From the NCBI GenBank assembly GCA_002726915.1, contig PBSY01000047.1, positions 82,545-146,544 on the forward strand: 64,000 nt of DNA, given 5' to 3'. This DNA is from Verrucomicrobiales bacterium (GTDB lineage: Bacteria; Verrucomicrobiota; Verrucomicrobiia; Verrucomicrobiales; DEV007). This document shows, piece by piece, positions 1 to 64,000 of this stretch. The position numbers and the translations under genes were made by a program. The notes beneath the pieces were generated by a model. The model saw only the letters and a program-made list of their open reading frames with translations, ran no database searches and was not told the DNA's origin. Each line of letters begins with the position of its first letter. Position 1 is the first letter of the stretch.

Positions 1-2
1 AA

Positions 3-116
3 ATCGCCGGAGTTTTTCAGCAGAGCGAAGCGTGGGTTCGCACTACGCTTTGCCGCATTCGAACCGCCCTGAGAACTTGCATCGAGCAGAAAGTTAGTGC
101 TTCCGCCAGTATCTAA
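3..116 (+). CDS. ECF-type RNA polymerase sigma factor, C-terminal fragment (cut by window start)
   Basis: Frame from base 3 reads IAGVFQQSEAWVRTTLCRIRTALRTCIEQKVSASASI*, resembling a sigma-70 region 4.2 helix-turn-helix end; directly upstream of a FecR-like gene. Confidence 0.7.
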   Translation: MAGVFQQSEAWVRTTLCRIRTALRTCIEQKVSASASI

Positions 117-130
117 ACAGAATTTTCATT

Positions 131-1717
131 TTGGACTCCGAACACATAGAAGCTTACATCGCTGGCGAACTCGACGAGAAGGGTTGCAAGCAGATTGAGC
201 GTATACTGCGAAATGATCGTGAGCTCCGAGAGAGCTACCTCTACCAACTCCGGTTGCATATTGCCCTAGAAACTATCATAGGCAGTCAGGCCGAAGATCG
301 AAATTTTGAGTTTGATGACGGCGTTATGGCTCGGCTCCGTTCCGAGGGTGCTGGCGGCCAAAGTTTCGCCAAGTCAGTGCTTACTGAAATCGTGGAAGAA
401 CGCGCAGGTATCATCCCTCTGCGATGGCCCGACCTTTTAAAAGCCGGCATCATCTCTGCGGCGGCTTCGATTGCCCTGATGTTCTTCCTTCAGTCCATCA
501 TGTTTGGAAATGCTGGACGTGGCAACCGTCTGGGATCAGGCATTTCAACACCCGGGTTCGTGGCACGCGTGGAAGTTTCCGAAAACCTCAAGTGGTCTAC
601 TGACACTGACGATAACGTTCGTGAAGACGGTTGGCTGGCTCCGGGTTTGATAGAGATTGAGTCGGGACAGGCTAAGATTGCATTCAACTCGGGGGCCACG
701 GCGACCATTGAAGGTCCTGCGACCCTTAGCATTGAGTCAAATAATCGTCTCTTCCTACAAGAGGGAATCCTCACCGCAGATGTTCCGAAACCCGCGACTG
801 GATTCACGGTGAACACGCCAAGAATGAATGCTGTCGATATCGGAACCCAGTTCTGCATTTCGGTTGAGCCAAACGGAGACTCGGAGCTTCACGTGATAGA
901 AGGCGAAGTCGAGGCTAGTCGCGCTCGCGGTAACTCCGTCACTACCCTGGTTCGGGAAGGAATTGCACTTCGAGCCGACGGCCGGAATCGAAGTGAGCTG
1001 GCCACGATTCCTTACCGTGGTGACACTTTCTCGCTCACACTTGGTCAAACTGCGACACCAAACCCTTCGTTAGAGTATACCTTCGATAGTTCCATCGGAA
1101 ACATTATCGAAGACTCTGGCAAGGATAACGCCTTTGACATTCCCCTGATTGGCTCGGGCGAAATGAAGACTTCGCCACGCCGCGCCCCGGGGCGCTCGGG
1201 AGGCGGGCTCTTTTTCAAGCGTGGTGATACTCTGGATGTGCCGCTATCTCGCGAGTTTCGACTGAATGAGGCCTTCACCATTGCCTTCTGGGTCAAGATC
1301 CCCCCGCGCATCGATCGCGACGGTAGCGAAGTCCTCGTGCAGTATGGACGAGAGGAACTCGGTTGGACCTTTTCCAGTGACCGCAATTTCAGCAGTCCAA
1401 CGCGCGGCGCTATTCGGGTCGACTATGGCAAGGGCCATGTTAGGGGCAGCACAGACATCGCAGACGGAAACTGGCACCATGTTGCCTGCCGGTTTATTGG
1501 CGGGAAGGGTTCTGATCTGAGCTCCCATATTCACCTTTTCATTGATGGACGCCTCGAGAATATGAGTAGCGCCCAACCTAGCGAGATTGAATCAGGACGG
1601 GCTGGACAGCTTTTGATGGGAAGTTCAACTGATAGCCAGTTTGAAGGATGGTTTGATGAGCTCACTATTTTCCGTGAAGCCGTTCCCACACAACTTATTC
1701 AGGAACTAAGCAAATGA
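131..1717 (+). CDS. FecR-domain anti-sigma-like membrane protein with C-terminal LamG/concanavalin-like domain
   Basis: Anti-sigma-like N-terminus, TM segment, FecR-like core (GIETESGQ-type, NTPRMNAVDIGTQFCISV, VIEGEVE), C-terminal LamG-like FTIAFWVKI...DGNWHHVACRF; TTG start. Confidence 0.8.
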   Translation: MDSEHIEAYIAGELDEKGCKQIERILRNDRELRESYLYQLRLHIALETIIGSQAEDRNFEFDDGVMARLRSEGAGGQSFAKSVLTEIVEERAGIIPLRWPDLLKAGIISAAASIALMFFLQSIMFGNAGRGNRLGSGISTPGFVARVEVSENLKWSTDTDDNVREDGWLAPGLIEIESGQAKIAFNSGATATIEGPATLSIESNNRLFLQEGILTADVPKPATGFTVNTPRMNAVDIGTQFCISVEPNGDSELHVIEGEVEASRARGNSVTTLVREGIALRADGRNRSELATIPYRGDTFSLTLGQTATPNPSLEYTFDSSIGNIIEDSGKDNAFDIPLIGSGEMKTSPRRAPGRSGGGLFFKRGDTLDVPLSREFRLNEAFTIAFWVKIPPRIDRDGSEVLVQYGREELGWTFSSDRNFSSPTRGAIRVDYGKGHVRGSTDIADGNWHHVACRFIGGKGSDLSSHIHLFIDGRLENMSSAQPSEIESGRAGQLLMGSSTDSQFEGWFDELTIFREAVPTQLIQELSK

Positions 1718-1823
1718 GCCTTTGTAAGGCATTAGACGATTTTAAAATTACAAACTAAGCCAGTCCTTTCTTAAGCGGCATTGCCACACAAGTGAGGGTT
1801 CACAAAAATTCAGCCCGCTTCTT

Positions 1824-4061
1824 ATGCTAATCTCCAACATGAACAAAACTCGTTTGATAAGCCCCCTAGCCTCCCTGCTTGTCGGGTTTGCAATTCTTTC
1901 GATCTCCTCGATTCAGGCAGAAATGCGAACTTGGACATCAGCTGATGGCAAAACTCTGCAGGCCGAATTTGCAGGTAGCATCGGAACTGGTTCCACCGCC
2001 CAGGTTAAGCTCAAGCTGGAAAACGGAAGCCTGATCAATTATCCCGTCTCAAAGCTCAGCGAGGATGATCGCATCTTCGTGAAGGGCAACCTGCCGACTG
2101 ATCCCGCCGCTCTGGCCGCTGCGGTTGACAAGCTCGTTGTCGACAAGATGAAGGAAAGCTACTACGGGCTGCGCGCGGAGCTTGCCTCTCTTCCTCAGAA
2201 TGAGGTCCTCTCCAATGCCGAAAAATTAAAGCGCAAACAAGAGATCGAGCGTGAGATGGAGATGTGCGTGCCAAACGATCCTACGACTGACCAACAGTTC
2301 CTTCGGCGGATCTACCTCGACTTAGCTGGACGGATTCCTACCTTCGATGAGGCCGAGGTATTTCTCTCCGACCGCCAGCCTAATAAGCGCGCCGCCCTGA
2401 TCGATCAGCTTCTCGATTCAGAAGCATTCGCCATGAGGATGTACAACTATTACTCTGATCTCTTCCGAATTCGTGAAGGAGTTTTCATGATGGGGAACGG
2501 AGACCTTAAAGTCGACCCTTACATTGAGTACGTAAAACAAGGCGTCCGCGATGACAAGCCCTTCGACGAGATGGCTCGCGAGCTTCTTACCGCCAACGGC
2601 CACATCGCCCAGAACCCGGCTGCGGGCTACATGCTTGCTGATTCGGGCATGCGCCTCTGCAACCTTTCTAACACCTTCACTATTTTCATGGGTACGGAAA
2701 TCACCTGTGCCCAGTGTCACGACCACCCGTTTGAGGAAGTTTATCAAATGGACTTCTTTAAGATGGCTTCTTTTATGGGGGAAACTGAAACACGGATGCG
2801 CGGGCGCAGTGATTCAATGATGATGATGTCCATGGGAAGCAACTCACGCGCCGAACAGGAGCGCATGGGTAAGATTCTGAAGGCAGCTGGCAAACTTCGT
2901 GAGAACGAGACCACGGACCGCAACCTCAGCGGTTGGATGGGCACCACCAGCATTGTTGTCCACGACGATGGTTCCAACGCCGTTCAGCTTCCCCACGACT
3001 ACAAATATGATGACGGTGACCCCAACATGAAGGTTGAGCCCGCCACCTACTTCGGTGACATAATGGATGTTGCCGAATTTGATTCTCCACGCCACGCATT
3101 CGCAGAGTGGGTCGTATCTCCCAACAATCCGCGTTTCACGATCAACACAGTTAATCGCTTTTGGAAGATGGCTTTTGGCATCGGCCAGATCGAACCGGTC
3201 TACAACATCCCGGGGCACCTAGACGGCCAGGCCCAAAATTACGAACTCCTCACCTTCCTCGAGGAGATGATGAAAGACATGGACTACAGTAGTAAGGATT
3301 TCTTCCGCGTGATCTACAACACCCAGACCTACCAGCGAGAAGCTGAAACGATGTCTCCTTCTCTCGCTCAGATGGACAAGGGTAGCTACCACTTCCCGGG
3401 GCCGGTTCTACGTCGAATGTCTGCGGAGCAGCTATGGGACTCCCTCGTTGCCTTGACGACCGATAATCCTGAGGGCGTCACCCGCGAGGGCGCTCAGAAG
3501 TATCGTGAGTGGATGCAGACAGACACTACCGCCTTCAAAACGGCTGACGAAATTCTAGCATTCAAAGCGAAGTGGGGAGAGATCGGACGCCTCACCAAGT
3601 ATGATGGACAGTATGTATCTCGCGACGACAACGTAGGTGGTGAAGCCATGTTCCGTGCCTCCGAGATGCGTCAGCCTCAGGCGCCAGGCCACTTCCTGCG
3701 CATGTTTGGCCAGTCCGATAAACAACTCATCGAGAATCAGTTCAACGGAGGCTCTTCCCCCCAAGTTATGGCTCTTCTAAACGGCAAGATCACCAACAGC
3801 GTGCTAACGAGTCCAGACGCCTACCTCATTGAACAGGTTGCCAACGGAAGCGGGTCAAAAGGCGACAAGGTCGACAAAATCTTCCTGAGCGTTCTGACTC
3901 GTTACCCATCTTCTAACGAGAAATCCGCCGCTAATTCTGGCATGCGTGCACGCACTGACAGCGGCATGAACGATAAGCAGAAAATGGCGATCGAAGCGAA
4001 AGCCATCGGCAACGTCATCTGGGCTCTTGTTAACACCCGCGAATTCATGTTTATCCAGTAA
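1824..4061 (+). CDS. DUF1549/DUF1553 (PSCyt2/PSD1-type) protein with N-terminal SHD1-like domain
   Basis: RRIYLDLAGRIPT, CAQCHDHPFE, FRVIYNTQTYQ and related planctomycete family motifs; SHD1-like RTWTSADGKTLQAEF. Confidence 0.9.
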   Translation: MLISNMNKTRLISPLASLLVGFAILSISSIQAEMRTWTSADGKTLQAEFAGSIGTGSTAQVKLKLENGSLINYPVSKLSEDDRIFVKGNLPTDPAALAAAVDKLVVDKMKESYYGLRAELASLPQNEVLSNAEKLKRKQEIEREMEMCVPNDPTTDQQFLRRIYLDLAGRIPTFDEAEVFLSDRQPNKRAALIDQLLDSEAFAMRMYNYYSDLFRIREGVFMMGNGDLKVDPYIEYVKQGVRDDKPFDEMARELLTANGHIAQNPAAGYMLADSGMRLCNLSNTFTIFMGTEITCAQCHDHPFEEVYQMDFFKMASFMGETETRMRGRSDSMMMMSMGSNSRAEQERMGKILKAAGKLRENETTDRNLSGWMGTTSIVVHDDGSNAVQLPHDYKYDDGDPNMKVEPATYFGDIMDVAEFDSPRHAFAEWVVSPNNPRFTINTVNRFWKMAFGIGQIEPVYNIPGHLDGQAQNYELLTFLEEMMKDMDYSSKDFFRVIYNTQTYQREAETMSPSLAQMDKGSYHFPGPVLRRMSAEQLWDSLVALTTDNPEGVTREGAQKYREWMQTDTTAFKTADEILAFKAKWGEIGRLTKYDGQYVSRDDNVGGEAMFRASEMRQPQAPGHFLRMFGQSDKQLIENQFNGGSSPQVMALLNGKITNSVLTSPDAYLIEQVANGSGSKGDKVDKIFLSVLTRYPSSNEKSAANSGMRARTDSGMNDKQKMAIEAKAIGNVIWALVNTREFMFIQ

Positions 4062-4109
4062 CTAGAACATTCAGAAACAAGCACACCAATTTTAACCCAG
4101 CCTACCAAA

Positions 4110-5432
4110 ATGAAAGACCAACTGAAAAATTTGGACCAATTGAGCCGTCGACAGTTTGTGGCTCGCACCGCCAAAACAGCCCTTGGAGTTAGCGTAATCC
4201 CCCTCGCCAACGGTATGCAAGCCGTTCAAGCTGCCGGCGGAGGACAAGCCGAACACTGTATTTTCTTCTACATGTCCGGCGGAATGACCCACATTGATAC
4301 CTTTGACCCCAAGCCCGGCACTGAAACCGGTGGACAGACCAAGGGGATCGATACAGGTGTCGCTGGCATCCAAGTTTCGGAGTTCATGCCCGGGATCGCT
4401 AAGCGATTCAAAGATGTAGCTCTGGTTCGCTCAATGACCCAGAAAACCGGTGATCACCGCGGCGGTTCCTACTGGATGCACACCAGCTACGGCCCACGCG
4501 CCACGATCGTACACCCAACTATGGGCCCCTGGGCTCAGACAATCCTCGGCAAGAAGCATGAAACACTTCCCGATTCAGTCCTCATTGGAGGGGGCGGAGG
4601 AGGTCCCGGCGCGGGCTTCTTCGGTCCAGCTCTAGCTCCCCTGCCCATCGGTGACCCCGAAAAAGGTGTTCAGAACTCCCGCCCGGCACAAGGTGTCGAC
4701 GAAGACCTCTTCGACAAGCGCATCGATCTGATGAACACTTTCGACGAGTCTTTCCAGCGTAAATTCAAGACCGACGAGGTGGCTGCCTACAGCCAATTCT
4801 ACGATGAAACTCTCAAACTCATGCAAAGTGAAGATCTCGACACGTTTGATCTTAGCAAGGAACCCGACGTCGAGAAGAAGCTCCAGAACTACGGTACTGG
4901 GCGCATTGGTAAAGGATCTCTTCTTGCTAAGCGACTTGTCTCGTCCGGCATCCGTTTCGTGGAAGTCCGGGGCGGTGGGTGGGATATGCATAATAATCTC
5001 TGGCAAGCCATCCCGCAGCGCGCTGGCGAACTCGATAAGGCACTCAGCGCTTTAATCGATGATTTGAAGGCTGAGGGAATGTTTGAGAAAACTCTAATCG
5101 TGCTAGGAACCGAGTTTGGTCGTACTCCAAAGATCAACGCCAATGGTGGTCGTGACCACTTCCCCCGCTGTTTCTCCACCATGTTTGCTGGTGGTGGTAT
5201 CCAAGGGGGACAGGTTTACGGTAAATCAGATAAGTTGGGTATGTCGGTGGAGGAAAATCCAGTCACTGCCGGAATGTTCAATGCCACCATCGCTCACGCC
5301 CTTGGGATGGATCTTAATAAGGTGGTCTACGCACCATCGGGTCGTCCCTTCCTTGTCGCCGGTCATACACGTGACCCCCAAACTGACGAAATTGTTACCG
5401 AATACGAACCGATCATGCCGTTCTTTTCCTGA
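4110..5432 (+). CDS. DUF1501 domain-containing protein (sulfatase-like fold) with Tat-like signal
   Basis: SRRQFVARTAKTALGV leader, FFYMSGGMTHIDTFDPKPG, GTEFGRTPKINANGGRDHFPRCFSTMFAGGGIQGGQVYG. Confidence 0.92.
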   Translation: MKDQLKNLDQLSRRQFVARTAKTALGVSVIPLANGMQAVQAAGGGQAEHCIFFYMSGGMTHIDTFDPKPGTETGGQTKGIDTGVAGIQVSEFMPGIAKRFKDVALVRSMTQKTGDHRGGSYWMHTSYGPRATIVHPTMGPWAQTILGKKHETLPDSVLIGGGGGGPGAGFFGPALAPLPIGDPEKGVQNSRPAQGVDEDLFDKRIDLMNTFDESFQRKFKTDEVAAYSQFYDETLKLMQSEDLDTFDLSKEPDVEKKLQNYGTGRIGKGSLLAKRLVSSGIRFVEVRGGGWDMHNNLWQAIPQRAGELDKALSALIDDLKAEGMFEKTLIVLGTEFGRTPKINANGGRDHFPRCFSTMFAGGGIQGGQVYGKSDKLGMSVEENPVTAGMFNATIAHALGMDLNKVVYAPSGRPFLVAGHTRDPQTDEIVTEYEPIMPFFS

Positions 5433-5460
5433 TCGAACACTATTCCAAATCACCACAACA

Positions 5461-5490
5461 AAAACCCGGGAGGCAACTCCCGGGTTTTTT
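5461..5490 (+). terminator. Rho-independent terminator after the DUF1501 gene
   Basis: AAAACCCGGGAG-GCAA-CTCCCGGGTTTTTT: perfect stem with T-run, about 30 nt after the stop. Confidence 0.9.
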
Positions 5491-5606
5491 GTATCCCTCA
5501 ATCGAAAATTTATATTTTAGCTTTCTTAAATAACCAAAATACCTTACATAAATAATCTCGAGAGGATACCCGCTTCATCTCTAGCACTACTCGACGCAAC
5601 GCCACA

Positions 5607-7301
5607 ATGAGTCTCGCCGGGACCGCACAATCATCGCCGACGACGGAAAGCCGTCAGTCGAAGGGTATTGGTGTCTCTATCCTTGTAATCGAGTCATTTG
5701 CATCCACCCCTCTCGGCCCCAAGATCGTCTTCGCAAACAACGTTGCGCTACAAGAAACAGGCTACGAAGAAAAGTCGTTGGTCGGCTCTCCTCTCGGCCT
5801 CATTTACGATCGCGATGATCTTCGCAACCTGATAGAGAAACTTCCTATCATAGCTGCAAGAGCTGGCTTCTGCTGGATGAACCGTAATCTCATCAGAAAT
5901 GGTGGCATGAAAGAAACCATGCACTGGACGATTCGGCCTACAAAACGTGAGAATGGTCGAGCACAGCATTTTACTCTGACTTTCAAATCGATTCAGGAGG
6001 TAAGAAAATCTGATCCAACCGCTAGATTAGACCGGCCTTCTCCAACCGAACCAACACAAGAATCGAGAATCGCGGATAAAACGGCACCTGACAGTAGCAA
6101 CGGAGATCTTGAAAAGGCACTGCAGAAAACGAGGTCAGAATCTCTCGCCATGGCGGCCGGGGGCGTAGCTCACGATTTTAAAAATGCGTTACAGACGATT
6201 AAGTCGAACCTCGAAATCGCACATTCGCTCGCTGGAGTCCACTCGAAATTAAGCACCTGCCTCAACGATGCGAATCATGCCCTAGATGACGCCGAGATAC
6301 TTGCTCATCAGATGCTGGCCTTTACCCGTGGAGATCAGTTTAAATCCAAAATTTTTGATATTACAGATCAGGTTCAGCGCGCTTCTACTCTCTGCACTGC
6401 GGGATCACGAGTCAGTTGCCAACTCAATTTAGAACCGCAGCTTAGACTCGTTGAGGGAGATCCGAATCGAATTTATCAGGTGTTGCATAATCTCGTGATC
6501 AACGCTTGCCAGGCAATGCCAAACGGAGGGGTCCTCCACCTTACTACTGGAAATGCGGATCTCGACCTCCAAAACCGTTACTTGGTAGCAGCCGGTTCCT
6601 ACACAGTGGTTTCGGTCAGGGACCGCGGTTGTGGTATTCCCCCAGACATCTTACCCCAGATCTTCGAAAATAATTTTTCCACCAAAATTGATGGCAGCGG
6701 GTTTGGCCTCGCTTCCTGTCTGGCCATCGTAAAGGCGCACGGGGGAGAGATCCGTGCGGCCTCTAAGGTGGGCGTTGGAACTGAATTCCTCGTCTTCCTG
6801 CCTTCAACTGGCAAAACTGTCGAACGATCCGAGCTTAGCTCAACCCAAGGAAATATAATCTCATCGTCGAATAACACTGGAATACCCGAGTGCATTTCAC
6901 GCACCGATCAAGCTTCTATTACTAAGGCCTGTCGCGTTTTGGTTGTTGAGGATCAAGCACCCGTTCTAAAAGCGACCCGAGGCCTCCTCCAACACCTCGG
7001 CCACGAGTGCTTTGAAGCGATGGATGGAGAATCAGCCATCCGCACTTATCGCCAGCATCTCGATTCTGCCGAGCCAATTGATGTAGTTCTGCTCGACATG
7101 ACTCTTCCTGGTGGGCTGCACGGAGTCGACGTTTATAGAGAACTTCAAATGATGGACCCGAAAGTCCTAGTTATTGCCACCAGCGGGTACTTTGACGATG
7201 GGCCCAATGACACAGTCGCTGAGGCAGGGTTCCCTGCTTCACTTGCCAAGCCTTTTTCGATGGAGGCGCTATCAAAAACGATTACCCGACTGCTATCTTG
7301 A
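5607..7301 (+). CDS. PAS domain-containing hybrid sensor histidine kinase / response regulator
   Basis: H-box GGVAHDFKNALQTI, N-box VLHNLVINACQAMPNGG, G-boxes DRGCGIPPDILPQIFENNFSTK...GFGLASC, C-terminal receiver VLVVEDQAPVL...VVLLDMTLPGG. Confidence 0.9.
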   Translation: MSLAGTAQSSPTTESRQSKGIGVSILVIESFASTPLGPKIVFANNVALQETGYEEKSLVGSPLGLIYDRDDLRNLIEKLPIIAARAGFCWMNRNLIRNGGMKETMHWTIRPTKRENGRAQHFTLTFKSIQEVRKSDPTARLDRPSPTEPTQESRIADKTAPDSSNGDLEKALQKTRSESLAMAAGGVAHDFKNALQTIKSNLEIAHSLAGVHSKLSTCLNDANHALDDAEILAHQMLAFTRGDQFKSKIFDITDQVQRASTLCTAGSRVSCQLNLEPQLRLVEGDPNRIYQVLHNLVINACQAMPNGGVLHLTTGNADLDLQNRYLVAAGSYTVVSVRDRGCGIPPDILPQIFENNFSTKIDGSGFGLASCLAIVKAHGGEIRAASKVGVGTEFLVFLPSTGKTVERSELSSTQGNIISSSNNTGIPECISRTDQASITKACRVLVVEDQAPVLKATRGLLQHLGHECFEAMDGESAIRTYRQHLDSAEPIDVVLLDMTLPGGLHGVDVYRELQMMDPKVLVIATSGYFDDGPNDTVAEAGFPASLAKPFSMEALSKTITRLLS

Positions 7302-8084
7302 ATGCCATGCGCTAAAGTTTTGGATCATCAAAGTCTTGGTCTCCTCCAAACTGATTCCCGCCCATTCACTGTAGGCCTCATAAACACCAACAAGATTTGC
7401 CGGGTGATTGGCTGGCATTCCCGACTCGGATCGCATGATTGATTTACGAATCAGGGCTTTTGGCGGCATCATATCGGGCGCATCAGTTTCTAATAGGAGA
7501 CGGTCCTCTGGAACCAGTTCAAAAACTTTCAACTTGGCCATCTTATCCTGTCGGAAGAAATATCCCGAGATAGAAAAATAAGAACCTCGCTCTACAAATT
7601 CATTCACAAGGTCAGCGGGACCCGAATAGGAATGCAGAAGAAAGGCTCCGTCGAAACAAGAGTTGTCCAAACATTCCAGTAATTTACCCCACGCTTTCAA
7701 GCAGTGAATCGTAGCGGGCCGCTGCAGTTCATGGGCCAATCCGAGTTGAGTGAGAAACGCCTCTTGCTGTCGAACCCAGTCACGATTTGGGATCCACTTA
7801 TCAAGACCAATTTCACCAACCCCCGCCAAAGGGTTTTTTGTCAGCATGTAGCGAAGCCTTTCTTGCCATCCATCTGGGTATTCGTTGACGTACCAGGGGT
7901 GCAGCCCATAAAAAGCTGAGACTTCAGGAATACTTTGCGATAAATCGCTAACTAACGGCCAGTCGTCAGGGGTCGTTCCATTCACAACCATTCTGTCAAC
8001 ACCAGCTTCCCGAGCTTCATAAAGCACCTTATCCAGCCTATCAAAAAGAACAGGATCCTGAAGATGAAGATGGCTATCAATCAT
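7293..8084 (-). CDS. TatD family hydrolase/DNase
   Basis: MIDSHLHLQD start, GEIGLDKW, LLLETDAPDMMP. Confidence 0.88.
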   Translation of the reverse strand: MIDSHLHLQDPVLFDRLDKVLYEAREAGVDRMVVNGTTPDDWPLVSDLSQSIPEVSAFYGLHPWYVNEYPDGWQERLRYMLTKNPLAGVGEIGLDKWIPNRDWVRQQEAFLTQLGLAHELQRPATIHCLKAWGKLLECLDNSCFDGAFLLHSYSGPADLVNEFVERGSYFSISGYFFRQDKMAKLKVFELVPEDRLLLETDAPDMMPPKALIRKSIMRSESGMPANHPANLVGVYEAYSEWAGISLEETKTLMIQNFSAWHSR

Positions 8085-8109
8085 CAGGCTTCGGGACAGA
8101 TGCCTGCCA

Positions 8110-8616
8110 CTATTCCGCGAGGTTCAATCGCATCGGAATCATGTGCGAGTGAGTGAATCCAAGGCTTTCGAAGAATTCCTGGCTTTCATCGCTCACCCTA
8201 TCCGTCAGAATGGTGATTCGTTTGAATTCCTTTCTCTTGGCAAAATCGATCACATAAGTGACTAATTGTGCACCGTAACCACAACGTCGAAAATCAGGGT
8301 GAATGAAGACGTCTTCAAGATTGATGACGAACCCACCCATCGCAGTACTGATAGTGAACAAAACATTGACCATACCGGCGATCTCGAAATCTGTTCTTAC
8401 GACGAAGATCCGGCCGCGACTGGGCTGCTCAAGAATAGCTCGCAATCCTCTCTCTTGTTTTTGGCGATCCGGATTGAAGTCCTCTTCGATTTCGAAAAGC
8501 GCCATCGTCAGGTCGATCAACTGCGGCAAGTCTTCCAAGGTGGCGGGCTCAATCCTAGCTTCCTGATTCAGCGGTTGGATTGGTGCGGTAAAGGAGATAT
8601 CCATGATGAGACGCAA
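8110..8616 (-). CDS. GNAT family N-acetyltransferase
   Basis: LEDVFIHPDFRRCGYGAQLVTYVIDFA acetyl-CoA binding motif. Confidence 0.88.
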   Translation of the reverse strand: MRLIMDISFTAPIQPLNQEARIEPATLEDLPQLIDLTMALFEIEEDFNPDRQKQERGLRAILEQPSRGRIFVVRTDFEIAGMVNVLFTISTAMGGFVINLEDVFIHPDFRRCGYGAQLVTYVIDFAKRKEFKRITILTDRVSDESQEFFESLGFTHSHMIPMRLNLAE

Positions 8617-8762
8617 TTAGTGCAGCGCGTATTCTACCAAACCTCGGAACAAAGGCAAACCATCCAGTTCGGCTGCTCTACGCAATCTGGTCAACAATAC
8701 GTCTATTGGAAAGAACCAGTCTGCTCGCTCGCAACTTTACCTGATTATAGAGCAAGAAGCCG

Positions 8763-10274
8763 TCAACCCCTGAGATAACGGGACTTAAGGTGATCAACAA
8801 GTGCCGTCGCGTTGGCCACGGAACCCGTCGATTCTTCAATTAGTTCGTCTGGAAGGAGCACACTTCCTCGCGCATGAATTTTTTCACGCATCCACCTCAG
8901 AAGCCCGGAATAATCAGCCCTGTCCATTTGCTGCTCTATCTCCGGGCTCTGGTGCACCGCCGCGCCGGCAAGATGCGCGGCGTTTATATTCCCGAGGCTG
9001 TATGTTGGGAAGTAACCAAAAATTCCCATACTCCAGTGAATATCCTGAAGACAACCATTAGAATCCGAAGTCACTGGTAATCCAAAATACTGCTCAAACC
9101 GCTCATTCCAGGCACCCGGTATATCAACAGTTTTTAATTCACCGGCAAAGATTGCTTTCTCGATCTCAAAGCGAAGCAGGATATGTAGGTCATAGGTAAC
9201 CTCGTCAGACTCGACACGGATGTAACTAAGATTTGCTTGATTAACGGCCGCATACATTTGTTCAACAGAGACGCCACCTAAGGTGGGGAAATACTCCACC
9301 GCCCTCGGTAACCAATACTCCCAAAAACCGCGGCTACGGCCGACGTGGTTTTCCCAAAGGCGCGATTGAGATTCGTGTAATCCAAGGGAAACCGCGTTTC
9401 CGATCGGCTGACCTCGATGATCAGGATTCAAACCCTGTTCATAAAGTCCGTGTCCAGCTTCATGAAGGACTCCAAAAAGTGAACTTCTAAAGTCCGATAC
9501 ATTATAGCGAGTGGTCAGGCGGGTATCGAAAGGTGCCATTCCAGAACAGAATGGGTGAACCGCCGTGTCAACCCGACCAGCATCAAAATCGAATCCAATT
9601 GAACGTGCGATTTCTTCGTTAAATGCCATTTGCTGTTCAATCGGGAAATCACGCCCTTTCCATGGGACCTCATCACTTGAAGTCGCCGTCGCTTCTTCTA
9701 CGACGGGTATCAGTTTATCCCGCAGGTCTCCTAGAGTTTCCGAAATCCGCTGAGTCGATGTCCCGCGCTCGAAGCGGTCAATCAGTCCGTCATAGAGAAC
9801 GTCTTTGTAGCCCCATCGCTCGGCTTGCTCACGGCAAAGTTCGATCAGTCTAGTTAAGGAGGGGGCAAACTTTTCAAAGTCGGATTTCTTTCTTGCCTCC
9901 GCCCATGAAGCTTGCGATAGCACCTTGGCCTGGGCAAATTCTTCGACTAATTCTTTCGGCAGGCATGTCGCCCGATTATAATTATGTCGCCATTCTCTTA
10001 AGTTAGCCTTTTCCAACTCATCTTCGCTCGCCGCTTCGGCTTCATCAATCCAGTCCCCCACCTCAGCGGAAATAAACTGTTCATGAGCCCATCCACTGAA
10101 CCAAGCCATTTGCTCACCGCGGTAAGCAATTCCTTTCTTAGGAAGCAGTACTTCCTGATCCCAACCAAGTAAGGCCTGGGCATCGCTCACTAGTTGGATC
10201 TCGCGACCTTTTGCTAAAAGCTTCTCGTATGCGCTATCTGACATCCTATCTTCCCAATATTCCACCATAAACAA
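8763..10274 (-). CDS. Carboxypeptidase M32 (thermostable carboxypeptidase Taq family)
   Basis: HEAGHGLYEQG metal site, LLGWDQEVLLPKKG, TTRYNVSDFRSSLFGVLHE, GLHESQSRLWEN. Confidence 0.93.
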   Translation of the reverse strand: MFMVEYWEDRMSDSAYEKLLAKGREIQLVSDAQALLGWDQEVLLPKKGIAYRGEQMAWFSGWAHEQFISAEVGDWIDEAEAASEDELEKANLREWRHNYNRATCLPKELVEEFAQAKVLSQASWAEARKKSDFEKFAPSLTRLIELCREQAERWGYKDVLYDGLIDRFERGTSTQRISETLGDLRDKLIPVVEEATATSSDEVPWKGRDFPIEQQMAFNEEIARSIGFDFDAGRVDTAVHPFCSGMAPFDTRLTTRYNVSDFRSSLFGVLHEAGHGLYEQGLNPDHRGQPIGNAVSLGLHESQSRLWENHVGRSRGFWEYWLPRAVEYFPTLGGVSVEQMYAAVNQANLSYIRVESDEVTYDLHILLRFEIEKAIFAGELKTVDIPGAWNERFEQYFGLPVTSDSNGCLQDIHWSMGIFGYFPTYSLGNINAAHLAGAAVHQSPEIEQQMDRADYSGLLRWMREKIHARGSVLLPDELIEESTGSVANATALVDHLKSRYLRG

Positions 10275-10308
10275 AACTGGCCACTCCAGTCTTGTAGTAT
10301 CAGGCGCG

Positions 10309-11100
10309 CTACTCCGCGGCTTCTCTTGCTAGGTTCGCCATGATCTGGATTGAACCTGCTGAAAGAGTGCCCAGCACTCCGGATGGTTTGCCATCAATAA
10401 TTCGAACGACGGTCACCCCTACGGGGTTTCCATCCATTGTGAAAATCGGGATTCCTTGCGCCGTACCTGCCTCAGTTACGAAATAAGTCCTGTCCGATTT
10501 AAAGACCCCAGTGATACGCCCAACTGTCATAATCGGCATGTAACCGTAGACGCCAGAGGCACGCGACAGTCCAATCACCTGATCAGCTGCCTGCGCTGTC
10601 GCCGCAAACTTGGACAAATCAACAAATTCGAATTTCTTCCCGAGAGTTTCCGCCTCTGATTGGTCAGGCATAATGAAAGCAACATCAGCCCCTTCATCCT
10701 GTCGGACCACCTTACCACTCAGGAGCGTGGTGTCGCCATAGCTGATCTCGACACTTTGAAAAACCGATTTAGCGGATTGGATGCTCACCACATCCTCCCC
10801 TAGTTGGGCCTGCTGACCTTCAAGGCCGACGCTAGCATCAATCGCAGAATTCGAAACAACGATGAGCCCGTCATCACCTATGGTCACACCCAACGTACGG
10901 CGTTGTTGTGCGCGAGCGGGAAGTGGTTCTCCGGTCGTTTTGGCTTCAAGTGAGCTCTGAACCGTCACCACAACCAAAGCTGCCTTATTTTTTTCAAGAG
11001 TCTCGCGGGCCCGCTCCTCTAATGACTGCGCAACACTGGTAACCGGCGCAGCACAGACGATCAGGATAAGACCAAGAAAATACAGGTTTAAGAATTTCAT
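10309..11100 (-). CDS. Secreted trypsin-like (Deg/HtrA-like) fold protein, probably catalytically inactive
   Basis: Internal Met gives the signal peptide MKFLNLYFLGLILIVCAAPVTSVAQS; trypsin-fold-like layout, but VSNSAID and GTAQGIPIF stand where catalytic His and Ser motifs are expected. Confidence 0.6.
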   Translation of the reverse strand: MKFLNLYFLGLILIVCAAPVTSVAQSLEERARETLEKNKAALVVVTVQSSLEAKTTGEPLPARAQQRRTLGVTIGDDGLIVVSNSAIDASVGLEGQQAQLGEDVVSIQSAKSVFQSVEISYGDTTLLSGKVVRQDEGADVAFIMPDQSEAETLGKKFEFVDLSKFAATAQAADQVIGLSRASGVYGYMPIMTVGRITGVFKSDRTYFVTEAGTAQGIPIFTMDGNPVGVTVVRIIDGKPSGVLGTLSAGSIQIMANLAREAAE

Positions 11101-11184
11101 GGATTTTTGGGTGTCAGAACTAATGATACTTCGGATCAGATCGCTACCTATCAATCGGGAACGAGACAAATCCAACTATCCGAT

Positions 11185-11232
11185 AAAACAAAAATGTGAC
11201 AAACGGTCATCAAAGAAAACCGAATGTCACAT
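11185..11232 (-). terminator. Rho-independent terminator downstream of rpsD
   Basis: Minus strand ATGTGACA-TT-CGGT-(loop)-ACCG-TT-TGTCACAT followed by TTTTGTTTT; about 24 nt past the rpsD stop. Confidence 0.8.
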
Positions 11233-11255
11233 TGCAGATAAGATCTGGCGTTTTC

Positions 11256-11867
11256 TCAACGAGAGTAGAGCTCGACAACAAGCTGCACATTGACCATGGT
11301 GTCGATTTCGTCGGCTTCGGGGAGTCGATTTACGGTTCCGGACAGACTATCCTTTTCGAAGGTGACCCAGTCCATGACCGGACGTGCGGAACATGCATCG
11401 GCAGAACGCATCCCTAACTGTTGAGACCGAGTATTTTCGGAAACCGTGATGACATCACCAGGCTTCACGCAGTAGGAAGGAATATCAACGCGCTGGCCGT
11501 TCACCTTGACGTGACCGTGGCCTACCAATTGCCGGGAGGCACGACGGGTGCTACCAAGGCCGAGACGGTAACAAACGTTGTCGAGACGAGTTTCAAGCAA
11601 CTGAACCAGAATATCACCAGTAATTCCCCGTCGCCGCTGGGCTTCAGCAAAATAGCGACGGAACTGCTTCTCCATCACTCCATACTGGAAGCGAAGCTTT
11701 TGCTTCTCGGAAAGGGCGATACTGTAATCACTCTTTTTGCGCCGGGCACCGCGGGCGCCATGCTGGCCGGGAGGATAAGGGCGGCGCTCAAGAGCCTTTG
11801 ATGGGCCAAAAAGAGCCACACCAAATCGGCGGCTAATTCTGTCAGTGGGACCGGTTTGTCTTGCCAT
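11256..11867 (-). CDS. rpsD: 30S ribosomal protein S4
   Basis: RRPYPPGQHGARGARRKKSDYSIALSEKQKLRFQYGVMEKQFRRYF, LETRLDNVCYRLGLGSTRRASRQLVGHGHVKVNG. Confidence 0.98.
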   Translation of the reverse strand: MARQTGPTDRISRRFGVALFGPSKALERRPYPPGQHGARGARRKKSDYSIALSEKQKLRFQYGVMEKQFRRYFAEAQRRRGITGDILVQLLETRLDNVCYRLGLGSTRRASRQLVGHGHVKVNGQRVDIPSYCVKPGDVITVSENTRSQQLGMRSADACSARPVMDWVTFEKDSLSGTVNRLPEADEIDTMVNVQLVVELYSR

Positions 11868-11915
11868 TTCTCGCTAGAAAATTTGTGGTTGATCGCTCGT
11901 TCAATTCAGGATCGA

Positions 11916-12512
11916 TTAAACGCGGCGGGCTTTCTTGGGACGGCAGCCGTTGTGGGGAACGGGAGTTACATCCATGATTCGGATCACATCAATACCAAGC
12001 CCTTGGACGGCTCGGACCGCAGATTCACGGCCAGCGCCTGGACCCTTTACGCGCACCTCCGCTTGTTTGAGTCCATGAGACATGGCCTGGCGGCAGGCGT
12101 CTTGTGAAACGAGTTGAGCAGCATAGGCAGTGCTCTTACGAGACCCACGAAAGCCCATCTTGCCGGAACTGGACCAACCGATCACGTTCCCGCTAGCATC
12201 GCTAACAGAAACGATCGTATTGTTGAAAGAAGCAGAAACGTGGACCACACCGCTCTGAATGTTCTTACTGCCCTTAGCCTTGACAACCTTTGGCTTTTCT
12301 TCGCCGTCGGAGCCTTCGAGTTCAAGGAAGATATCCTCTGCAGTGCGGGGCTTATCGCTCTTCTTTTCCTGAACAGCGGCTTCCTCACCGCCTTCTTCAG
12401 CGGAAGCAGTCTTGGCACCCTCGGGAGGAGCCGTCTCTTCCGGTGCAGTTTCTTCGGCAGTCACCTCAACCGCCTCTTCTGTCACCTCTTCGGATTTTTC
12501 TTCGTCAGCCAT
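11916..12512 (-). CDS. rpsK: 30S ribosomal protein S11 with about 80-aa acidic N-terminal extension
   Basis: [44 protein letters not shown] and C-terminal [12 protein letters not shown]. Confidence 0.97.
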
Positions 12513-12542
12513 CTTTCTAAATTAGTTTTGCGCTACCGGTTA

Positions 12543-12911
12543 CTAGCGCATCACGCCCACAGTCTTGCGTTTACCTTTCCGCGTGCGCGCATTCGTCGAA
12601 GTGCGCTGGCCACGAACCGGAAGTCCACGGCGATGGCGATAACCTCGGTAACAATTGATAGAAGTGAGACGCTTTAAATGACCTTGAATATCACGTCGGA
12701 GGTCACCCTCAATCATGACGCCGCTGCCCGTGATAGCATTGGCAATGCGCCCCAGTTGCTCGTCAGTGAGTTCACCAGTGCGCGTGTTTTTATCAACACC
12801 AGCTTCTTCAAGAATCTTCGTGGCAGTCACTCTGCCGATTCCATAGATATAAGGCAGAGAAGCTTCCACTCGCTTCTCATTCGGGATTTCAACTCCAAGT
12901 AAACGTGCCAT
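12543..12911 (-). CDS. rpsM: 30S ribosomal protein S13
   Basis: [50 protein letters not shown]. Confidence 0.98.
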
Positions 12912-12949
12912 ATTAAAAAATCGAATTTCGTTCCCCTACTGAAGGTGCC

Positions 12950-13063
12950 TTAACCTTGGCGCTGCTTACAACGCGGATTCTTGCAGATGACACGTAGCAC
13001 GCCTTTGCGCTTCACGATTTGGCAATCGCTACAAAGACGTTTCACGGAGGATCTTACTTTCAT
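12950..13063 (-). CDS. rpmJ: 50S ribosomal protein L36 (37 aa, absent from the ORF track)
   Basis: Manual translation: [37 protein letters not shown]. Confidence 0.96.
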
Positions 13064-13249
13064 GAATCAATTTTCGGCTGGTTAAAGAGACGTTACGATT
13101 GGGTTTGCAAGCCGCCCGTATTCTCTCACCTCTTCGTTCGAACCGTTAGTCGGCGCGAGGACGGAGTATGTATCACAGATTTCGCTCATCGCAACCTGTG
13201 TTTCAGGGTTTGTATCAAATTAAGGACAGTTTTTTTAGAATTTTGGGGA

Positions 13250-14083
13250 TTATGCAGCGCTGGCGGCTCCAGCCACACTCGATTCATAGGATCTTGGCCT
13301 CGGCGTCAAGATTTCGGGCTCTCCACTAGTCACCAAAACAGTGTGCTCAAAATGGGAGGACATCTTGCGATCTGCGGTAATTACAGTCCAGTCATCGCTG
13401 AGAATTAGAACCTCATCGCTGCCAGCGTTGACCATCGGTTCAATGGCAAGAACCATCCCTTCCTTAAGGCGGGGATTGGCAAAGCGGCGCATCTGCATCT
13501 CGTCAGCATCCCAGTAATTTGGAACTTGGGGTTCTTCATGCAGCTTACGCCCAACACCGTGCCCGACAAACTGCTTCACTACTGTGAATCCAAAAGTGGC
13601 AACATACTCTTCGACAGAGGCACATAAGGTTGAAAGATATTCCCCTTCTCTCGCGTGAGAAATGGCCTGATGCAGGGACTCCTCGGTTTTGATGAGAAGC
13701 TGTTCCACCTCATCGTCAATCTGACCGACCGCAATAGTCTTGGCGTTATCACCGATCCAGCCTTCAGGAGTTTCAATGCCAACATCGATCTTAACAATAT
13801 CGCCTTCTTTCATGGCGAGTTCACCTCCGATACCATGCACGACCTCTTCGTTCATGGAGATGCAGATGTTACCGGGGAAACCGCGGTAACCAAGAAAAGC
13901 ACTAACGCAGCCGCGATCTGTTATGAATTGATCAGCAGCAGCATCAATCTCGCCAGTCGTGATCCCAGGACGAACCATCTCAGAACACTGCCGAAGGATA
14001 TCCGCAGCAATCGATCCAGCCTCTCGCAATCCGTCCAACTCCGCACCGCTGCGTAGTTGAATCCTCGATTTCCGCTTAGCCAT
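13250..14083 (-). CDS. map: Type I methionine aminopeptidase
   Basis: FPGNICISMNEEVVHGIG, GDIVKIDVGIETPEGWIGDNAKT, FVGHGVGRKLHEEPQVPNY, GMVLAIEPM. Confidence 0.97.
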   Translation of the reverse strand: MAKRKSRIQLRSGAELDGLREAGSIAADILRQCSEMVRPGITTGEIDAAADQFITDRGCVSAFLGYRGFPGNICISMNEEVVHGIGGELAMKEGDIVKIDVGIETPEGWIGDNAKTIAVGQIDDEVEQLLIKTEESLHQAISHAREGEYLSTLCASVEEYVATFGFTVVKQFVGHGVGRKLHEEPQVPNYWDADEMQMRRFANPRLKEGMVLAIEPMVNAGSDEVLILSDDWTVITADRKMSSHFEHTVLVTSGEPEILTPRPRSYESSVAGAASAA

Positions 14084-14099
14084 GACTCAGCGTTTAGGA

Positions 14100-15608
14100 T
14101 TAACCACGGGAAATCTGGAAGTAAACGATACCACCAATGAGCAGCACTGCGGCGATGACGAGCAGCCAGATAATCTGGTTACTGCTAGCAGCCGCACCTT
14201 GTCCACCGGGGCGATCAAAACGGCCACGAATTCTCCCTTTCCGAAGAAAACCGTCGTAGTGGCGCTGAATAAGGTGGGTCTCCACTTGGCGCATGATGTC
14301 GAGCAGCACGCCAACCATAATCAGCAGACCTGTGCCACCGAAGAATTGGGCCGCAAGCGGAGGCACACCCATGAGGGCAGTAAGAATTGGAGGCAATACC
14401 GCAATAACCGTTAGGAAGATAGCTCCCGCAAAGGTAAGTCGACTCATTGTTTTGTCGAGGAACTCAGCGGTTGCCTTACCAGGACGCACACCGGGGATAT
14501 ATCCTCCGTTTTTCTTCAGGTCATCGGCAATCTGATTGGGCTGGAACATAGTCGCGACCCAGAAGTAGCTGAAGAAGAAAATCATGAGACCAGTGAGGCC
14601 ATAGAAGACCCAACCGCTACCACCACCACCGAGGGTGAGGGCAAGGTTCTGTGCCCAGTCACTGTTAGGGAAGGCCCAACCAAGAATCTGAGAAGGAAAC
14701 ATCAGGATCGCCTGCGCGAAAATGATCGGCATCACACCCGCATAGTTCACTTTAAGCGGCATATGCTGAGTTTGCCCGCCATACATTTTACCCCCACGAA
14801 CCTGCTTGGCGTAATTGATCGGCACCCGACGCTGGGCTTGAGTGATAGCAATCACAGCCGCTACCACCAAAAAGAGGAAGGCGAGCAGAGCAACCAGCTG
14901 AAATGACTTAAGAGGATCCTCAGACGCAGAGGCAACATAAGTGTTGTAAACTTGGTAGAGTGCACCGGGCAATGCATAAATGATGTTCACAGTAATGATA
15001 ATAGAAACGCCATTACCCATTCCCCGCTCCGTGATCTGATCACCGAGCCACATGAGGAACGCGGTCCCCGCTGTGATAATAACCACCGTCGAGAGGATGA
15101 AGCCCATACCTCCATTCGGGACTAACTCGGACGTCGAATTACTCGCAATATCGCGCAGGAACGGATTGGCTTCAGGAGTAACAAGAGACTGCGCCAACAT
15201 CCACCCTTGGAACAGACAAAGCACAATCGTAAGAACACGGGTGTACATGCTGATTTTCTGACGGCCACCATCTTCGCGAGACAGTTTGCTGAGTGCTGGA
15301 ACAACAGCAGTGAGCAGCTGGATCATAATTGACGCGCTAATGTAAGGCATGATACCCAGTGCGAAGAGCGCTGAATTCTGGAGGCCTCCACCGCTGAACA
15401 CGTTCATGAGTGCCAGCACAGAAGTCAGACCTTTGTCATCGCTGGACTGCTCCTGCACTTGAGAATACCACTCGGTGAGGACATTACCGTCAACACCAGG
15501 GAGCGTGACCACGGCGCCAAGACGCACAATAACGATCACCAAGATGGTGAACAGGATACGGGACCGAAGTTCCGGAATCTTAAAACTGTTTACAAAAGCA
15601 GAAATCAT
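14100..15608 (-). CDS. secY: Preprotein translocase subunit SecY
   Basis: Ten-TM protein, FSGGGLQNSALFALGIMPYISASIMIQLL, GMGNGVSIIITVNII, GGYIPGVRPG. Confidence 0.98.
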   Translation of the reverse strand: MISAFVNSFKIPELRSRILFTILVIVIVRLGAVVTLPGVDGNVLTEWYSQVQEQSSDDKGLTSVLALMNVFSGGGLQNSALFALGIMPYISASIMIQLLTAVVPALSKLSREDGGRQKISMYTRVLTIVLCLFQGWMLAQSLVTPEANPFLRDIASNSTSELVPNGGMGFILSTVVIITAGTAFLMWLGDQITERGMGNGVSIIITVNIIYALPGALYQVYNTYVASASEDPLKSFQLVALLAFLFLVVAAVIAITQAQRRVPINYAKQVRGGKMYGGQTQHMPLKVNYAGVMPIIFAQAILMFPSQILGWAFPNSDWAQNLALTLGGGGSGWVFYGLTGLMIFFFSYFWVATMFQPNQIADDLKKNGGYIPGVRPGKATAEFLDKTMSRLTFAGAIFLTVIAVLPPILTALMGVPPLAAQFFGGTGLLIMVGVLLDIMRQVETHLIQRHYDGFLRKGRIRGRFDRPGGQGAAASSNQIIWLLVIAAVLLIGGIVYFQISRG

Positions 15609-15704
15609 TCACTTAGGCGGTGCGTTAAGGCTTTATTTGAAAGACGCTGACATAACAGCATGATTAGGTCGGCGGTTCGAAGGAGAAAAAATGGGGGATT
15701 GACC

Positions 15705-16148
15705 TCACTCAGAGACCGAACCACCTGCTTTTTCGATCTTCTCCTTGGCTGAACCAGACACCTTGTCCACATCTACGGTGAGCTTCTTGGTCAAATCACC
15801 CATCCCTAAAACCTTTACGGCGTCGTAAATTCCCTTAACCAACCCGCACGCACGCAGAGACGCCTCATTGACTGCGTCACCATCGGTAAACTTTGCCTCA
15901 AGCTGGCTAACATTCACTATCGCAAATTTAGTCTTAAACTGAGCGTTATTGAATCCCTTCTTGGGAAGGCGGCGGGCCAGTGGCATCTGACCACCTTCAA
16001 AACCGGGGCGAATCGAAGCGCCGGATCGTGACTTCTGACCCTTGTGGCCCTTACCACTGGTCTTACCAAGACCTGAGCTTTCACCGCGGCCGACACGGCG
16101 ACGGCGATGCCTGGATCCTGGAGTAGGTTGTAAATCGTGAAGTTTCAT
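15705..16148 (-). CDS. rplO: 50S ribosomal protein L15
   Basis: MKLHDLQPTPGSRHRRRRVGRGESSGLGKTSGKGHKGQKSRSG. Confidence 0.98.
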   Translation of the reverse strand: MKLHDLQPTPGSRHRRRRVGRGESSGLGKTSGKGHKGQKSRSGASIRPGFEGGQMPLARRLPKKGFNNAQFKTKFAIVNVSQLEAKFTDGDAVNEASLRACGLVKGIYDAVKVLGMGDLTKKLTVDVDKVSGSAKEKIEKAGGSVSE

Positions 16149-16185
16149 CTGTCCTCAGTCCTTTCAATGTTCGCCGGAAGAACTC

Positions 16186-16902
16186 TTAGAGAGCCTTCTT
16201 CTCAGCCAGACGCTTTCCGCGCCTTGAATAAATTTCTTCCTTGGTTCGAAGCTGCTCAAGAGCATTGAGCGTCGCTTTCACAACGTTTGCATGGTTGTTC
16301 GATCCCAGCGACTTAGCAAGGACATCCTTAACACCAGCAGCTTCTACTACTGCACGAACACCGCCACCGGCGATAAGCCCCGTTCCGGGGGACGCTGGAC
16401 GAAGGAGAACCCTTCCCCCGCCATGCTCACCCACTACGGCATGGGGAATGGTGTTCTCGGTGATATTCACTTTTACCATCTGCCGCTTGGATGCTTCGCT
16501 AGCCTTCTTTATGCACTCCGCAACCTCCTTAGCTTTACCGAATCCAAAACCAACCTGACCTTCGCGGTTACCACTTACAACGAGAGCGGAGAAACTGAAT
16601 CGACGACCACCTTTCACCACTTTGGCACAGCGGTTGATGTGGACGACCTTTTCAAATGCATCATCGAGTTCCTCACCTCGGGCAGGCGACGGGCTTGAAG
16701 AACGAAGGATTTCTTCCGCCTTTTTAAGTTTATCGGACTTTCCACTGTCCTCAGCAGCAGCAGGCTCTTCAGCAGCAGCAGGCTCTTCAGCAGCAGCAGG
16801 CTCTTCAGCAACAGCCTCTTCAGCAACAGCCTCTTCAGCAACAGCCTCTTCAGCAGCCACTTCTTCTTCCGGTGTGTTGTCCTTTTCGGTTTCCTCACTC
16901 AT
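16186..16902 (-). CDS. rpsE: 30S ribosomal protein S5 with repetitive acidic N-terminal extension
   Basis: VVKGGRRFSFSALVVSGNREGQVGFGFGKAKEV, GGVRAVVEAAGVKDVLAKSLGSNNHANVVKAT. Confidence 0.97.
   Translation of the reverse strand: MSEETEKDNTPEEEVAAEEAVAEEAVAEEAVAEEPAAAEEPAAAEEPAAAEDSGKSDKLKKAEEILRSSSPSPARGEELDDAFEKVVHINRCAKVVKGGRRFSFSALVVSGNREGQVGFGFGKAKEVAECIKKASEASKRQMVKVNITENTIPHAVVGEHGGGRVLLRPASPGTGLIAGGGVRAVVEAAGVKDVLAKSLGSNNHANVVKATLNALEQLRTKEEIYSRRGKRLAEKKAL
16749..16860. repeat. Coding tandem repeat, 18-bp and 15-bp units (EEPAAA and EEAVA) inside rpsE
   Basis: Direct reading: ctcttcagcagcagcagg units followed by ctcttcagcaacagc units. Confidence 0.9.
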
Positions 16903-16919
16903 CGGTATCGATCACAAAA

Positions 16920-17276
16920 TTAAAATTGGAGTCCAGCTTCACGGGCAGCGTCAGCGAGTGCTTTGACTTTGCCGTGGAATTGATAACCACCACGATCAAA
17001 CACAACGGTCTCGATCTTCGCGTCTTTGGCCTTCTTAGCGACTGCCTCACCCACCTTAGCGGCAGCTTCAGCATTGGCACCGCTTGCTCCTAGCCCCTTG
17101 TCGAGGGTCGATGCCGAAGCGAGCGTCTGGCCAGCCACATCGTCTATCAACTGGGCATAGACATTCTGGTTAGAGAAATGCACTGCGAGGCGCGGACGCT
17201 CAACAGTACCGGAAATCTTTTTCCGGATGCGACGGCGCACTTTTGCTCGTGCTTGCTTGCGAATATACAGGCTCAT
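16920..17276 (-). CDS. rplR: 50S ribosomal protein L18
   Basis: [46 protein letters not shown]. Confidence 0.97.
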
Positions 17277-17305
17277 GTTTTTTCTAACGTCTACTTGTTC
17301 TTAGA

Positions 17306-17845
17306 TTATTTAACGCTCTTACCCTGCTTGCGGCGGACGTATTCTCCCTTGTATCGAACGCCCTTGCCCTTGTAGGGCTCGGGAGGATAATATGAGCGAA
17401 CATCAGCGGCAAACTGTCCGACAAGTTGCTTGTCGATACCCTCTACCTTAATTTTTGTGTTTTCCTCAACCGACACTTTTAGTTCGGACGGTATGGGATG
17501 AAGGACCGGATGGGAGAATCCCAGACTCAGGTCCAGCGCGCTACCCTTGACAGTAGCACGGAAACCAACGCCTTGAATTTCAAGTTCTTTCACGAACCCG
17601 TTGGAAACCCCCTCCACCATATTGGCGATGAGACTGCGAGCAGTTCCGTGCATTGCGCGCGTCTTGCGCTCCTCGGAACTACGCGTTAGTTGCACGATTC
17701 CTTCTCCAAGCTCGATGCTAATGCCTTCAGGCAAAGCCCACTCCAGCTTGCCTTTCGGGCCTTCGACAGTAAGGCTGGAGTCCCCCTGCACCTTAATCTC
17801 GACCTTTTCAGGAAGGCCGATTTCTTTTTTACCTATCCGCGACAT
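17306..17845 (-). CDS. rplF: 50S ribosomal protein L6 (start set at the internal MSRIGKKEI)
   Basis: MSRIGKKEIGLPEKVEI, PEPYKGKGVRYKGEYVRRKQGKSVK. Confidence 0.97.
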   Translation of the reverse strand: MSRIGKKEIGLPEKVEIKVQGDSSLTVEGPKGKLEWALPEGISIELGEGIVQLTRSSEERKTRAMHGTARSLIANMVEGVSNGFVKELEIQGVGFRATVKGSALDLSLGFSHPVLHPIPSELKVSVEENTKIKVEGIDKQLVGQFAADVRSYYPPEPYKGKGVRYKGEYVRRKQGKSVK

Positions 17846-17892
17846 GGTTTGTTTTGGTTGCCGGTTTTTGAATAACAACGAGTCCTGCTGAA

Positions 17893-18291
17893 TTACCAGA
17901 CCAGGGCGAGAAGCTCTCCACCGATTTTTTGCTTACGAGCCGTGTGACCGGCCATAATTCCTTTGGATGTAGACACGATGGCAATGCCCATTCCGCCAAG
18001 CACCTTCGGGATCTCATCGGATCCGACATACTGACGAAGACCAGGGCGGCTCACACGCTTGAGGTCCTTCAGGGCCGGCGCATTGCCAGAGTAGCGAGGC
18101 TTAGCCTTAAGTTGTATTTTCGAACCCTCACCTACGGTTTCGAAAGACCAGAGGTAGCCTTCCTCTTTTAGGATGCGGGCGATCTCGGCCTTGCTCTTTG
18201 AGTAGGGAGCGGTGAACTCTTCTTTACGCGCCATAGTGGCGTTCTTAAAGCGAGTGAGAAAATCTGCGATAGGGTCACTGACGACTGCCAT
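17893..18291 (-). CDS. rpsH: 30S ribosomal protein S8
   Basis: DPIADFLTRFKNATMARKEEFTAPYSKSKAEIARILKEEGY, GIAIVSTSKGIMAGHTARKQKIGGELLALVW. Confidence 0.97.
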   Translation of the reverse strand: MAVVSDPIADFLTRFKNATMARKEEFTAPYSKSKAEIARILKEEGYLWSFETVGEGSKIQLKAKPRYSGNAPALKDLKRVSRPGLRQYVGSDEIPKVLGGMGIAIVSTSKGIMAGHTARKQKIGGELLALVW

Positions 18292-18333
18292 GGTTCCAGT
18301 TGGTTAAATCGTTAACTAAGTTTGTTCGATAGG

Positions 18334-18891
18334 TTAAGCAGCGGCGCCGCGTTTACGGAATGGGATTCCGAGAAGACCGAGCATCTCACGGGCCTCTTCA
18401 TCAGTCTTTGCCGTGGTGACGATAGTCATGTCGAAACCGATCTGACGGCTGACTTTATCCAGTTCGATCTCCGGGAAGATCGTGTGGTCGTTGATACCGA
18501 CCGTGAAGTTGCCACGTCCATCGAAAGACTTTGCAGAAAGACCGCGAAAGTCACGAATTGTCGGAGATGCGACATTGATAAAACGATCTAGGAATTCCCA
18601 CATACGGGCTCCACGAAGCGTTACGCGTGCGCCTACGACATCGCCGATACGCAGCTTAAAATTCGAAATGGCGTTTTTGGCCCGCGTCGGCACGGCACGC
18701 TGACCGGTAATTTTACCAAGGTCTTCAATGATACTCTCGGCCGCTGCCTTACGATCATCAGCTTTTCCAAAACCGCAGTTCAGGACCACCTTTTCGACAG
18801 AAGGGATCTGGTGAATGTTCGAGTAGTCGAACTTCTCCTTCAGGCCGTTAACGACCTTGTCTTTGTAAATTGCCTTAAGTGCTGGCTCCAT
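18334..18891 (-). CDS. rplE: 50S ribosomal protein L5
   Basis: RAKNAISNFKLRIGDVVGARVTLRGARMWEFLDRFINVASPTIRDFRGL, FPEIELDK. Confidence 0.97.
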   Translation of the reverse strand: MEPALKAIYKDKVVNGLKEKFDYSNIHQIPSVEKVVLNCGFGKADDRKAAAESIIEDLGKITGQRAVPTRAKNAISNFKLRIGDVVGARVTLRGARMWEFLDRFINVASPTIRDFRGLSAKSFDGRGNFTVGINDHTIFPEIELDKVSRQIGFDMTIVTTAKTDEEAREMLGLLGIPFRKRGAAA

Positions 18892-18914
18892 ATCTAAATT
18901 CCAAAAAACTCTAA

Positions 18915-19154
18915 TTACTTGGTCGTGAGCTTCACATTCGAAATGTGAATCGGACCTTCCTTTTCAATAATTCCACCGTCAGGGCGATCCTGCGATCGAC
19001 GGGCGTGCTTCTTAATAAGACGCACTCCCTCCACGAGGACCTGCTCTTTCTCGGGAAACACTTGAAGAACCTTACCGGCCTCACCTTTGTGGTTTCCAGA
19101 AATCACGACCACTTCGTCGTTCTTTTTAACATGTGTTTTCACGCGCTTTGACAT
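18915..19154 (-). CDS. rplX: 50S ribosomal protein L24
   Basis: [44 protein letters not shown]; start set at [10 protein letters not shown]. Confidence 0.95.
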
Positions 19155-19184
19155 CTCGATTTCCTCCGTCTTAAACAACTTTGA

Positions 19185-19550
19185 TTAGAGAACCTCTGGG
19201 GCAAGAGAAACGATCTTCATGTAGTTTTTCTCACGAAGTTCACGAGCAACGGGCCCGAAAATACGGGTGCCACGCGGGTTCTTATCCTTGTCAATAATCA
19301 CGATCGCATTGCTGTCGAAACGGAGGGTCGAACCGTCACTTCGGCGAATCGGGGAAGCTGTGCGCACCACAACGGCACGAACCACTTCGCCTTTTTTCAC
19401 GCTGGCGGTCGGAATCGACTCGCGAATGTGAGCTGTGATCACATCGCCCACTCCTGCGGAGCGGGAACGCGTCCCGATAACTCCAATCATTTTTGCAACG
19501 CGGGCACCCGTGTTATCGGCCACCTGCACCTTTGATTCCATCTGGATCAT
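19185..19550 (-). CDS. rplN: 50S ribosomal protein L14
   Basis: [54 protein letters not shown]. Confidence 0.98.
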
Positions 19551-19613
19551 GATTTTAAAAATATAAAAGTAAACTTATTGGGACCCTACAGGCTCACGCC
19601 CGGAACGATCAAT

Positions 19614-19880
19614 TTAGTGTGATAGGACTTCTTTAAGATCCCAGCATTTCCTTTTGCTGCGGGGCTTGGTCTCTTCGATGAGAACACGGTCACCCACTTT
19701 GGCTTCTTGTTTCTCGTCGTGAGCGAAGAACTTTGAACTCTTCTTCACGATCTTCTTGAAACGGGGATGAGGCACGCGACGAGTGACCTCTACGACAATG
19801 GTCTTATCCATTCCATCTGAAGTCACAATACCTACGCGAGTCTTTTGCAGACCGGCCTTTTTCTCTGTTGAATCGCTCAT
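19614..19880 (-). CDS. rpsQ: 30S ribosomal protein S17
   Basis: RVGIVTSDGMDKTIVVEVTRRVPHPRFKKIVKKSSKFFAHDE. Confidence 0.96.
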   Translation of the reverse strand: MSDSTEKKAGLQKTRVGIVTSDGMDKTIVVEVTRRVPHPRFKKIVKKSSKFFAHDEKQEAKVGDRVLIEETKPRSKRKCWDLKEVLSH

Positions 19881-19911
19881 ATCTCGCTTTTCGAAATGTT
19901 ATGGTTGTTAC

Positions 19912-20121
19912 TTAAGCCTCAACTTCGGCACTTTTCTTTTCGGTCAGGATGGTCTCAATTCGACCTACCTCGCGGCGGATTTCTCGGATGCGAGCCGGAT
20001 TTTCCAGTTGGCCGCTCTCCTTTTGCACGCGCAGGTGCAGGTTTTCCTCCTTGAGTTCGCGGCGGCGAGTTGCGAGTTCACCGATGCTCAACTCACGCAG
20101 GTCTTTCGTATTCTTGGCCAT
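19912..20121 (-). CDS. rpmC: 50S ribosomal protein L29
   Basis: DLRELSIGELATRRRELKEENLHLRVQKESGQLENPARIREIRREVGRIETIL. Confidence 0.95.
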   Translation of the reverse strand: MAKNTKDLRELSIGELATRRRELKEENLHLRVQKESGQLENPARIREIRREVGRIETILTEKKSAEVEA

Positions 20122-20143
20122 GCTTAATTTTTTCCTTCAAATT

Positions 20144-20560
20144 CTACTGATCAGCCCGACGCACAAAGCGGCAGCGCACACCTAATTTATTCGACGCGAG
20201 GCGCATTGCCTCCTTAGCTTGAGTCTCAGACACGCCAGAAATTTCAAACATCATGGTGCCAGGACGAACCACAGCTACCCAGTGCTCCACAGGCCCTTTA
20301 CCTTTACCCATACGAGTTTCGGGCGGACGAGCCGTTACCGGCTTGTGAGGAAAGATCCGAATCCAGACTTTGCCTTTACGCTTGAGGTAGCGGTTGATCG
20401 TAATACGGCACGCTTCAATCTGGCGATTCGTGATCCAGTCGCGTCCAAGGCATTGAAGGCCATACTCCCCAAAGCTCACCTTGGTTCCGCGCTGGGCGTT
20501 CCCGGCACGACTTCCGCGATGAGTTTTGCGAAACTTCACTCTTTTGGGCATCAAAGGCAT
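20144..20560 (-). CDS. rplP: 50S ribosomal protein L16
   Basis: [54 protein letters not shown]. Confidence 0.98.
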
Positions 20561-20597
20561 AACTTATTTCCTCTGTGTTAAATTAAAAATTAATGAC

Positions 20598-21404
20598 TCA
20601 ATTGCGGGGACCACCACGACCTCCTGGGCCTCCTGGGCCACGACCTCCGGGTCCCCCGGGACCACGGCCTCCAGGTCCTCCAGGACCACGACCTCCTGGG
20701 CCTCGACCACCTGGGCGACGATTACCCCCGCCCGGACCACGACCGCCACCGGCCTGCTGCTTGGCAGCTTCTTCAGGCGTTAGTTCTTTCTTATTTAACC
20801 AAACCTTCACTCCGATGATTCCCCAAACAGTTTCAGCTTCTGCAAAGCCATAGTCGATCGGAACACGAAGTGTCTGAAGCGGAACCTTCCCCTCGCGATA
20901 CTGTTCGGCGCGAGCGATGTCAGCACCACCAAGGCGCCCAGCGCAGCGAATCCGAATACCGTCAGCCCCAAAATCGAAGGCTGTCTGAACGGCTCGTTTC
21001 ATGGCGCGGCGGAAAGAAACACGACGTTCAAGCTGGGTGGCGACCTGAGCGGCAACCCATGAAGCATCAAGCTCTGGCTGGCGGATTTCGAAAATATCTA
21101 TCTTCACTTGGGAACCACCGCACATCTTACTGAGATGGTTGGTCATGGTTTCGATCTCAGCGCCCCGTTTACCGATGATCAAACCGGGGCGAGAGGTGTG
21201 AAGCGTTACGCGAACACTATTCCAAGCCCGCTCAATCACCACCTTTGAGACAGCCCCTTTCTGGAGACGCTTTTCAAGATAACGGCGGATTCTCAGGTCG
21301 GCATGAAGCTGATCAGCAAACTCGCCCTGAGGAGCATACCACTTGGACTGCCAGTCTTTATTGACTGCCAGGCGAAATCCTATCGGATGTACTTTTTGTC
21401 CCAT
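20598..21404 (-). CDS. rpsC: 30S ribosomal protein S3 with Gly/Arg/Pro-rich C-terminal tail
   Basis: MGQKVHPIGFRLAVNKDWQSKWYA, RPGLIIGKRGAEIE, C-terminal GGRGPGGPGGRGPGG repeats. Confidence 0.97.
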   Translation of the reverse strand: MGQKVHPIGFRLAVNKDWQSKWYAPQGEFADQLHADLRIRRYLEKRLQKGAVSKVVIERAWNSVRVTLHTSRPGLIIGKRGAEIETMTNHLSKMCGGSQVKIDIFEIRQPELDASWVAAQVATQLERRVSFRRAMKRAVQTAFDFGADGIRIRCAGRLGGADIARAEQYREGKVPLQTLRVPIDYGFAEAETVWGIIGVKVWLNKKELTPEEAAKQQAGGGRGPGGGNRRPGGRGPGGRGPGGPGGRGPGGPGGRGPGGPGGRGGPRN

Positions 21405-21431
21405 GATTAAATCCCGTAAATCTTTCTGTAG

Positions 21432-22094
21432 TTACTTGCTCTCCTTTTGGAGTGCCTTTGCCTCAGCAGCAATGGTTTCAAGATCGATTCCCTTCAGGGA
21501 AACTTCCTCGTTAATCGCGTTGAAATCGTCCTCCGACCAGCTTGAAATCTGCTCGTAAGTCGTCACGCCGGCAGCGTTTAGCTTTTCGGCAAGCTTCGGG
21601 CCAACACCGGTGAGCTTCTTGAGATCGTCGGATTGAGCGGGGGCGGAGTCATACGCTACATCAGCACTCTCGTCAACTTTCTCTGGTTCCGGAGCCGCTT
21701 TTTTGGCTTTCTTTTCGACTTTCGATGGAGTCAGAGCTTTTTTTGAGGGCTTTTCGGCCATTTCGTCGTCGCTCAGAACTACCGTTATGTGACTGGTGCG
21801 CTTCATGATAGCAGAAGCAGACCCGCGGGCACGTGCCTTGAAGCGCTTGAAGGTTGGACCTTCACCCACAATTGCACTCTTCACGTAGAGGCCGTCGACA
21901 GCTAGTTCGAAGTTATTCTCGGCATCAGCAAGCGCCGTCTTCAGAGTCTTGCCGAACAATTCAGCCCCTTTGCGAGGGGTGAAGTTCAAAATATCGAGAG
22001 CCTCCGAAACCGGAAGGCCTTGAATTTCCCGCGCAACATCTCTGGCTTTGCGGGCTGAGATGCGAGCGAATTTATAAGTCGAGGTGACGTCCAT
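21432..22094 (-). CDS. rplV: 50S ribosomal protein L22 fused to a C-terminal helix-hairpin-helix-like domain
   Basis: L22 part: KFARISARKARDVAREIQGLPVSEALDILNFTPRKGAELFGKTLKTALADAENN; C-terminal DDLKKLTGVGPKLAEKLNAAGVTTYEQISSWSEDDFNAI. Confidence 0.93.
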   Translation of the reverse strand: MDVTSTYKFARISARKARDVAREIQGLPVSEALDILNFTPRKGAELFGKTLKTALADAENNFELAVDGLYVKSAIVGEGPTFKRFKARARGSASAIMKRTSHITVVLSDDEMAEKPSKKALTPSKVEKKAKKAAPEPEKVDESADVAYDSAPAQSDDLKKLTGVGPKLAEKLNAAGVTTYEQISSWSEDDFNAINEEVSLKGIDLETIAAEAKALQKESK

Positions 22095-22117
22095 GGAATT
22101 GTTGATGGTTAGTCTTC

Positions 22118-22921
22118 TTAGAAATTAAAAAAGTTAGGCTGAAGCTGGATCCCGTCTCCAACGGCGACTTCAGCTGCTTCAATCAGCTTCTCCTGCAGAA
22201 CCGCGCCGGCGATACTTTCGCGAATATCAACGATCATGGCGGTGTAGATGGGGCGATCTTCGCGAAGAACGGTGATCGGGGTTCCGATGCGCAACCCCTC
22301 GCGCCGGCCTGCGTCGAATACAACCAAGCCAATCTTTCGATCGATACTAACGACTCTAGATTTAGAGATATCACTGAGGTTTTGCCCTTCAGCGCCCGCA
22401 TCCGCGACCATAGCTCCCCGGGAATCTTCGATCGCCTTGAGTGCCGCTGTGCGCTGAACTTCGGAGGCCTCTACCGACTGAACAAATCCAAGAAAAGATT
22501 CCGAAAGTGAACGAATAGTCTCGGCCTGAAACTCTAAATCCTGCTGATATAGATCGAGATCACGAACCGCCTTGAGCAACCGCTGCTCCATACCGTTCTC
22601 ATCCTGGTTGAAGAGATCAACACCGAATGCTTGGAGCTTGAGTTGGGTCTCACGAGCATCAGCAACCTGTTCTTCGCTCACTCGAACGGCCTCAGCAAGT
22701 CCTTCAACAAGCGCGAAACGCTGGACTTCTGAGTGCGCCAGTTTCTCGCGTTCGGACTCAAGTTGCTTCTGAGCCATTGAGAGAGCAGCCTTGAGCTCCT
22801 GAACCTCAGGCGAATCAGAAGCTTGGGTTATCTCGAAAGAACCGAACAGCAAGCCCACCACAACTGCTGCTACCGAGAGAGCAGAGCGTTGCAAAAAGAT
22901 GATGCTTGAATTGATGTTCAT
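22118..22921 (-). CDS. Secreted coiled-coil protein of unknown function, inserted in the S10 operon
   Basis: N-terminal signal-like hydrophobic segment (SALSVAAVVVGLLFGSFEITQAS), long Glu/Lys/Gln-rich heptad-like region, C-terminal beta-rich VVSIDRKIGLVVFDAGRREGLRIGTPITVLREDRPIYTAMIVDIRES. Confidence 0.8.
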   Translation of the reverse strand: MNINSSIIFLQRSALSVAAVVVGLLFGSFEITQASDSPEVQELKAALSMAQKQLESEREKLAHSEVQRFALVEGLAEAVRVSEEQVADARETQLKLQAFGVDLFNQDENGMEQRLLKAVRDLDLYQQDLEFQAETIRSLSESFLGFVQSVEASEVQRTAALKAIEDSRGAMVADAGAEGQNLSDISKSRVVSIDRKIGLVVFDAGRREGLRIGTPITVLREDRPIYTAMIVDIRESIAGAVLQEKLIEAAEVAVGDGIQLQPNFFNF

Positions 22922-22947
22922 GTTCTTTCCAGACTTTAAACCTATCG

Positions 22948-23229
22948 TCAGCCCGCCTTGATCTTCGGGTTGTGCCCGCCGTGGCCACCAAACTTACGAG
23001 TCGGAGAGAATTCCCCGAGTTTGTGGCCAACCATGTTTTCAGTAACGAACACAGAGATGAACTCTTTGCCGTTGTGAACGAGGAAGGTGTGTCCGACAAA
23101 ATCCGGAGTCACCATGGAGCGGCGAGACCAAGTTTTAATCGGACGCTTCTGTCCGCTTTCGTTCATCGCATCGATCTTATCGAGCAGTTTAACGTCAACG
23201 AACGGTCCTTTTTTGAGTGAACGACCCAT
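22948..23229 (-). CDS. rpsS: 30S ribosomal protein S19
   Basis: [71 protein letters not shown]. Confidence 0.98.
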
Positions 23230-23259
23230 AATATCAGCTTCTTAAGTTCTTTTGTAAAA

Positions 23260-24108
23260 TTAACGGCGACGCTTCTTACTCTTGCGGCGCTCAATGATGA
23301 ATTTATCGCTACCCTTGTATTTCTGGCGAGTGCGCTGGCCCTTCACATGTCCCCATGGAGACTTGAGGTGCTGGCGACCACCACCAGACTTGGACTTACC
23401 CTCACCACCACCGTTGGGGTGGTCGACCGGGTTCATACACATACCGCGAACCGTTGGACGAATTCCAAGCCAACGGGTACGACCAGCTTTAGCACTGACA
23501 ACCTGCTCGTGCTCGTGGTTGCCGACAATACCTACAGTTGCGTAGCACTTGGTGTGGATTTTTCGAATCTCACCAGAAGGCAGTTTCACCAGCGCATAGT
23601 TTCCTTCACGGTTTGAGAGCATACAAGACTGACCGGCACTGCGGGCAATCTGGCCGCCACGACCAGGCACAAGCTCGACATTGTGAATGCTGGTTCCGGT
23701 CGGGATATCAGAAAGAGGGAGAGCGCAACCCGGCTTGATTGCAGCATTCTCCCCAGCCGATACCTCAGCTCCCGCTTCCAAACCACGAGGGGCCAAAATG
23801 TAGGAGCGCTGCTTGTCCGCATACTCGATCAGGGCGATGCGAGCTGTGCGATTCGGGTCGTATTCGATAGCTATAACTTTGGCGACATCGCCGCGACGAG
23901 TACGCTTGAAGTCAATAAGGCGATACTTGCGCTTATGCCCACCACCTTTGTGACGGCAGGTGATACGACCGTTGTTATTGCGGCCGCCGGACTTCTTGAG
24001 CGGGCGCGTCAGATTTTTCTCCGGCTTACTCTTCGTGATTTCTTCGAAATCAGGGTGGAGCTTATACCGGTTAGACGGCGTGATTGGTCTGAATGACTTT
24101 AAACCCAT
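23260..24108 (-). CDS. rplB: 50S ribosomal protein L2
   Basis: [63 protein letters not shown]-type motif. Confidence 0.98.
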
Positions 24109-24129
24109 GGCTAGTAGCACCTTTAATGG

Positions 24130-24414
24130 TTATACAAATTCAATAGCTTCGCCGTCCGCGAGTTTCACGAAGGCCTTTTTCCAGTTTTTGGTGCGGCCAA
24201 AGTCAGCGCGACGCTCACGCTTCTTCTTGCCGTTGTAATTGGCGGTACGAACAGACTCGACTTTCTTGCCGAATAACTTCTCAACCGCTTCTTTGATTTC
24301 CAGTTTGTTGGCACGTGGATCGACCTTAAAGACGTACTCATTGTTCGTCTCGGTGAGGAGCGTCGCTTTTTCGCTCAGCTGGACCGTATCGATGACTTGA
24401 AAAATATCTTTCAT
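24130..24414 (-). CDS. rplW: 50S ribosomal protein L23
   Basis: LSEKATLLTETNNEYVFKVDPRANKLEIKEAVEKLFGKKVESVRT. Confidence 0.95.
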   Translation of the reverse strand: MKDIFQVIDTVQLSEKATLLTETNNEYVFKVDPRANKLEIKEAVEKLFGKKVESVRTANYNGKKKRERRADFGRTKNWKKAFVKLADGEAIEFV

Positions 24415-24435
24415 GCTACTGCGCTTTCTCGTGAA

Positions 24436-25053
24436 TTAGTTCGATGTTCTGGCAGCGAGTGTCTCCAGCGCGCCCTCGACAACGATAATCTTGCTGTAAT
24501 GGAGTAACTGCTCCGTGTTCACTTCGTGGGCGCTGATCAGTTGGGCTGACTGGACATTCCGACCAGCTAGAAAAGTCTCGTTGGAGAAATCATTTCCAAC
24601 AATCAGCACGCGCTTGGCTTCTGGTGCAAGGCCCCCCACTTCCTTGGCGAACGACTTAGTTTTGCCGTCCTCAATCGAGAAGTCAGCAACAGTAAGAACA
24701 TCCCCCTCAGCAATGCGGGAAGAGAGCGCCTTAGAGAAGGCGAGGCGCTTCGTTGCCTTAGTGACTTTTTTGGAGTAATCGCGGGGGCGAGGCCCAAAAG
24801 CCACGCCGCCACCTCGATGAATCGGCGAAGCGTTTCCGCCCTGACGGGCACGGCCAGTACCCTTCTGGCGGAAGGGCTTTTTACCGGTAGCAGCAACTTC
24901 GCCACGCGTTTTGGTGTTCGCAGATCCACTTCGACGGTTCGCCCGCATAGCAACGACAACTTCGTGCACAGCTTGGCGACCGTAGTCGTCATCTTCGATC
25001 ACTCCGATTTTAGCGCTCTTAGCGCCTTCAAGATCTAAAGTCTTTGCAGCCAT
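24436..25053 (-). CDS. rplD: 50S ribosomal protein L4
   Basis: [60 protein letters not shown]. Confidence 0.97.
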
Positions 25054-25113
25054 TAATTTATTTCCTTTCGGTTTATGACGTAAACTCAGGTTACTCAGCT
25101 CGGTCTTTACAGA

Positions 25114-25818
25114 TCAGCTCTCCGAGGATCCTTCAGCTTCCGCCGGCGCCTCCTTCGCTTCCTTCGCTTTAAGATCCTGAACCGGACCTTCTTTCTTCTT
25201 AGCAGGACGGATCACCACGTATCCCCCTTTTGATCCGGGAACAGCGCCGCTGATGAGCAGCACATTGTCCTCGTCACGCTTTTTAACAATTTTTAGGTTC
25301 TGCACAGTCTTACGGTAATTACCGTGACGACCGGGCATTTCCTTGTTCTTCCAAATACGACCAGGATCTGTTCCGGCACCGACACCACCCGGACGACGAT
25401 GCATCATGTGCCCGTGAGTCTGAGGCTGTCCCGCCCAGTGAAAGCGTTTAATAACACCTTGAAAACCTTTACCCTTAGAGGTGCCGATCACATCCACCCA
25501 TTGACCCTCTTCGAAAAGATCAAGGCCGGGATGCTCGACTTCAGGAAGCTGATCGTCATTTTCGAGACGAAACTCGAGAATTTTCTTTTTCGGTTTACCT
25601 CCAGTGGCCTTCACGTGGCCCTGCTCGGGCTGTGTGAGGCGGGATTCTTTCTGCTCGTCGTAGCCAACCTGGACAGCCGTGTAGCCATCCTTTTCAGCAG
25701 TCTTCTGCTGAAGGAAGACATTGTCGCTAACGTCGATCACCGTGACCGCCACAGCTTCACCGTCCTCGTTGAAAACGCGAGTCATGCCAATTTTTTTACC
25801 AATCAATCCGATGCTCAT
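25114..25818 (-). CDS. rplC: 50S ribosomal protein L3 with short Ala/Glu/Lys-rich C-terminal extension
   Basis: IGKKIGMTRVFNEDGEAVAVTVIDV, GVIKRFHWAGQPQTHGHMMHRRPGGVGAGTDPGRIWKNKEMPGRHGN. Confidence 0.97.
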   Translation of the reverse strand: MSIGLIGKKIGMTRVFNEDGEAVAVTVIDVSDNVFLQQKTAEKDGYTAVQVGYDEQKESRLTQPEQGHVKATGGKPKKKILEFRLENDDQLPEVEHPGLDLFEEGQWVDVIGTSKGKGFQGVIKRFHWAGQPQTHGHMMHRRPGGVGAGTDPGRIWKNKEMPGRHGNYRKTVQNLKIVKKRDEDNVLLISGAVPGSKGGYVVIRPAKKKEGPVQDLKAKEAKEAPAEAEGSSES

Positions 25819-25861
25819 TGCACTCGTCCTTGCTTGAAGTTTCCGGGTCTAATAATCCCAA

Positions 25862-26170
25862 CTAGATTTTAATCGTGATGTCGACACCTGCAGGCAGGTT
25901 CAACTTCTTCAGTTCATCCACCGTGCGGGCCGTGGGCTCGACGATATCAAGAAGACGCTTGTGAGTTCGAATCTCGAACTGCTCGGCAGACTTCTTATTC
26001 ACGTGAGGCGAACGGTTCACGCTAAATTTTTCGATTCGGGTGGGCAACGGAATCGGTCCGGATACTCGTGCTCCAGTACGCTTAGCGGTTTCAACAATAT
26101 CAACTGTCGACTTATCGAGAAGTCGCGAGTCGTATGCCCGTAGCCTGATTCGTATACTTTGTCCCTGCAT
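25862..26170 (-). CDS. rpsJ: 30S ribosomal protein S10
   Basis: [71 protein letters not shown]. Confidence 0.98.
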
Positions 26171-26206
26171 TGCTGTGGTTCCGATTAAAGGTTAAATTCT
26201 ATTACG

Positions 26207-28393
26207 TTACACGTACTGCTCCATCATCCGCTCCACCATGGGCGCGGGTACTTCTTCAAATTGGAGCGGTTCCATCGAAAAGCTCGCTCGTCCTTTGGAA
26301 AGGCTACGCATATCGGTCGCGTAACCAAACATCTCAGCAAGTGGCACCTCGGCCCTAACTGCACTAAGACCATTGCGGGAATCAATTTCCACAATACGCC
26401 CACGACGACGATTTAAATCTCCAATGATATCCCCCTGATATTCGTCCGGGACATCAACGTTTGCCAACATGACAGGCTCTAGCAGAACCGAGGAAGCCTG
26501 CTGGAAAGCATCGCGCACTGCAAGAATCGCTGCGATTTTGAATGCCTGCTCGTTGGAATCGACATCGTGGCTGGATCCACTGACAAGGTCGACGTGCACA
26601 TCAACGACTGGGTAGCCAAGTATGACGCCATTGGTAAGCGCCTCTCGGACACCGGTCTCGCAAGCGTTAAAAAATTCTTTAGGAATCTCGCCTCCGACCA
26701 CGCGGTTGTTGTAGGTGAAGCCTTTACCCCGGGAGTTCGGCTCAACCTTGAGCTTAACGTGGCCATACTGGCCTTTCCCACCAGTCTGCTTGATAAGCTT
26801 ATACTCACCATTTGCACCGGCAGTAGCGGTCTCGCGGTAGGCAATCTGAGGCTTACCGGCATTAGTGCGAACCGAATACTCAGCCTCAAGGCGTGACTGG
26901 ATAATTTCGAGATGGAGCTCTCCCATGCCGGCAATAATCGTCTGGCCAGTCTCTTCGTCAGTGGAAACCACGAAGGTAGGATCCTCCTCAGCGAGTCGGC
27001 TCAGGGCGTCAGCAAGTTTTTCCGAATCGGCAGTGGTCTTCGGCTCAACCGCCATTGAAATCACCGGATCCGGAAAAGCTGGAGGCTCGAGCATAATGTC
27101 GAACTTTTCAGCGTGAAGCGTGTCGCCGGTGCGAACATTCTTCGGGCCTACGATTGCGGCAATATCGCCCGCGTAACAGGTGTCAATATCCTTATGGTCG
27201 TTAGACTGGATCTGGATTAGTCGACCGATTCGCTCCTTGCGCCCGGTTCGGGAGTTGTAAACCTGATCACCCTTGGAAACCGTGCCGGAATAAACGCGGA
27301 TAAAGACCAGCTTACCTACATATTTATCGGACCAGAGCTTGAAAGCGAGCGCACAAAACTTGCCGCCATCATTTGCTGGCGCCTCAACAACCGCGGCCTC
27401 ATCGTCGATCTCAGTGCCTTGAGCGGCTTGAACCTCAACAGGGCTCGGCAGGTAATCGACCACAGCGTCTAGCAAATATTGAGCTCCCTTATTTTTAAAG
27501 GCAGATCCACCAACCACAGGGACGATCAAATTAGCGATAGTTGCGCGGCGAAGCGCAGCCTTCAAATCGGCGGGCGCAATCTCTTCCTCGTCCAAGAATT
27601 TCAGCCCTATCTCCTCATCAGCATCGACGAGAGCCTCAAGCAGAGAGTCGCGGGCAGCGTCGGCGATTTCTTTCTGATCATCGTCAAGATCGGTCACCTC
27701 GTAAGTCGAACCGAGCATATCATCATCGGAGTAGAGAACGGCCTTTCCGTTGATCACATCAATTTGTCCTCTGAGCTCGTCTTCCGCACCAATCGGAATT
27801 AAAACTGGCTGAACGTTAGCACCCAGCTTTTCACGGACATCGCTGACGACAGCATTAAAATCGGCACCCACTCGGTCCATCTTGTTTACGAACACGATGC
27901 GAGGGACGTGATACCGCGTCGCCTGACGCCAAACCGTCTCGGATTGGGGCTGGACACCGGCCACACCACAGAAGACAACGATCGCACCGTCGAGCACCCG
28001 GAGAGAACGCTCCACCTCAGCGGTAAAATCGACGTGCCCGGGAGTATCGATGATGTTGATTCGCTGTTTTTCACCATCGAAAGCCTTATAAACGCCGTTT
28101 TCAGAAACCTGCCTCCAGTCACAAGTGACCGCAGCAGAGGTGATCGTGATGCCACGATCGCGCTCCTGCTCCATCCAATCAGTTGTTGCCTGACCATCAT
28201 GAACCTCTCCGATACGGTGAATCATGCCCGTGTAGAACAGAATCCGCTCGGTCAAAGTTGTCTTACCCGCATCGATATGCGCCGCAATGCCGATATTGCG
28301 AGTCCGCTCAAGCGGGAACGCACGATTCGGCGAATTGAGGCTAGCGCTCATCGGAACAGTCAGGGCAAAAGAATTATGGAGGGTGAGTGACAC
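26207..28393 (-). CDS. fusA: Elongation factor G (start may be the internal MSASLN at 28351)
   Basis: [57 protein letters not shown]-terminal [21 protein letters not shown]. Confidence 0.98.
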
Positions 28394-28399
28394 GTGAGA

Positions 28400-28873
28400 T
28401 TACCAGCGGAAGTGAGCGAAGGCGCGGTTAGCCTGCGCCATCTTGTGAGTTTCATCCCGCTTACGGATCACCTGCCCTTGATTGGTGCTGGCGTCCTTGA
28501 TCTCGTTCGCGAGAGCAACGTGCATCGGCGTGCCACGTTTGGAGCGAGCGGCATTCACGATCCAACGCATAGCGAGCGACTCCTGACGATCTTGAGTCAC
28601 TTCGAGGGGCACCTGATAAGTGGCACCACCCACACGACGACTTTTTACTTCGACGCGCGGCTTTGCGTTCTCGATTGCCCGGTTCAATACTTCTGTAGGA
28701 TCGACAGACTCCCCAGCCTCATTAGCGCGATCAATGGCGGCGTAGACGATGCGCTCAGCGAGAGCACGCTTGCCTTGCATCATGACCTTGGAGACCAACT
28801 TGGCCACCAGTGCGCTATCATAGCGAGCGTCTCGCCGTTCCGGCTTGGTATAGACTCGTTTTCTTCGGGACAT
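28400..28873 (-). CDS. rpsG: 30S ribosomal protein S7
   Basis: MSRRKRVYTKPERRDARYDSALVAKLVSKVMMQGKRALAERIVY, GGATYQVPLEV, AFAHFRW. Confidence 0.98.
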   Translation of the reverse strand: MSRRKRVYTKPERRDARYDSALVAKLVSKVMMQGKRALAERIVYAAIDRANEAGESVDPTEVLNRAIENAKPRVEVKSRRVGGATYQVPLEVTQDRQESLAMRWIVNAARSKRGTPMHVALANEIKDASTNQGQVIRKRDETHKMAQANRAFAHFRW

Positions 28874-28942
28874 AGGATTATTTCAGTCGTTTGCTAAAAC
28901 ATTCGTATCGCCGGAGAGATGATTTGAGCGAGGCTCAGATCA

Positions 28943-29317
28943 TCACCCCTTTGGTCGTTTGGAACCGTATTTGGAACGGGCCTGTTTCCGACCTTCGACA
29001 CCCAGCGTATCCAAGGCACCACGGACAATGTGGTAACGGACACCTGGTAAATCTTTCACTCGGCCACCGCGAACCAGAACAATAGAGTGTTCCTGGAGGT
29101 TGTGACCTTCACCGCCAATGTAGGCGATCACTTCTTCACCGTTGGTAAGGCGAACCTTCGCAACCTTACGAAGCGCCGAGTTCGGCTTCTTCGGAGTTCG
29201 CGTGTAAACTTGGAGACAAACTCCGCGACGCTGCGGGCATTCTTCCAAAGCGGGCGACTTGGACTTTACGACCTTGTCCTTTCGACCGTGGCGAACCAGT
29301 TGGTTGGTAGTAGGCAT
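28943..29317 (-). CDS. rpsL: 30S ribosomal protein S12
   Basis: [60 protein letters not shown]. Confidence 0.98.
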
Positions 29318-29662
29318 AACGTTACCGATGGTTTTAGTAATTTTCGGTGCAAATGCAGGTCATGTTCGCTCCACTCGTAGAAGCTTTCAAAACCGGCATA
29401 CCCACCAGCAGAGCACCGATTGCTGGGCGGGGGCGGGGAATATAGACGGTCAAGCCACTGCCGCAAGGGGATTTATGGCAAAATTTTAAGAATTTTCGTC
29501 TACTGAACCTGCCGTTGAAAACATTCCCGGCCAAAGGTGCTGAAATCCTCAAAAATCTGGCAATTTAAAAGGATCGGGAGAGACTTTCAATATTTCCTGA
29601 TTTCTTCGCATCTCGGAAGGCTCTCTGGGCTGCGAAATCTTACCTCAAAGTTCCCCGATGAG

Positions 29663-29737
29663 TGGTAGCAAGAGGGAGATTTGAAATCCCGACCTTAGGC
29701 CTATGGGCCCTCTGCTCAACCCCTAAGCTATCGTGCC
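29663..29737 (-). pseudogene. Decayed tRNA-Met (CAU) copy
   Basis: 68/75 identical to the intact tRNA at 31162-31236; acceptor-stem mismatch, T33 changed to C, several other substitutions. Confidence 0.7.
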
Positions 29738-29740
29738 ATT

Positions 29741-29795
29741 CTGCACCCCCTCGATCCCAGCAGGACCGACGCGCCGATAAGCAACCCTTAAAAAA
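29741..29795. repeat. Left arm of a 55-bp near-perfect inverted repeat
   Basis: ctgcaccccctcgatcccagcaggaccgacgcgccgataagcaacccttaaaaaa; its reverse complement matches 30931-30985 at 52/55 positions. Confidence 0.95.
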
Positions 29796-29840
29796 CAGAT
29801 GCCTGTCAGTAATGCTCAAAACAGGTGGGAACGCATCTGC
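29790..29840 (-). terminator. Candidate Rho-independent terminator (minus strand)
   Basis: Minus strand CAGATG...CCTGT-loop-ACAGG-CATCTG followed by TTTTTT; stem has a one-sided bulge. Confidence 0.4.
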
Positions 29841-30098
29841 GTGCCCGGATTTTGGCGTTTTGGCCTCCGATGAGGCCCAGGCGGCGGTCAGGATCGGCGT
29901 CAGGCTTGATGATAGGCCCGACGGGCAGTCAAATCAGGGAAGGCAAACGGGACCCACTTAAAAAAGGTGATGGGACGGGCTGGAAGAGCAGTTCCCTATC
30001 AGTTGAGAGAGGTAGAGTCCCTCGATCAGGAACAGCTTTGAGGTCGTAGATGTCGGCACTCGGATTTTCCTGCAAGCGGAAGTTCACCAGAAAGCTGG

Positions 30099-30419
30099 TC
30101 ACATGGAGCGGCCTTGGTCTGCAGCCCACTTGATCAGACGCCCATCTTCAAAGAAAAAGGTCACGGTCCGGTTGATGATTCCTACTGAAGAAATCGCTCG
30201 GTAGTCGGTTTCACTGAAGGTATACATCTCCTGTGAAGGATCGCCTCCAGAGAACTTCATTGAGGGAAAGATCGTCTTGACCTCCTCCACACTCATGCCG
30301 GTCTTTACCTGCTCGAGTTTGAGGTTGTGCTCGTAATCCATCGGCTTAAAGGCACATCCACTCATGGTGAGACCGAGGCAAAGAAGGAACGATTGGATTA
30401 GAATAGAGAATTTTTTCAT
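30099..30419 (-). CDS. Small lipoprotein, SmpA/OmlA-like
   Basis: Lipobox LTMSGCAF; KLEQVKTGMSVEEVKTIFPSMKF...MYTFSETDY followed by a beta-hairpin FFFEDGRLIKW. Confidence 0.7.
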   Translation of the reverse strand: MKKFSILIQSFLLCLGLTMSGCAFKPMDYEHNLKLEQVKTGMSVEEVKTIFPSMKFSGGDPSQEMYTFSETDYRAISSVGIINRTVTFFFEDGRLIKWAADQGRSM

Positions 30420-30456
30420 ACTTGGATTGGAGGGATAGGGGACGGAATCTCAAAAA

Positions 30457-30804
30457 TTACCTGTCCCAGTGAGTGAGCTTTCCATTTTGGAAGTAAAATG
30501 ACATCTGTCTCATTTCGGGAAGTTCCTCTGCCCGTATACCAAAGATACTAGGGGTCTTTTCCTCAAAGGTTTGATGAAGACCTGCGGTGTCTCTTAGGAC
30601 GTAAGTTTCTGTGTTTTCCGAAGAAGCTCCCTGTTTCCGGACTGGCAGAAGGCCCCGGACTTCTGCGGGAGACATGCCTGGTTGGAGTTGGGCGATTTTC
30701 TGAGAATATTTCTGCTGAATGGTCGGGTGGCTGGTTGTGCTGGTGCACGCAGTCAATAGCGCTGTCAGGACGCATAAAAAATTAATTGGGAAATTAGTAA
30801 ACAT
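30457..30804 (-). CDS. Small lipoprotein, SmpA/OmlA-like paralogue
   Basis: LTALLTACTST lipobox-like; KIAQLQPGMSPAEVRGLLPVRKQ...FYFQNGKLTHWDR, same layout as the neighbour. Confidence 0.68.
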   Translation of the reverse strand: MFTNFPINFLCVLTALLTACTSTTSHPTIQQKYSQKIAQLQPGMSPAEVRGLLPVRKQGASSENTETYVLRDTAGLHQTFEEKTPSIFGIRAEELPEMRQMSFYFQNGKLTHWDR

Positions 30805-30930
30805 AGTGCGAGGTGGGTCGGGTGCTGATTGAGACTCTAGCTTTGCCCCGGAGGAGAAGCAGATCTCTATTTATCGCCAATCTGCGAATTTGAGAAGTCG
30901 AACTCAGACACTTTACTAACAGGAATTCGC

Positions 30931-30985
30931 TTTTTCAAGGGTTGCTTATCGGCGCGTCGGTCCTGCTGGGATTGAGGGAGTGCAG
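30931..30985. repeat. Right arm of a 55-bp near-perfect inverted repeat
   Basis: tttttcaagggttgcttatcggcgcgtcggtcctgctgggattgagggagtgcag; 52/55 match to the reverse complement of 29741-29795. Confidence 0.95.
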
Positions 30986-31161
30986 TGTCTGTCCAATGGC
31001 TAGAAGAAGAGCCCTACCCTATGCGGCGTGGCTTCTCTCCCAACAGCCTAGGTCAGTTCAGACCAACCAGTCCCCTCGGCTGCCTGAATTTCACATCGAC
31101 CCTCAGATGCCGAAGTCGCTCGTGGCATGCGGTCTGCTAAGGTAATCCGTTGACTAAAAAA

Positions 31162-31236
31162 TGGTAGCACGAGGGAGATTTGAACTCCCGACCTTAGGCT
31201 TATGAGTCCTCTGCTCTACCCCTGAGCTATCGTGCC
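31162..31236 (-). tRNA. tRNA-Met (CAU)
   Basis: GGCACGATAGCTCAGGGGTAGAGCAGAGGACTCATAAGCCTAAGGTCGGGAGTTCAAATCTCCCTCGTGCTACCA; acceptor, D and T arms pair; CAT anticodon; encoded CCA. Confidence 0.9.
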
Positions 31237-31345
31237 ATTCCACATGTCGAACACTTTGCAGTGCCCGTCCCGTTATCAAAGTCTCTGAACGCGGGCCGGT
31301 AAGAAACTTTTCTTCCCACAATTGTCAAGCCCACGAATGGAGAAA

Positions 31346-32365
31346 TCAAGGATTCACCCAGCCCAATCCCCAAGCAATGACAAAGGGAATAGAGACGATA
31401 CCAACCAGCGATGTCACGATGACCACCTGAATAGCAATTTGGGGCTGTCCGCCGTAGAGCCTCGCCAAGGCTATCGGGAAGATTGCTGCAGGCATTGCTG
31501 CCTGAATGATGAGCAGTCTTTTTAAATCCGCAGAAATTGGCAAAAATTTCGCCGCGCATAGGATGATCATCGCCCCTAGCACAAGCCTTGCCAAAACGCT
31601 TGAAGCACCCACCCGTAGCGTGTCATGAAGAATTCCGCGAGTCGCAAATCGCCCAATGGTTGAGCCAATCATCAGCACAGCCATAGGAACCGCGCACCGC
31701 CCCAGCATCTCCATCGTCACCACCAAGATTTCAGGGATCCAATGGTAGAGACCCGTGTAATTCAAAATCAGAGCAACGACAACAGCTACGAACGGCCCAT
31801 TGATGATCGATCGAAATCCCGAATTTCCGCTCATAATCCACAGCCCGACGGTCCAGAGAGCTATCTCGACACCCACTCCATGAACAAACACGAGGCCTGC
31901 TGGACCCGTGTTTCCGGGAAACAATGAAATGGCGATCGGCAGCGCTAAAAACCCGTAATTCTGAATCCCAGAACATAGAACAAAGGTGCGCAACCCCCCT
32001 CCCCGCTTGAAGCGAGCCACCAAACCGATGACCGAAGAAACACCGAATCCTGCTGTCACAAGGATGAAGCCAATCCCGATAGCCCAAGCGGCTGTCGAGA
32101 CTTTCTCAAGTGCTTGATTGCCCGGCAATAAAGACAAGATATAGCAGGGAAAGAGGAGGTTGAGGCCCAACTTGATCATTCCCACCTCCAATTCCTCGTC
32201 TAACCACCCACGACGATGGAAAAGAAACCCCGCCCCCATGATGAGAAACACAGGCAAAGTCGCTGCAAGAATAGTCGCAAAAGAAGGCATCTCGAAAAAC
32301 AGAAACACTAAAATCTGGAAGGAAAGCAATGAAGGAACCCGGCAACCTGAACTCAGTGACTGCAT
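31346..32365 (-). CDS. AEC family transporter (auxin efflux carrier-like permease)
   Basis: About ten hydrophobic segments; LPVFLIMGAGFLFHRRGWLDEE, QNYGFLALPIAISLF, AAMPAAIFPIALARLYGG; the start may be downstream. Confidence 0.82.
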   Translation of the reverse strand: MQSLSSGCRVPSLLSFQILVFLFFEMPSFATILAATLPVFLIMGAGFLFHRRGWLDEELEVGMIKLGLNLLFPCYILSLLPGNQALEKVSTAAWAIGIGFILVTAGFGVSSVIGLVARFKRGGGLRTFVLCSGIQNYGFLALPIAISLFPGNTGPAGLVFVHGVGVEIALWTVGLWIMSGNSGFRSIINGPFVAVVVALILNYTGLYHWIPEILVVTMEMLGRCAVPMAVLMIGSTIGRFATRGILHDTLRVGASSVLARLVLGAMIILCAAKFLPISADLKRLLIIQAAMPAAIFPIALARLYGGQPQIAIQVVIVTSLVGIVSIPFVIAWGLGWVNP

Positions 32366-32740
32366 CTCCAGGTTTCAGAGTCATACCAGAGAGTAAACCG
32401 CAGCCAGTGCAGCGATTCAACCTTGTTCATCCCATACCCTGGCCTTTTGGGCCTGCTCTAATACATCCACGAAGTCCTATCACTCTGCTGCTCGGCACGC
32501 CTCTGTCTGATTGAGGGAGGCGCTTGTGCTTCCTCCACCCGCAGCCATTGGAGTCGGAAGTGCGGTTATCGATAAGTATCTATGGACGTCGCCAAGCTAC
32601 CTTTGGACCAACAACCTAATCATGGCGCTAAGAAGAGCAACAACAGCCTCATCCTTTTCGGGCACTCACTCACCGTCGCACCACTCTGGAAGCAATGCCG
32701 ATCTCCTAAAGGGGCCCGATCGAAAGCATACCCCTCCGGA

Positions 32741-33526
32741 TCACAGGACTATCTTCATGCCGTCCCAAGCCAACCCGATTCCATCAGGCAATCCAGGTTC
32801 GAGGGCCGCATGGTCCACAAGGCAAGAAAAATGCGTCAGCCAAGTCTGAGTGACTTCAAGTTCCTGAGCAATCTCTATCGCCTCAGGGATAGACAGGTGA
32901 GTCCAGTGAGGCTTCGGTTGAAGGCCATCAAGAATTAAAAGTTCAAGATCACGGATCAGATCGCGAGTCTCTCCGGCCAATTCCTTTGCATCTGGAATAT
33001 AAGCAAAGAGTCGTTCCCCTCTTGAGGAAAAAAGAAACCCGAGAGTTTCCACCTTGCCGTGAGAAACCGGCAGGGGAGTCACGTCCAAGTCGCCCACACT
33101 GAAACTACCCTCAATTAATTTGGGATCGACCTTGAGATAACCCCGGTATCGATTCTCTCCATCAAAGACGTAAGGATAGGCTTTTTCCAACCGTTGCATC
33201 GTTTCCCGGTTACCGAAGATCCGAATCTGTTCATCCTCAAGGACGGTGAATCGTCGCAGGTCATCAAATCCCATAACGTGATCGCTGTGCCCATGAGTGA
33301 AAATTACAGCGTCTAAGCCACGTATTCCCTCGCGCAAACACTGCTGTCGAAAGTCGGGCCCGGTGTCGACCACCAAAGCGACTTCATGCGTCCTCAATAA
33401 GATCGAGGAACGAAGTCGCTGATTCTTGGGGTCATCGGAATTGCAGACCTTACAGTCACAACCAATCACCGGGACCCCTATTGAAGTGCCCGTACCAAGA
33501 AATGTTATTTCTGCACGATTGAACAT
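32741..33526 (-). CDS. MBL-fold metallo-hydrolase (PhnP-like)
   Basis: ITFLGTGTSIGVPVIGCDCKVC, THGHSDHVMGFDDLR, LPVSHGKVETLGF. Confidence 0.88.
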   Translation of the reverse strand: MFNRAEITFLGTGTSIGVPVIGCDCKVCNSDDPKNQRLRSSILLRTHEVALVVDTGPDFRQQCLREGIRGLDAVIFTHGHSDHVMGFDDLRRFTVLEDEQIRIFGNRETMQRLEKAYPYVFDGENRYRGYLKVDPKLIEGSFSVGDLDVTPLPVSHGKVETLGFLFSSRGERLFAYIPDAKELAGETRDLIRDLELLILDGLQPKPHWTHLSIPEAIEIAQELEVTQTWLTHFSCLVDHAALEPGLPDGIGLAWDGMKIVL

Positions 33527-33581
33527 TGCTTTTTTGAACAGTCTTAGTTATACTTTAAGTTTTGTAACCTTCCCTTTTCTA

Positions 33582-35222
33582 ATGCTCTCGGTTTTAAAAA
33601 TCAAGAATCTCGCGCTCGTCGATGACCTCACCTGGGAATTGGGTAGCGGACTCATCGGTATCACTGGCCAGACCGGAGCTGGCAAATCGATGATTGTTGG
33701 TGCCTTGAAGCTCATACTTGGCGAGCGCGCTAACCACGACCTAGTTCGCACCGGCAAGAGTCATTGCAGCGTCGAAGCCATTTTTGAACTCAGTAACAAT
33801 CTTGACCAGATTAACGCCCTGCTTGAAGAAAGCGGGCTTGAACCATGCGAAGGCAATGTCCTTGTAGTGAAACGCCTCTTTGGCAACGGCAACAAGCAGT
33901 TTGTCAACTGTTCCCCCTGCACTCTCTCTGTTCTCAAAGCTATCGGTGGCCTGCTCGTCGACCTGCATGGACCTCACGAACACCAGTCACTCCTTTCCCG
34001 TGACCGCCAACTCGCCATGCTAGACGCCTATGCCCGCGCAGGCAAGGAACGCGAAGCCTACCGCAAAGACTTTCGCGGCTGGCAGCAGGCCGTCTTTGAG
34101 CTGAACCAGTTTCAAAACACTCGCGACGTCAGCGAGCAGGAAATCGATCTGCTTCGTTTCCAAGTCGAAGAAATCGCTTCGGCTGAACTCAACCTGGACG
34201 AAGCTACCGAGATCGAGCAACGCTATCGCCAGTCACAAAACAGCAGCCGACTACTCGAGAATTCAACTCAGGCTGTGGACTTACTTTGCGCCGCCGTCGC
34301 AAGCCTGACAAATGCTCAGCGCTGCATCCGTGAGTTGGAAAAGGTTGATCCCGGTATGAGTGATCGGGTAGCTGGATTCGACTCGGCCCGTGTCGAAATC
34401 GAAGAACTGGAAACTTCCCTTCGAGATTACACCAGCGAGCTCGAAATTGATCCAGTAGAACTAGCCAAGATCGAACACCGAATCGATGAAATAGAGTCGC
34501 TGAAACGCAAGTACGGCCAAACGGTTGAAGACGTCATCGCTTACGAGACCAGTGCGAGGCTACGCCTCGACTCTGTTGATGGCCGTGAAGAAGAACGCGA
34601 ACGTCTCACCAACGCCGTCGACACAGCCTTCAGCAAGGTCCAGCGATCTGGCAAGAAACTCAGCCGCAAGCGACTCAAGGTGGCCACGGAACTAGCGGAT
34701 GATATCGCCGGCCACCTCGGCGATCTTGGGTTCAACCAATCCGTATTCGAAGTTACCTTTGATGAGCTGGCAGAGCCCGGTCCACGGGGCTTGGAAGCCG
34801 TCGACTTTCTCTTCGGTCCCAATCCAGGCGAACCACTTAAACCGCTGCGCGTGATTGCTTCAAGTGGCGAAATGTCACGAGTTATGCTAGCCGTCAAGAG
34901 TGCGTTGGCCGATCAGGACCAAATTCCTCTTATGGTTTTCGATGAGATCGATGCCAATGTGGGTGGTGAAATCGCCGGAGCCGTTGGCCGAAAGATGGCC
35001 TACCTCGGCACTCAACATCAGGTGATTGCTATCACTCATATGCCTCAGGTAGCCGCCCTTGCTCATCGACATTTTCTTGTCACCAAAGAAGTGGAGAACC
35101 AGGTGACAAATTCCCACCTCGAAGCAATCGCCGGAGATAGAAGAACTGAGGAGTTAGCACGCATGTTAGGAGGTGTGGCGCCGGAGACTCTCGCCTTAGC
35201 TGGTAAGATGGTGGCAGCGTGA
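33582..35222 (+). CDS. recN: DNA repair protein RecN
   Basis: MLSVLKIKNLALVDDLTWELGSGLIGITGQTGAGKSMIVGALKLILGERA, DLHGPHEHQSLL, FDEIDANVGGEIAGAVG, ITHMPQVAALA. Confidence 0.96.
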   Translation: MLSVLKIKNLALVDDLTWELGSGLIGITGQTGAGKSMIVGALKLILGERANHDLVRTGKSHCSVEAIFELSNNLDQINALLEESGLEPCEGNVLVVKRLFGNGNKQFVNCSPCTLSVLKAIGGLLVDLHGPHEHQSLLSRDRQLAMLDAYARAGKEREAYRKDFRGWQQAVFELNQFQNTRDVSEQEIDLLRFQVEEIASAELNLDEATEIEQRYRQSQNSSRLLENSTQAVDLLCAAVASLTNAQRCIRELEKVDPGMSDRVAGFDSARVEIEELETSLRDYTSELEIDPVELAKIEHRIDEIESLKRKYGQTVEDVIAYETSARLRLDSVDGREEERERLTNAVDTAFSKVQRSGKKLSRKRLKVATELADDIAGHLGDLGFNQSVFEVTFDELAEPGPRGLEAVDFLFGPNPGEPLKPLRVIASSGEMSRVMLAVKSALADQDQIPLMVFDEIDANVGGEIAGAVGRKMAYLGTQHQVIAITHMPQVAALAHRHFLVTKEVENQVTNSHLEAIAGDRRTEELARMLGGVAPETLALAGKMVAA

Positions 35223-35301
35223 CAACTGCAAAATCTGCCATTATACCAGCCGAAAAAGGGCGCTGAGTTTCAGGTAACAACCACTGAGGAAAGGTTGACA
35301 C

Positions 35302-36462
35302 TTAACCGGTGAAAAAACGTTTTGCTTTCTCAAAGAAGCTTCCACCCACTGGGTGATTTTTTTCGGTCACCGTTTCGGCAAATTCGCTCAAAAGTTCTTC
35401 CTGTTTCTTATTGAGCTTAACCGGCACTTCAACTTGAACATTCACGAGCAGGTCCCCTTTTCTTCCAGTCTGGAGATCTGGCATTCCTTTATCCCGGAGA
35501 CGAAAGGAGGTATTAGTTTGGGTACCGGTAGGAATCTTGATAGATGCTTGCCCGTTGAGCGTGGGAATCGTTAAATCTCCTCCCAAAGCAGCCAGAGTAA
35601 AGGGTAGCGGCACTTCACAAAATAGATCAGAATCGTCGCGTTCAAAGACCTCATGGTCTTTCACGTGAATGACGACATAGAGGTCACCGGCGCTACCGCC
35701 CTGCCGACCTGCGTCACCATGACCGACCGAACGCAGGCGCCCACCTTCCATGATCCCCGCCGGAATCTTCAGTTTGATGTGGCCACTGCCGTCCTTACAT
35801 CCCTCACCGGAACAATCTGGGCAAGGGTTAGAAATCACCTCACCACTGCCATTGCAATCAGGACAAGTCTGCTGCACCTGAAAAAATCCTCGACTGGTAA
35901 TGACTTGGCCCGCTCCCCCACAAGTGGCGCACTGCCGAACATCTGAGCGACCGCCTTTCGAACCCGAACCGTCGCACGTTTCGCAATTCACGAGTCGCTC
36001 AATTTTAAGCTCTTTTTCGACACCACTAGCTGCCTCTTCGAGCGTAAGTTGGAGGTCATAACGAAGGTCTGACCCCCGTTTACGACGTTCAGAACGACCA
36101 CGACCTCCGCCACCAAAAAATTCTTCGAAGATGCTTCCACCTCCTCCGCCGCTACCACCACTGAAGACCTCGCGGAAAATATCAAATGGATCAGCTCCAG
36201 CAAAGCCACCACCGCCAGCAGAAGCTCCCGTGCCATTGGAAAAAGCGCGGTGTCCATAACGATCATAAGCGGCGCGTTTCTGATCGTCAGAGAGTACGTC
36301 GTAGGCTTCTCCGAGTTCCTTGAACTTCTCCTCGGCCTCGTGATCATCTGGGTTCTTATCAGGGTGATACTTAATCGCGAGTTTGCGGTAAGACTTCTTG
36401 ATTTCGGTTCCACTCGCATCACGGGTGACACTTAGAACTTCGTAATAATCACGTTTTTCCAT
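35302..36462 (-). CDS. dnaJ: Chaperone DnaJ
   Basis: [34 protein letters not shown], Gly/Phe-rich region, four zinc-binding CxxCxGxG-type repeats. Confidence 0.98.
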
Positions 36463-36495
36463 CAGAAAAAAAATCTGGGGTATTTGCGCTAACGG

Positions 36496-37080
36496 TCAGC
36501 CCTCAGATGAGCCGGACGAAACTACCACGTTAGCCGCACGTAGAACTCGCTCTTTAAGGCGGTATCCCCGACGCAATGTGCAGAGGATCTGACCTTCAGC
36601 AACTTCGTCACTCGACTCCTGCTTGATCGCTTCGTGTACATTTGGGTCGAACAAAACTGCGTCAGATTGAATAATCTCGACACCCTGCTCGGAAAGAAAA
36701 TCTCCAATCTGCTTATAGACCATCGACATACCCTGAAAGATCATCGAATTATCGCCTTCGGAATCCTGAGCAGCTTTTAAACCCATCTCAAAATTATCAA
36801 TAATTGGAAACAACTGCTCCAGCAGGCTTCGATTAGCGAAAACGATGGCTTCTGTCTTCTCACGCGCCATGCGTTTGCGATAATTATCCAACTCGGCCTG
36901 AGACCGGGCTGCGACATCTTTCCACTTCTCCACCTCAGCGGCCGGAGTTAAATCCTCTACAGGACCTGAAAACTCAGTTTCGACCGACTCAGGACTTTCG
37001 GTGGATTCATTAGCGGCTGCCTCTTCGCCGCCTTCTGGCTCAGATGCATCAGGGTTTAACTCTTCCTCAACACTACTCAT
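36496..37080 (-). CDS. grpE: Nucleotide exchange factor GrpE
   Basis: RSQAELDNYRKRMAREKTEAIVFANRSLLEQLFPIIDNFEMGL, FDPNVHEAIKQ, LRRGYRLKERVLRAANVVVS. Confidence 0.95.
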   Translation of the reverse strand: MSSVEEELNPDASEPEGGEEAAANESTESPESVETEFSGPVEDLTPAAEVEKWKDVAARSQAELDNYRKRMAREKTEAIVFANRSLLEQLFPIIDNFEMGLKAAQDSEGDNSMIFQGMSMVYKQIGDFLSEQGVEIIQSDAVLFDPNVHEAIKQESSDEVAEGQILCTLRRGYRLKERVLRAANVVVSSGSSEG

Positions 37081-37151
37081 GATATTAAAAAATCTTCACC
37101 TCACCGGACATCCAGTGCTCCGGTTATAAATTCCCGGGAGGGCGGGACTAT

Positions 37152-38600
37152 TCACCGTTTCTCGATGGCAATCAAGGTGATGTCGTCAGTTTGAGACATC
37201 CCAACTGAAAACTGCTTAACCTCTTCAACAATCGATCGGATCAGGGTTTCGGAGGATTCTGAGGAATATTTCTCAACTGTCTCATTAAGGCGCTTCATCC
37301 CGAACTCGTCACCATTACGATCGGTGGCTTCGATCAGGCCATCTGTGTAGAGCAGAAGGATATCACCCTGATCCATTGTGAATCGATGATCCTTAACCGA
37401 ACGCTTAAAGACCGGGCCGCCATCAATTCCAGCCGCCATTCCTGTAGGCTCAATCAGTTGGATCGATTTGCTGGCGCGGCTGTAAAGAATTGGAGGCTCG
37501 TGCCCAGCACGAGCGACGGTTATCTCATTCGAACCTTTCTCAAGAATCAAGTAGAGAAAACTCACAAACATATCCTCCTTGATATCCGGGAAGATTGACT
37601 GATTCACCGCATGCAGAACCGATGCCGGGGATAAATTTTCGTGAGCGCGACTGCGAAGGTTCGAACGGCACATCGCCATAATTAGTGAAGCAGCGATTCC
37701 TTTTCCACACACATCACCGATCGCTATACCGTAGCGGTCTTCATCTACGGGGATGTAATCATAGTAATCACCACTAACAATTCGAGCCGCGTGGTATTCG
37801 GCAGCTAAGTCATAATCAGCCAAGGCTGGCGCCGAGCGCGGCAACAGCACCCTCTGAATCTCGCTGGCCTGAGTAAGTTCGCGTTCCATACGGCGCTTTT
37901 CTGCCGCTTCTGCGTGAATAATGGCACTACCAAGTGCGAACGAACTTTGTTCAGCGATACTGGAGAACACCTCGCGATCATTCGGAGAAAATCCTTTAGT
38001 TGCCTTCCGAGTCATCGCAAGAACTCCTACCCGCTTATGCCCATAGACTAATGATACAGCAAGGAAGCTTATCCCATCCTGGTAGTGGGCGCCATGATCA
38101 GCATAGTCTGCATTATCGATCATGTCTTCCTCATACAGAGTGCTCTCTGATTCAAGCGCTTGCCCAACAAGATATTCCCCGGGCTTCAGCGCGGAAAGAC
38201 GGAGGAAGCTCCGGTATTGACTTTCCGCGTCCTCCGCCGACTCGATTGCCGCGATTTCAGGTGGCACTGGAATGACTGGCGCAAGATTCAGAGTCTGGCA
38301 AACAGGAACAAGCTGGCCCGACTCCCCGTCCAGGAGATAAAGAATACCGGCATCGGCATCAATAACGTCGACTACGCCATCGACAATATATCGATGCAGA
38401 TTGGAAGGAGAGTTATCATCCTGAAGCTTCTCTCCGAGGCCTTGAAGGAAGCCGAACATACGACGCTCCTCTCCCTCGATTTCATTTTTTTCCTCACTGA
38501 TTCGCAGAGCATTACGATGCTCCTGCATCCACAGGAATATCGCTACCAACACAACCGCAATTAAAGCGGTAATAAGGACGGCATACACCAAATACTCCAT
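37152..38600 (-). CDS. Membrane-anchored GAF-domain PP2C/SpoIIE-type serine phosphatase (RsbU-like)
   Basis: N-terminal TM, GAF-like region, LAAEYHAARIVSGDYYDYIPVDEDRYGIAIGDVCGKGIAASLIMAM, LLLYTDGLIEA. Confidence 0.9.
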   Translation of the reverse strand: MEYLVYAVLITALIAVVLVAIFLWMQEHRNALRISEEKNEIEGEERRMFGFLQGLGEKLQDDNSPSNLHRYIVDGVVDVIDADAGILYLLDGESGQLVPVCQTLNLAPVIPVPPEIAAIESAEDAESQYRSFLRLSALKPGEYLVGQALESESTLYEEDMIDNADYADHGAHYQDGISFLAVSLVYGHKRVGVLAMTRKATKGFSPNDREVFSSIAEQSSFALGSAIIHAEAAEKRRMERELTQASEIQRVLLPRSAPALADYDLAAEYHAARIVSGDYYDYIPVDEDRYGIAIGDVCGKGIAASLIMAMCRSNLRSRAHENLSPASVLHAVNQSIFPDIKEDMFVSFLYLILEKGSNEITVARAGHEPPILYSRASKSIQLIEPTGMAAGIDGGPVFKRSVKDHRFTMDQGDILLLYTDGLIEATDRNGDEFGMKRLNETVEKYSSESSETLIRSIVEEVKQFSVGMSQTDDITLIAIEKR

Positions 38601-38621
38601 GAATCGCTTACCGCGGAAAGT

Positions 38622-39155
38622 TCAATTGTCCACTGTCTGAGCTTCTAGATCTTTGCGCAAAAACTCAACAACATCACAGAAACGGTTTCGATTTTCTTCG
38701 TTAGCCTCTATTAGCGCCTCATGAGCATCAAGGACCAACTGGGTATGTAGACACTTGTCTAGAACCTCATGCCCGGATGGGTTACTGAGGTTCTCCTTCA
38801 CCAACTCGCGCTCGCGTCGCCAGGCATCACCACTACCGTCAATCTTAATGAGGTGGTCCAATCCTAGCTTGGAAATGGAACGGTGGTTACGCTCTCCCGG
38901 ATTAATTACCTGCAGTTGACCTTCACTGTCGATTTGGTCAAGACTCGCAGCCGCAGTGTAGAGTATCCCAATAAAGGTAGAGTCAATTCCACTGCAGTTT
39001 TCGAGATCGATCACGAACTGTCGGCATCCCATCTCCAGGCGACCCCGCAAAAAGCGCTTCAAACTTTCAACATGTTCATGAGTGGCCTTCCCATTGACCT
39101 TGACCCAGGCCACGTTACCAAGACACCCGACTAATATGGAACTTTCCTCACTCAC
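38622..39155 (-). CDS. STAS-domain anti-sigma factor antagonist-like protein
   Basis: CRQFVIDLENCSGIDSTFIGILYTAAASL with conserved Ser context; adjacent to the PP2C phosphatase. Confidence 0.8.
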   Translation of the reverse strand: MSEESSILVGCLGNVAWVKVNGKATHEHVESLKRFLRGRLEMGCRQFVIDLENCSGIDSTFIGILYTAAASLDQIDSEGQLQVINPGERNHRSISKLGLDHLIKIDGSGDAWRRERELVKENLSNPSGHEVLDKCLHTQLVLDAHEALIEANEENRNRFCDVVEFLRKDLEAQTVDN

Positions 39156-39203
39156 TTGATCTCGCGTCTCCTTACCTCTTCCAATTCATCTCGAATCCGG
39201 CAG

Positions 39204-39704
39204 CTACTCTTTCCAGAGAAATGATCGATATTCAGCCATCACTACGCCATCCTCGACCACGGACGCTTTCCACTGGGTCACCTTGCCACCGTCCTCGAAA
39301 TCATCTCCAACAATCTGAAATTTAGTCACGTTATTTCCCTTCGGATCAGCGATGAAAAGTTCCTTCGATAGAACCTGTGACCCAGATGCCCCCTGGCGAT
39401 ACTCAAGTCGCACCGTTGCCGATTGGCGTGTTGCCGTTTTCCAGAATACTGAAAAGTAGTAACCATATCTCTTTGCCTGCTCTTCGAGGGTCAATGCTCC
39501 GTGCAAATAATGCCGAGTCTCAAATTCCACCATGCGGTCATCTGTATCAGGAGATACGGAAGATTCGAGGTGATAGGGGTTCACCTTAGTGATTTTGACT
39601 TGCTCTGACGTGCTGACACAACTGCTGAGGGCCAGGGCGGTGCCTACGAGAAGTGGAAAGGGGCTTTTCGGAAATCCAAAGGTCATCCGGTAATGTTTCG
39701 GCAA
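39204..39704 (-). CDS. Hypothetical lipoprotein
   Basis: PLLVGTALALSSCVSTS lipobox-like N-terminus. Confidence 0.6.
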   Translation of the reverse strand: MPKHYRMTFGFPKSPFPLLVGTALALSSCVSTSEQVKITKVNPYHLESSVSPDTDDRMVEFETRHYLHGALTLEEQAKRYGYYFSVFWKTATRQSATVRLEYRQGASGSQVLSKELFIADPKGNNVTKFQIVGDDFEDGGKVTQWKASVVEDGVVMAEYRSFLWKE

Positions 39705-39764
39705 GGGTAACTTTGGCCCGTTATACGAGCTTGTTGGTCAATTATCTCATATTTAGAGAGAGGT

Positions 39765-40634
39765 TCACTCACTTTTTTTATCTCTTATCGATGGTGGGTG
39801 TACTTTCACAAAATTCCAAGCTTCGTCCATTTCTTCAAGCGTCGCGGAATGCAAAGCCTGTCCCTCTTTCCGCAATCTCGTTTCCATCGCCGAAAAGCGC
39901 TCTACAAATTTCCGATTCGTCCGATGTAACAAGAGTTCCGCCTCATTTCCTGTCTGGCGAGCGAGATTCACAACAGCAAAGAGCAAATCACCTATTTCCT
40001 CTGCCACTTCGTCGCCGTGTCCCGATTGTATCGCCTCTTCAACTTCTGAAAGTTCTTCATGTATTTTCTCTAAAACCGGACCAACCGCTGCCCAGTCAAA
40101 TCCCACCTTGGCCACCTTCTTCTGGATCTTTTGCGCCGACATTAAGGAGGGCAGTCCTTCATTTGCTTTTTTAAGATAGGGATCGAGCCCATCGGTAGTT
40201 TCGCCCTTTTCTTCTAATTTGATTTCATCCCACTGGCTTAAAACGGCGGCTGACGAGTCAGCCTCTGCCTCGGCAAAGACATGAGGATGACGGCGAATCA
40301 ATTTCTCACAAATTGCCGTTGCAACGTCGTCCAGATCAAACTGACCATTCTCCGAGGCTATTTCGGCATGGAAGACCGGCTGCAGCAGCAGATCTCCGAG
40401 CTCATCTACGATCTCATCACGATCCCCCCCCTTAACGGCATCGGCCACCTCGTACGCTTCTTCGATCAAGTGCTTTATGAGAGTTTCGTGTGTCTGTTCT
40501 GCATCCCAAGGGCAACCACCGGGGGATCGAAGGAGATGCATAATTTCACGCAAGCGCTGCAGGGGTGGCAGATCAGGCGAAGGGATAGGGCGAGGCATAA
40601 CTTGATGAGAATAATCACAAGTGGACAAGGGCAA
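39765..40634 (-). CDS. mazG: Nucleoside triphosphate pyrophosphohydrolase MazG
   Basis: LREIMHLLRSPGGCPWDAEQTHETLIKHLIEEAYEVADAV, DELGDLLLQPVFHA, VGFDWAAVGPVLEKIHEELSEVEEAI. Confidence 0.96.
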   Translation of the reverse strand: MPLSTCDYSHQVMPRPIPSPDLPPLQRLREIMHLLRSPGGCPWDAEQTHETLIKHLIEEAYEVADAVKGGDRDEIVDELGDLLLQPVFHAEIASENGQFDLDDVATAICEKLIRRHPHVFAEAEADSSAAVLSQWDEIKLEEKGETTDGLDPYLKKANEGLPSLMSAQKIQKKVAKVGFDWAAVGPVLEKIHEELSEVEEAIQSGHGDEVAEEIGDLLFAVVNLARQTGNEAELLLHRTNRKFVERFSAMETRLRKEGQALHSATLEEMDEAWNFVKVHPPSIRDKKSE

Positions 40635-40690
40635 TTCAGACCGTTAAGTGAATCGCTTTGCAAAATTAAAGACTCACCCCATTCTTCATC

Positions 40691-41443
40691 ATGGCAACGC
40701 ATCGTTTCTATATTTCAGCCAGTCAATGGAATCCTGAAAACCTTATTCTTGGAGAAGAGGAATCGCACCACTGCCTCGATGTCATGAGATGTCGCGAAGG
40801 CGACCGGGTGGCAGTCTTCAATGGCGAAGGCACCGAGGCCGAAGCACAGATTACGGCCGCCACGAAAGGTGCTGTCGAACTCAAAGCCCTGATGGTAAAC
40901 CAGACCCCAAAGCCCCCGGCAACCCTGACACTGGGTCAGGCCATTCCAAAAGGGAAAAATATGGATCTGATTATTCAGAAAGCGACCGAGCTCGGCGCTG
41001 CTCGCATTATTCCTCTACTTTCAGAACGTACCGTCGTCCAACTCAGTGGCGAAGACCTAGCCAAGAAACAAGAGAAATGGCAACGAGTCGTGATCGAAGC
41101 CTGCAAACAATGCGGCCAGAACTGGATTCCTGAAGTCGGACTGCCCTGTTCAGTCGAAAAGTTTACCAAGGATGCCAGCGACCGGTTCCGACTGATCGCT
41201 GCAATTTCTGATACAGCACGAACGCTGAAAGCCACTCTCCTCGAATGGGATGAGGAAAACAATGAACGCCCGGAATCGGCAACTCTGCTGATTGGACCGG
41301 AGGGTGACTTTACTCCCGCCGAAATCTCGCAAGCTCTCTCCGCCGGCTTCTCACCCATTTCCCTCGGGCCCATCATTCTGCGCAGCGAAACAGCTGCTAT
41401 CTACGCTCTCAGTGTGACTGCCTACGAACTAATGGATCGCTGA
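40691..41443 (+). CDS. rsmE: 16S rRNA (uracil(1498)-N(3))-methyltransferase
   Basis: SHHCLDVMRCREGDRVAVFNGEG, QKATELGAARIIPLLSERTV, LLIGPEGDFTPAEI, LGPIILRSETAAIYAL. Confidence 0.95.
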   Translation: MATHRFYISASQWNPENLILGEEESHHCLDVMRCREGDRVAVFNGEGTEAEAQITAATKGAVELKALMVNQTPKPPATLTLGQAIPKGKNMDLIIQKATELGAARIIPLLSERTVVQLSGEDLAKKQEKWQRVVIEACKQCGQNWIPEVGLPCSVEKFTKDASDRFRLIAAISDTARTLKATLLEWDEENNERPESATLLIGPEGDFTPAEISQALSAGFSPISLGPIILRSETAAIYALSVTAYELMDR

Positions 41444-41444
41444 T

Positions 41445-42500
41445 TCACGGTGTCGGAATGACATGTAGCAACTGGATCTTTGATTTCTGCTGCACAGGAA
41501 CAATAAGAGGCGCCGCACCGGGCCCTCCCGGAATTTCAACGGTCATACTTATTGTTTGCTCGCTTAAACGCACCATCCGTTCAAGCGGATCATAAAGCAC
41601 GCGTCCAGACAGGCTTGGCACATGAACTGCCATTAAAACGGCCTTTCCATTTTCAGACCCTTGGTTAGGTAACCCCACATCCCCGGAAGCTTGCCCCGAA
41701 AGATCAATCTGCAGGTAACGATTGTGATCATGAGCGACCTCTCCTCGATAGAGACATTTAATATTGAGCATAATTTCTCCTGCCTCCGTCAGTCGTTTCA
41801 CTCCCTGGACTGACCAAGCCTGCCCAGGCCGAACCAGTTTGTCCGGCATGCCCTGAAGAACCACTGTCACCGTTTGACTGAGATCACTGGTTCCTAACTG
41901 CGGAAAACCTTCAAGCGGTGAGGCTGTCGCCTGCCTTCCTCTGACCTCCTCCGAGACAATACGATTTTCATTGTTCAGTTTAAGGTCGACCCACTGGTTC
42001 AGCGATTGATTCAAGTGCAGCCCCAGCGGGGTCTGCCGATCCCCTGCATCTAACGAGTCATAAAAAACCGATTGACCGGGGGCTTTCATTTCCACCTTAA
42101 GCCGCTCAGTTCTTCCATTGAGTTGTATGCCTCGCTTTCCATCCGCGCGGGGTCCGGCATCGAAGCGTGACTGATGCTCGATCTTTGCCTTACGCGTCCC
42201 GCGAAGGGGAAACTGAAACTGAATTTCCAGCTCACTTTTAAAGCGATAAGTACAACCCGGTTGAAACTTGGGCGTCAATTCCGCTGGCGGACCCGAGGTA
42301 ATGCCCGAAACAACGTCAGTGGCTGATGCAGTAATGTCAGGAATATAAAGGTCAGGCTTTTCCCTGCGCACGGGCGGGTCTGGCTCTCCGGTGCGAAACT
42401 CATCCTGAGCCTCCAAATCCATAGGAGACCTGATCAACAGGACAACTAGGATCATGCCCGTGACAGAGGAGAGTCGATTCACACTCCGAGGAAACCACAT
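41445..42500 (-). CDS. Hypothetical secreted protein
   Basis: Signal-like N-terminus (VTGMILVVLLIRSPMDLEAQ), beta-rich body; no family recognised with confidence. Confidence 0.6.
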   Translation of the reverse strand: MWFPRSVNRLSSVTGMILVVLLIRSPMDLEAQDEFRTGEPDPPVRREKPDLYIPDITASATDVVSGITSGPPAELTPKFQPGCTYRFKSELEIQFQFPLRGTRKAKIEHQSRFDAGPRADGKRGIQLNGRTERLKVEMKAPGQSVFYDSLDAGDRQTPLGLHLNQSLNQWVDLKLNNENRIVSEEVRGRQATASPLEGFPQLGTSDLSQTVTVVLQGMPDKLVRPGQAWSVQGVKRLTEAGEIMLNIKCLYRGEVAHDHNRYLQIDLSGQASGDVGLPNQGSENGKAVLMAVHVPSLSGRVLYDPLERMVRLSEQTISMTVEIPGGPGAAPLIVPVQQKSKIQLLHVIPTP

Positions 42501-42598
42501 TTCAGAGAATGGATCAACGAATCAGCTTCACAAGCCTGTCTCGTTTTGTCTCCGGCAGGTCACCTGCCGGAGCTCTTTCTGATCAAAGGAAAGGTGGC

Positions 42599-45500
42599 TC
42601 ACTTGGAAGCGGTCGCCTGCGGCTTTGCTATGAGGGCATCAGCCACATCGCTCTTCGGCTGCACTCGCCAGAATTTTGACAGTGCGTTGGACCAATCATC
42701 GAGCAACGCTCGACCCTTTCCACTGCCAGTAGCGTCGACATGAGCTTGGACAAGATCCCTCAGTTCGATTGCCTCGGCATCTTCCTCATTCAAGCGAATG
42801 ATCTCTACCATTTCGGGATTGAAGAGCTTTTCGAAACGCTCCCCTTCATCAAAGATATAAGCCGCACCTCCACTCATACCGGCACCGAAGTTCTTCCCAG
42901 TCTCACCAAGAACGACGACAGTTCCGTTGGTCATATACTCGCAACCATGGTCGCCAATACCTTCGACAACCGCTGTTCCGCCAGAATTACGCACGCAAAA
43001 GCGCTCTCCCCCACATCCGTTGGCAAAAAGGCGCCCACCGGAAGCGCCATACATAACCGTATTACCGAGGATAGAATTCTCCGACGGATCAAAACTACGA
43101 TTCTCGTTTGGCTTTATAATAATTTCACCTCCGGCCATTCCTTTGCCCACGTAGTCATTGGCCTCACCTGTCAGGGTGAGTTTGATGCCGCCGCAGAGAA
43201 AAGTGGCAAAAGACTGCCCTGCACTACCTGACAACTGGATATCAAAAGTTCCCTCTTCGACCCCGTGATCACCATGGATCCCTGCTACCGCGCCGGAGAG
43301 CTTGGTGCCGATGTTACGGTGGGTGTTCTTCACGTCATAGCTGAGAGAGGCACTCTCTTTCTTCTCAATCTTACCGCCAAGTTCGGCGATGATCTGATCA
43401 TCCAAAGGTGGCTCGTGTATACCGTCATTACGATCACGGAGACAAATACGAGGTAGATCACCAGACCCTTGGCTTCCAACGTCAGCAAGAATTCGGCTGA
43501 GATCGATGAGATTGGCCTTCGGGTGTTCGAGCACCTCCCGCTGTTTGAGGTATTTGGTCTGACCAATGAGATCGTCAAGTTTTCGTACTCCGAGTTGCGC
43601 CATGTATTGGCGCACTTCCTCCGAAACGCCGTTAAAGAAGTTAACTACGTGCTCAACCTCTCCTTTGAACTTCGCCCGATACTTAGGGTCTTGCGTTGCA
43701 ACTCCAACTGGGCAGTTATTCAGGTGACATCTCCGAACATACACGCAACCCATTGCGATAAGAGCAATCGTGCCAAAGTTGAACTCCTCTGCACCAAGAA
43801 TAGCGGCATGAATAATGTCTAAGCCTGAGCGAAGGCCGCCGTCAGTTCTCAGGGTGACACGATCGCGAAGCCCGTTCATCATGAGAACCTGCTGCGTTTC
43901 TGCGACTCCAATCTCCCATGGGAGACCAGCATACTTGATCGAACTGAGCGGGGACGCCCCGGTTCCTCCGTCGTGCCCTGAAACAAGGATGACGTCAGCA
44001 TTAGCCTTGGCAACACCTGCAGCGATGGTTCCGACTCCCGTCTCAGCCACCAGCTTAACAGTAACCTTTGCCGCCGGATTCAGCTCTTTAAGATCGTGAA
44101 TCAGCTGAGCCAAGTCTTCGATCGAATAAATGTCGTGGTGTGGCGGAGGTGAAATTAGCGTCACGCCCGGCTGAGTGTTTCGAAGTTTAGCAATTATTCC
44201 ATTCACCTTGTGGCCGGGAAGCTGGCCACCCTCACCAGGCTTAGCTCCCTGCGCCATCTTAATCTCGATCTCGTCGGCGGACATCAGGTATTCGGCACTG
44301 ACACCAAAGCGGCCCGAAGCGACCTGCTTGATTCTGGAGTTCGCCCAGTCACCATTCGGGTATCGTTTGAATCGCTTGGGATCCTCACCACCCTCACCAG
44401 AGTCAGACTTCGCTCCGATCCTGTTCATGGCGATAGCCAATACCTCATGGGCTTCAGGACTGATCGCCCCCATCGACATCGCGGCCGTCGTAAAACGGCG
44501 ACGCACGTTTTCGATGGGCTCAACTTCATCGATAGAAATCGGACCTTCGCTATTCGGAACGAGTTGGAACAGGTCGTGGAGCGCACCCGGCTGACTTTGC
44601 TTCAGTTCTTCGACATACTTTTCGTAGTCTTCTTGATCACCACTCTTCACGAAAGTGTGGAAATTCTTAATCACCGAACCGCTGACCGCATGATTTTCGC
44701 CATCGCGCCGGAAGCGGAAAAATCCAGGATCACCCAAGTCGAGTACCCCTCCATCATTCGGAACTGCTTCGCTGTATCCTGCCGTATGCCGAGCGATACT
44801 CTCAGCACCAATCTCGTAGAATCCAACGCCTGCAATCTGCGAAGGCGTTCCAGGAAAACAGGCATCAATCACCCCATCGGAGATGCCGACAGCTTCAAAA
44901 ATTTGAGCTCCTTGGTAGGAGTTGAGCACAGAGATACCCATCTTTGAAAGAATTTTGAGAACCCCCTTCTCAAGCGCCTTGTGATAATTCGTGAGTGCTT
45001 TTTCGATTGTGACGCCATCGAACTTATTTTTAACGTTAGCATCGACCAGTTCGCGAATAGTCTCATGCGAAAGCCACGGGCATATCGCGGTAGCACCAAA
45101 TCCAAAGAGACACGCCATGTGGTGGGTGTCACGCGCTTCGGCAGTATCGATGATGATTGAGGTTTTCATCCTCTTCTTTGCTGCACCGAGGTGACGGTGC
45201 ACCGCACCAACAGCGATCAACGACGGGATACCGACTCGCTCGTGATTAATATCGCGGTCGGACAAGATAAGGGTCTCCACCCCACTATCGACGGCAGTTT
45301 CAGCTTTCTCGCAAAGGGCATCGACCGCAGCCTTCAACCCTTCCGGCCCCTCTGACAACGACCAAGTAAGACCGAGCGTCTCTGTCTTAATATGCTCGCC
45401 TGTTTGAAGCGCTTTCACCTGATGGGTGTATAAGAAAGGCGTCTCCAAATGGATTACCTTCGCGTTGAGAGGATCTTCAGCGAGCAAATTTCTCTCTTGT

Positions 45501-47155
45501 CCCAGGTCAGCCTCGAGCGACATCACGAGATATTCGCGAATCGGGTCGATTGGAGGATTTGTTACCTGAGCGAAAAGCTGTTTGAAGTAGGTGAAAAGAA
45601 TCTTTGGTTTATGGGAAAGAACTGAAAGTGCTGCATCGTCACCCATTGAATAGGTTGCTTCCATGCCGTCAGTCGCCATCGGCGTTACCACCATGTCGAG
45701 TTCTTCCTTACTCAGGCCGTTAGCCACCTGCAACTGGGAACGGGTTAGAGGATCGTGGGCGGGGTCCTCCGAAACTTGTGGCGCGAGGTCAGCGACCTCA
45801 GAAAACGGAGTCTGATTTTCACGTAGCCACTCGCCATAGGGCTGCTGGGCGGCAAGTTGCGCTTTAATTTCGTCGTTGAAGATGACCTCACCTTTTCTGG
45901 TATCCACCACGATCATTTCACCAGGGGCAAGACGCCCCTTCCTTTCGATCATGTCGTCAGGGAGGTAACAGGTGCCTACCTCAGAACCAAGCGAGAAGAT
46001 ACCATCAGTAGTGATCTTGTAGCGAGCGGGGCGAAGCCCGTTTCGATCGAGGGATGCTGCCACGGTGTGGCCGTCAGTGAAAGCGAGGGCAGCAGGGCCA
46101 TCCCAAGGCTCACAGAAACAACTATGATAGCGATAGAAATCTTCGACTTCCTTCGCTGTGAACGGGTCAATTTTCCAGGCAGGAGGGACCAGCATGGACA
46201 TTGCGTGCGGCACTGAACGCCCCGAGAGCACGAGGAGTTCCAGCGCAGCATCAAGGCTCGCAGAGTCGGAGCCATCGGGGTCGATGACATGATTCAGATG
46301 CTGAAGTTCATCGCCCCAGACATCGCTCTCGAACTGACCAATCCGGGAATTGAGCCAGTTTCGATTGCCGCGAACGGTATTGATCTCGCCGTTATGACAG
46401 AGCATCCGAAAAGGCTGCGCCAGCGCCCAAGTTGGGAAAGTGTTGGTCGAAAAGCGTTGGTGGTAGAGGCAAACATGAGTCTCGTATGCTTCGTTGCGAA
46501 GGTCTTCGTAAAGCTCTTCTAAGGCCGTTGCGACAAGGAATCCTTTGTAGCTGATCAACCGGTGGCTAAGCGAAGGAATATAGAACTCGTGGATTTTTTC
46601 GTCGCTAGCTTTGTCCTCAATTTCACGACGGCTGAGGTAGAGTTGACGCTCAAAAGTATCATCGTCGATCCCGTCGGGGCGTTGGAGCAATAACTGCTGA
46701 ATTACCGGCATGGTATCGATAGCCTGCTGCCCCAGCGCCGAAGGGTCGGTCGGAACATCACGCCAGCCGATAATACCAATGCCGCGGTTGCGAAGCACAC
46801 CTTCCGCGATGACGCGACACTTGGTTTGTTCGTCACTGCGCTGAGACGGGAGAAAGAAAACGCCTACCGCGAGATCACTTTCTTGATTGAGGATCGTCCC
46901 ATGTTTTTCGGCTTCGGGCAGGAAAATCTTGTAGGGGAGATTGGTAGTCACACCGGCGCCATCGCCCGTCTTGCCGTCAGCGTTCACAGCTCCGCGGTGA
47001 GTCACATTATTGACCGAATCAAGTCCCAACCGAAGAATACGGTGGCTGGCCTCACCCCTTATGTGGGCAACGACACCAACGCCGCAAGCATCTCGCTCCA
47101 ACTCAGGCCGGTGCAGTGAATTTTCGACTTGGGGACTCTTCAGGTATTTGCTCAT
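42599..47155 (-). CDS. gltB: Glutamate synthase large subunit (start set at the internal MSKYLKSPQ)
   Basis: RDACGVGVVAHIRGE glutaminase Cys, LRSGLDIIHAAILGAEEFNFGTIALIAMGCVYVRRCHLNNCPVGVATQ, C-terminal GXGXG-repeat domain. Confidence 0.97.
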   Translation of the reverse strand: MSKYLKSPQVENSLHRPELERDACGVGVVAHIRGEASHRILRLGLDSVNNVTHRGAVNADGKTGDGAGVTTNLPYKIFLPEAEKHGTILNQESDLAVGVFFLPSQRSDEQTKCRVIAEGVLRNRGIGIIGWRDVPTDPSALGQQAIDTMPVIQQLLLQRPDGIDDDTFERQLYLSRREIEDKASDEKIHEFYIPSLSHRLISYKGFLVATALEELYEDLRNEAYETHVCLYHQRFSTNTFPTWALAQPFRMLCHNGEINTVRGNRNWLNSRIGQFESDVWGDELQHLNHVIDPDGSDSASLDAALELLVLSGRSVPHAMSMLVPPAWKIDPFTAKEVEDFYRYHSCFCEPWDGPAALAFTDGHTVAASLDRNGLRPARYKITTDGIFSLGSEVGTCYLPDDMIERKGRLAPGEMIVVDTRKGEVIFNDEIKAQLAAQQPYGEWLRENQTPFSEVADLAPQVSEDPAHDPLTRSQLQVANGLSKEELDMVVTPMATDGMEATYSMGDDAALSVLSHKPKILFTYFKQLFAQVTNPPIDPIREYLVMSLEADLGQERNLLAEDPLNAKVIHLETPFLYTHQVKALQTGEHIKTETLGLTWSLSEGPEGLKAAVDALCEKAETAVDSGVETLILSDRDINHERVGIPSLIAVGAVHRHLGAAKKRMKTSIIIDTAEARDTHHMACLFGFGATAICPWLSHETIRELVDANVKNKFDGVTIEKALTNYHKALEKGVLKILSKMGISVLNSYQGAQIFEAVGISDGVIDACFPGTPSQIAGVGFYEIGAESIARHTAGYSEAVPNDGGVLDLGDPGFFRFRRDGENHAVSGSVIKNFHTFVKSGDQEDYEKYVEELKQSQPGALHDLFQLVPNSEGPISIDEVEPIENVRRRFTTAAMSMGAISPEAHEVLAIAMNRIGAKSDSGEGGEDPKRFKRYPNGDWANSRIKQVASGRFGVSAEYLMSADEIEIKMAQGAKPGEGGQLPGHKVNGIIAKLRNTQPGVTLISPPPHHDIYSIEDLAQLIHDLKELNPAAKVTVKLVAETGVGTIAAGVAKANADVILVSGHDGGTGASPLSSIKYAGLPWEIGVAETQQVLMMNGLRDRVTLRTDGGLRSGLDIIHAAILGAEEFNFGTIALIAMGCVYVRRCHLNNCPVGVATQDPKYRAKFKGEVEHVVNFFNGVSEEVRQYMAQLGVRKLDDLIGQTKYLKQREVLEHPKANLIDLSRILADVGSQGSGDLPRICLRDRNDGIHEPPLDDQIIAELGGKIEKKESASLSYDVKNTHRNIGTKLSGAVAGIHGDHGVEEGTFDIQLSGSAGQSFATFLCGGIKLTLTGEANDYVGKGMAGGEIIIKPNENRSFDPSENSILGNTVMYGASGGRLFANGCGGERFCVRNSGGTAVVEGIGDHGCEYMTNGTVVVLGETGKNFGAGMSGGAAYIFDEGERFEKLFNPEMVEIIRLNEEDAEAIELRDLVQAHVDATGSGKGRALLDDWSNALSKFWRVQPKSDVADALIAKPQATASK

Positions 47156-47481
47156 GAGGTATCGATCAGTCTTTGATCCCAGCGTTGAGGAGGCCATCCT
47201 CCCTTTCCGGTAGACGCTTGGGGTTACGCTCAGCATTCGTGCCAAGTCGCCCTAAAAAAGTCTCGGTTTGCTGTAGGTTCAGAAATTTTCTGTGATTTCC
47301 GCGAGCGGAGGGCAATTTTATGGGACGGTGACTTTAGTCAGGATCGACCCCGGGTCAATTCTCATCTTCCTCGCAAAGCCGTCCCGATGTGTGACAATTT
47401 GTCTCTAAAAGAACAAAATAGCAGGAATTCAGCACCTTCAACGGCTTGCAAGCCTCTGCCCGATCGGACATCATCTCGGCC

Positions 47482-49065
47482 ATGAGCGAGCCTCATCGCA
47501 AATCTCACCACTCCAACACTGCCCGAATTGTTGGATTCTGGGCCGGAATCATCGCTTTTGCACTGACCTTGGTCTTTGGAAGCCTCGATTCTGAGCATAC
47601 CGAGGTCTCGCGGATGGCGGCTGTCGCCCTGCTCATGGCCATTTGGTGGATCACCGATGCCATTCCACTCGCCGCTACAGCTCTGCTTCCGCTGCTCCTC
47701 TACCCCACCCTTGGCATCATGACCGGAAAGGAAACGGCCCCGGTTTATTTTAACTACATCATTTTTCTCTTTATCGGCGGCTTTCTCATCGCGCTGGCTA
47801 TGGAGCGATGGAACCTTCACCGGCGTATCGCCCTAATGATCATCGGTTTGTTCGGCTCACGACCATCGCAACTCGTTCTGGGCTTTATGATCGCCACGGC
47901 GTTTCTCTCCATGTGGATCTCGAATACGGCGACCTCCATCATGATGCTAGCAATCGGCATTGCCATCATCCAGCAGGCCGAGGACGCTTTTGGCGCCCAC
48001 AAAACCCGCAATCTCAGTCTAGCTCTCCTTCTGGGTATCGCCTACAGCGCCAGTATCGGAGGGCTCGCCACTCTCGTTGGCACACCACCCAACCTTGCAC
48101 TAGTCCGGATCTTTGCCCTGAGTTTCCCCCAAGCCGAGGCCGCCGGCTACGAGATAAATTTCGGCCAGTGGATGCTCCTCGGAGTTCCGCTGATGCTCAT
48201 CATGTTGGCCGCGGTGTGGCTAATCCTGACTCGTCTTCTCTTCCGAAGCGGAGACGACCTCACGCTCGATCCACAAACGATTCGCAAGGAACGCGATCAA
48301 CTTGGCCGGATGAGCTACGAGGAAAAAATGGTCGCCGTCGTTTTTGCGACGACCGCCCTGCTCTGGATCTTCCGAAAAAAGCTGGAGGTTGGCGCCGTGG
48401 TCATCCCCGGTTGGTCGGATGCGTTACCTTTTGGCAAATACATCGACGACGGCACCATTGCCATCGGGATGGCCATCGTCCTCTTCTGCATCCCGAGTCG
48501 CCGCCGGGAGGAGGGTGACGAAGAGAACTCCCATCGCACCCTGCTCGACACCGGCGTCTTCGCCAAGCTCCCGTGGCACATCATCCTGCTCTTCGGTGGA
48601 GGGTTTGCCCTGGCTTCGGGATTCAAGAACTCAGGACTTTCCGAATGGATCGGGCAGCATTTCGCCGGAATGGAAGGAGCACCCGAATGGCTGCTGGTCG
48701 GAGCCGTCACTGGTGGCATCACCTTTCTCACCGAGCTGACCTCCAACACCGCCACCACCGAAATGATCCTCCCCATCCTCGCGTCGATCGCCTCGGCGGC
48801 GAAAATTCACCCGCTCGTGCTCATGGTGCCGGCGGCCCTCGCCGCTTCCTGTGCGTTCATGATGCCCGTAGCTACACCACCCAACGCTATCGTCTTTGCC
48901 AGTGGCCGCATCCGCATCGCCGACATGGTCAAAGCCGGACTCATCATCAACCTGATCAGCATCATCGTCGTCACCGCGATCTTTCTCCTCCTCGGTCCTG
49001 CCGTCTTTCAGATCGATCCTGACACGCTTCCCGACTGGGCGAAGGCAAGCGCTGCTTCACCTTGA
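47482..49065 (+). CDS. DASS/SLC13 family sodium:anion symporter
   Basis: IWWITDAIPLAATALLPLLLYP, FLSMWISNTATSIMML, LLGIAYSASIGGLATLVGTPPN, ELTSNTATTEMILPIL, MMPVATPPNAIVFASG; start at MSEPHRKS. Confidence 0.95.
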   Translation: MSEPHRKSHHSNTARIVGFWAGIIAFALTLVFGSLDSEHTEVSRMAAVALLMAIWWITDAIPLAATALLPLLLYPTLGIMTGKETAPVYFNYIIFLFIGGFLIALAMERWNLHRRIALMIIGLFGSRPSQLVLGFMIATAFLSMWISNTATSIMMLAIGIAIIQQAEDAFGAHKTRNLSLALLLGIAYSASIGGLATLVGTPPNLALVRIFALSFPQAEAAGYEINFGQWMLLGVPLMLIMLAAVWLILTRLLFRSGDDLTLDPQTIRKERDQLGRMSYEEKMVAVVFATTALLWIFRKKLEVGAVVIPGWSDALPFGKYIDDGTIAIGMAIVLFCIPSRRREEGDEENSHRTLLDTGVFAKLPWHIILLFGGGFALASGFKNSGLSEWIGQHFAGMEGAPEWLLVGAVTGGITFLTELTSNTATTEMILPILASIASAAKIHPLVLMVPAALAASCAFMMPVATPPNAIVFASGRIRIADMVKAGLIINLISIIVVTAIFLLLGPAVFQIDPDTLPDWAKASAASP

Positions 49066-49195
49066 TTCAGACAGGGTTCTAAAATCGGCAGGCTTTTGTA
49101 ATTGTCGATCGAATGTCTTTGCCGCTAGCTTTCCTTCACGCCAACATCATTCGCCCAGCTCTTCCGAAACAACTTCGGGGGCATGGCACTCTCTC

Positions 49196-50656
49196 ATGGC
49201 ATCCCGAACAAAAGACAGAAAAGCCGACTACATCTTCGGTCCAATTCTAACCGTGGTCGCCGTTTCCGCCCTCTGGAAAAACGAAACTCGATTCGACTAC
49301 TTCAAAGCGGCCAGCAACGCGGTTCACGCCCCCTCTTTGCCTCAATCGTCAGAGGAACAGTTTCTGTCTTACACGGGAGACATGAACCAATCTCTCGAGC
49401 TATCCGGCAAATACATCGAAACCTTCACCGGATATCTCATCGTGCATCGAAGCGCTGAGATCTACTGCTGGGATCGAGATGAAGACGACGAGGGATTCGT
49501 CACTTGGAGCATGGAATGGATGAGCAGCGTTGAGAACAATTCGAGAAACAACGGCGTTGAGCAGAAACTGAAATCCGGTCGCCTCCTTCCTCCCAACTAC
49601 CAAGTGGGTGATCTCACCGTGAATTCGAAGAAACTGGAGTTTGTCGATTCTCGCGAAATCATTCCGCCCGGTCCCTTGCCTAAGACTGCGGAAGGAGCTG
49701 ACCTCGGTGTAGAAGCCCCCTACCTGACCCTGAACAAGGGCCGCTCCAATGGCCTCGGGGACGAACGACTCAGTTTTCGAGCGATCCCCGTTCCACCCAC
49801 CGCGACCTGGTTCGGGAGGTTTTCCGGAGGCAAGGGAGTCGCTGACACGAGGGAAGAGCGACAGGGAATGATCAATCGCCTCATTCAAGATACCGGAGTA
49901 CTCCACCATCTCGTCGCAGGAGAGAGAGACGTCGCCCTGATCACCATTCGTCGCCATATCAAACGCTTGAAATGGATCGTTCGCGGGATCGGAACCTTAA
50001 TCATCGTGCTTGGATTGCTCTACTTCTTCAGCCACTTCCTCAAGTTCCTCTATCCCATCCCCATAGTCGGCCAAATCGCCGAGACCGGAGCTTTTCTTGC
50101 CGCGCTCAGTATCGGGCTGCCGCTTGCTGTCGGCACCATCGTGATCGGATTCGCGGCTGAGAATCCGCTGTTTCTGATTCCGATCCTCCTGGTGCTCATC
50201 GCCGGAATCTGGCTCCTCGTTTACCTGTCCAAGAAGCAACGGAAAACGGGGCAGGCCATCCGACAGTCGCTGGAAGCAGAACAGGGACAGGCACTGGAGA
50301 CTAACGATTTGAAGAAACTCGAATACCGAGAGATGGCAGGTCTTCTCGCATCGAGTGGAAATCCGATAGGGACAAAGGAAATCAAGACGCTGGATGCCTT
50401 CGCGAAGAAGAGCGGATTCGAAGCCGAGGAGCGAGCGACCCTCCTCCAGGAAGTTCAGGATACCCCTCCTCCTTTGGATAAGGCAGAGTTTCACCTGGAG
50501 AATCTGATTCGACTCGCCCTGGCTGATGCCGTGTTAACTCCCCAGGAAGTGCGATCCATCAGAGAGGCCGCAACCCAGGCCGGATACAGTCGCAGTGGTT
50601 TCCGGAAGCTCATGGCAGAGGTGACGAAACAGGCAGAAAGCCTGAAAGCTTCCTGA
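49196..50656 (+). CDS. TMEM43-like membrane protein with C-terminal TerB-like helical domain
   Basis: TMEM43-family layout (VHRSAEIYCWDRDED..., PPNYQVGDLTV, LSFRAIPVPPTATWFGRFSGGKG, C-terminal TM segments); C-terminal LIRLALADAVLTPQEVRSIREAATQAGYS. Confidence 0.75.
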   Translation: MASRTKDRKADYIFGPILTVVAVSALWKNETRFDYFKAASNAVHAPSLPQSSEEQFLSYTGDMNQSLELSGKYIETFTGYLIVHRSAEIYCWDRDEDDEGFVTWSMEWMSSVENNSRNNGVEQKLKSGRLLPPNYQVGDLTVNSKKLEFVDSREIIPPGPLPKTAEGADLGVEAPYLTLNKGRSNGLGDERLSFRAIPVPPTATWFGRFSGGKGVADTREERQGMINRLIQDTGVLHHLVAGERDVALITIRRHIKRLKWIVRGIGTLIIVLGLLYFFSHFLKFLYPIPIVGQIAETGAFLAALSIGLPLAVGTIVIGFAAENPLFLIPILLVLIAGIWLLVYLSKKQRKTGQAIRQSLEAEQGQALETNDLKKLEYREMAGLLASSGNPIGTKEIKTLDAFAKKSGFEAEERATLLQEVQDTPPPLDKAEFHLENLIRLALADAVLTPQEVRSIREAATQAGYSRSGFRKLMAEVTKQAESLKAS

Positions 50657-50785
50657 GAGCGGCATCGAGTTTTGCCACCCAACAGGTTCAGGTCCCTCAC
50701 TCAACCCTGTTGAATCCGCCCTCAGCCCCTGCTTGCACCGCGGCGCATCCGAATTACAGTCCACGCCACCCTAATTTCTTAGATC

Positions 50786-53344
<2,559 letters not shown>

Positions 53345-53389
53345 AGTAAAAACTTTAGAAATTGACCCTCTTCTTAATATCTCTCTCTC

Positions 53390-54445
53390 ATGTCTCTCTC
53401 GCTGCATTTCCGAAAAGCCAAACTCTCCGCCATGTCTCTGGCGAAGGTTGGTAACCCTGTGCGCAACGAGCCGCTACGCACTTCTCAGGCCCTCTGCCGC
53501 TTCAGGGATGACGAAGCCGAGTTGCTGACACACTGCTTTCTGAAATGTTTTAAGTCGCTCGAACTTCATTCGCTGACCCATCATACCGCATTAGAAAACA
53601 ACGAGCTCCACAAATACGCCTCCGCCGTCTTCGAAGATAGCAATCAACTCCTCGAAGCCGGCGCGAACATTGCGCGCCACCTTCACGCGAAATCAAACCA
53701 CCCAAACATTAAGTCCGGTGACCTCTGCGTGGCTCTGATTGATGATATCATTGTCTCGGGTGAAGCAACTCAGGCGATCAGCATCGTAAAGTCCGAGAGC
53801 AAGGTGCCCTTCCTCCAGATTTCGGAGCGGGACGGCGATCTCGTCCTCACGACCGAGCAGGGGATCTACCCCGAAAAAATCGACAAGGGCTGCCTCATCA
53901 TCAATCACGGCAAAGCCGATGGCTACTCTATCTACCTCTTTGACAAGGGCGGCGGTAGCACCCAGTTCTGGATCAGGGATTTTGTCGGCGCTAAACCCGT
54001 CACTAATGACGACTACCTGACCAAACGCTACGCTGAGCTTTGCGTCCAATTCGCCGAAGAGGGTCTGGAAGAAGGTGCTCTCCAGGAAGACCGAATGGAA
54101 GTAGCCAGCAAAGCGATTAATTACTTAAACGAGACCGAAGAATTCAATATCGACGAATTTGAAATGACCGCCCTCGGAGAACCTGATCGTGTTCAGAAGT
54201 TTAAGGAATACAAAGAAAACTTCGAGGAAGAACATGGCCAACCTCTCAAGGAAAAGTTCTCCGTTTCCAAAAAAGAAGCAGAGAAAGCCGGTAACCGCCT
54301 CAAGAGCAAAATGAAGCTCGATGTCGGTGTCACAATGCAATTCTCATCCGGCTTCGTCCACGAAGCAGAGCGCTTTATGGAACGTGGCTTTGATGAGGAT
54401 AAGCGAATGGAGTATGTGAAAATCTACTTCAACTCGGAGGTGTAG
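53390..54445 (+). CDS. Nucleoid-associated protein (NdpA/YejK-like)
   Basis: LTHCFLKCFKSLELHSLTHHTALENNELHKYASAVF..., FWIRDFVGAKPVTNDDYLTKRYAELC. Confidence 0.75.
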   Translation: MSLSLHFRKAKLSAMSLAKVGNPVRNEPLRTSQALCRFRDDEAELLTHCFLKCFKSLELHSLTHHTALENNELHKYASAVFEDSNQLLEAGANIARHLHAKSNHPNIKSGDLCVALIDDIIVSGEATQAISIVKSESKVPFLQISERDGDLVLTTEQGIYPEKIDKGCLIINHGKADGYSIYLFDKGGGSTQFWIRDFVGAKPVTNDDYLTKRYAELCVQFAEEGLEEGALQEDRMEVASKAINYLNETEEFNIDEFEMTALGEPDRVQKFKEYKENFEEEHGQPLKEKFSVSKKEAEKAGNRLKSKMKLDVGVTMQFSSGFVHEAERFMERGFDEDKRMEYVKIYFNSEV

Positions 54446-54579
54446 CGCAGAGAAGCGAGATTGCCCTAAAGGTCGGGTAAGACGACAACTCGATTACTTT
54501 GCCGAACAGCATTCCCTACTCCAGTTCGACCCCTTAAAAAAGGCCCCTCAGCCAAGCGAAAAAGGATTTGGGACACAAT

Positions 54580-55362
54580 TCAGTGACTTACTGATATGTG
54601 CGAGATAGACACGGTAGCCGCGCTGCCTTCCTTTCTCTCTTGGAGATAGTTTCCTGCTTTAAAGTAGTAGGTATTATCCACAGGCCAATACTTCAAAACC
54701 TCCCGACCAAAAGTCTCAATCACCACTCCATCCATCGCGACACTAACCGCCTCTTCTGAAGCCTCGATTCGGCAAGTGTACCATTCTCCCTCATTTAACG
54801 GGAGGTATCGCTGCTGCACCTCGAAGTCTTTTAGTTTTTCTCCGGACTTACCCATGATCCGAAGGTGACCTTTGTGCCACAGACACTTCAAGAGAACCTT
54901 ACTCTCCGGTTCGTGCCCATGGATCTGGGCAAACATTAGTTTCTCCGCCCCTTCCTCGAACGGCCCCACCTTAAAGCGAAACTCTAACGCTCCACCCTCC
55001 ATTAAGGTCCACTCATACTCATTTTCCCCCGCGTCCCCTCCCATTTCCCTCAACTCGGAACGAGGATAATCGGTATTTTTCGTCGTTGCCCCGCCCGTCG
55101 GACAATAGAAGATCATAGCACCCCCTTCCCGACGAAAGAAGCGGGCATGTTCCCCGGGTATTGAATCGGGATCAGCGAGGTAACGCTCAAAGTCCGGATT
55201 GGTGACCTCCAGCGCCCCGCCCTTTTCGTTGGGCAGCGGAAGCGTCACCTTCCAGTTCTTTGGGTCAATCTCAAGGTCCGCCCAGCCGACAGCAGGGAAA
55301 GAAACCAGGCCAATAAGGAGCAGACACGACTTCATGACTGACATTTCTAGCAGAGCTTGCAT
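54580..55362 (-). CDS. Polysaccharide lyase family 7-like (alginate lyase-like) secreted protein
   Basis: ENWKVTLPLP-type DPKNWKVTLPLPNE, IFYCPTGGATTKNTDYPRSELREM, FAQIHGHEPESKVLLKCLW, YFKAGNYLQ. Confidence 0.85.
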   Translation of the reverse strand: MQALLEMSVMKSCLLLIGLVSFPAVGWADLEIDPKNWKVTLPLPNEKGGALEVTNPDFERYLADPDSIPGEHARFFRREGGAMIFYCPTGGATTKNTDYPRSELREMGGDAGENEYEWTLMEGGALEFRFKVGPFEEGAEKLMFAQIHGHEPESKVLLKCLWHKGHLRIMGKSGEKLKDFEVQQRYLPLNEGEWYTCRIEASEEAVSVAMDGVVIETFGREVLKYWPVDNTYYFKAGNYLQERKEGSAATVSISHISVSH

Positions 55363-55407
55363 TAAACGTGAAGCAACAGCTTCTGCTTCGGGGCAACTCC
55401 CGCTCGA

Positions 55408-56871
55408 TTACTTCTTCGACCTATCAAGGCCATAAACAGGGCCCTCAGCGCGGATCTCCTCATGCAACTGGATCATTTGCTTCTTGAGCTCATCCAGCTT
55501 TTCTGGCTGCACCTGAGATAATTCAGTTGTTTCGTTAGGATCTTCTTTGAGATTATACATCGTAAAGTTGCCTAGTTCCGCCTCCTTGATGAAGTCCATG
55601 ATCGCCATCCCTTCGGGCGGAGCCGCATCATTCACCGTAATTTCACGCTGAGGCAGCATGTTCGCAAGTATCTTGTTGTCGCCAACCCGCATCGTCACTT
55701 CTTTGCCTCCGCGTGCGTGGAAGAGCCACCACATCATAGGAATGGGTCGCTCCAGCTTTTCACTTTCGACGAAAGCAGGAAACACATTGATGCCATCGAC
55801 GACTTTCTCCGGCTGGTAGTCCGCTCCAGCGGCCGCCGCAAGACTGGGAAGAAAATCCGTTCCGTTGACCGGCTCGCGACTTGTCGTTGCGGCTTTGATC
55901 TGTCCGGGCCAGCGAATGATCCCCGGCACCTTATAGCCACCCTCGTGCATGTGCCCCTTGGCACCACGCAGATCACCGGGTGAGCCAAAGCTGCTACCAG
56001 GGCGATGTTCAGGCCCGTTGTCGGAAGTGAAGATCACAATCGTATTCTCGCTTATCCCCTGCTCATCCAGGTAGTTCATGAGACGGCCGATGTGATGATC
56101 CAGCATCGTGACGCAGCCATAATAAGTGGGCCCTTGTCCTTCCTTGGAACCCCAGCTCACTTGGGGGCCGCCCTTCTTAATTGTCTTTGCTTTTTCTGCG
56201 ACTTCTGCAGTTTCGTAGGGCTCGATAAACTCGCGAGCCGCTTCAACAGGAGTGTGCGGTTCACTAAACCAAAGCACGCTCATGAAGGGTCTTTCCGGAT
56301 CACGATTTCCGATAAATTCCATCGCTTCGTCAACCACGATTTCTGACATCCAGCCCTCCAACTGATCCAAGGCTTCGCCATTTCTGAAAAAGCCTTTTGG
56401 GTTCTGACCAAAGTTCCTGGGATGTGCCAGCCAATGATTAAACCCATGATCGCCGGGATTAGGCTGGGTCCCGCTGATCAAGTTCGAGTCACCACTGCAG
56501 TGCCACTTGCCGGCAAACATCGTCTGATAATCCGCGCCTCCGATGACTTCGGGCAAGGTCAATTCGTCAGCCGGAATGTGCATTGACATAAAACGGGCCC
56601 AATCATACATCCCCACACGATAGGGGCTGCGTCCCGTCATAATAGCGGTGCGAGCTGGTGAACAGTTTGGACTCGCCGCATAGCAGTTGAGCAGTCTCAA
56701 TCCGTCCTCAGCAAGCTGGTCGAGATTGGGAGATTGGATCACCGGATTACCGTAGCAGGCAAGATCACCGTAGCCCAAGTCATCCGCGAGCATGAAAACA
56801 ATATTGGGACGATCAGCAGCAACGGAGCCAGCCAGAAGCATAAGAACTAAAGTAAGTAAGGAAAGTTTCAT
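55408..56871 (-). CDS. Sulfatase (formylglycine-dependent type)
   Basis: PNIVFMLADDLGYGDLACYGNPVIQSPNLDQLAEDGLRLLNCYAASPNCSPARTAIMTGRSPYRVG; CSPAR motif. Confidence 0.96.
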   Translation of the reverse strand: MKLSLLTLVLMLLAGSVAADRPNIVFMLADDLGYGDLACYGNPVIQSPNLDQLAEDGLRLLNCYAASPNCSPARTAIMTGRSPYRVGMYDWARFMSMHIPADELTLPEVIGGADYQTMFAGKWHCSGDSNLISGTQPNPGDHGFNHWLAHPRNFGQNPKGFFRNGEALDQLEGWMSEIVVDEAMEFIGNRDPERPFMSVLWFSEPHTPVEAAREFIEPYETAEVAEKAKTIKKGGPQVSWGSKEGQGPTYYGCVTMLDHHIGRLMNYLDEQGISENTIVIFTSDNGPEHRPGSSFGSPGDLRGAKGHMHEGGYKVPGIIRWPGQIKAATTSREPVNGTDFLPSLAAAAGADYQPEKVVDGINVFPAFVESEKLERPIPMMWWLFHARGGKEVTMRVGDNKILANMLPQREITVNDAAPPEGMAIMDFIKEAELGNFTMYNLKEDPNETTELSQVQPEKLDELKKQMIQLHEEIRAEGPVYGLDRSKK

Positions 56872-57101
56872 GGTCTCAAAATGTCCTATTAATCAATTCT
56901 GTTTTAAATCCGGATAGACACCTAATTACGTCGGGAAAAAATATTTTAAGCTGGATATCTCTCCAAAGTTCATAAAAGAACTTCGTAGTCCCTAGAAATC
57001 ACCGTCTTCCTAACACGATCAGGTATTTTTTTGAAACAAGCTGTCACATCGAAGTCCTTATCGGACATACTTACCGAAACCCGAATAAGAATTGATCCAC
57101 T

Positions 57102-58163
57102 ATGAAGTTACCATTCCTACCATTATTGCTCGCCACATTCCTCTCTCAGATTTCACCACTTTCCGCGGACACCCTCCCCGATCCCGACGGTAAGCCCGCC
57201 GACATGTCTAAACCCGTTCAGGTATATATCCTGCTTGGTCAGTCTAATATGCTGGGTTTTGGAAAGATCGCGGGTGGAAAAAATGGTCCTGAGGGTTCAC
57301 TCTCGCACGCTGTAAATGAAAAAGGTCTCTACCCCTACCTTATTGATGACGAAAGTAATTGGACCGAGCGAATGGATGTGCGCAATGTCAGGGTGATGGG
57401 CAGCGGCACCGGAGCTATAAAGCAATTTAACAATGAATGGATGACCATTGGAAAAAGCAATATCGGCCCTGAAATTGGGATTGGGCATTTCGTTGGCGAA
57501 GCGACCGACGCTCCTGTCTTAATCCTAAAAAGCTGCATCGGAAACCGAGCTCTTGGCTGGGATCTCCTTCCACCCGGCAGCGAAGGCTTCGAATTCACTG
57601 ACGCAAAAGGGAAAACATGGGTCCACCCCGGCTACAAAGGATCACCCGATAAATGGGAAAAGGGAACCAAGCCCAATCCGATAACATGGTATGCCGGCAC
57701 GCAATACGACGGAGATATCGCCCGAGCAAAATCAGTTTTGGAAAAGCTCGGAGACTACTACCCTGAGACTACGGAATATGAAGTTGCCGGCTTCTTCTGG
57801 TGGCAAGGAGATCGTGACAGCCGCAGTGCGGCTCTATCAAGCCGCTATGAACACAACCTCGCGCACCTCATCAAGCAGCTACGAAAGGATTTCGACGCTC
57901 CTGGCGCAAACTTTGTCTGCGCCTCTCTCGGTCAGACCGAAAAAGGAGCCACCGACGGAGGGGGCAAAATTCTCGACGCTATGCTCGCTGTCGATGGCAG
58001 TTCCGGGACATATCCGGAATTTAAAGGCAATGTCGCCGCAGTTTACACCCATCCTCTTTCGAAGGGTGGTAGTTCAGGTTCTCACTACGGAGGCAACGCG
58101 GAGACTTACATGAACGTCGGCGAAGCGATGGGCAAGGCGATGGTCGAATTGATGAGGCCGTGA
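57102..58163 (+). CDS. Sialate O-acetylesterase-like (SASA/DUF303) carbohydrate acetyl esterase
   Basis: PVQVYILLGQSNMLGFG, FFWWQGDRDS, THPLSKGGSSGSHYGGNAETYMNVGEAMG. Confidence 0.88.
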   Translation: MKLPFLPLLLATFLSQISPLSADTLPDPDGKPADMSKPVQVYILLGQSNMLGFGKIAGGKNGPEGSLSHAVNEKGLYPYLIDDESNWTERMDVRNVRVMGSGTGAIKQFNNEWMTIGKSNIGPEIGIGHFVGEATDAPVLILKSCIGNRALGWDLLPPGSEGFEFTDAKGKTWVHPGYKGSPDKWEKGTKPNPITWYAGTQYDGDIARAKSVLEKLGDYYPETTEYEVAGFFWWQGDRDSRSAALSSRYEHNLAHLIKQLRKDFDAPGANFVCASLGQTEKGATDGGGKILDAMLAVDGSSGTYPEFKGNVAAVYTHPLSKGGSSGSHYGGNAETYMNVGEAMGKAMVELMRP

Positions 58164-58245
58164 GGCGCGGGCTAGATAGTTACAAAAGAGTTGTCCCCCA
58201 AGTCCGAATTTTAAATACGTTAGCTCATTCAGCCAACCTTTCGCG

Positions 58246-60747
58246 ATGAATTCATCCCACCACCGCTGTTTCACCGCCCTGATCCTCTGCCTTTTCGTAA
58301 CGAGAGCTCCAGGCAACGACGAAGCAACTTCCCTCAACCTGACGGAAGTAGGAGAGAAACTCGAGGCGCACTGGTCTGGGCAACTGGAGTCGCTCGGTTC
58401 TCAACTGGCGCAGCAAATCCCGAAGCCGGAGCAAGCCAAGGACGAAACGCTCAATCAGTTTCTCATCAGTGACTCACTCGATGCGGCTCTCGCCAAATAC
58501 GTCGTTCTGAAAGAAGCCACGCCTGCCGGTCTGGCGCGGTTTGCCCAGCAAGATCGGGATCAATGGCAACTCGTCGAAGGACTGCTAGCCGATCCTATCT
58601 TAATGCGGCAAATGCTTGTGGCTGACGGCGCCAAAGCAAAATCTCTCGGACGCAACGGCTTTGGACCCGCCGAATACGGCAAGGCGATTCAGATCTACAC
58701 CGACATCCAGGAAGCGAGTGAACATGCCTCTTCGGGTATCTTCCAGCGGTTGGCGCTCGCTGTCAGTCTAGAACACGCTGTTCCGTTGGTTCAGGCCAAT
58801 CCCGAAGCGTCTGTCGGAGCACCGGCAACGATCGATCCCGTGAAGCGTTATCTCCATTACGAAAAAGCCTACCTCGATGGAGAGTTGGATTCGACCTTCA
58901 GCCAATTAACGACTTGGGATCTGCGCATGGTGGTGAATGGAGACGAGCCGGATGAGACGCTTGTCTGGGGTCGTGAAATGTTGCGCAACTACCGCCCCGA
59001 TCACATTTACAACGAAAACTTCGGCTGGCGCTACGTGAACATTGTCACCTCTGATGTGAAATATGGATCACAGGATGTAAAATATGATCGACCCGAACTG
59101 CAGAAGTATCAGAACATGCTAATGAACGGCGGTGTGTGTGGTCGCCGTGCTTTCTTTGGGAGATTCATTCTTCGATCGTTCGGGGTTCCCACGACAGCCC
59201 GCCCCAGCCGAGGGCATGCCGCTCTCGCCCACTGGACACCTAGGGGCTGGGTCGTAAATCTCGGAGGAGGCTGGGGTGCCGGCTGGACCTCAACTCTCTA
59301 CGTGAAAGATGTCGACTTCCTTGCCACTACCCAGGCCAGAGCTAATTCGGAAGCTTACCTTAAAGTAAAGCGTGCCCAGTGGGCTGGTGACGTCCTTGAC
59401 GAAAAGCGTAGCTACGGCACAAATGAAAAAGAAGAGTCCGGATTCTGGAATGGTATCTCCCTTCAAGTGCAGCGCGCTATCATTGATCAATCAGACGCCG
59501 TTACACTAGCCGCGCTGGGTGAAGATCTTGGCGAGGCAAATGAACCGACCGTCGCAGAAAAGGTCATGGCTTCTCCCGTCACGGACGAAGATAAGAAGAT
59601 CATCCAGAACTCTGATGGCAGCATCTCGATCCCGGCCGCGGCATACAGCAAGCCATCAGGCAATACTCGTGAAGTGCTCGCCATGAAGAGCTTCGATGGT
59701 GGCCTTCAGATTTTTCTGCCTCGCTTTTTCCCTCAGGGAAAAACCATCATGCGGGGCGGCACCTGGAAAGGCGAACCTGATGCATTGGCCTCTGGAAAAC
59801 GCATGTTGAGCGGCGGCTACGGCAAATACGAAAACTGGGGGCTGCGCGCTGCGATGACCGCTCCTGAGGGTAAGACTCATGAGATCACCCTAAACCTAGG
59901 GGACGGTGTCACCATGGAGATGGTCTATATCCAGCCGGGAATTTTCGTCATGGGTGGCGAAAACGAAACCGACGGTCGCTTCGAGTGCATTGAAATTCCG
60001 AAACACGAAGTGCAACTGACAAGAGGTTTCTACCTCGGTAAATACGAAGTGACGCAGGCTCAGTATGAAACCATCATGGGCTTCAATCCTAGTAAGTCCA
60101 CTAAAGACCCGCGCTGCCCGGTAGATGACGTCAGCGAATCGGATGCTGTTTTATTCTGTGGCAAAGCCGCCGAAAAAACCGGTTTTGATATCCGACTTCC
60201 CAGCGAAGCTGAATGGGAATATGCCAGTCGTGCCGGAGCAGACTCCAAGTGGTTCTTCGGTGATGATCCCTCGGTAATCGGCGAGTATGCCTGGTTCAAG
60301 GAGAATGCCGGAGGGAAGTCTCACCCGGTCGGCCAACTGAAACCCAACCCATGGGGCCTCTACGATATCTACGGAAACGTAACCGAAAGAATTGCTGACA
60401 AATACGAGAAAAACTATTACTCAAGAAGTCCCAGGGTAGACCCCGCAGGCCCCTCACCCGGCACCATGTCCCATCTTGAGTACGTGATAACTGTTCCCAA
60501 GGCCGGTGATTACCATTTTACAGCTCGAGTCGTCACTTCAAATTATAACCAGCAAATTTGCATTTCCACTAATGAATCGAGCTCCGAGATCACTAAGGAA
60601 ATGCCCTTCACTGAAGGCCTTTGGAAAGAATCCGAACCTGTTACCCTAACTTTAAATCAAGGTGAAAATGTAGTACGGATGTGGCGGAATAAACCGCCCC
60701 AATATGGACTGGCAATCGGAGGATTCACACTCGCTCCCGCTCTGTAA
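58246..60747 (+). CDS. Secreted transglutaminase-like + SUMF1/FGE-like + carbohydrate-binding-like multidomain protein
   Basis: MNGGVCGRRAFFGRFILRSFGVPTTARPSRGHAALAHWTPRGWVVNLG (C/H/N triad-like); MVYIQPGIFVMGGENETDGRFECIEIPKHEVQLTRGFYLGKYEVTQAQYE...RLPSEAEWEYASRAG...NPWGLYDIYGNVTE; C-terminal beta-rich VPKAGDYHFTARV. Confidence 0.85.
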   Translation: MNSSHHRCFTALILCLFVTRAPGNDEATSLNLTEVGEKLEAHWSGQLESLGSQLAQQIPKPEQAKDETLNQFLISDSLDAALAKYVVLKEATPAGLARFAQQDRDQWQLVEGLLADPILMRQMLVADGAKAKSLGRNGFGPAEYGKAIQIYTDIQEASEHASSGIFQRLALAVSLEHAVPLVQANPEASVGAPATIDPVKRYLHYEKAYLDGELDSTFSQLTTWDLRMVVNGDEPDETLVWGREMLRNYRPDHIYNENFGWRYVNIVTSDVKYGSQDVKYDRPELQKYQNMLMNGGVCGRRAFFGRFILRSFGVPTTARPSRGHAALAHWTPRGWVVNLGGGWGAGWTSTLYVKDVDFLATTQARANSEAYLKVKRAQWAGDVLDEKRSYGTNEKEESGFWNGISLQVQRAIIDQSDAVTLAALGEDLGEANEPTVAEKVMASPVTDEDKKIIQNSDGSISIPAAAYSKPSGNTREVLAMKSFDGGLQIFLPRFFPQGKTIMRGGTWKGEPDALASGKRMLSGGYGKYENWGLRAAMTAPEGKTHEITLNLGDGVTMEMVYIQPGIFVMGGENETDGRFECIEIPKHEVQLTRGFYLGKYEVTQAQYETIMGFNPSKSTKDPRCPVDDVSESDAVLFCGKAAEKTGFDIRLPSEAEWEYASRAGADSKWFFGDDPSVIGEYAWFKENAGGKSHPVGQLKPNPWGLYDIYGNVTERIADKYEKNYYSRSPRVDPAGPSPGTMSHLEYVITVPKAGDYHFTARVVTSNYNQQICISTNESSSEITKEMPFTEGLWKESEPVTLTLNQGENVVRMWRNKPPQYGLAIGGFTLAPAL

Positions 60748-60751
60748 AAAT

Positions 60752-61510
60752 TCACCTTTTACTTTCCGCTAAACGCCGCGCCGCTTCCCACTCCAACTTT
60801 CCGAAACTCTTCCCGGTGTAGTTGTCCTGAACAATCTGATAGGTGTTTTCAACAACAGGTTGGGCTACCGTAAAGTAGTCATCCCGATGTTTTGTAGATG
60901 ACAGAACATGCAGTTGCACCCGACAGGCTTCGACCATCTGATAGGTCAGGAAAAAGGCTTCATGAACCGTTTTTCCCACAGTGATTGACCCATGGTTGCG
61001 CAGCAGCAGTACCTTGTTCGAAGGACCAAAATCGGACACCATGCGTTCACAGGTATCAGCCTCTTTATTCGTCGCGTGCTCATAAGAATGATAAGAAATA
61101 GGACCAAGATCCATTGAGTAAGTGGACAGACCTCGAATCAACCCCTCCCTCAAACTGGCGACAGCCACCACTTCCGGGACGTGAATGTGCATCACCCACT
61201 TGTCAGCTCTCTCCGATGTGTGAATTGCTGAGTGAATCTTAAATCCCGCGGGATTGATCCCTAAAGCGGTCGATCCCTGATCGATAACTGCGCCATTCGC
61301 GTCAACTTTAACGAGGGACTCTGGTGTGATTTCCTCCCAGAGCAAACCAAACGCATTAATCAAAAACTCGCCCTCTATGGGGCCTTTTACCGTGATATGG
61401 GTGTGGATTAGATGCGTCCACCCCAGCATCGCAAAAACATGGTAAGCTGAGGAAAGTTCCTCCCTCAGATTCCATTCTTCTTCACTGACTCGATCCTTCA
61501 CCTTGTTCAT
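60752..61510 (-). CDS. Class II aldolase/adducin family protein
   Basis: GWTHLIHTHITVKGP, HIHVPEVVAVASLREG, LLLRNHGSITVGKTVHEAFFLTYQMVEACRVQ. Confidence 0.92.
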   Translation of the reverse strand: MNKVKDRVSEEEWNLREELSSAYHVFAMLGWTHLIHTHITVKGPIEGEFLINAFGLLWEEITPESLVKVDANGAVIDQGSTALGINPAGFKIHSAIHTSERADKWVMHIHVPEVVAVASLREGLIRGLSTYSMDLGPISYHSYEHATNKEADTCERMVSDFGPSNKVLLLRNHGSITVGKTVHEAFFLTYQMVEACRVQLHVLSSTKHRDDYFTVAQPVVENTYQIVQDNYTGKSFGKLEWEAARRLAESKR

Positions 61511-61541
61511 GGCAATTGATCAGCAAGTTCGACAAGTTTTC

Positions 61542-62021
61542 CTATAAGACCACACCGGTAATTTCGCCTTCGAAAACAAACTTATCCCCGACGAAACCTT
61601 GGGCTTCAAAACTAGCCATGCGTGAACGCAGTCGAGTCGCTTTAACCACCATGACAAGATCATCTCCTGGTTCGACGCTACCGCGAAACTTCACCTTATC
61701 AACGCCGGCAAAGCCAAAGAATTTTTCACCTTCTGGGTCAAACTTGAGATGGAAAATCAGTGAACTTACCTGAGCCGCCATTTCAATCATCAGGACACCC
61801 GGCATGAGAGGTCGGCCGGGAATGTGGCCCCGGATCCAAAATTCCTCCTCGCTTTGGTGCTTAAAACCTACGGCCATGCCTTCTTCCGCATCAAAAGCAA
61901 TTAACTTGTCGAGTTGTTCAAACTCGTAGCGCTGACGGTTCAAGCCAAGCACTTGCTCTTTGGATAAAGCCTCATTGTTAGGATCGAGAGTCGCAGGATC
62001 AATTATTGGTTCAGATGCCAT
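61542..62021 (-). CDS. 3-hydroxyacyl-ACP dehydratase FabZ-like (hotdog fold)
   Basis: FWIRGHIPGRPLMPGVLMIEMAAQVSSLI, KFRGSVEPGDDLVMVVKATRLRSRMASFEAQGFV. Confidence 0.88.
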   Translation of the reverse strand: MASEPIIDPATLDPNNEALSKEQVLGLNRQRYEFEQLDKLIAFDAEEGMAVGFKHQSEEEFWIRGHIPGRPLMPGVLMIEMAAQVSSLIFHLKFDPEGEKFFGFAGVDKVKFRGSVEPGDDLVMVVKATRLRSRMASFEAQGFVGDKFVFEGEITGVVL

Positions 62022-62189
62022 AGGATAGTTTCCGAGGATAACGACTCTACAGTGAACCGCCTTTCTGATTAGTAAAGGCCTCAGAAATATGCTTTCGTCA
62101 CCGAATTAGCGGCAGATTTTGTCGGCGGCAGCGATTTATGGGCTGAATTCTTCGATCTCGGGAAAACGGCCGCCCACCTCACCTACCTA

Positions 62190-64000
62190 ATGAAACTTAC
62201 AATTCTAGCCCTGACCGCTTTTTTGTTCTCTCTTTCATCGGGGCAGGCAATTACTTCGCCCAATCGACCCAATGTTATCCTTATTCTGGCAGATGACCTT
62301 GGATGGGCTGACACCACACTCTACGGCCAGACTAAGCTTTACGAGACGCCCAACCTCGAGCGTCTCGCAGCACGTGGAATGACGTTTAACAATGCGTATT
62401 CCTCCCACCCGCTTTGCTCACCCACCCGCTCCAGCATTCTCAGCGGACAGAACCCGGCCCGAACCGGATTCACCACACCGGGAGGTCACACGAAGGAGGT
62501 TCTCTATGAACCCGTCGCTAAGGCGAGTGGTTCACCCAACCAGAAAAGTAACGTGGTCAAGTCCTCCACCCGACTCGACCCAAGCATGCCAACATTGGCT
62601 GTCGTGCTCAAGAATGCCGGCTACGAGACCGCCCACTTCGGCAAATGGCACCTTGGAGACGGTCCCCACTCGGCACTTAAGTTCGGCTTCGACGTTGATA
62701 TCCCCAACTACAACGGCCCCGGACCCGGTCGCACCTATCTAGCACCCTGGACCATTCCCGGCCTTGAAGGCGAACCCGGCGAGCATATCGAGGACCGCAT
62801 GGCTAAGGAGGCCGTTAGTTGGTTGAAAAACCGTGATCGCACCAAACCATTCTTCATGAACTACTGGCAGTTCTCCGTTCATGCGCCCTTTGGTGCCAAG
62901 CCGGAACTCATTGATCGCTACCGCTCGAAAATTGATCGTACTTCCACTCAGCAATCTCCTACCTACGCCGCCATGTTACATTCGATGGACGATGCTATCG
63001 GCACTCTGCTGGACGCTATCGATGAGGAGGGAATCGCCAACGAAACCATCATCCTTTTTACCTCCGACAATGGTGGCAACCAGCACTGTGGCCTCGAAGA
63101 GACCGACATCAACGGCGAAACCTTCATCACACCCGTCACCAGCAACGCGCCACTCCTTGGAGGCAAAGGCAACATCCACGACGGAGGGATCCGCGTACCT
63201 GGCATCGTCGTTTGGCCTGGCATCACAGAGTCGGGGTCACGTAACGACACTCGCGTCCAGTCGACTGATCTTTATCCAACCATTCTCAGTATGCTGAAAA
63301 TCAATCCTCCAGCGAATCATCCCATCGACGGTGTCGATTTCTCGGTCGCCCTCGGTGGAGAGGAGCTCGAGCGGGCACCTATGTTCACCTATGTACCGAG
63401 CTACGGCAACACTCCCAAATGGTTGCCACCGTCGATGGCTGTGCATCATGGTAGGTGGAAACTGATTCGAACCTTTCACCACGGTAAGAACGGTGCTCAT
63501 CAATTTCGTCTCTACGACGTGGAGAATGACATTGGAGAGACCAAGAACCTCGCTGCAGAGCAACCCGAAACCGTTCAGCGACTCGACGCCCTAATCGACG
63601 ATTTTATTGCCGAAGTTGAGGCCGTCGTTCCTACCGCCAATCCGAACTTCAACCCCGTCCAGTTCGATGCCTCCAAGATCGGCATCCAGGCCGGCGGACT
63701 CAAGATGCCATCGGCAACCAAGACATCCCGTCAGCCTATCACCATGACCACGGTCAAGGATCCAGCCCTCCAAGGTTGGATTGCGCGAAATGCAGAGATC
63801 ACCTCTGACTCGACCCGGATCGTCATTAAAAGCGTCGGCCGCCATTCCTTTCTCGCCACCAACAAGGTCCGCAGCGAGGGAGCCACCGAAGTGAAACTGA
63901 AGATCCGTGGTGACGGTGAAGGCAGTCTTCAATGGCGCACCGAAGATCAGGAGAAATTCCTTGAAACTCAGTCGGAGTTATTCACGGTGAAAGGAAACGA
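62190..64000 (+). CDS. Sulfatase (3' end beyond window)
   Basis: Manual translation from ATG 62190: MKLTILALTAFLFSLSSGQAITSPNRPNVILILADDLGWADTTLYGQTKLYETPNLERLAARGMTFNNAYSSHPLCSPTRSSILSGQNPARTGF; CSPTR motif; absent from the ORF track, apparently because it is open at the window end. Confidence 0.93.
   Translation, partial: MKLTILALTAFLFSLSSGQAITSPNRPNVILILADDLGWADTTLYGQTKLYETPNLERLAARGMTFNNAYSSHPLCSPTRSSILSGQNPARTGFTTPGGHTKEVLYEPVAKASGSPNQKSNVVKSSTRLDPSMPTLAVVLKNAGYETAHFGKWHLGDGPHSALKFGFDVDIPNYNGPGPGRTYLAPWTIPGLEGEPGEHIEDRMAKEAVSWLKNRDRTKPFFMNYWQFSVHAPFGAKPELIDRYRSKIDRTSTQQSPTYAAMLHSMDDAIGTLLDAIDEEGIANETIILFTSDNGGNQHCGLEETDINGETFITPVTSNAPLLGGKGNIHDGGIRVPGIVVWPGITESGSRNDTRVQSTDLYPTILSMLKINPPANHPIDGVDFSVALGGEELERAPMFTYVPSYGNTPKWLPPSMAVHHGRWKLIRTFHHGKNGAHQFRLYDVENDIGETKNLAAEQPETVQRLDALIDDFIAEVEAVVPTANPNFNPVQFDASKIGIQAGGLKMPSATKTSRQPITMTTVKDPALQGWIARNAEITSDSTRIVIKSVGRHSFLATNKVRSEGATEVKLKIRGDGEGSLQWRTEDQEKFLETQSELFTVKGN

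Follow-up and report, generated by a model that had tools for sequence, protein, structure and literature searches.

The gene at positions 58246-60747 of the plus strand, an intact frame of 833 codons in the open reading frame listing of the window (the whole 64-kb stretch of DNA analyzed here), encodes a protein whose formylglycine-generating enzyme (FGE)-like domain is, as judged from its sequence, complete in its blocks and circularly permuted rather than truncated. The architecture, in which this permuted domain is nested in a CBM6/35-like beta-sandwich joined to a transglutaminase (TG)-like core, is very nearly certain; taken together with the activity proposed below, the whole explanation has a probability of about 0.55. 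An earlier reading of this DNA, made without database searches (the sequence-only reading), had described a TG-FGE fusion devoid of the usual catalytic end. It had seen a real feature, which is well explained by conserved circular permutation and domain nesting and not by loss of the catalytic end. Full-length homologues share 53-85% identity with the protein, and dN/dS for the whole gene is about 0.08 against the closest relatives. The features of the locus are as follows.

57102..58163, plus strand: PF03629 (SASA, acetylesterase/SGNH) gene, the conserved partner (Pfam, E value of 5.9e-16)
58246..60747, plus strand: whole gene for a putatively secreted TG-like/permuted FGE-like/CBM6/35-like protein (reading frame of 833 aa; homologues)
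58246..58317, plus strand: N-terminal signal-peptide-like segment, residues 1-24 (hydrophobic FTALILCLFVT, judged by eye)
58318..59565, plus strand: helical N-part and TG-like core, residues 25-440 (AlphaFold2; TG-family alignment; weak Transglut_core profile match)
59137..59139, plus strand: Cys298, predicted nucleophile, in GGVCGRRA (invariant in 35/35; modeled in front of a helix; aligned with the Transglut_core Cys)
59215..59217, plus strand: His324, predicted second catalytic residue, in RGHAALAHW (invariant in 35/35)
59257..59259, plus strand: Asn338, third triad member according to the sequence-only reading (not conserved)
59608..59742, plus strand: CBM6/35-like beta-sandwich, N-terminal part, residues 455-499 (contiguity in homologues with TG and CBM parts only; CBM_35 match in L042)
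59743..59865, plus strand: relocated FGE C-terminal segment RGGTW...GLRAA, residues 500-540 (phmmer, C-terminal HMM, identity to L148, un-permutation)
59866..60465, plus strand: FGE-like N-part, residues 541-740, connected through a short linker to the relocated segment (PF03781; identity to L148)
60466..60744, plus strand: CBM6/35-like beta-sandwich, C-terminal part, residues 741-833 (Foldseek matches to CBM6/CBM35; Pfam CBM_6 below the cut-off)

Block order of the FGE-like domain

The only confident Pfam domain in the protein is PF03781 (FGE-sulfatase) at residues 558-730, which spans profile positions 4-203 of 255 (E value of 1.6e-30; 107.1-109.1 bits against a curated cut-off of 23.3), and in linear order the FGE-like part ends after DPAGPSPGT. 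The sequence-only reading had correctly noted that the domain breaks off in this way after GNVTE. It had further proposed that the expected RVxRGGSW segment is replaced by a beta-rich domain; instead, the segment lies upstream, and the CBM-like domain hosts the insertion. Residues 500-540 (TIMRGGTWKGEPDALASGKRMLSGGYGKYENWGLRAAM...) follow the FGE C-terminal block pattern RGG-[ST]-W ... [CL]-x-S-[GA]-x-R ... W-G-[LF]-R, and this RGGTW...GLRAA block, running from TIMRGGTW to GLRAAM, immediately precedes the FGE N-part instead of following it. The canonical linear order (N-part, GNVWEW, then RGGSW...GFR) is absent, as every complete homologue of the same architecture has the segment ahead of the N-part. 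All sequence blocks of the PF03781 family, including GNVxE and RGG.W...GxR, are present in the protein; in contrast to the members of that family, its blocks are circularly permuted and nested inside another domain.

The identity of the relocated segment is corroborated by profile searches. A phmmer search against PDB sequences aligned residues 500-522 to the C-terminal block of TvpA (2y3c), and an HMM of the FGE C-terminal block, trained on canonical relatives only, had its sole match in the protein at residues 501-520, with 7.0 bits (E value of 3e-4 when searched alone) compared with a top score of 6.8 bits among 1,000 shuffled queries. In the homologues, the best match of the same HMM, reaching up to 16.3 bits, also falls on the relocated segment, except in L034, because part of the segment is deleted there. 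The deletion in this permuted homologue (G164:C31) removes about 9 residues (GGTWK...).

We then placed the segment computationally after DPAGPSPGT and rescored the sequence against PF03781. The un-permuted sequence scored 122.5 bits instead of 109.1, and its match extended over profile positions 4-254 of 255, which completes the coverage; in a control with a shuffled tail, the score was 112.8 bits and the match stopped at position 223. Un-permuting three homologues increased their scores from 115.8 to 130.8, from 123.2 to 140.4, and from 110.4 to 125.3 bits, corresponding to gains of 15.0, 17.2, and 14.9 bits. Thus, both pieces of the domain are present, their order is swapped relative to a homologue, and swapping them back restores the profile. 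Linear profile searches report the domain as a truncated FGE even though no block is lacking and only their order differs.

The segment is also well conserved. In the alignment of the permuted family (17 members), R503, S516, R519, G524, Y525, G526, Y528, W531, G532, R534, and A536 are invariant, and G504, G505, W507, and K508 are kept in all members but the deletion-bearing L034. Its dN/dS of 0.05-0.12 against the closest relatives, an approximate value given 41 codons and high dS, indicates purifying selection. The structure was predicted by parts, as the sequence-only reading had recommended: the helical N-part with the core was modeled with a mean pLDDT of 81.7 and the CBM fold was matched (see below), but the permuted part, modeled by AlphaFold2 from an alignment of only 17 similar sequences, reached a mean pLDDT of 64.9, with most of model residues 1-43, including the relocated segment, below 50. 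If its fold closes, the domain represents a naturally permuted FGE/SUMF-type domain. Full-text literature searches, incomplete in their coverage, returned no earlier description of a permuted FGE domain, and no permuted PF03781 domain was found outside the present family among the sequences examined.

The CBM6/35-like host domain

The sequence-only reading had recognized a beta-rich, carbohydrate-binding-like C terminus, and our results agree with this. A Foldseek search with the modeled last 90 residues gave a best E value of 4.5e-6, with CBM6/CBM35 structures (2cdp and 2wz8 among others), and a further 47 matches at E values of 0.001 or less, nearly all of the CBM6/CBM35 type, supporting a beta-sandwich fold. 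Pfam CBM_6 matched residues 741-812 below its threshold, as it did, below the cut-off, in 12 of the 17 members of the permuted family. Compared with CBM6 and CBM35 modules, the sandwich differs in these low Pfam scores and in being split by a 240-residue insertion.

The position of the insertion emerges from relatives that lack it. Forty-odd members of the TG family have no FGE part, among them a paralogue in the same genome (L002) as well as L035 and L109. These TG-CBM-only homologues share the TG-like core and the CBM6/35-like C terminus of our protein; however, they have no FGE insertion, their C-terminal domain is contiguous, and their alignments skip from residues 490-494 directly to residues 739-748. 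Removing the insert from the CBM region did not extend the Pfam match into the N-terminal part, and the N-terminal half of the sandwich therefore rests on the contiguity in the homologues and on a Pfam CBM_35 match in L042 that crosses the insertion point. Nesting of the permuted FGE-like block in one loop of a CBM6/35-like beta-sandwich is firmly supported.

The transglutaminase-like core

All three motifs quoted by the sequence-only reading for a C/H/N transglutaminase core (GGVCGRR, RGHAALAHW, and WVVNLGGGW) are present in the protein. Two of the three proposed triad residues withstood the comparison of 35 TG-family members: Cys298 and His324 are invariant in all of them, even at identities as low as about 36%, alongside conserved GGxCG and WTPxGW motifs, but the third position is Asn in 25, Cys in 7, and other residues in the rest, so that no Cys-His-Asp triad is formed. 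In the AlphaFold2 model of residues 25-499 (pTM of 0.85; pLDDT lower near the core, in blocks of 54-84), Cys298 immediately precedes a helix and His324 a pair of strands, as in papain and transglutaminase folds. The order GxC, H, GW, with Cys before the helix and His before the strands, is that of the PF01841 superfamily; in contrast to this superfamily, the protein has no Asp at the usual place, falls below detection by the Pfam model, and has conserved motifs of its own (GGxCGRRAF and WTPxGWVVNLG).

Links of the core to known families are weak, and "transglutaminase-like" is therefore used here as a working name only. The region had no Pfam or NCBIfam match in the 833-aa protein, and a Pfam match appeared in only 1 of the 35 members (E value of 0.045). 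Searching the profile of the 35-member alignment against PDB sequences gave no match up to an E value of 10. Foldseek E values for the core were never below 0.02, irrelevant helical proteins ranked first, and the weak, insignificant matches included 3isr (probability of 0.51, E value of 1.1), TG2, and factor XIIIa. An hhalign comparison with Transglut_core proteins of relatives placed Cys on Cys with a P value of 0.004 and a probability of only 8.6% (P value of 0.4 for the reversed control).

We tentatively propose that the Cys298/His324 core may be a papain/transglutaminase-type amidase or acyltransferase. A noncatalytic core, serving as a binding or structural module, seems somewhat improbable: it would accord with the missing canonical Asp, the variable third position, and the failure of Pfam and NCBIfam models to detect the region, but it is opposed by the invariance of Cys298 and His324, together with GGxCG and WTPxGW, in all 35 members.

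Origin of the permuted order

The nearest relative of the permuted clade is L148 (also L125 and L136), a 387-aa protein of a planctomycete genome (G481) that carries both FGE pieces in normal order and, in contrast to our protein, no TG or CBM fusion. Residues 533-735 are 59% identical to residues 97-295 of L148 over 203 residues, and residues 498-539 are 60% identical to its residues 306-347 over 42 aa. A maximum likelihood tree of the FGE N-part united the 21 permuted sequences in one group (support of 98/89), with L148 as its sister (support of 100/99). The other 40 sequences were counted as canonical, a few of them being without an RGG motif by pattern search; L059, which the pattern search had called permuted, is a tandem array and was therefore counted as canonical. 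The simplest history is one permutation event from the canonical to the permuted order. About 20 homologues from Verrucomicrobiota and Planctomycetota, in independent assemblies, have the permuted order in common, which answers the call of the sequence-only reading for a survey of this architecture and excludes the assembly error that it had named as one way in which a C-terminal FGE segment could have been removed.

Tandem FGE proteins suggest how the order may have arisen. Related genomes encode such proteins, in which the end of each copy, its C-terminal block, stands before the N-part of the copy that follows; our protein aligns across these copy borders (residues 500-742 in G031 and 500-739 in G151). 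A unit cut out of a tandem FGE array would have the present block order, with the old C-terminal segment RGGTW...GLRAA first, then a short linker, and then the old N-part. The ends of C-type-lectin-like folds lie near each other. The resulting FGE-like domain would have been inserted into a loop of the CBM6/35-like sandwich at the C terminus of a TG-like protein. The un-permuted sister and the insertion-free host are both found in living lineages, and because both survive, the origin of the architecture can be traced stepwise. L059 (G031:C4) is a very long protein, with 2,219 aa in the stretch examined and at least 6 RGG motifs in an apparent FGE-like tandem array.

The same observations might be read as a scar of two tandem FGE copies, in which the upstream segment stems from one copy, the N-part from the other, and the two do not fold as a single domain. 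The tandem proteins of related genomes (L059 and L061), the alignment across their copy borders, and the low model confidence for the relocated segment are in line with such a scar, which we nevertheless regard as unlikely: the R, G, Y, W, S, and A positions of the segment are kept in 16-17 of 17 members, the segment is under purifying selection, and canonical L148 is about as similar to the one piece as to the other, as expected of one domain. A single permuted domain is the preferred reading.

Two cysteines of the N-part, at residues 581 (59986-59988, in GRFEC) and 638 (60157-60159, in LFC), are invariant in the permuted family and might form a disulfide; residue 581 is Ala in L148.

FGE catalysis and sulfatase activation

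Mutation of Ser333, Cys336, His337, Tyr340, or Cys341 affects the activity of human FGE (PMC4505483). Counting from GG, the counterparts of these residues are Thr506, Gly509, Glu510, Ala513, and Leu514, and Cys occurs at the position of human Cys341 in 11 of 17 homologues and at that of Cys336 in none of them. Furthermore, the WEW of canonical GNVWEW is changed to xER in the permuted family. The sequence-only reading had considered that catalytic cysteines might be found in a rearranged position; the segment is indeed rearranged, but the catalytic cysteines are absent from it. The noncatalytic members of PF03781 (Treponema TvpA, GldJ/GldK/PorK, and SUMF2) likewise lack the catalytic Cys pair. 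The resemblance to TvpA prompted us to consider a target of a diversity-generating retroelement, which is unlikely because the homologues strongly conserve the segment that corresponds to the usual variable region.

A search for other activating enzymes in the genome, as the sequence-only reading had advised, revealed 7 PF03781 matches by Pfam, two of which (C6 and C18) retain an intact C-x4-C (GGSYLCHESYC and GGSFLCSDEWC) and are likely, from these motifs, to be the sulfatase activators of this genome; no anSME was detected with TIGR03942. Since the domain lacks the active-site residues and the genome encodes two intact FGEs elsewhere, a role of our protein as a sulfatase activator was rejected, in keeping with the sequence-only reading, which had denied it this function. 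That the domain still modifies sulfatases, or has some other FGE-type oxidase activity, is highly improbable: the gene does sit among sulfatase genes, and the 3.5-Mb genome has over 150 sulfatase (PF00884) matches and no anSME match, but all five human residues differ, WEW is altered, and the two C-x4-C proteins are at hand. Least probable of all is a truncated FGE, its C-terminal segment lost to a beta domain or to an assembly error, which would suit the partial linear Pfam alignment but is refuted by L148 and the un-permutation test, in which the upstream segment restored a full-length match, and is further contradicted by the block order shared across two phyla and by the occurrence of the beta domain without any FGE in TG-CBM-only homologues.

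Gene neighborhood, distribution, and proposed role

A PF03629 gene lies directly upstream of the TG/FGE gene and also in front of the paralogue L002 (G000:C82:7444-9839). Across the family, PF03629 was found within 500 bp of 28 of 68 distinct genes, a lower bound given the short flanks at many loci, and on the same strand in 25; TG-CBM-only homologues, too, often have it adjacent, and the genome under study contains only 11 PF03629 matches. In a close relative (L010, 4828-9759), the TG/FGE gene has PF03629 genes on both sides; the second of these is absent beside the gene in the window.

Pfam also identified an alginate-lyase-like gene and sulfatases nearby, pointing to a role in polysaccharide use, for which the closeness of sulfatases is weak evidence because the genome holds so many of them. 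The sequence-only reading had rightly placed the gene between sulfatase genes, which means little for the same reason, and a functional linkage to the flanking sulfatases was set aside as uninformative.

Genes with the permuted block were detected in 6 of 190 genomes of the order (this one included), in 3 of 392 genomes of the Planctomycetota set, and in 3 of 388 of the Verrucomicrobiota set, all of them lower bounds obtained with a single query and an E value limit; further ones occur in a species-level contig collection, and TG-CBM-only forms are commoner. These results point to a family of putatively secreted Cys-His proteins that is unannotated, occurs in sulfatase-rich bacteria, and is linked to esterase genes.

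Our protein is most likely a secreted, glycan-bound protein with a permuted lectin-like module and a putative cysteine amidase or acyltransferase activity; the "glycan-bound factor" suggested by the sequence-only reading is consistent with the CBM6/35-like fold. The CBM-like and FGE-like parts would serve as modules for binding or positioning and hold the core on a polysaccharide or glycoprotein, where it may work together with the neighboring PF03629 esterase. It is possible, at somewhat less than even odds, that the natural FGE/SUMF permutation nested in a CBM has given rise to a new composite head for glycan recognition, carried by a family of secreted TG-like cysteine enzymes of the Planctomycetota-Verrucomicrobiota group that had not been described before.

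Elsewhere in the window, positions 49196-50656 encode a protein with a TMEM43 domain (E value of 5.7e-11) and, at its C terminus, a weak match to TerB.
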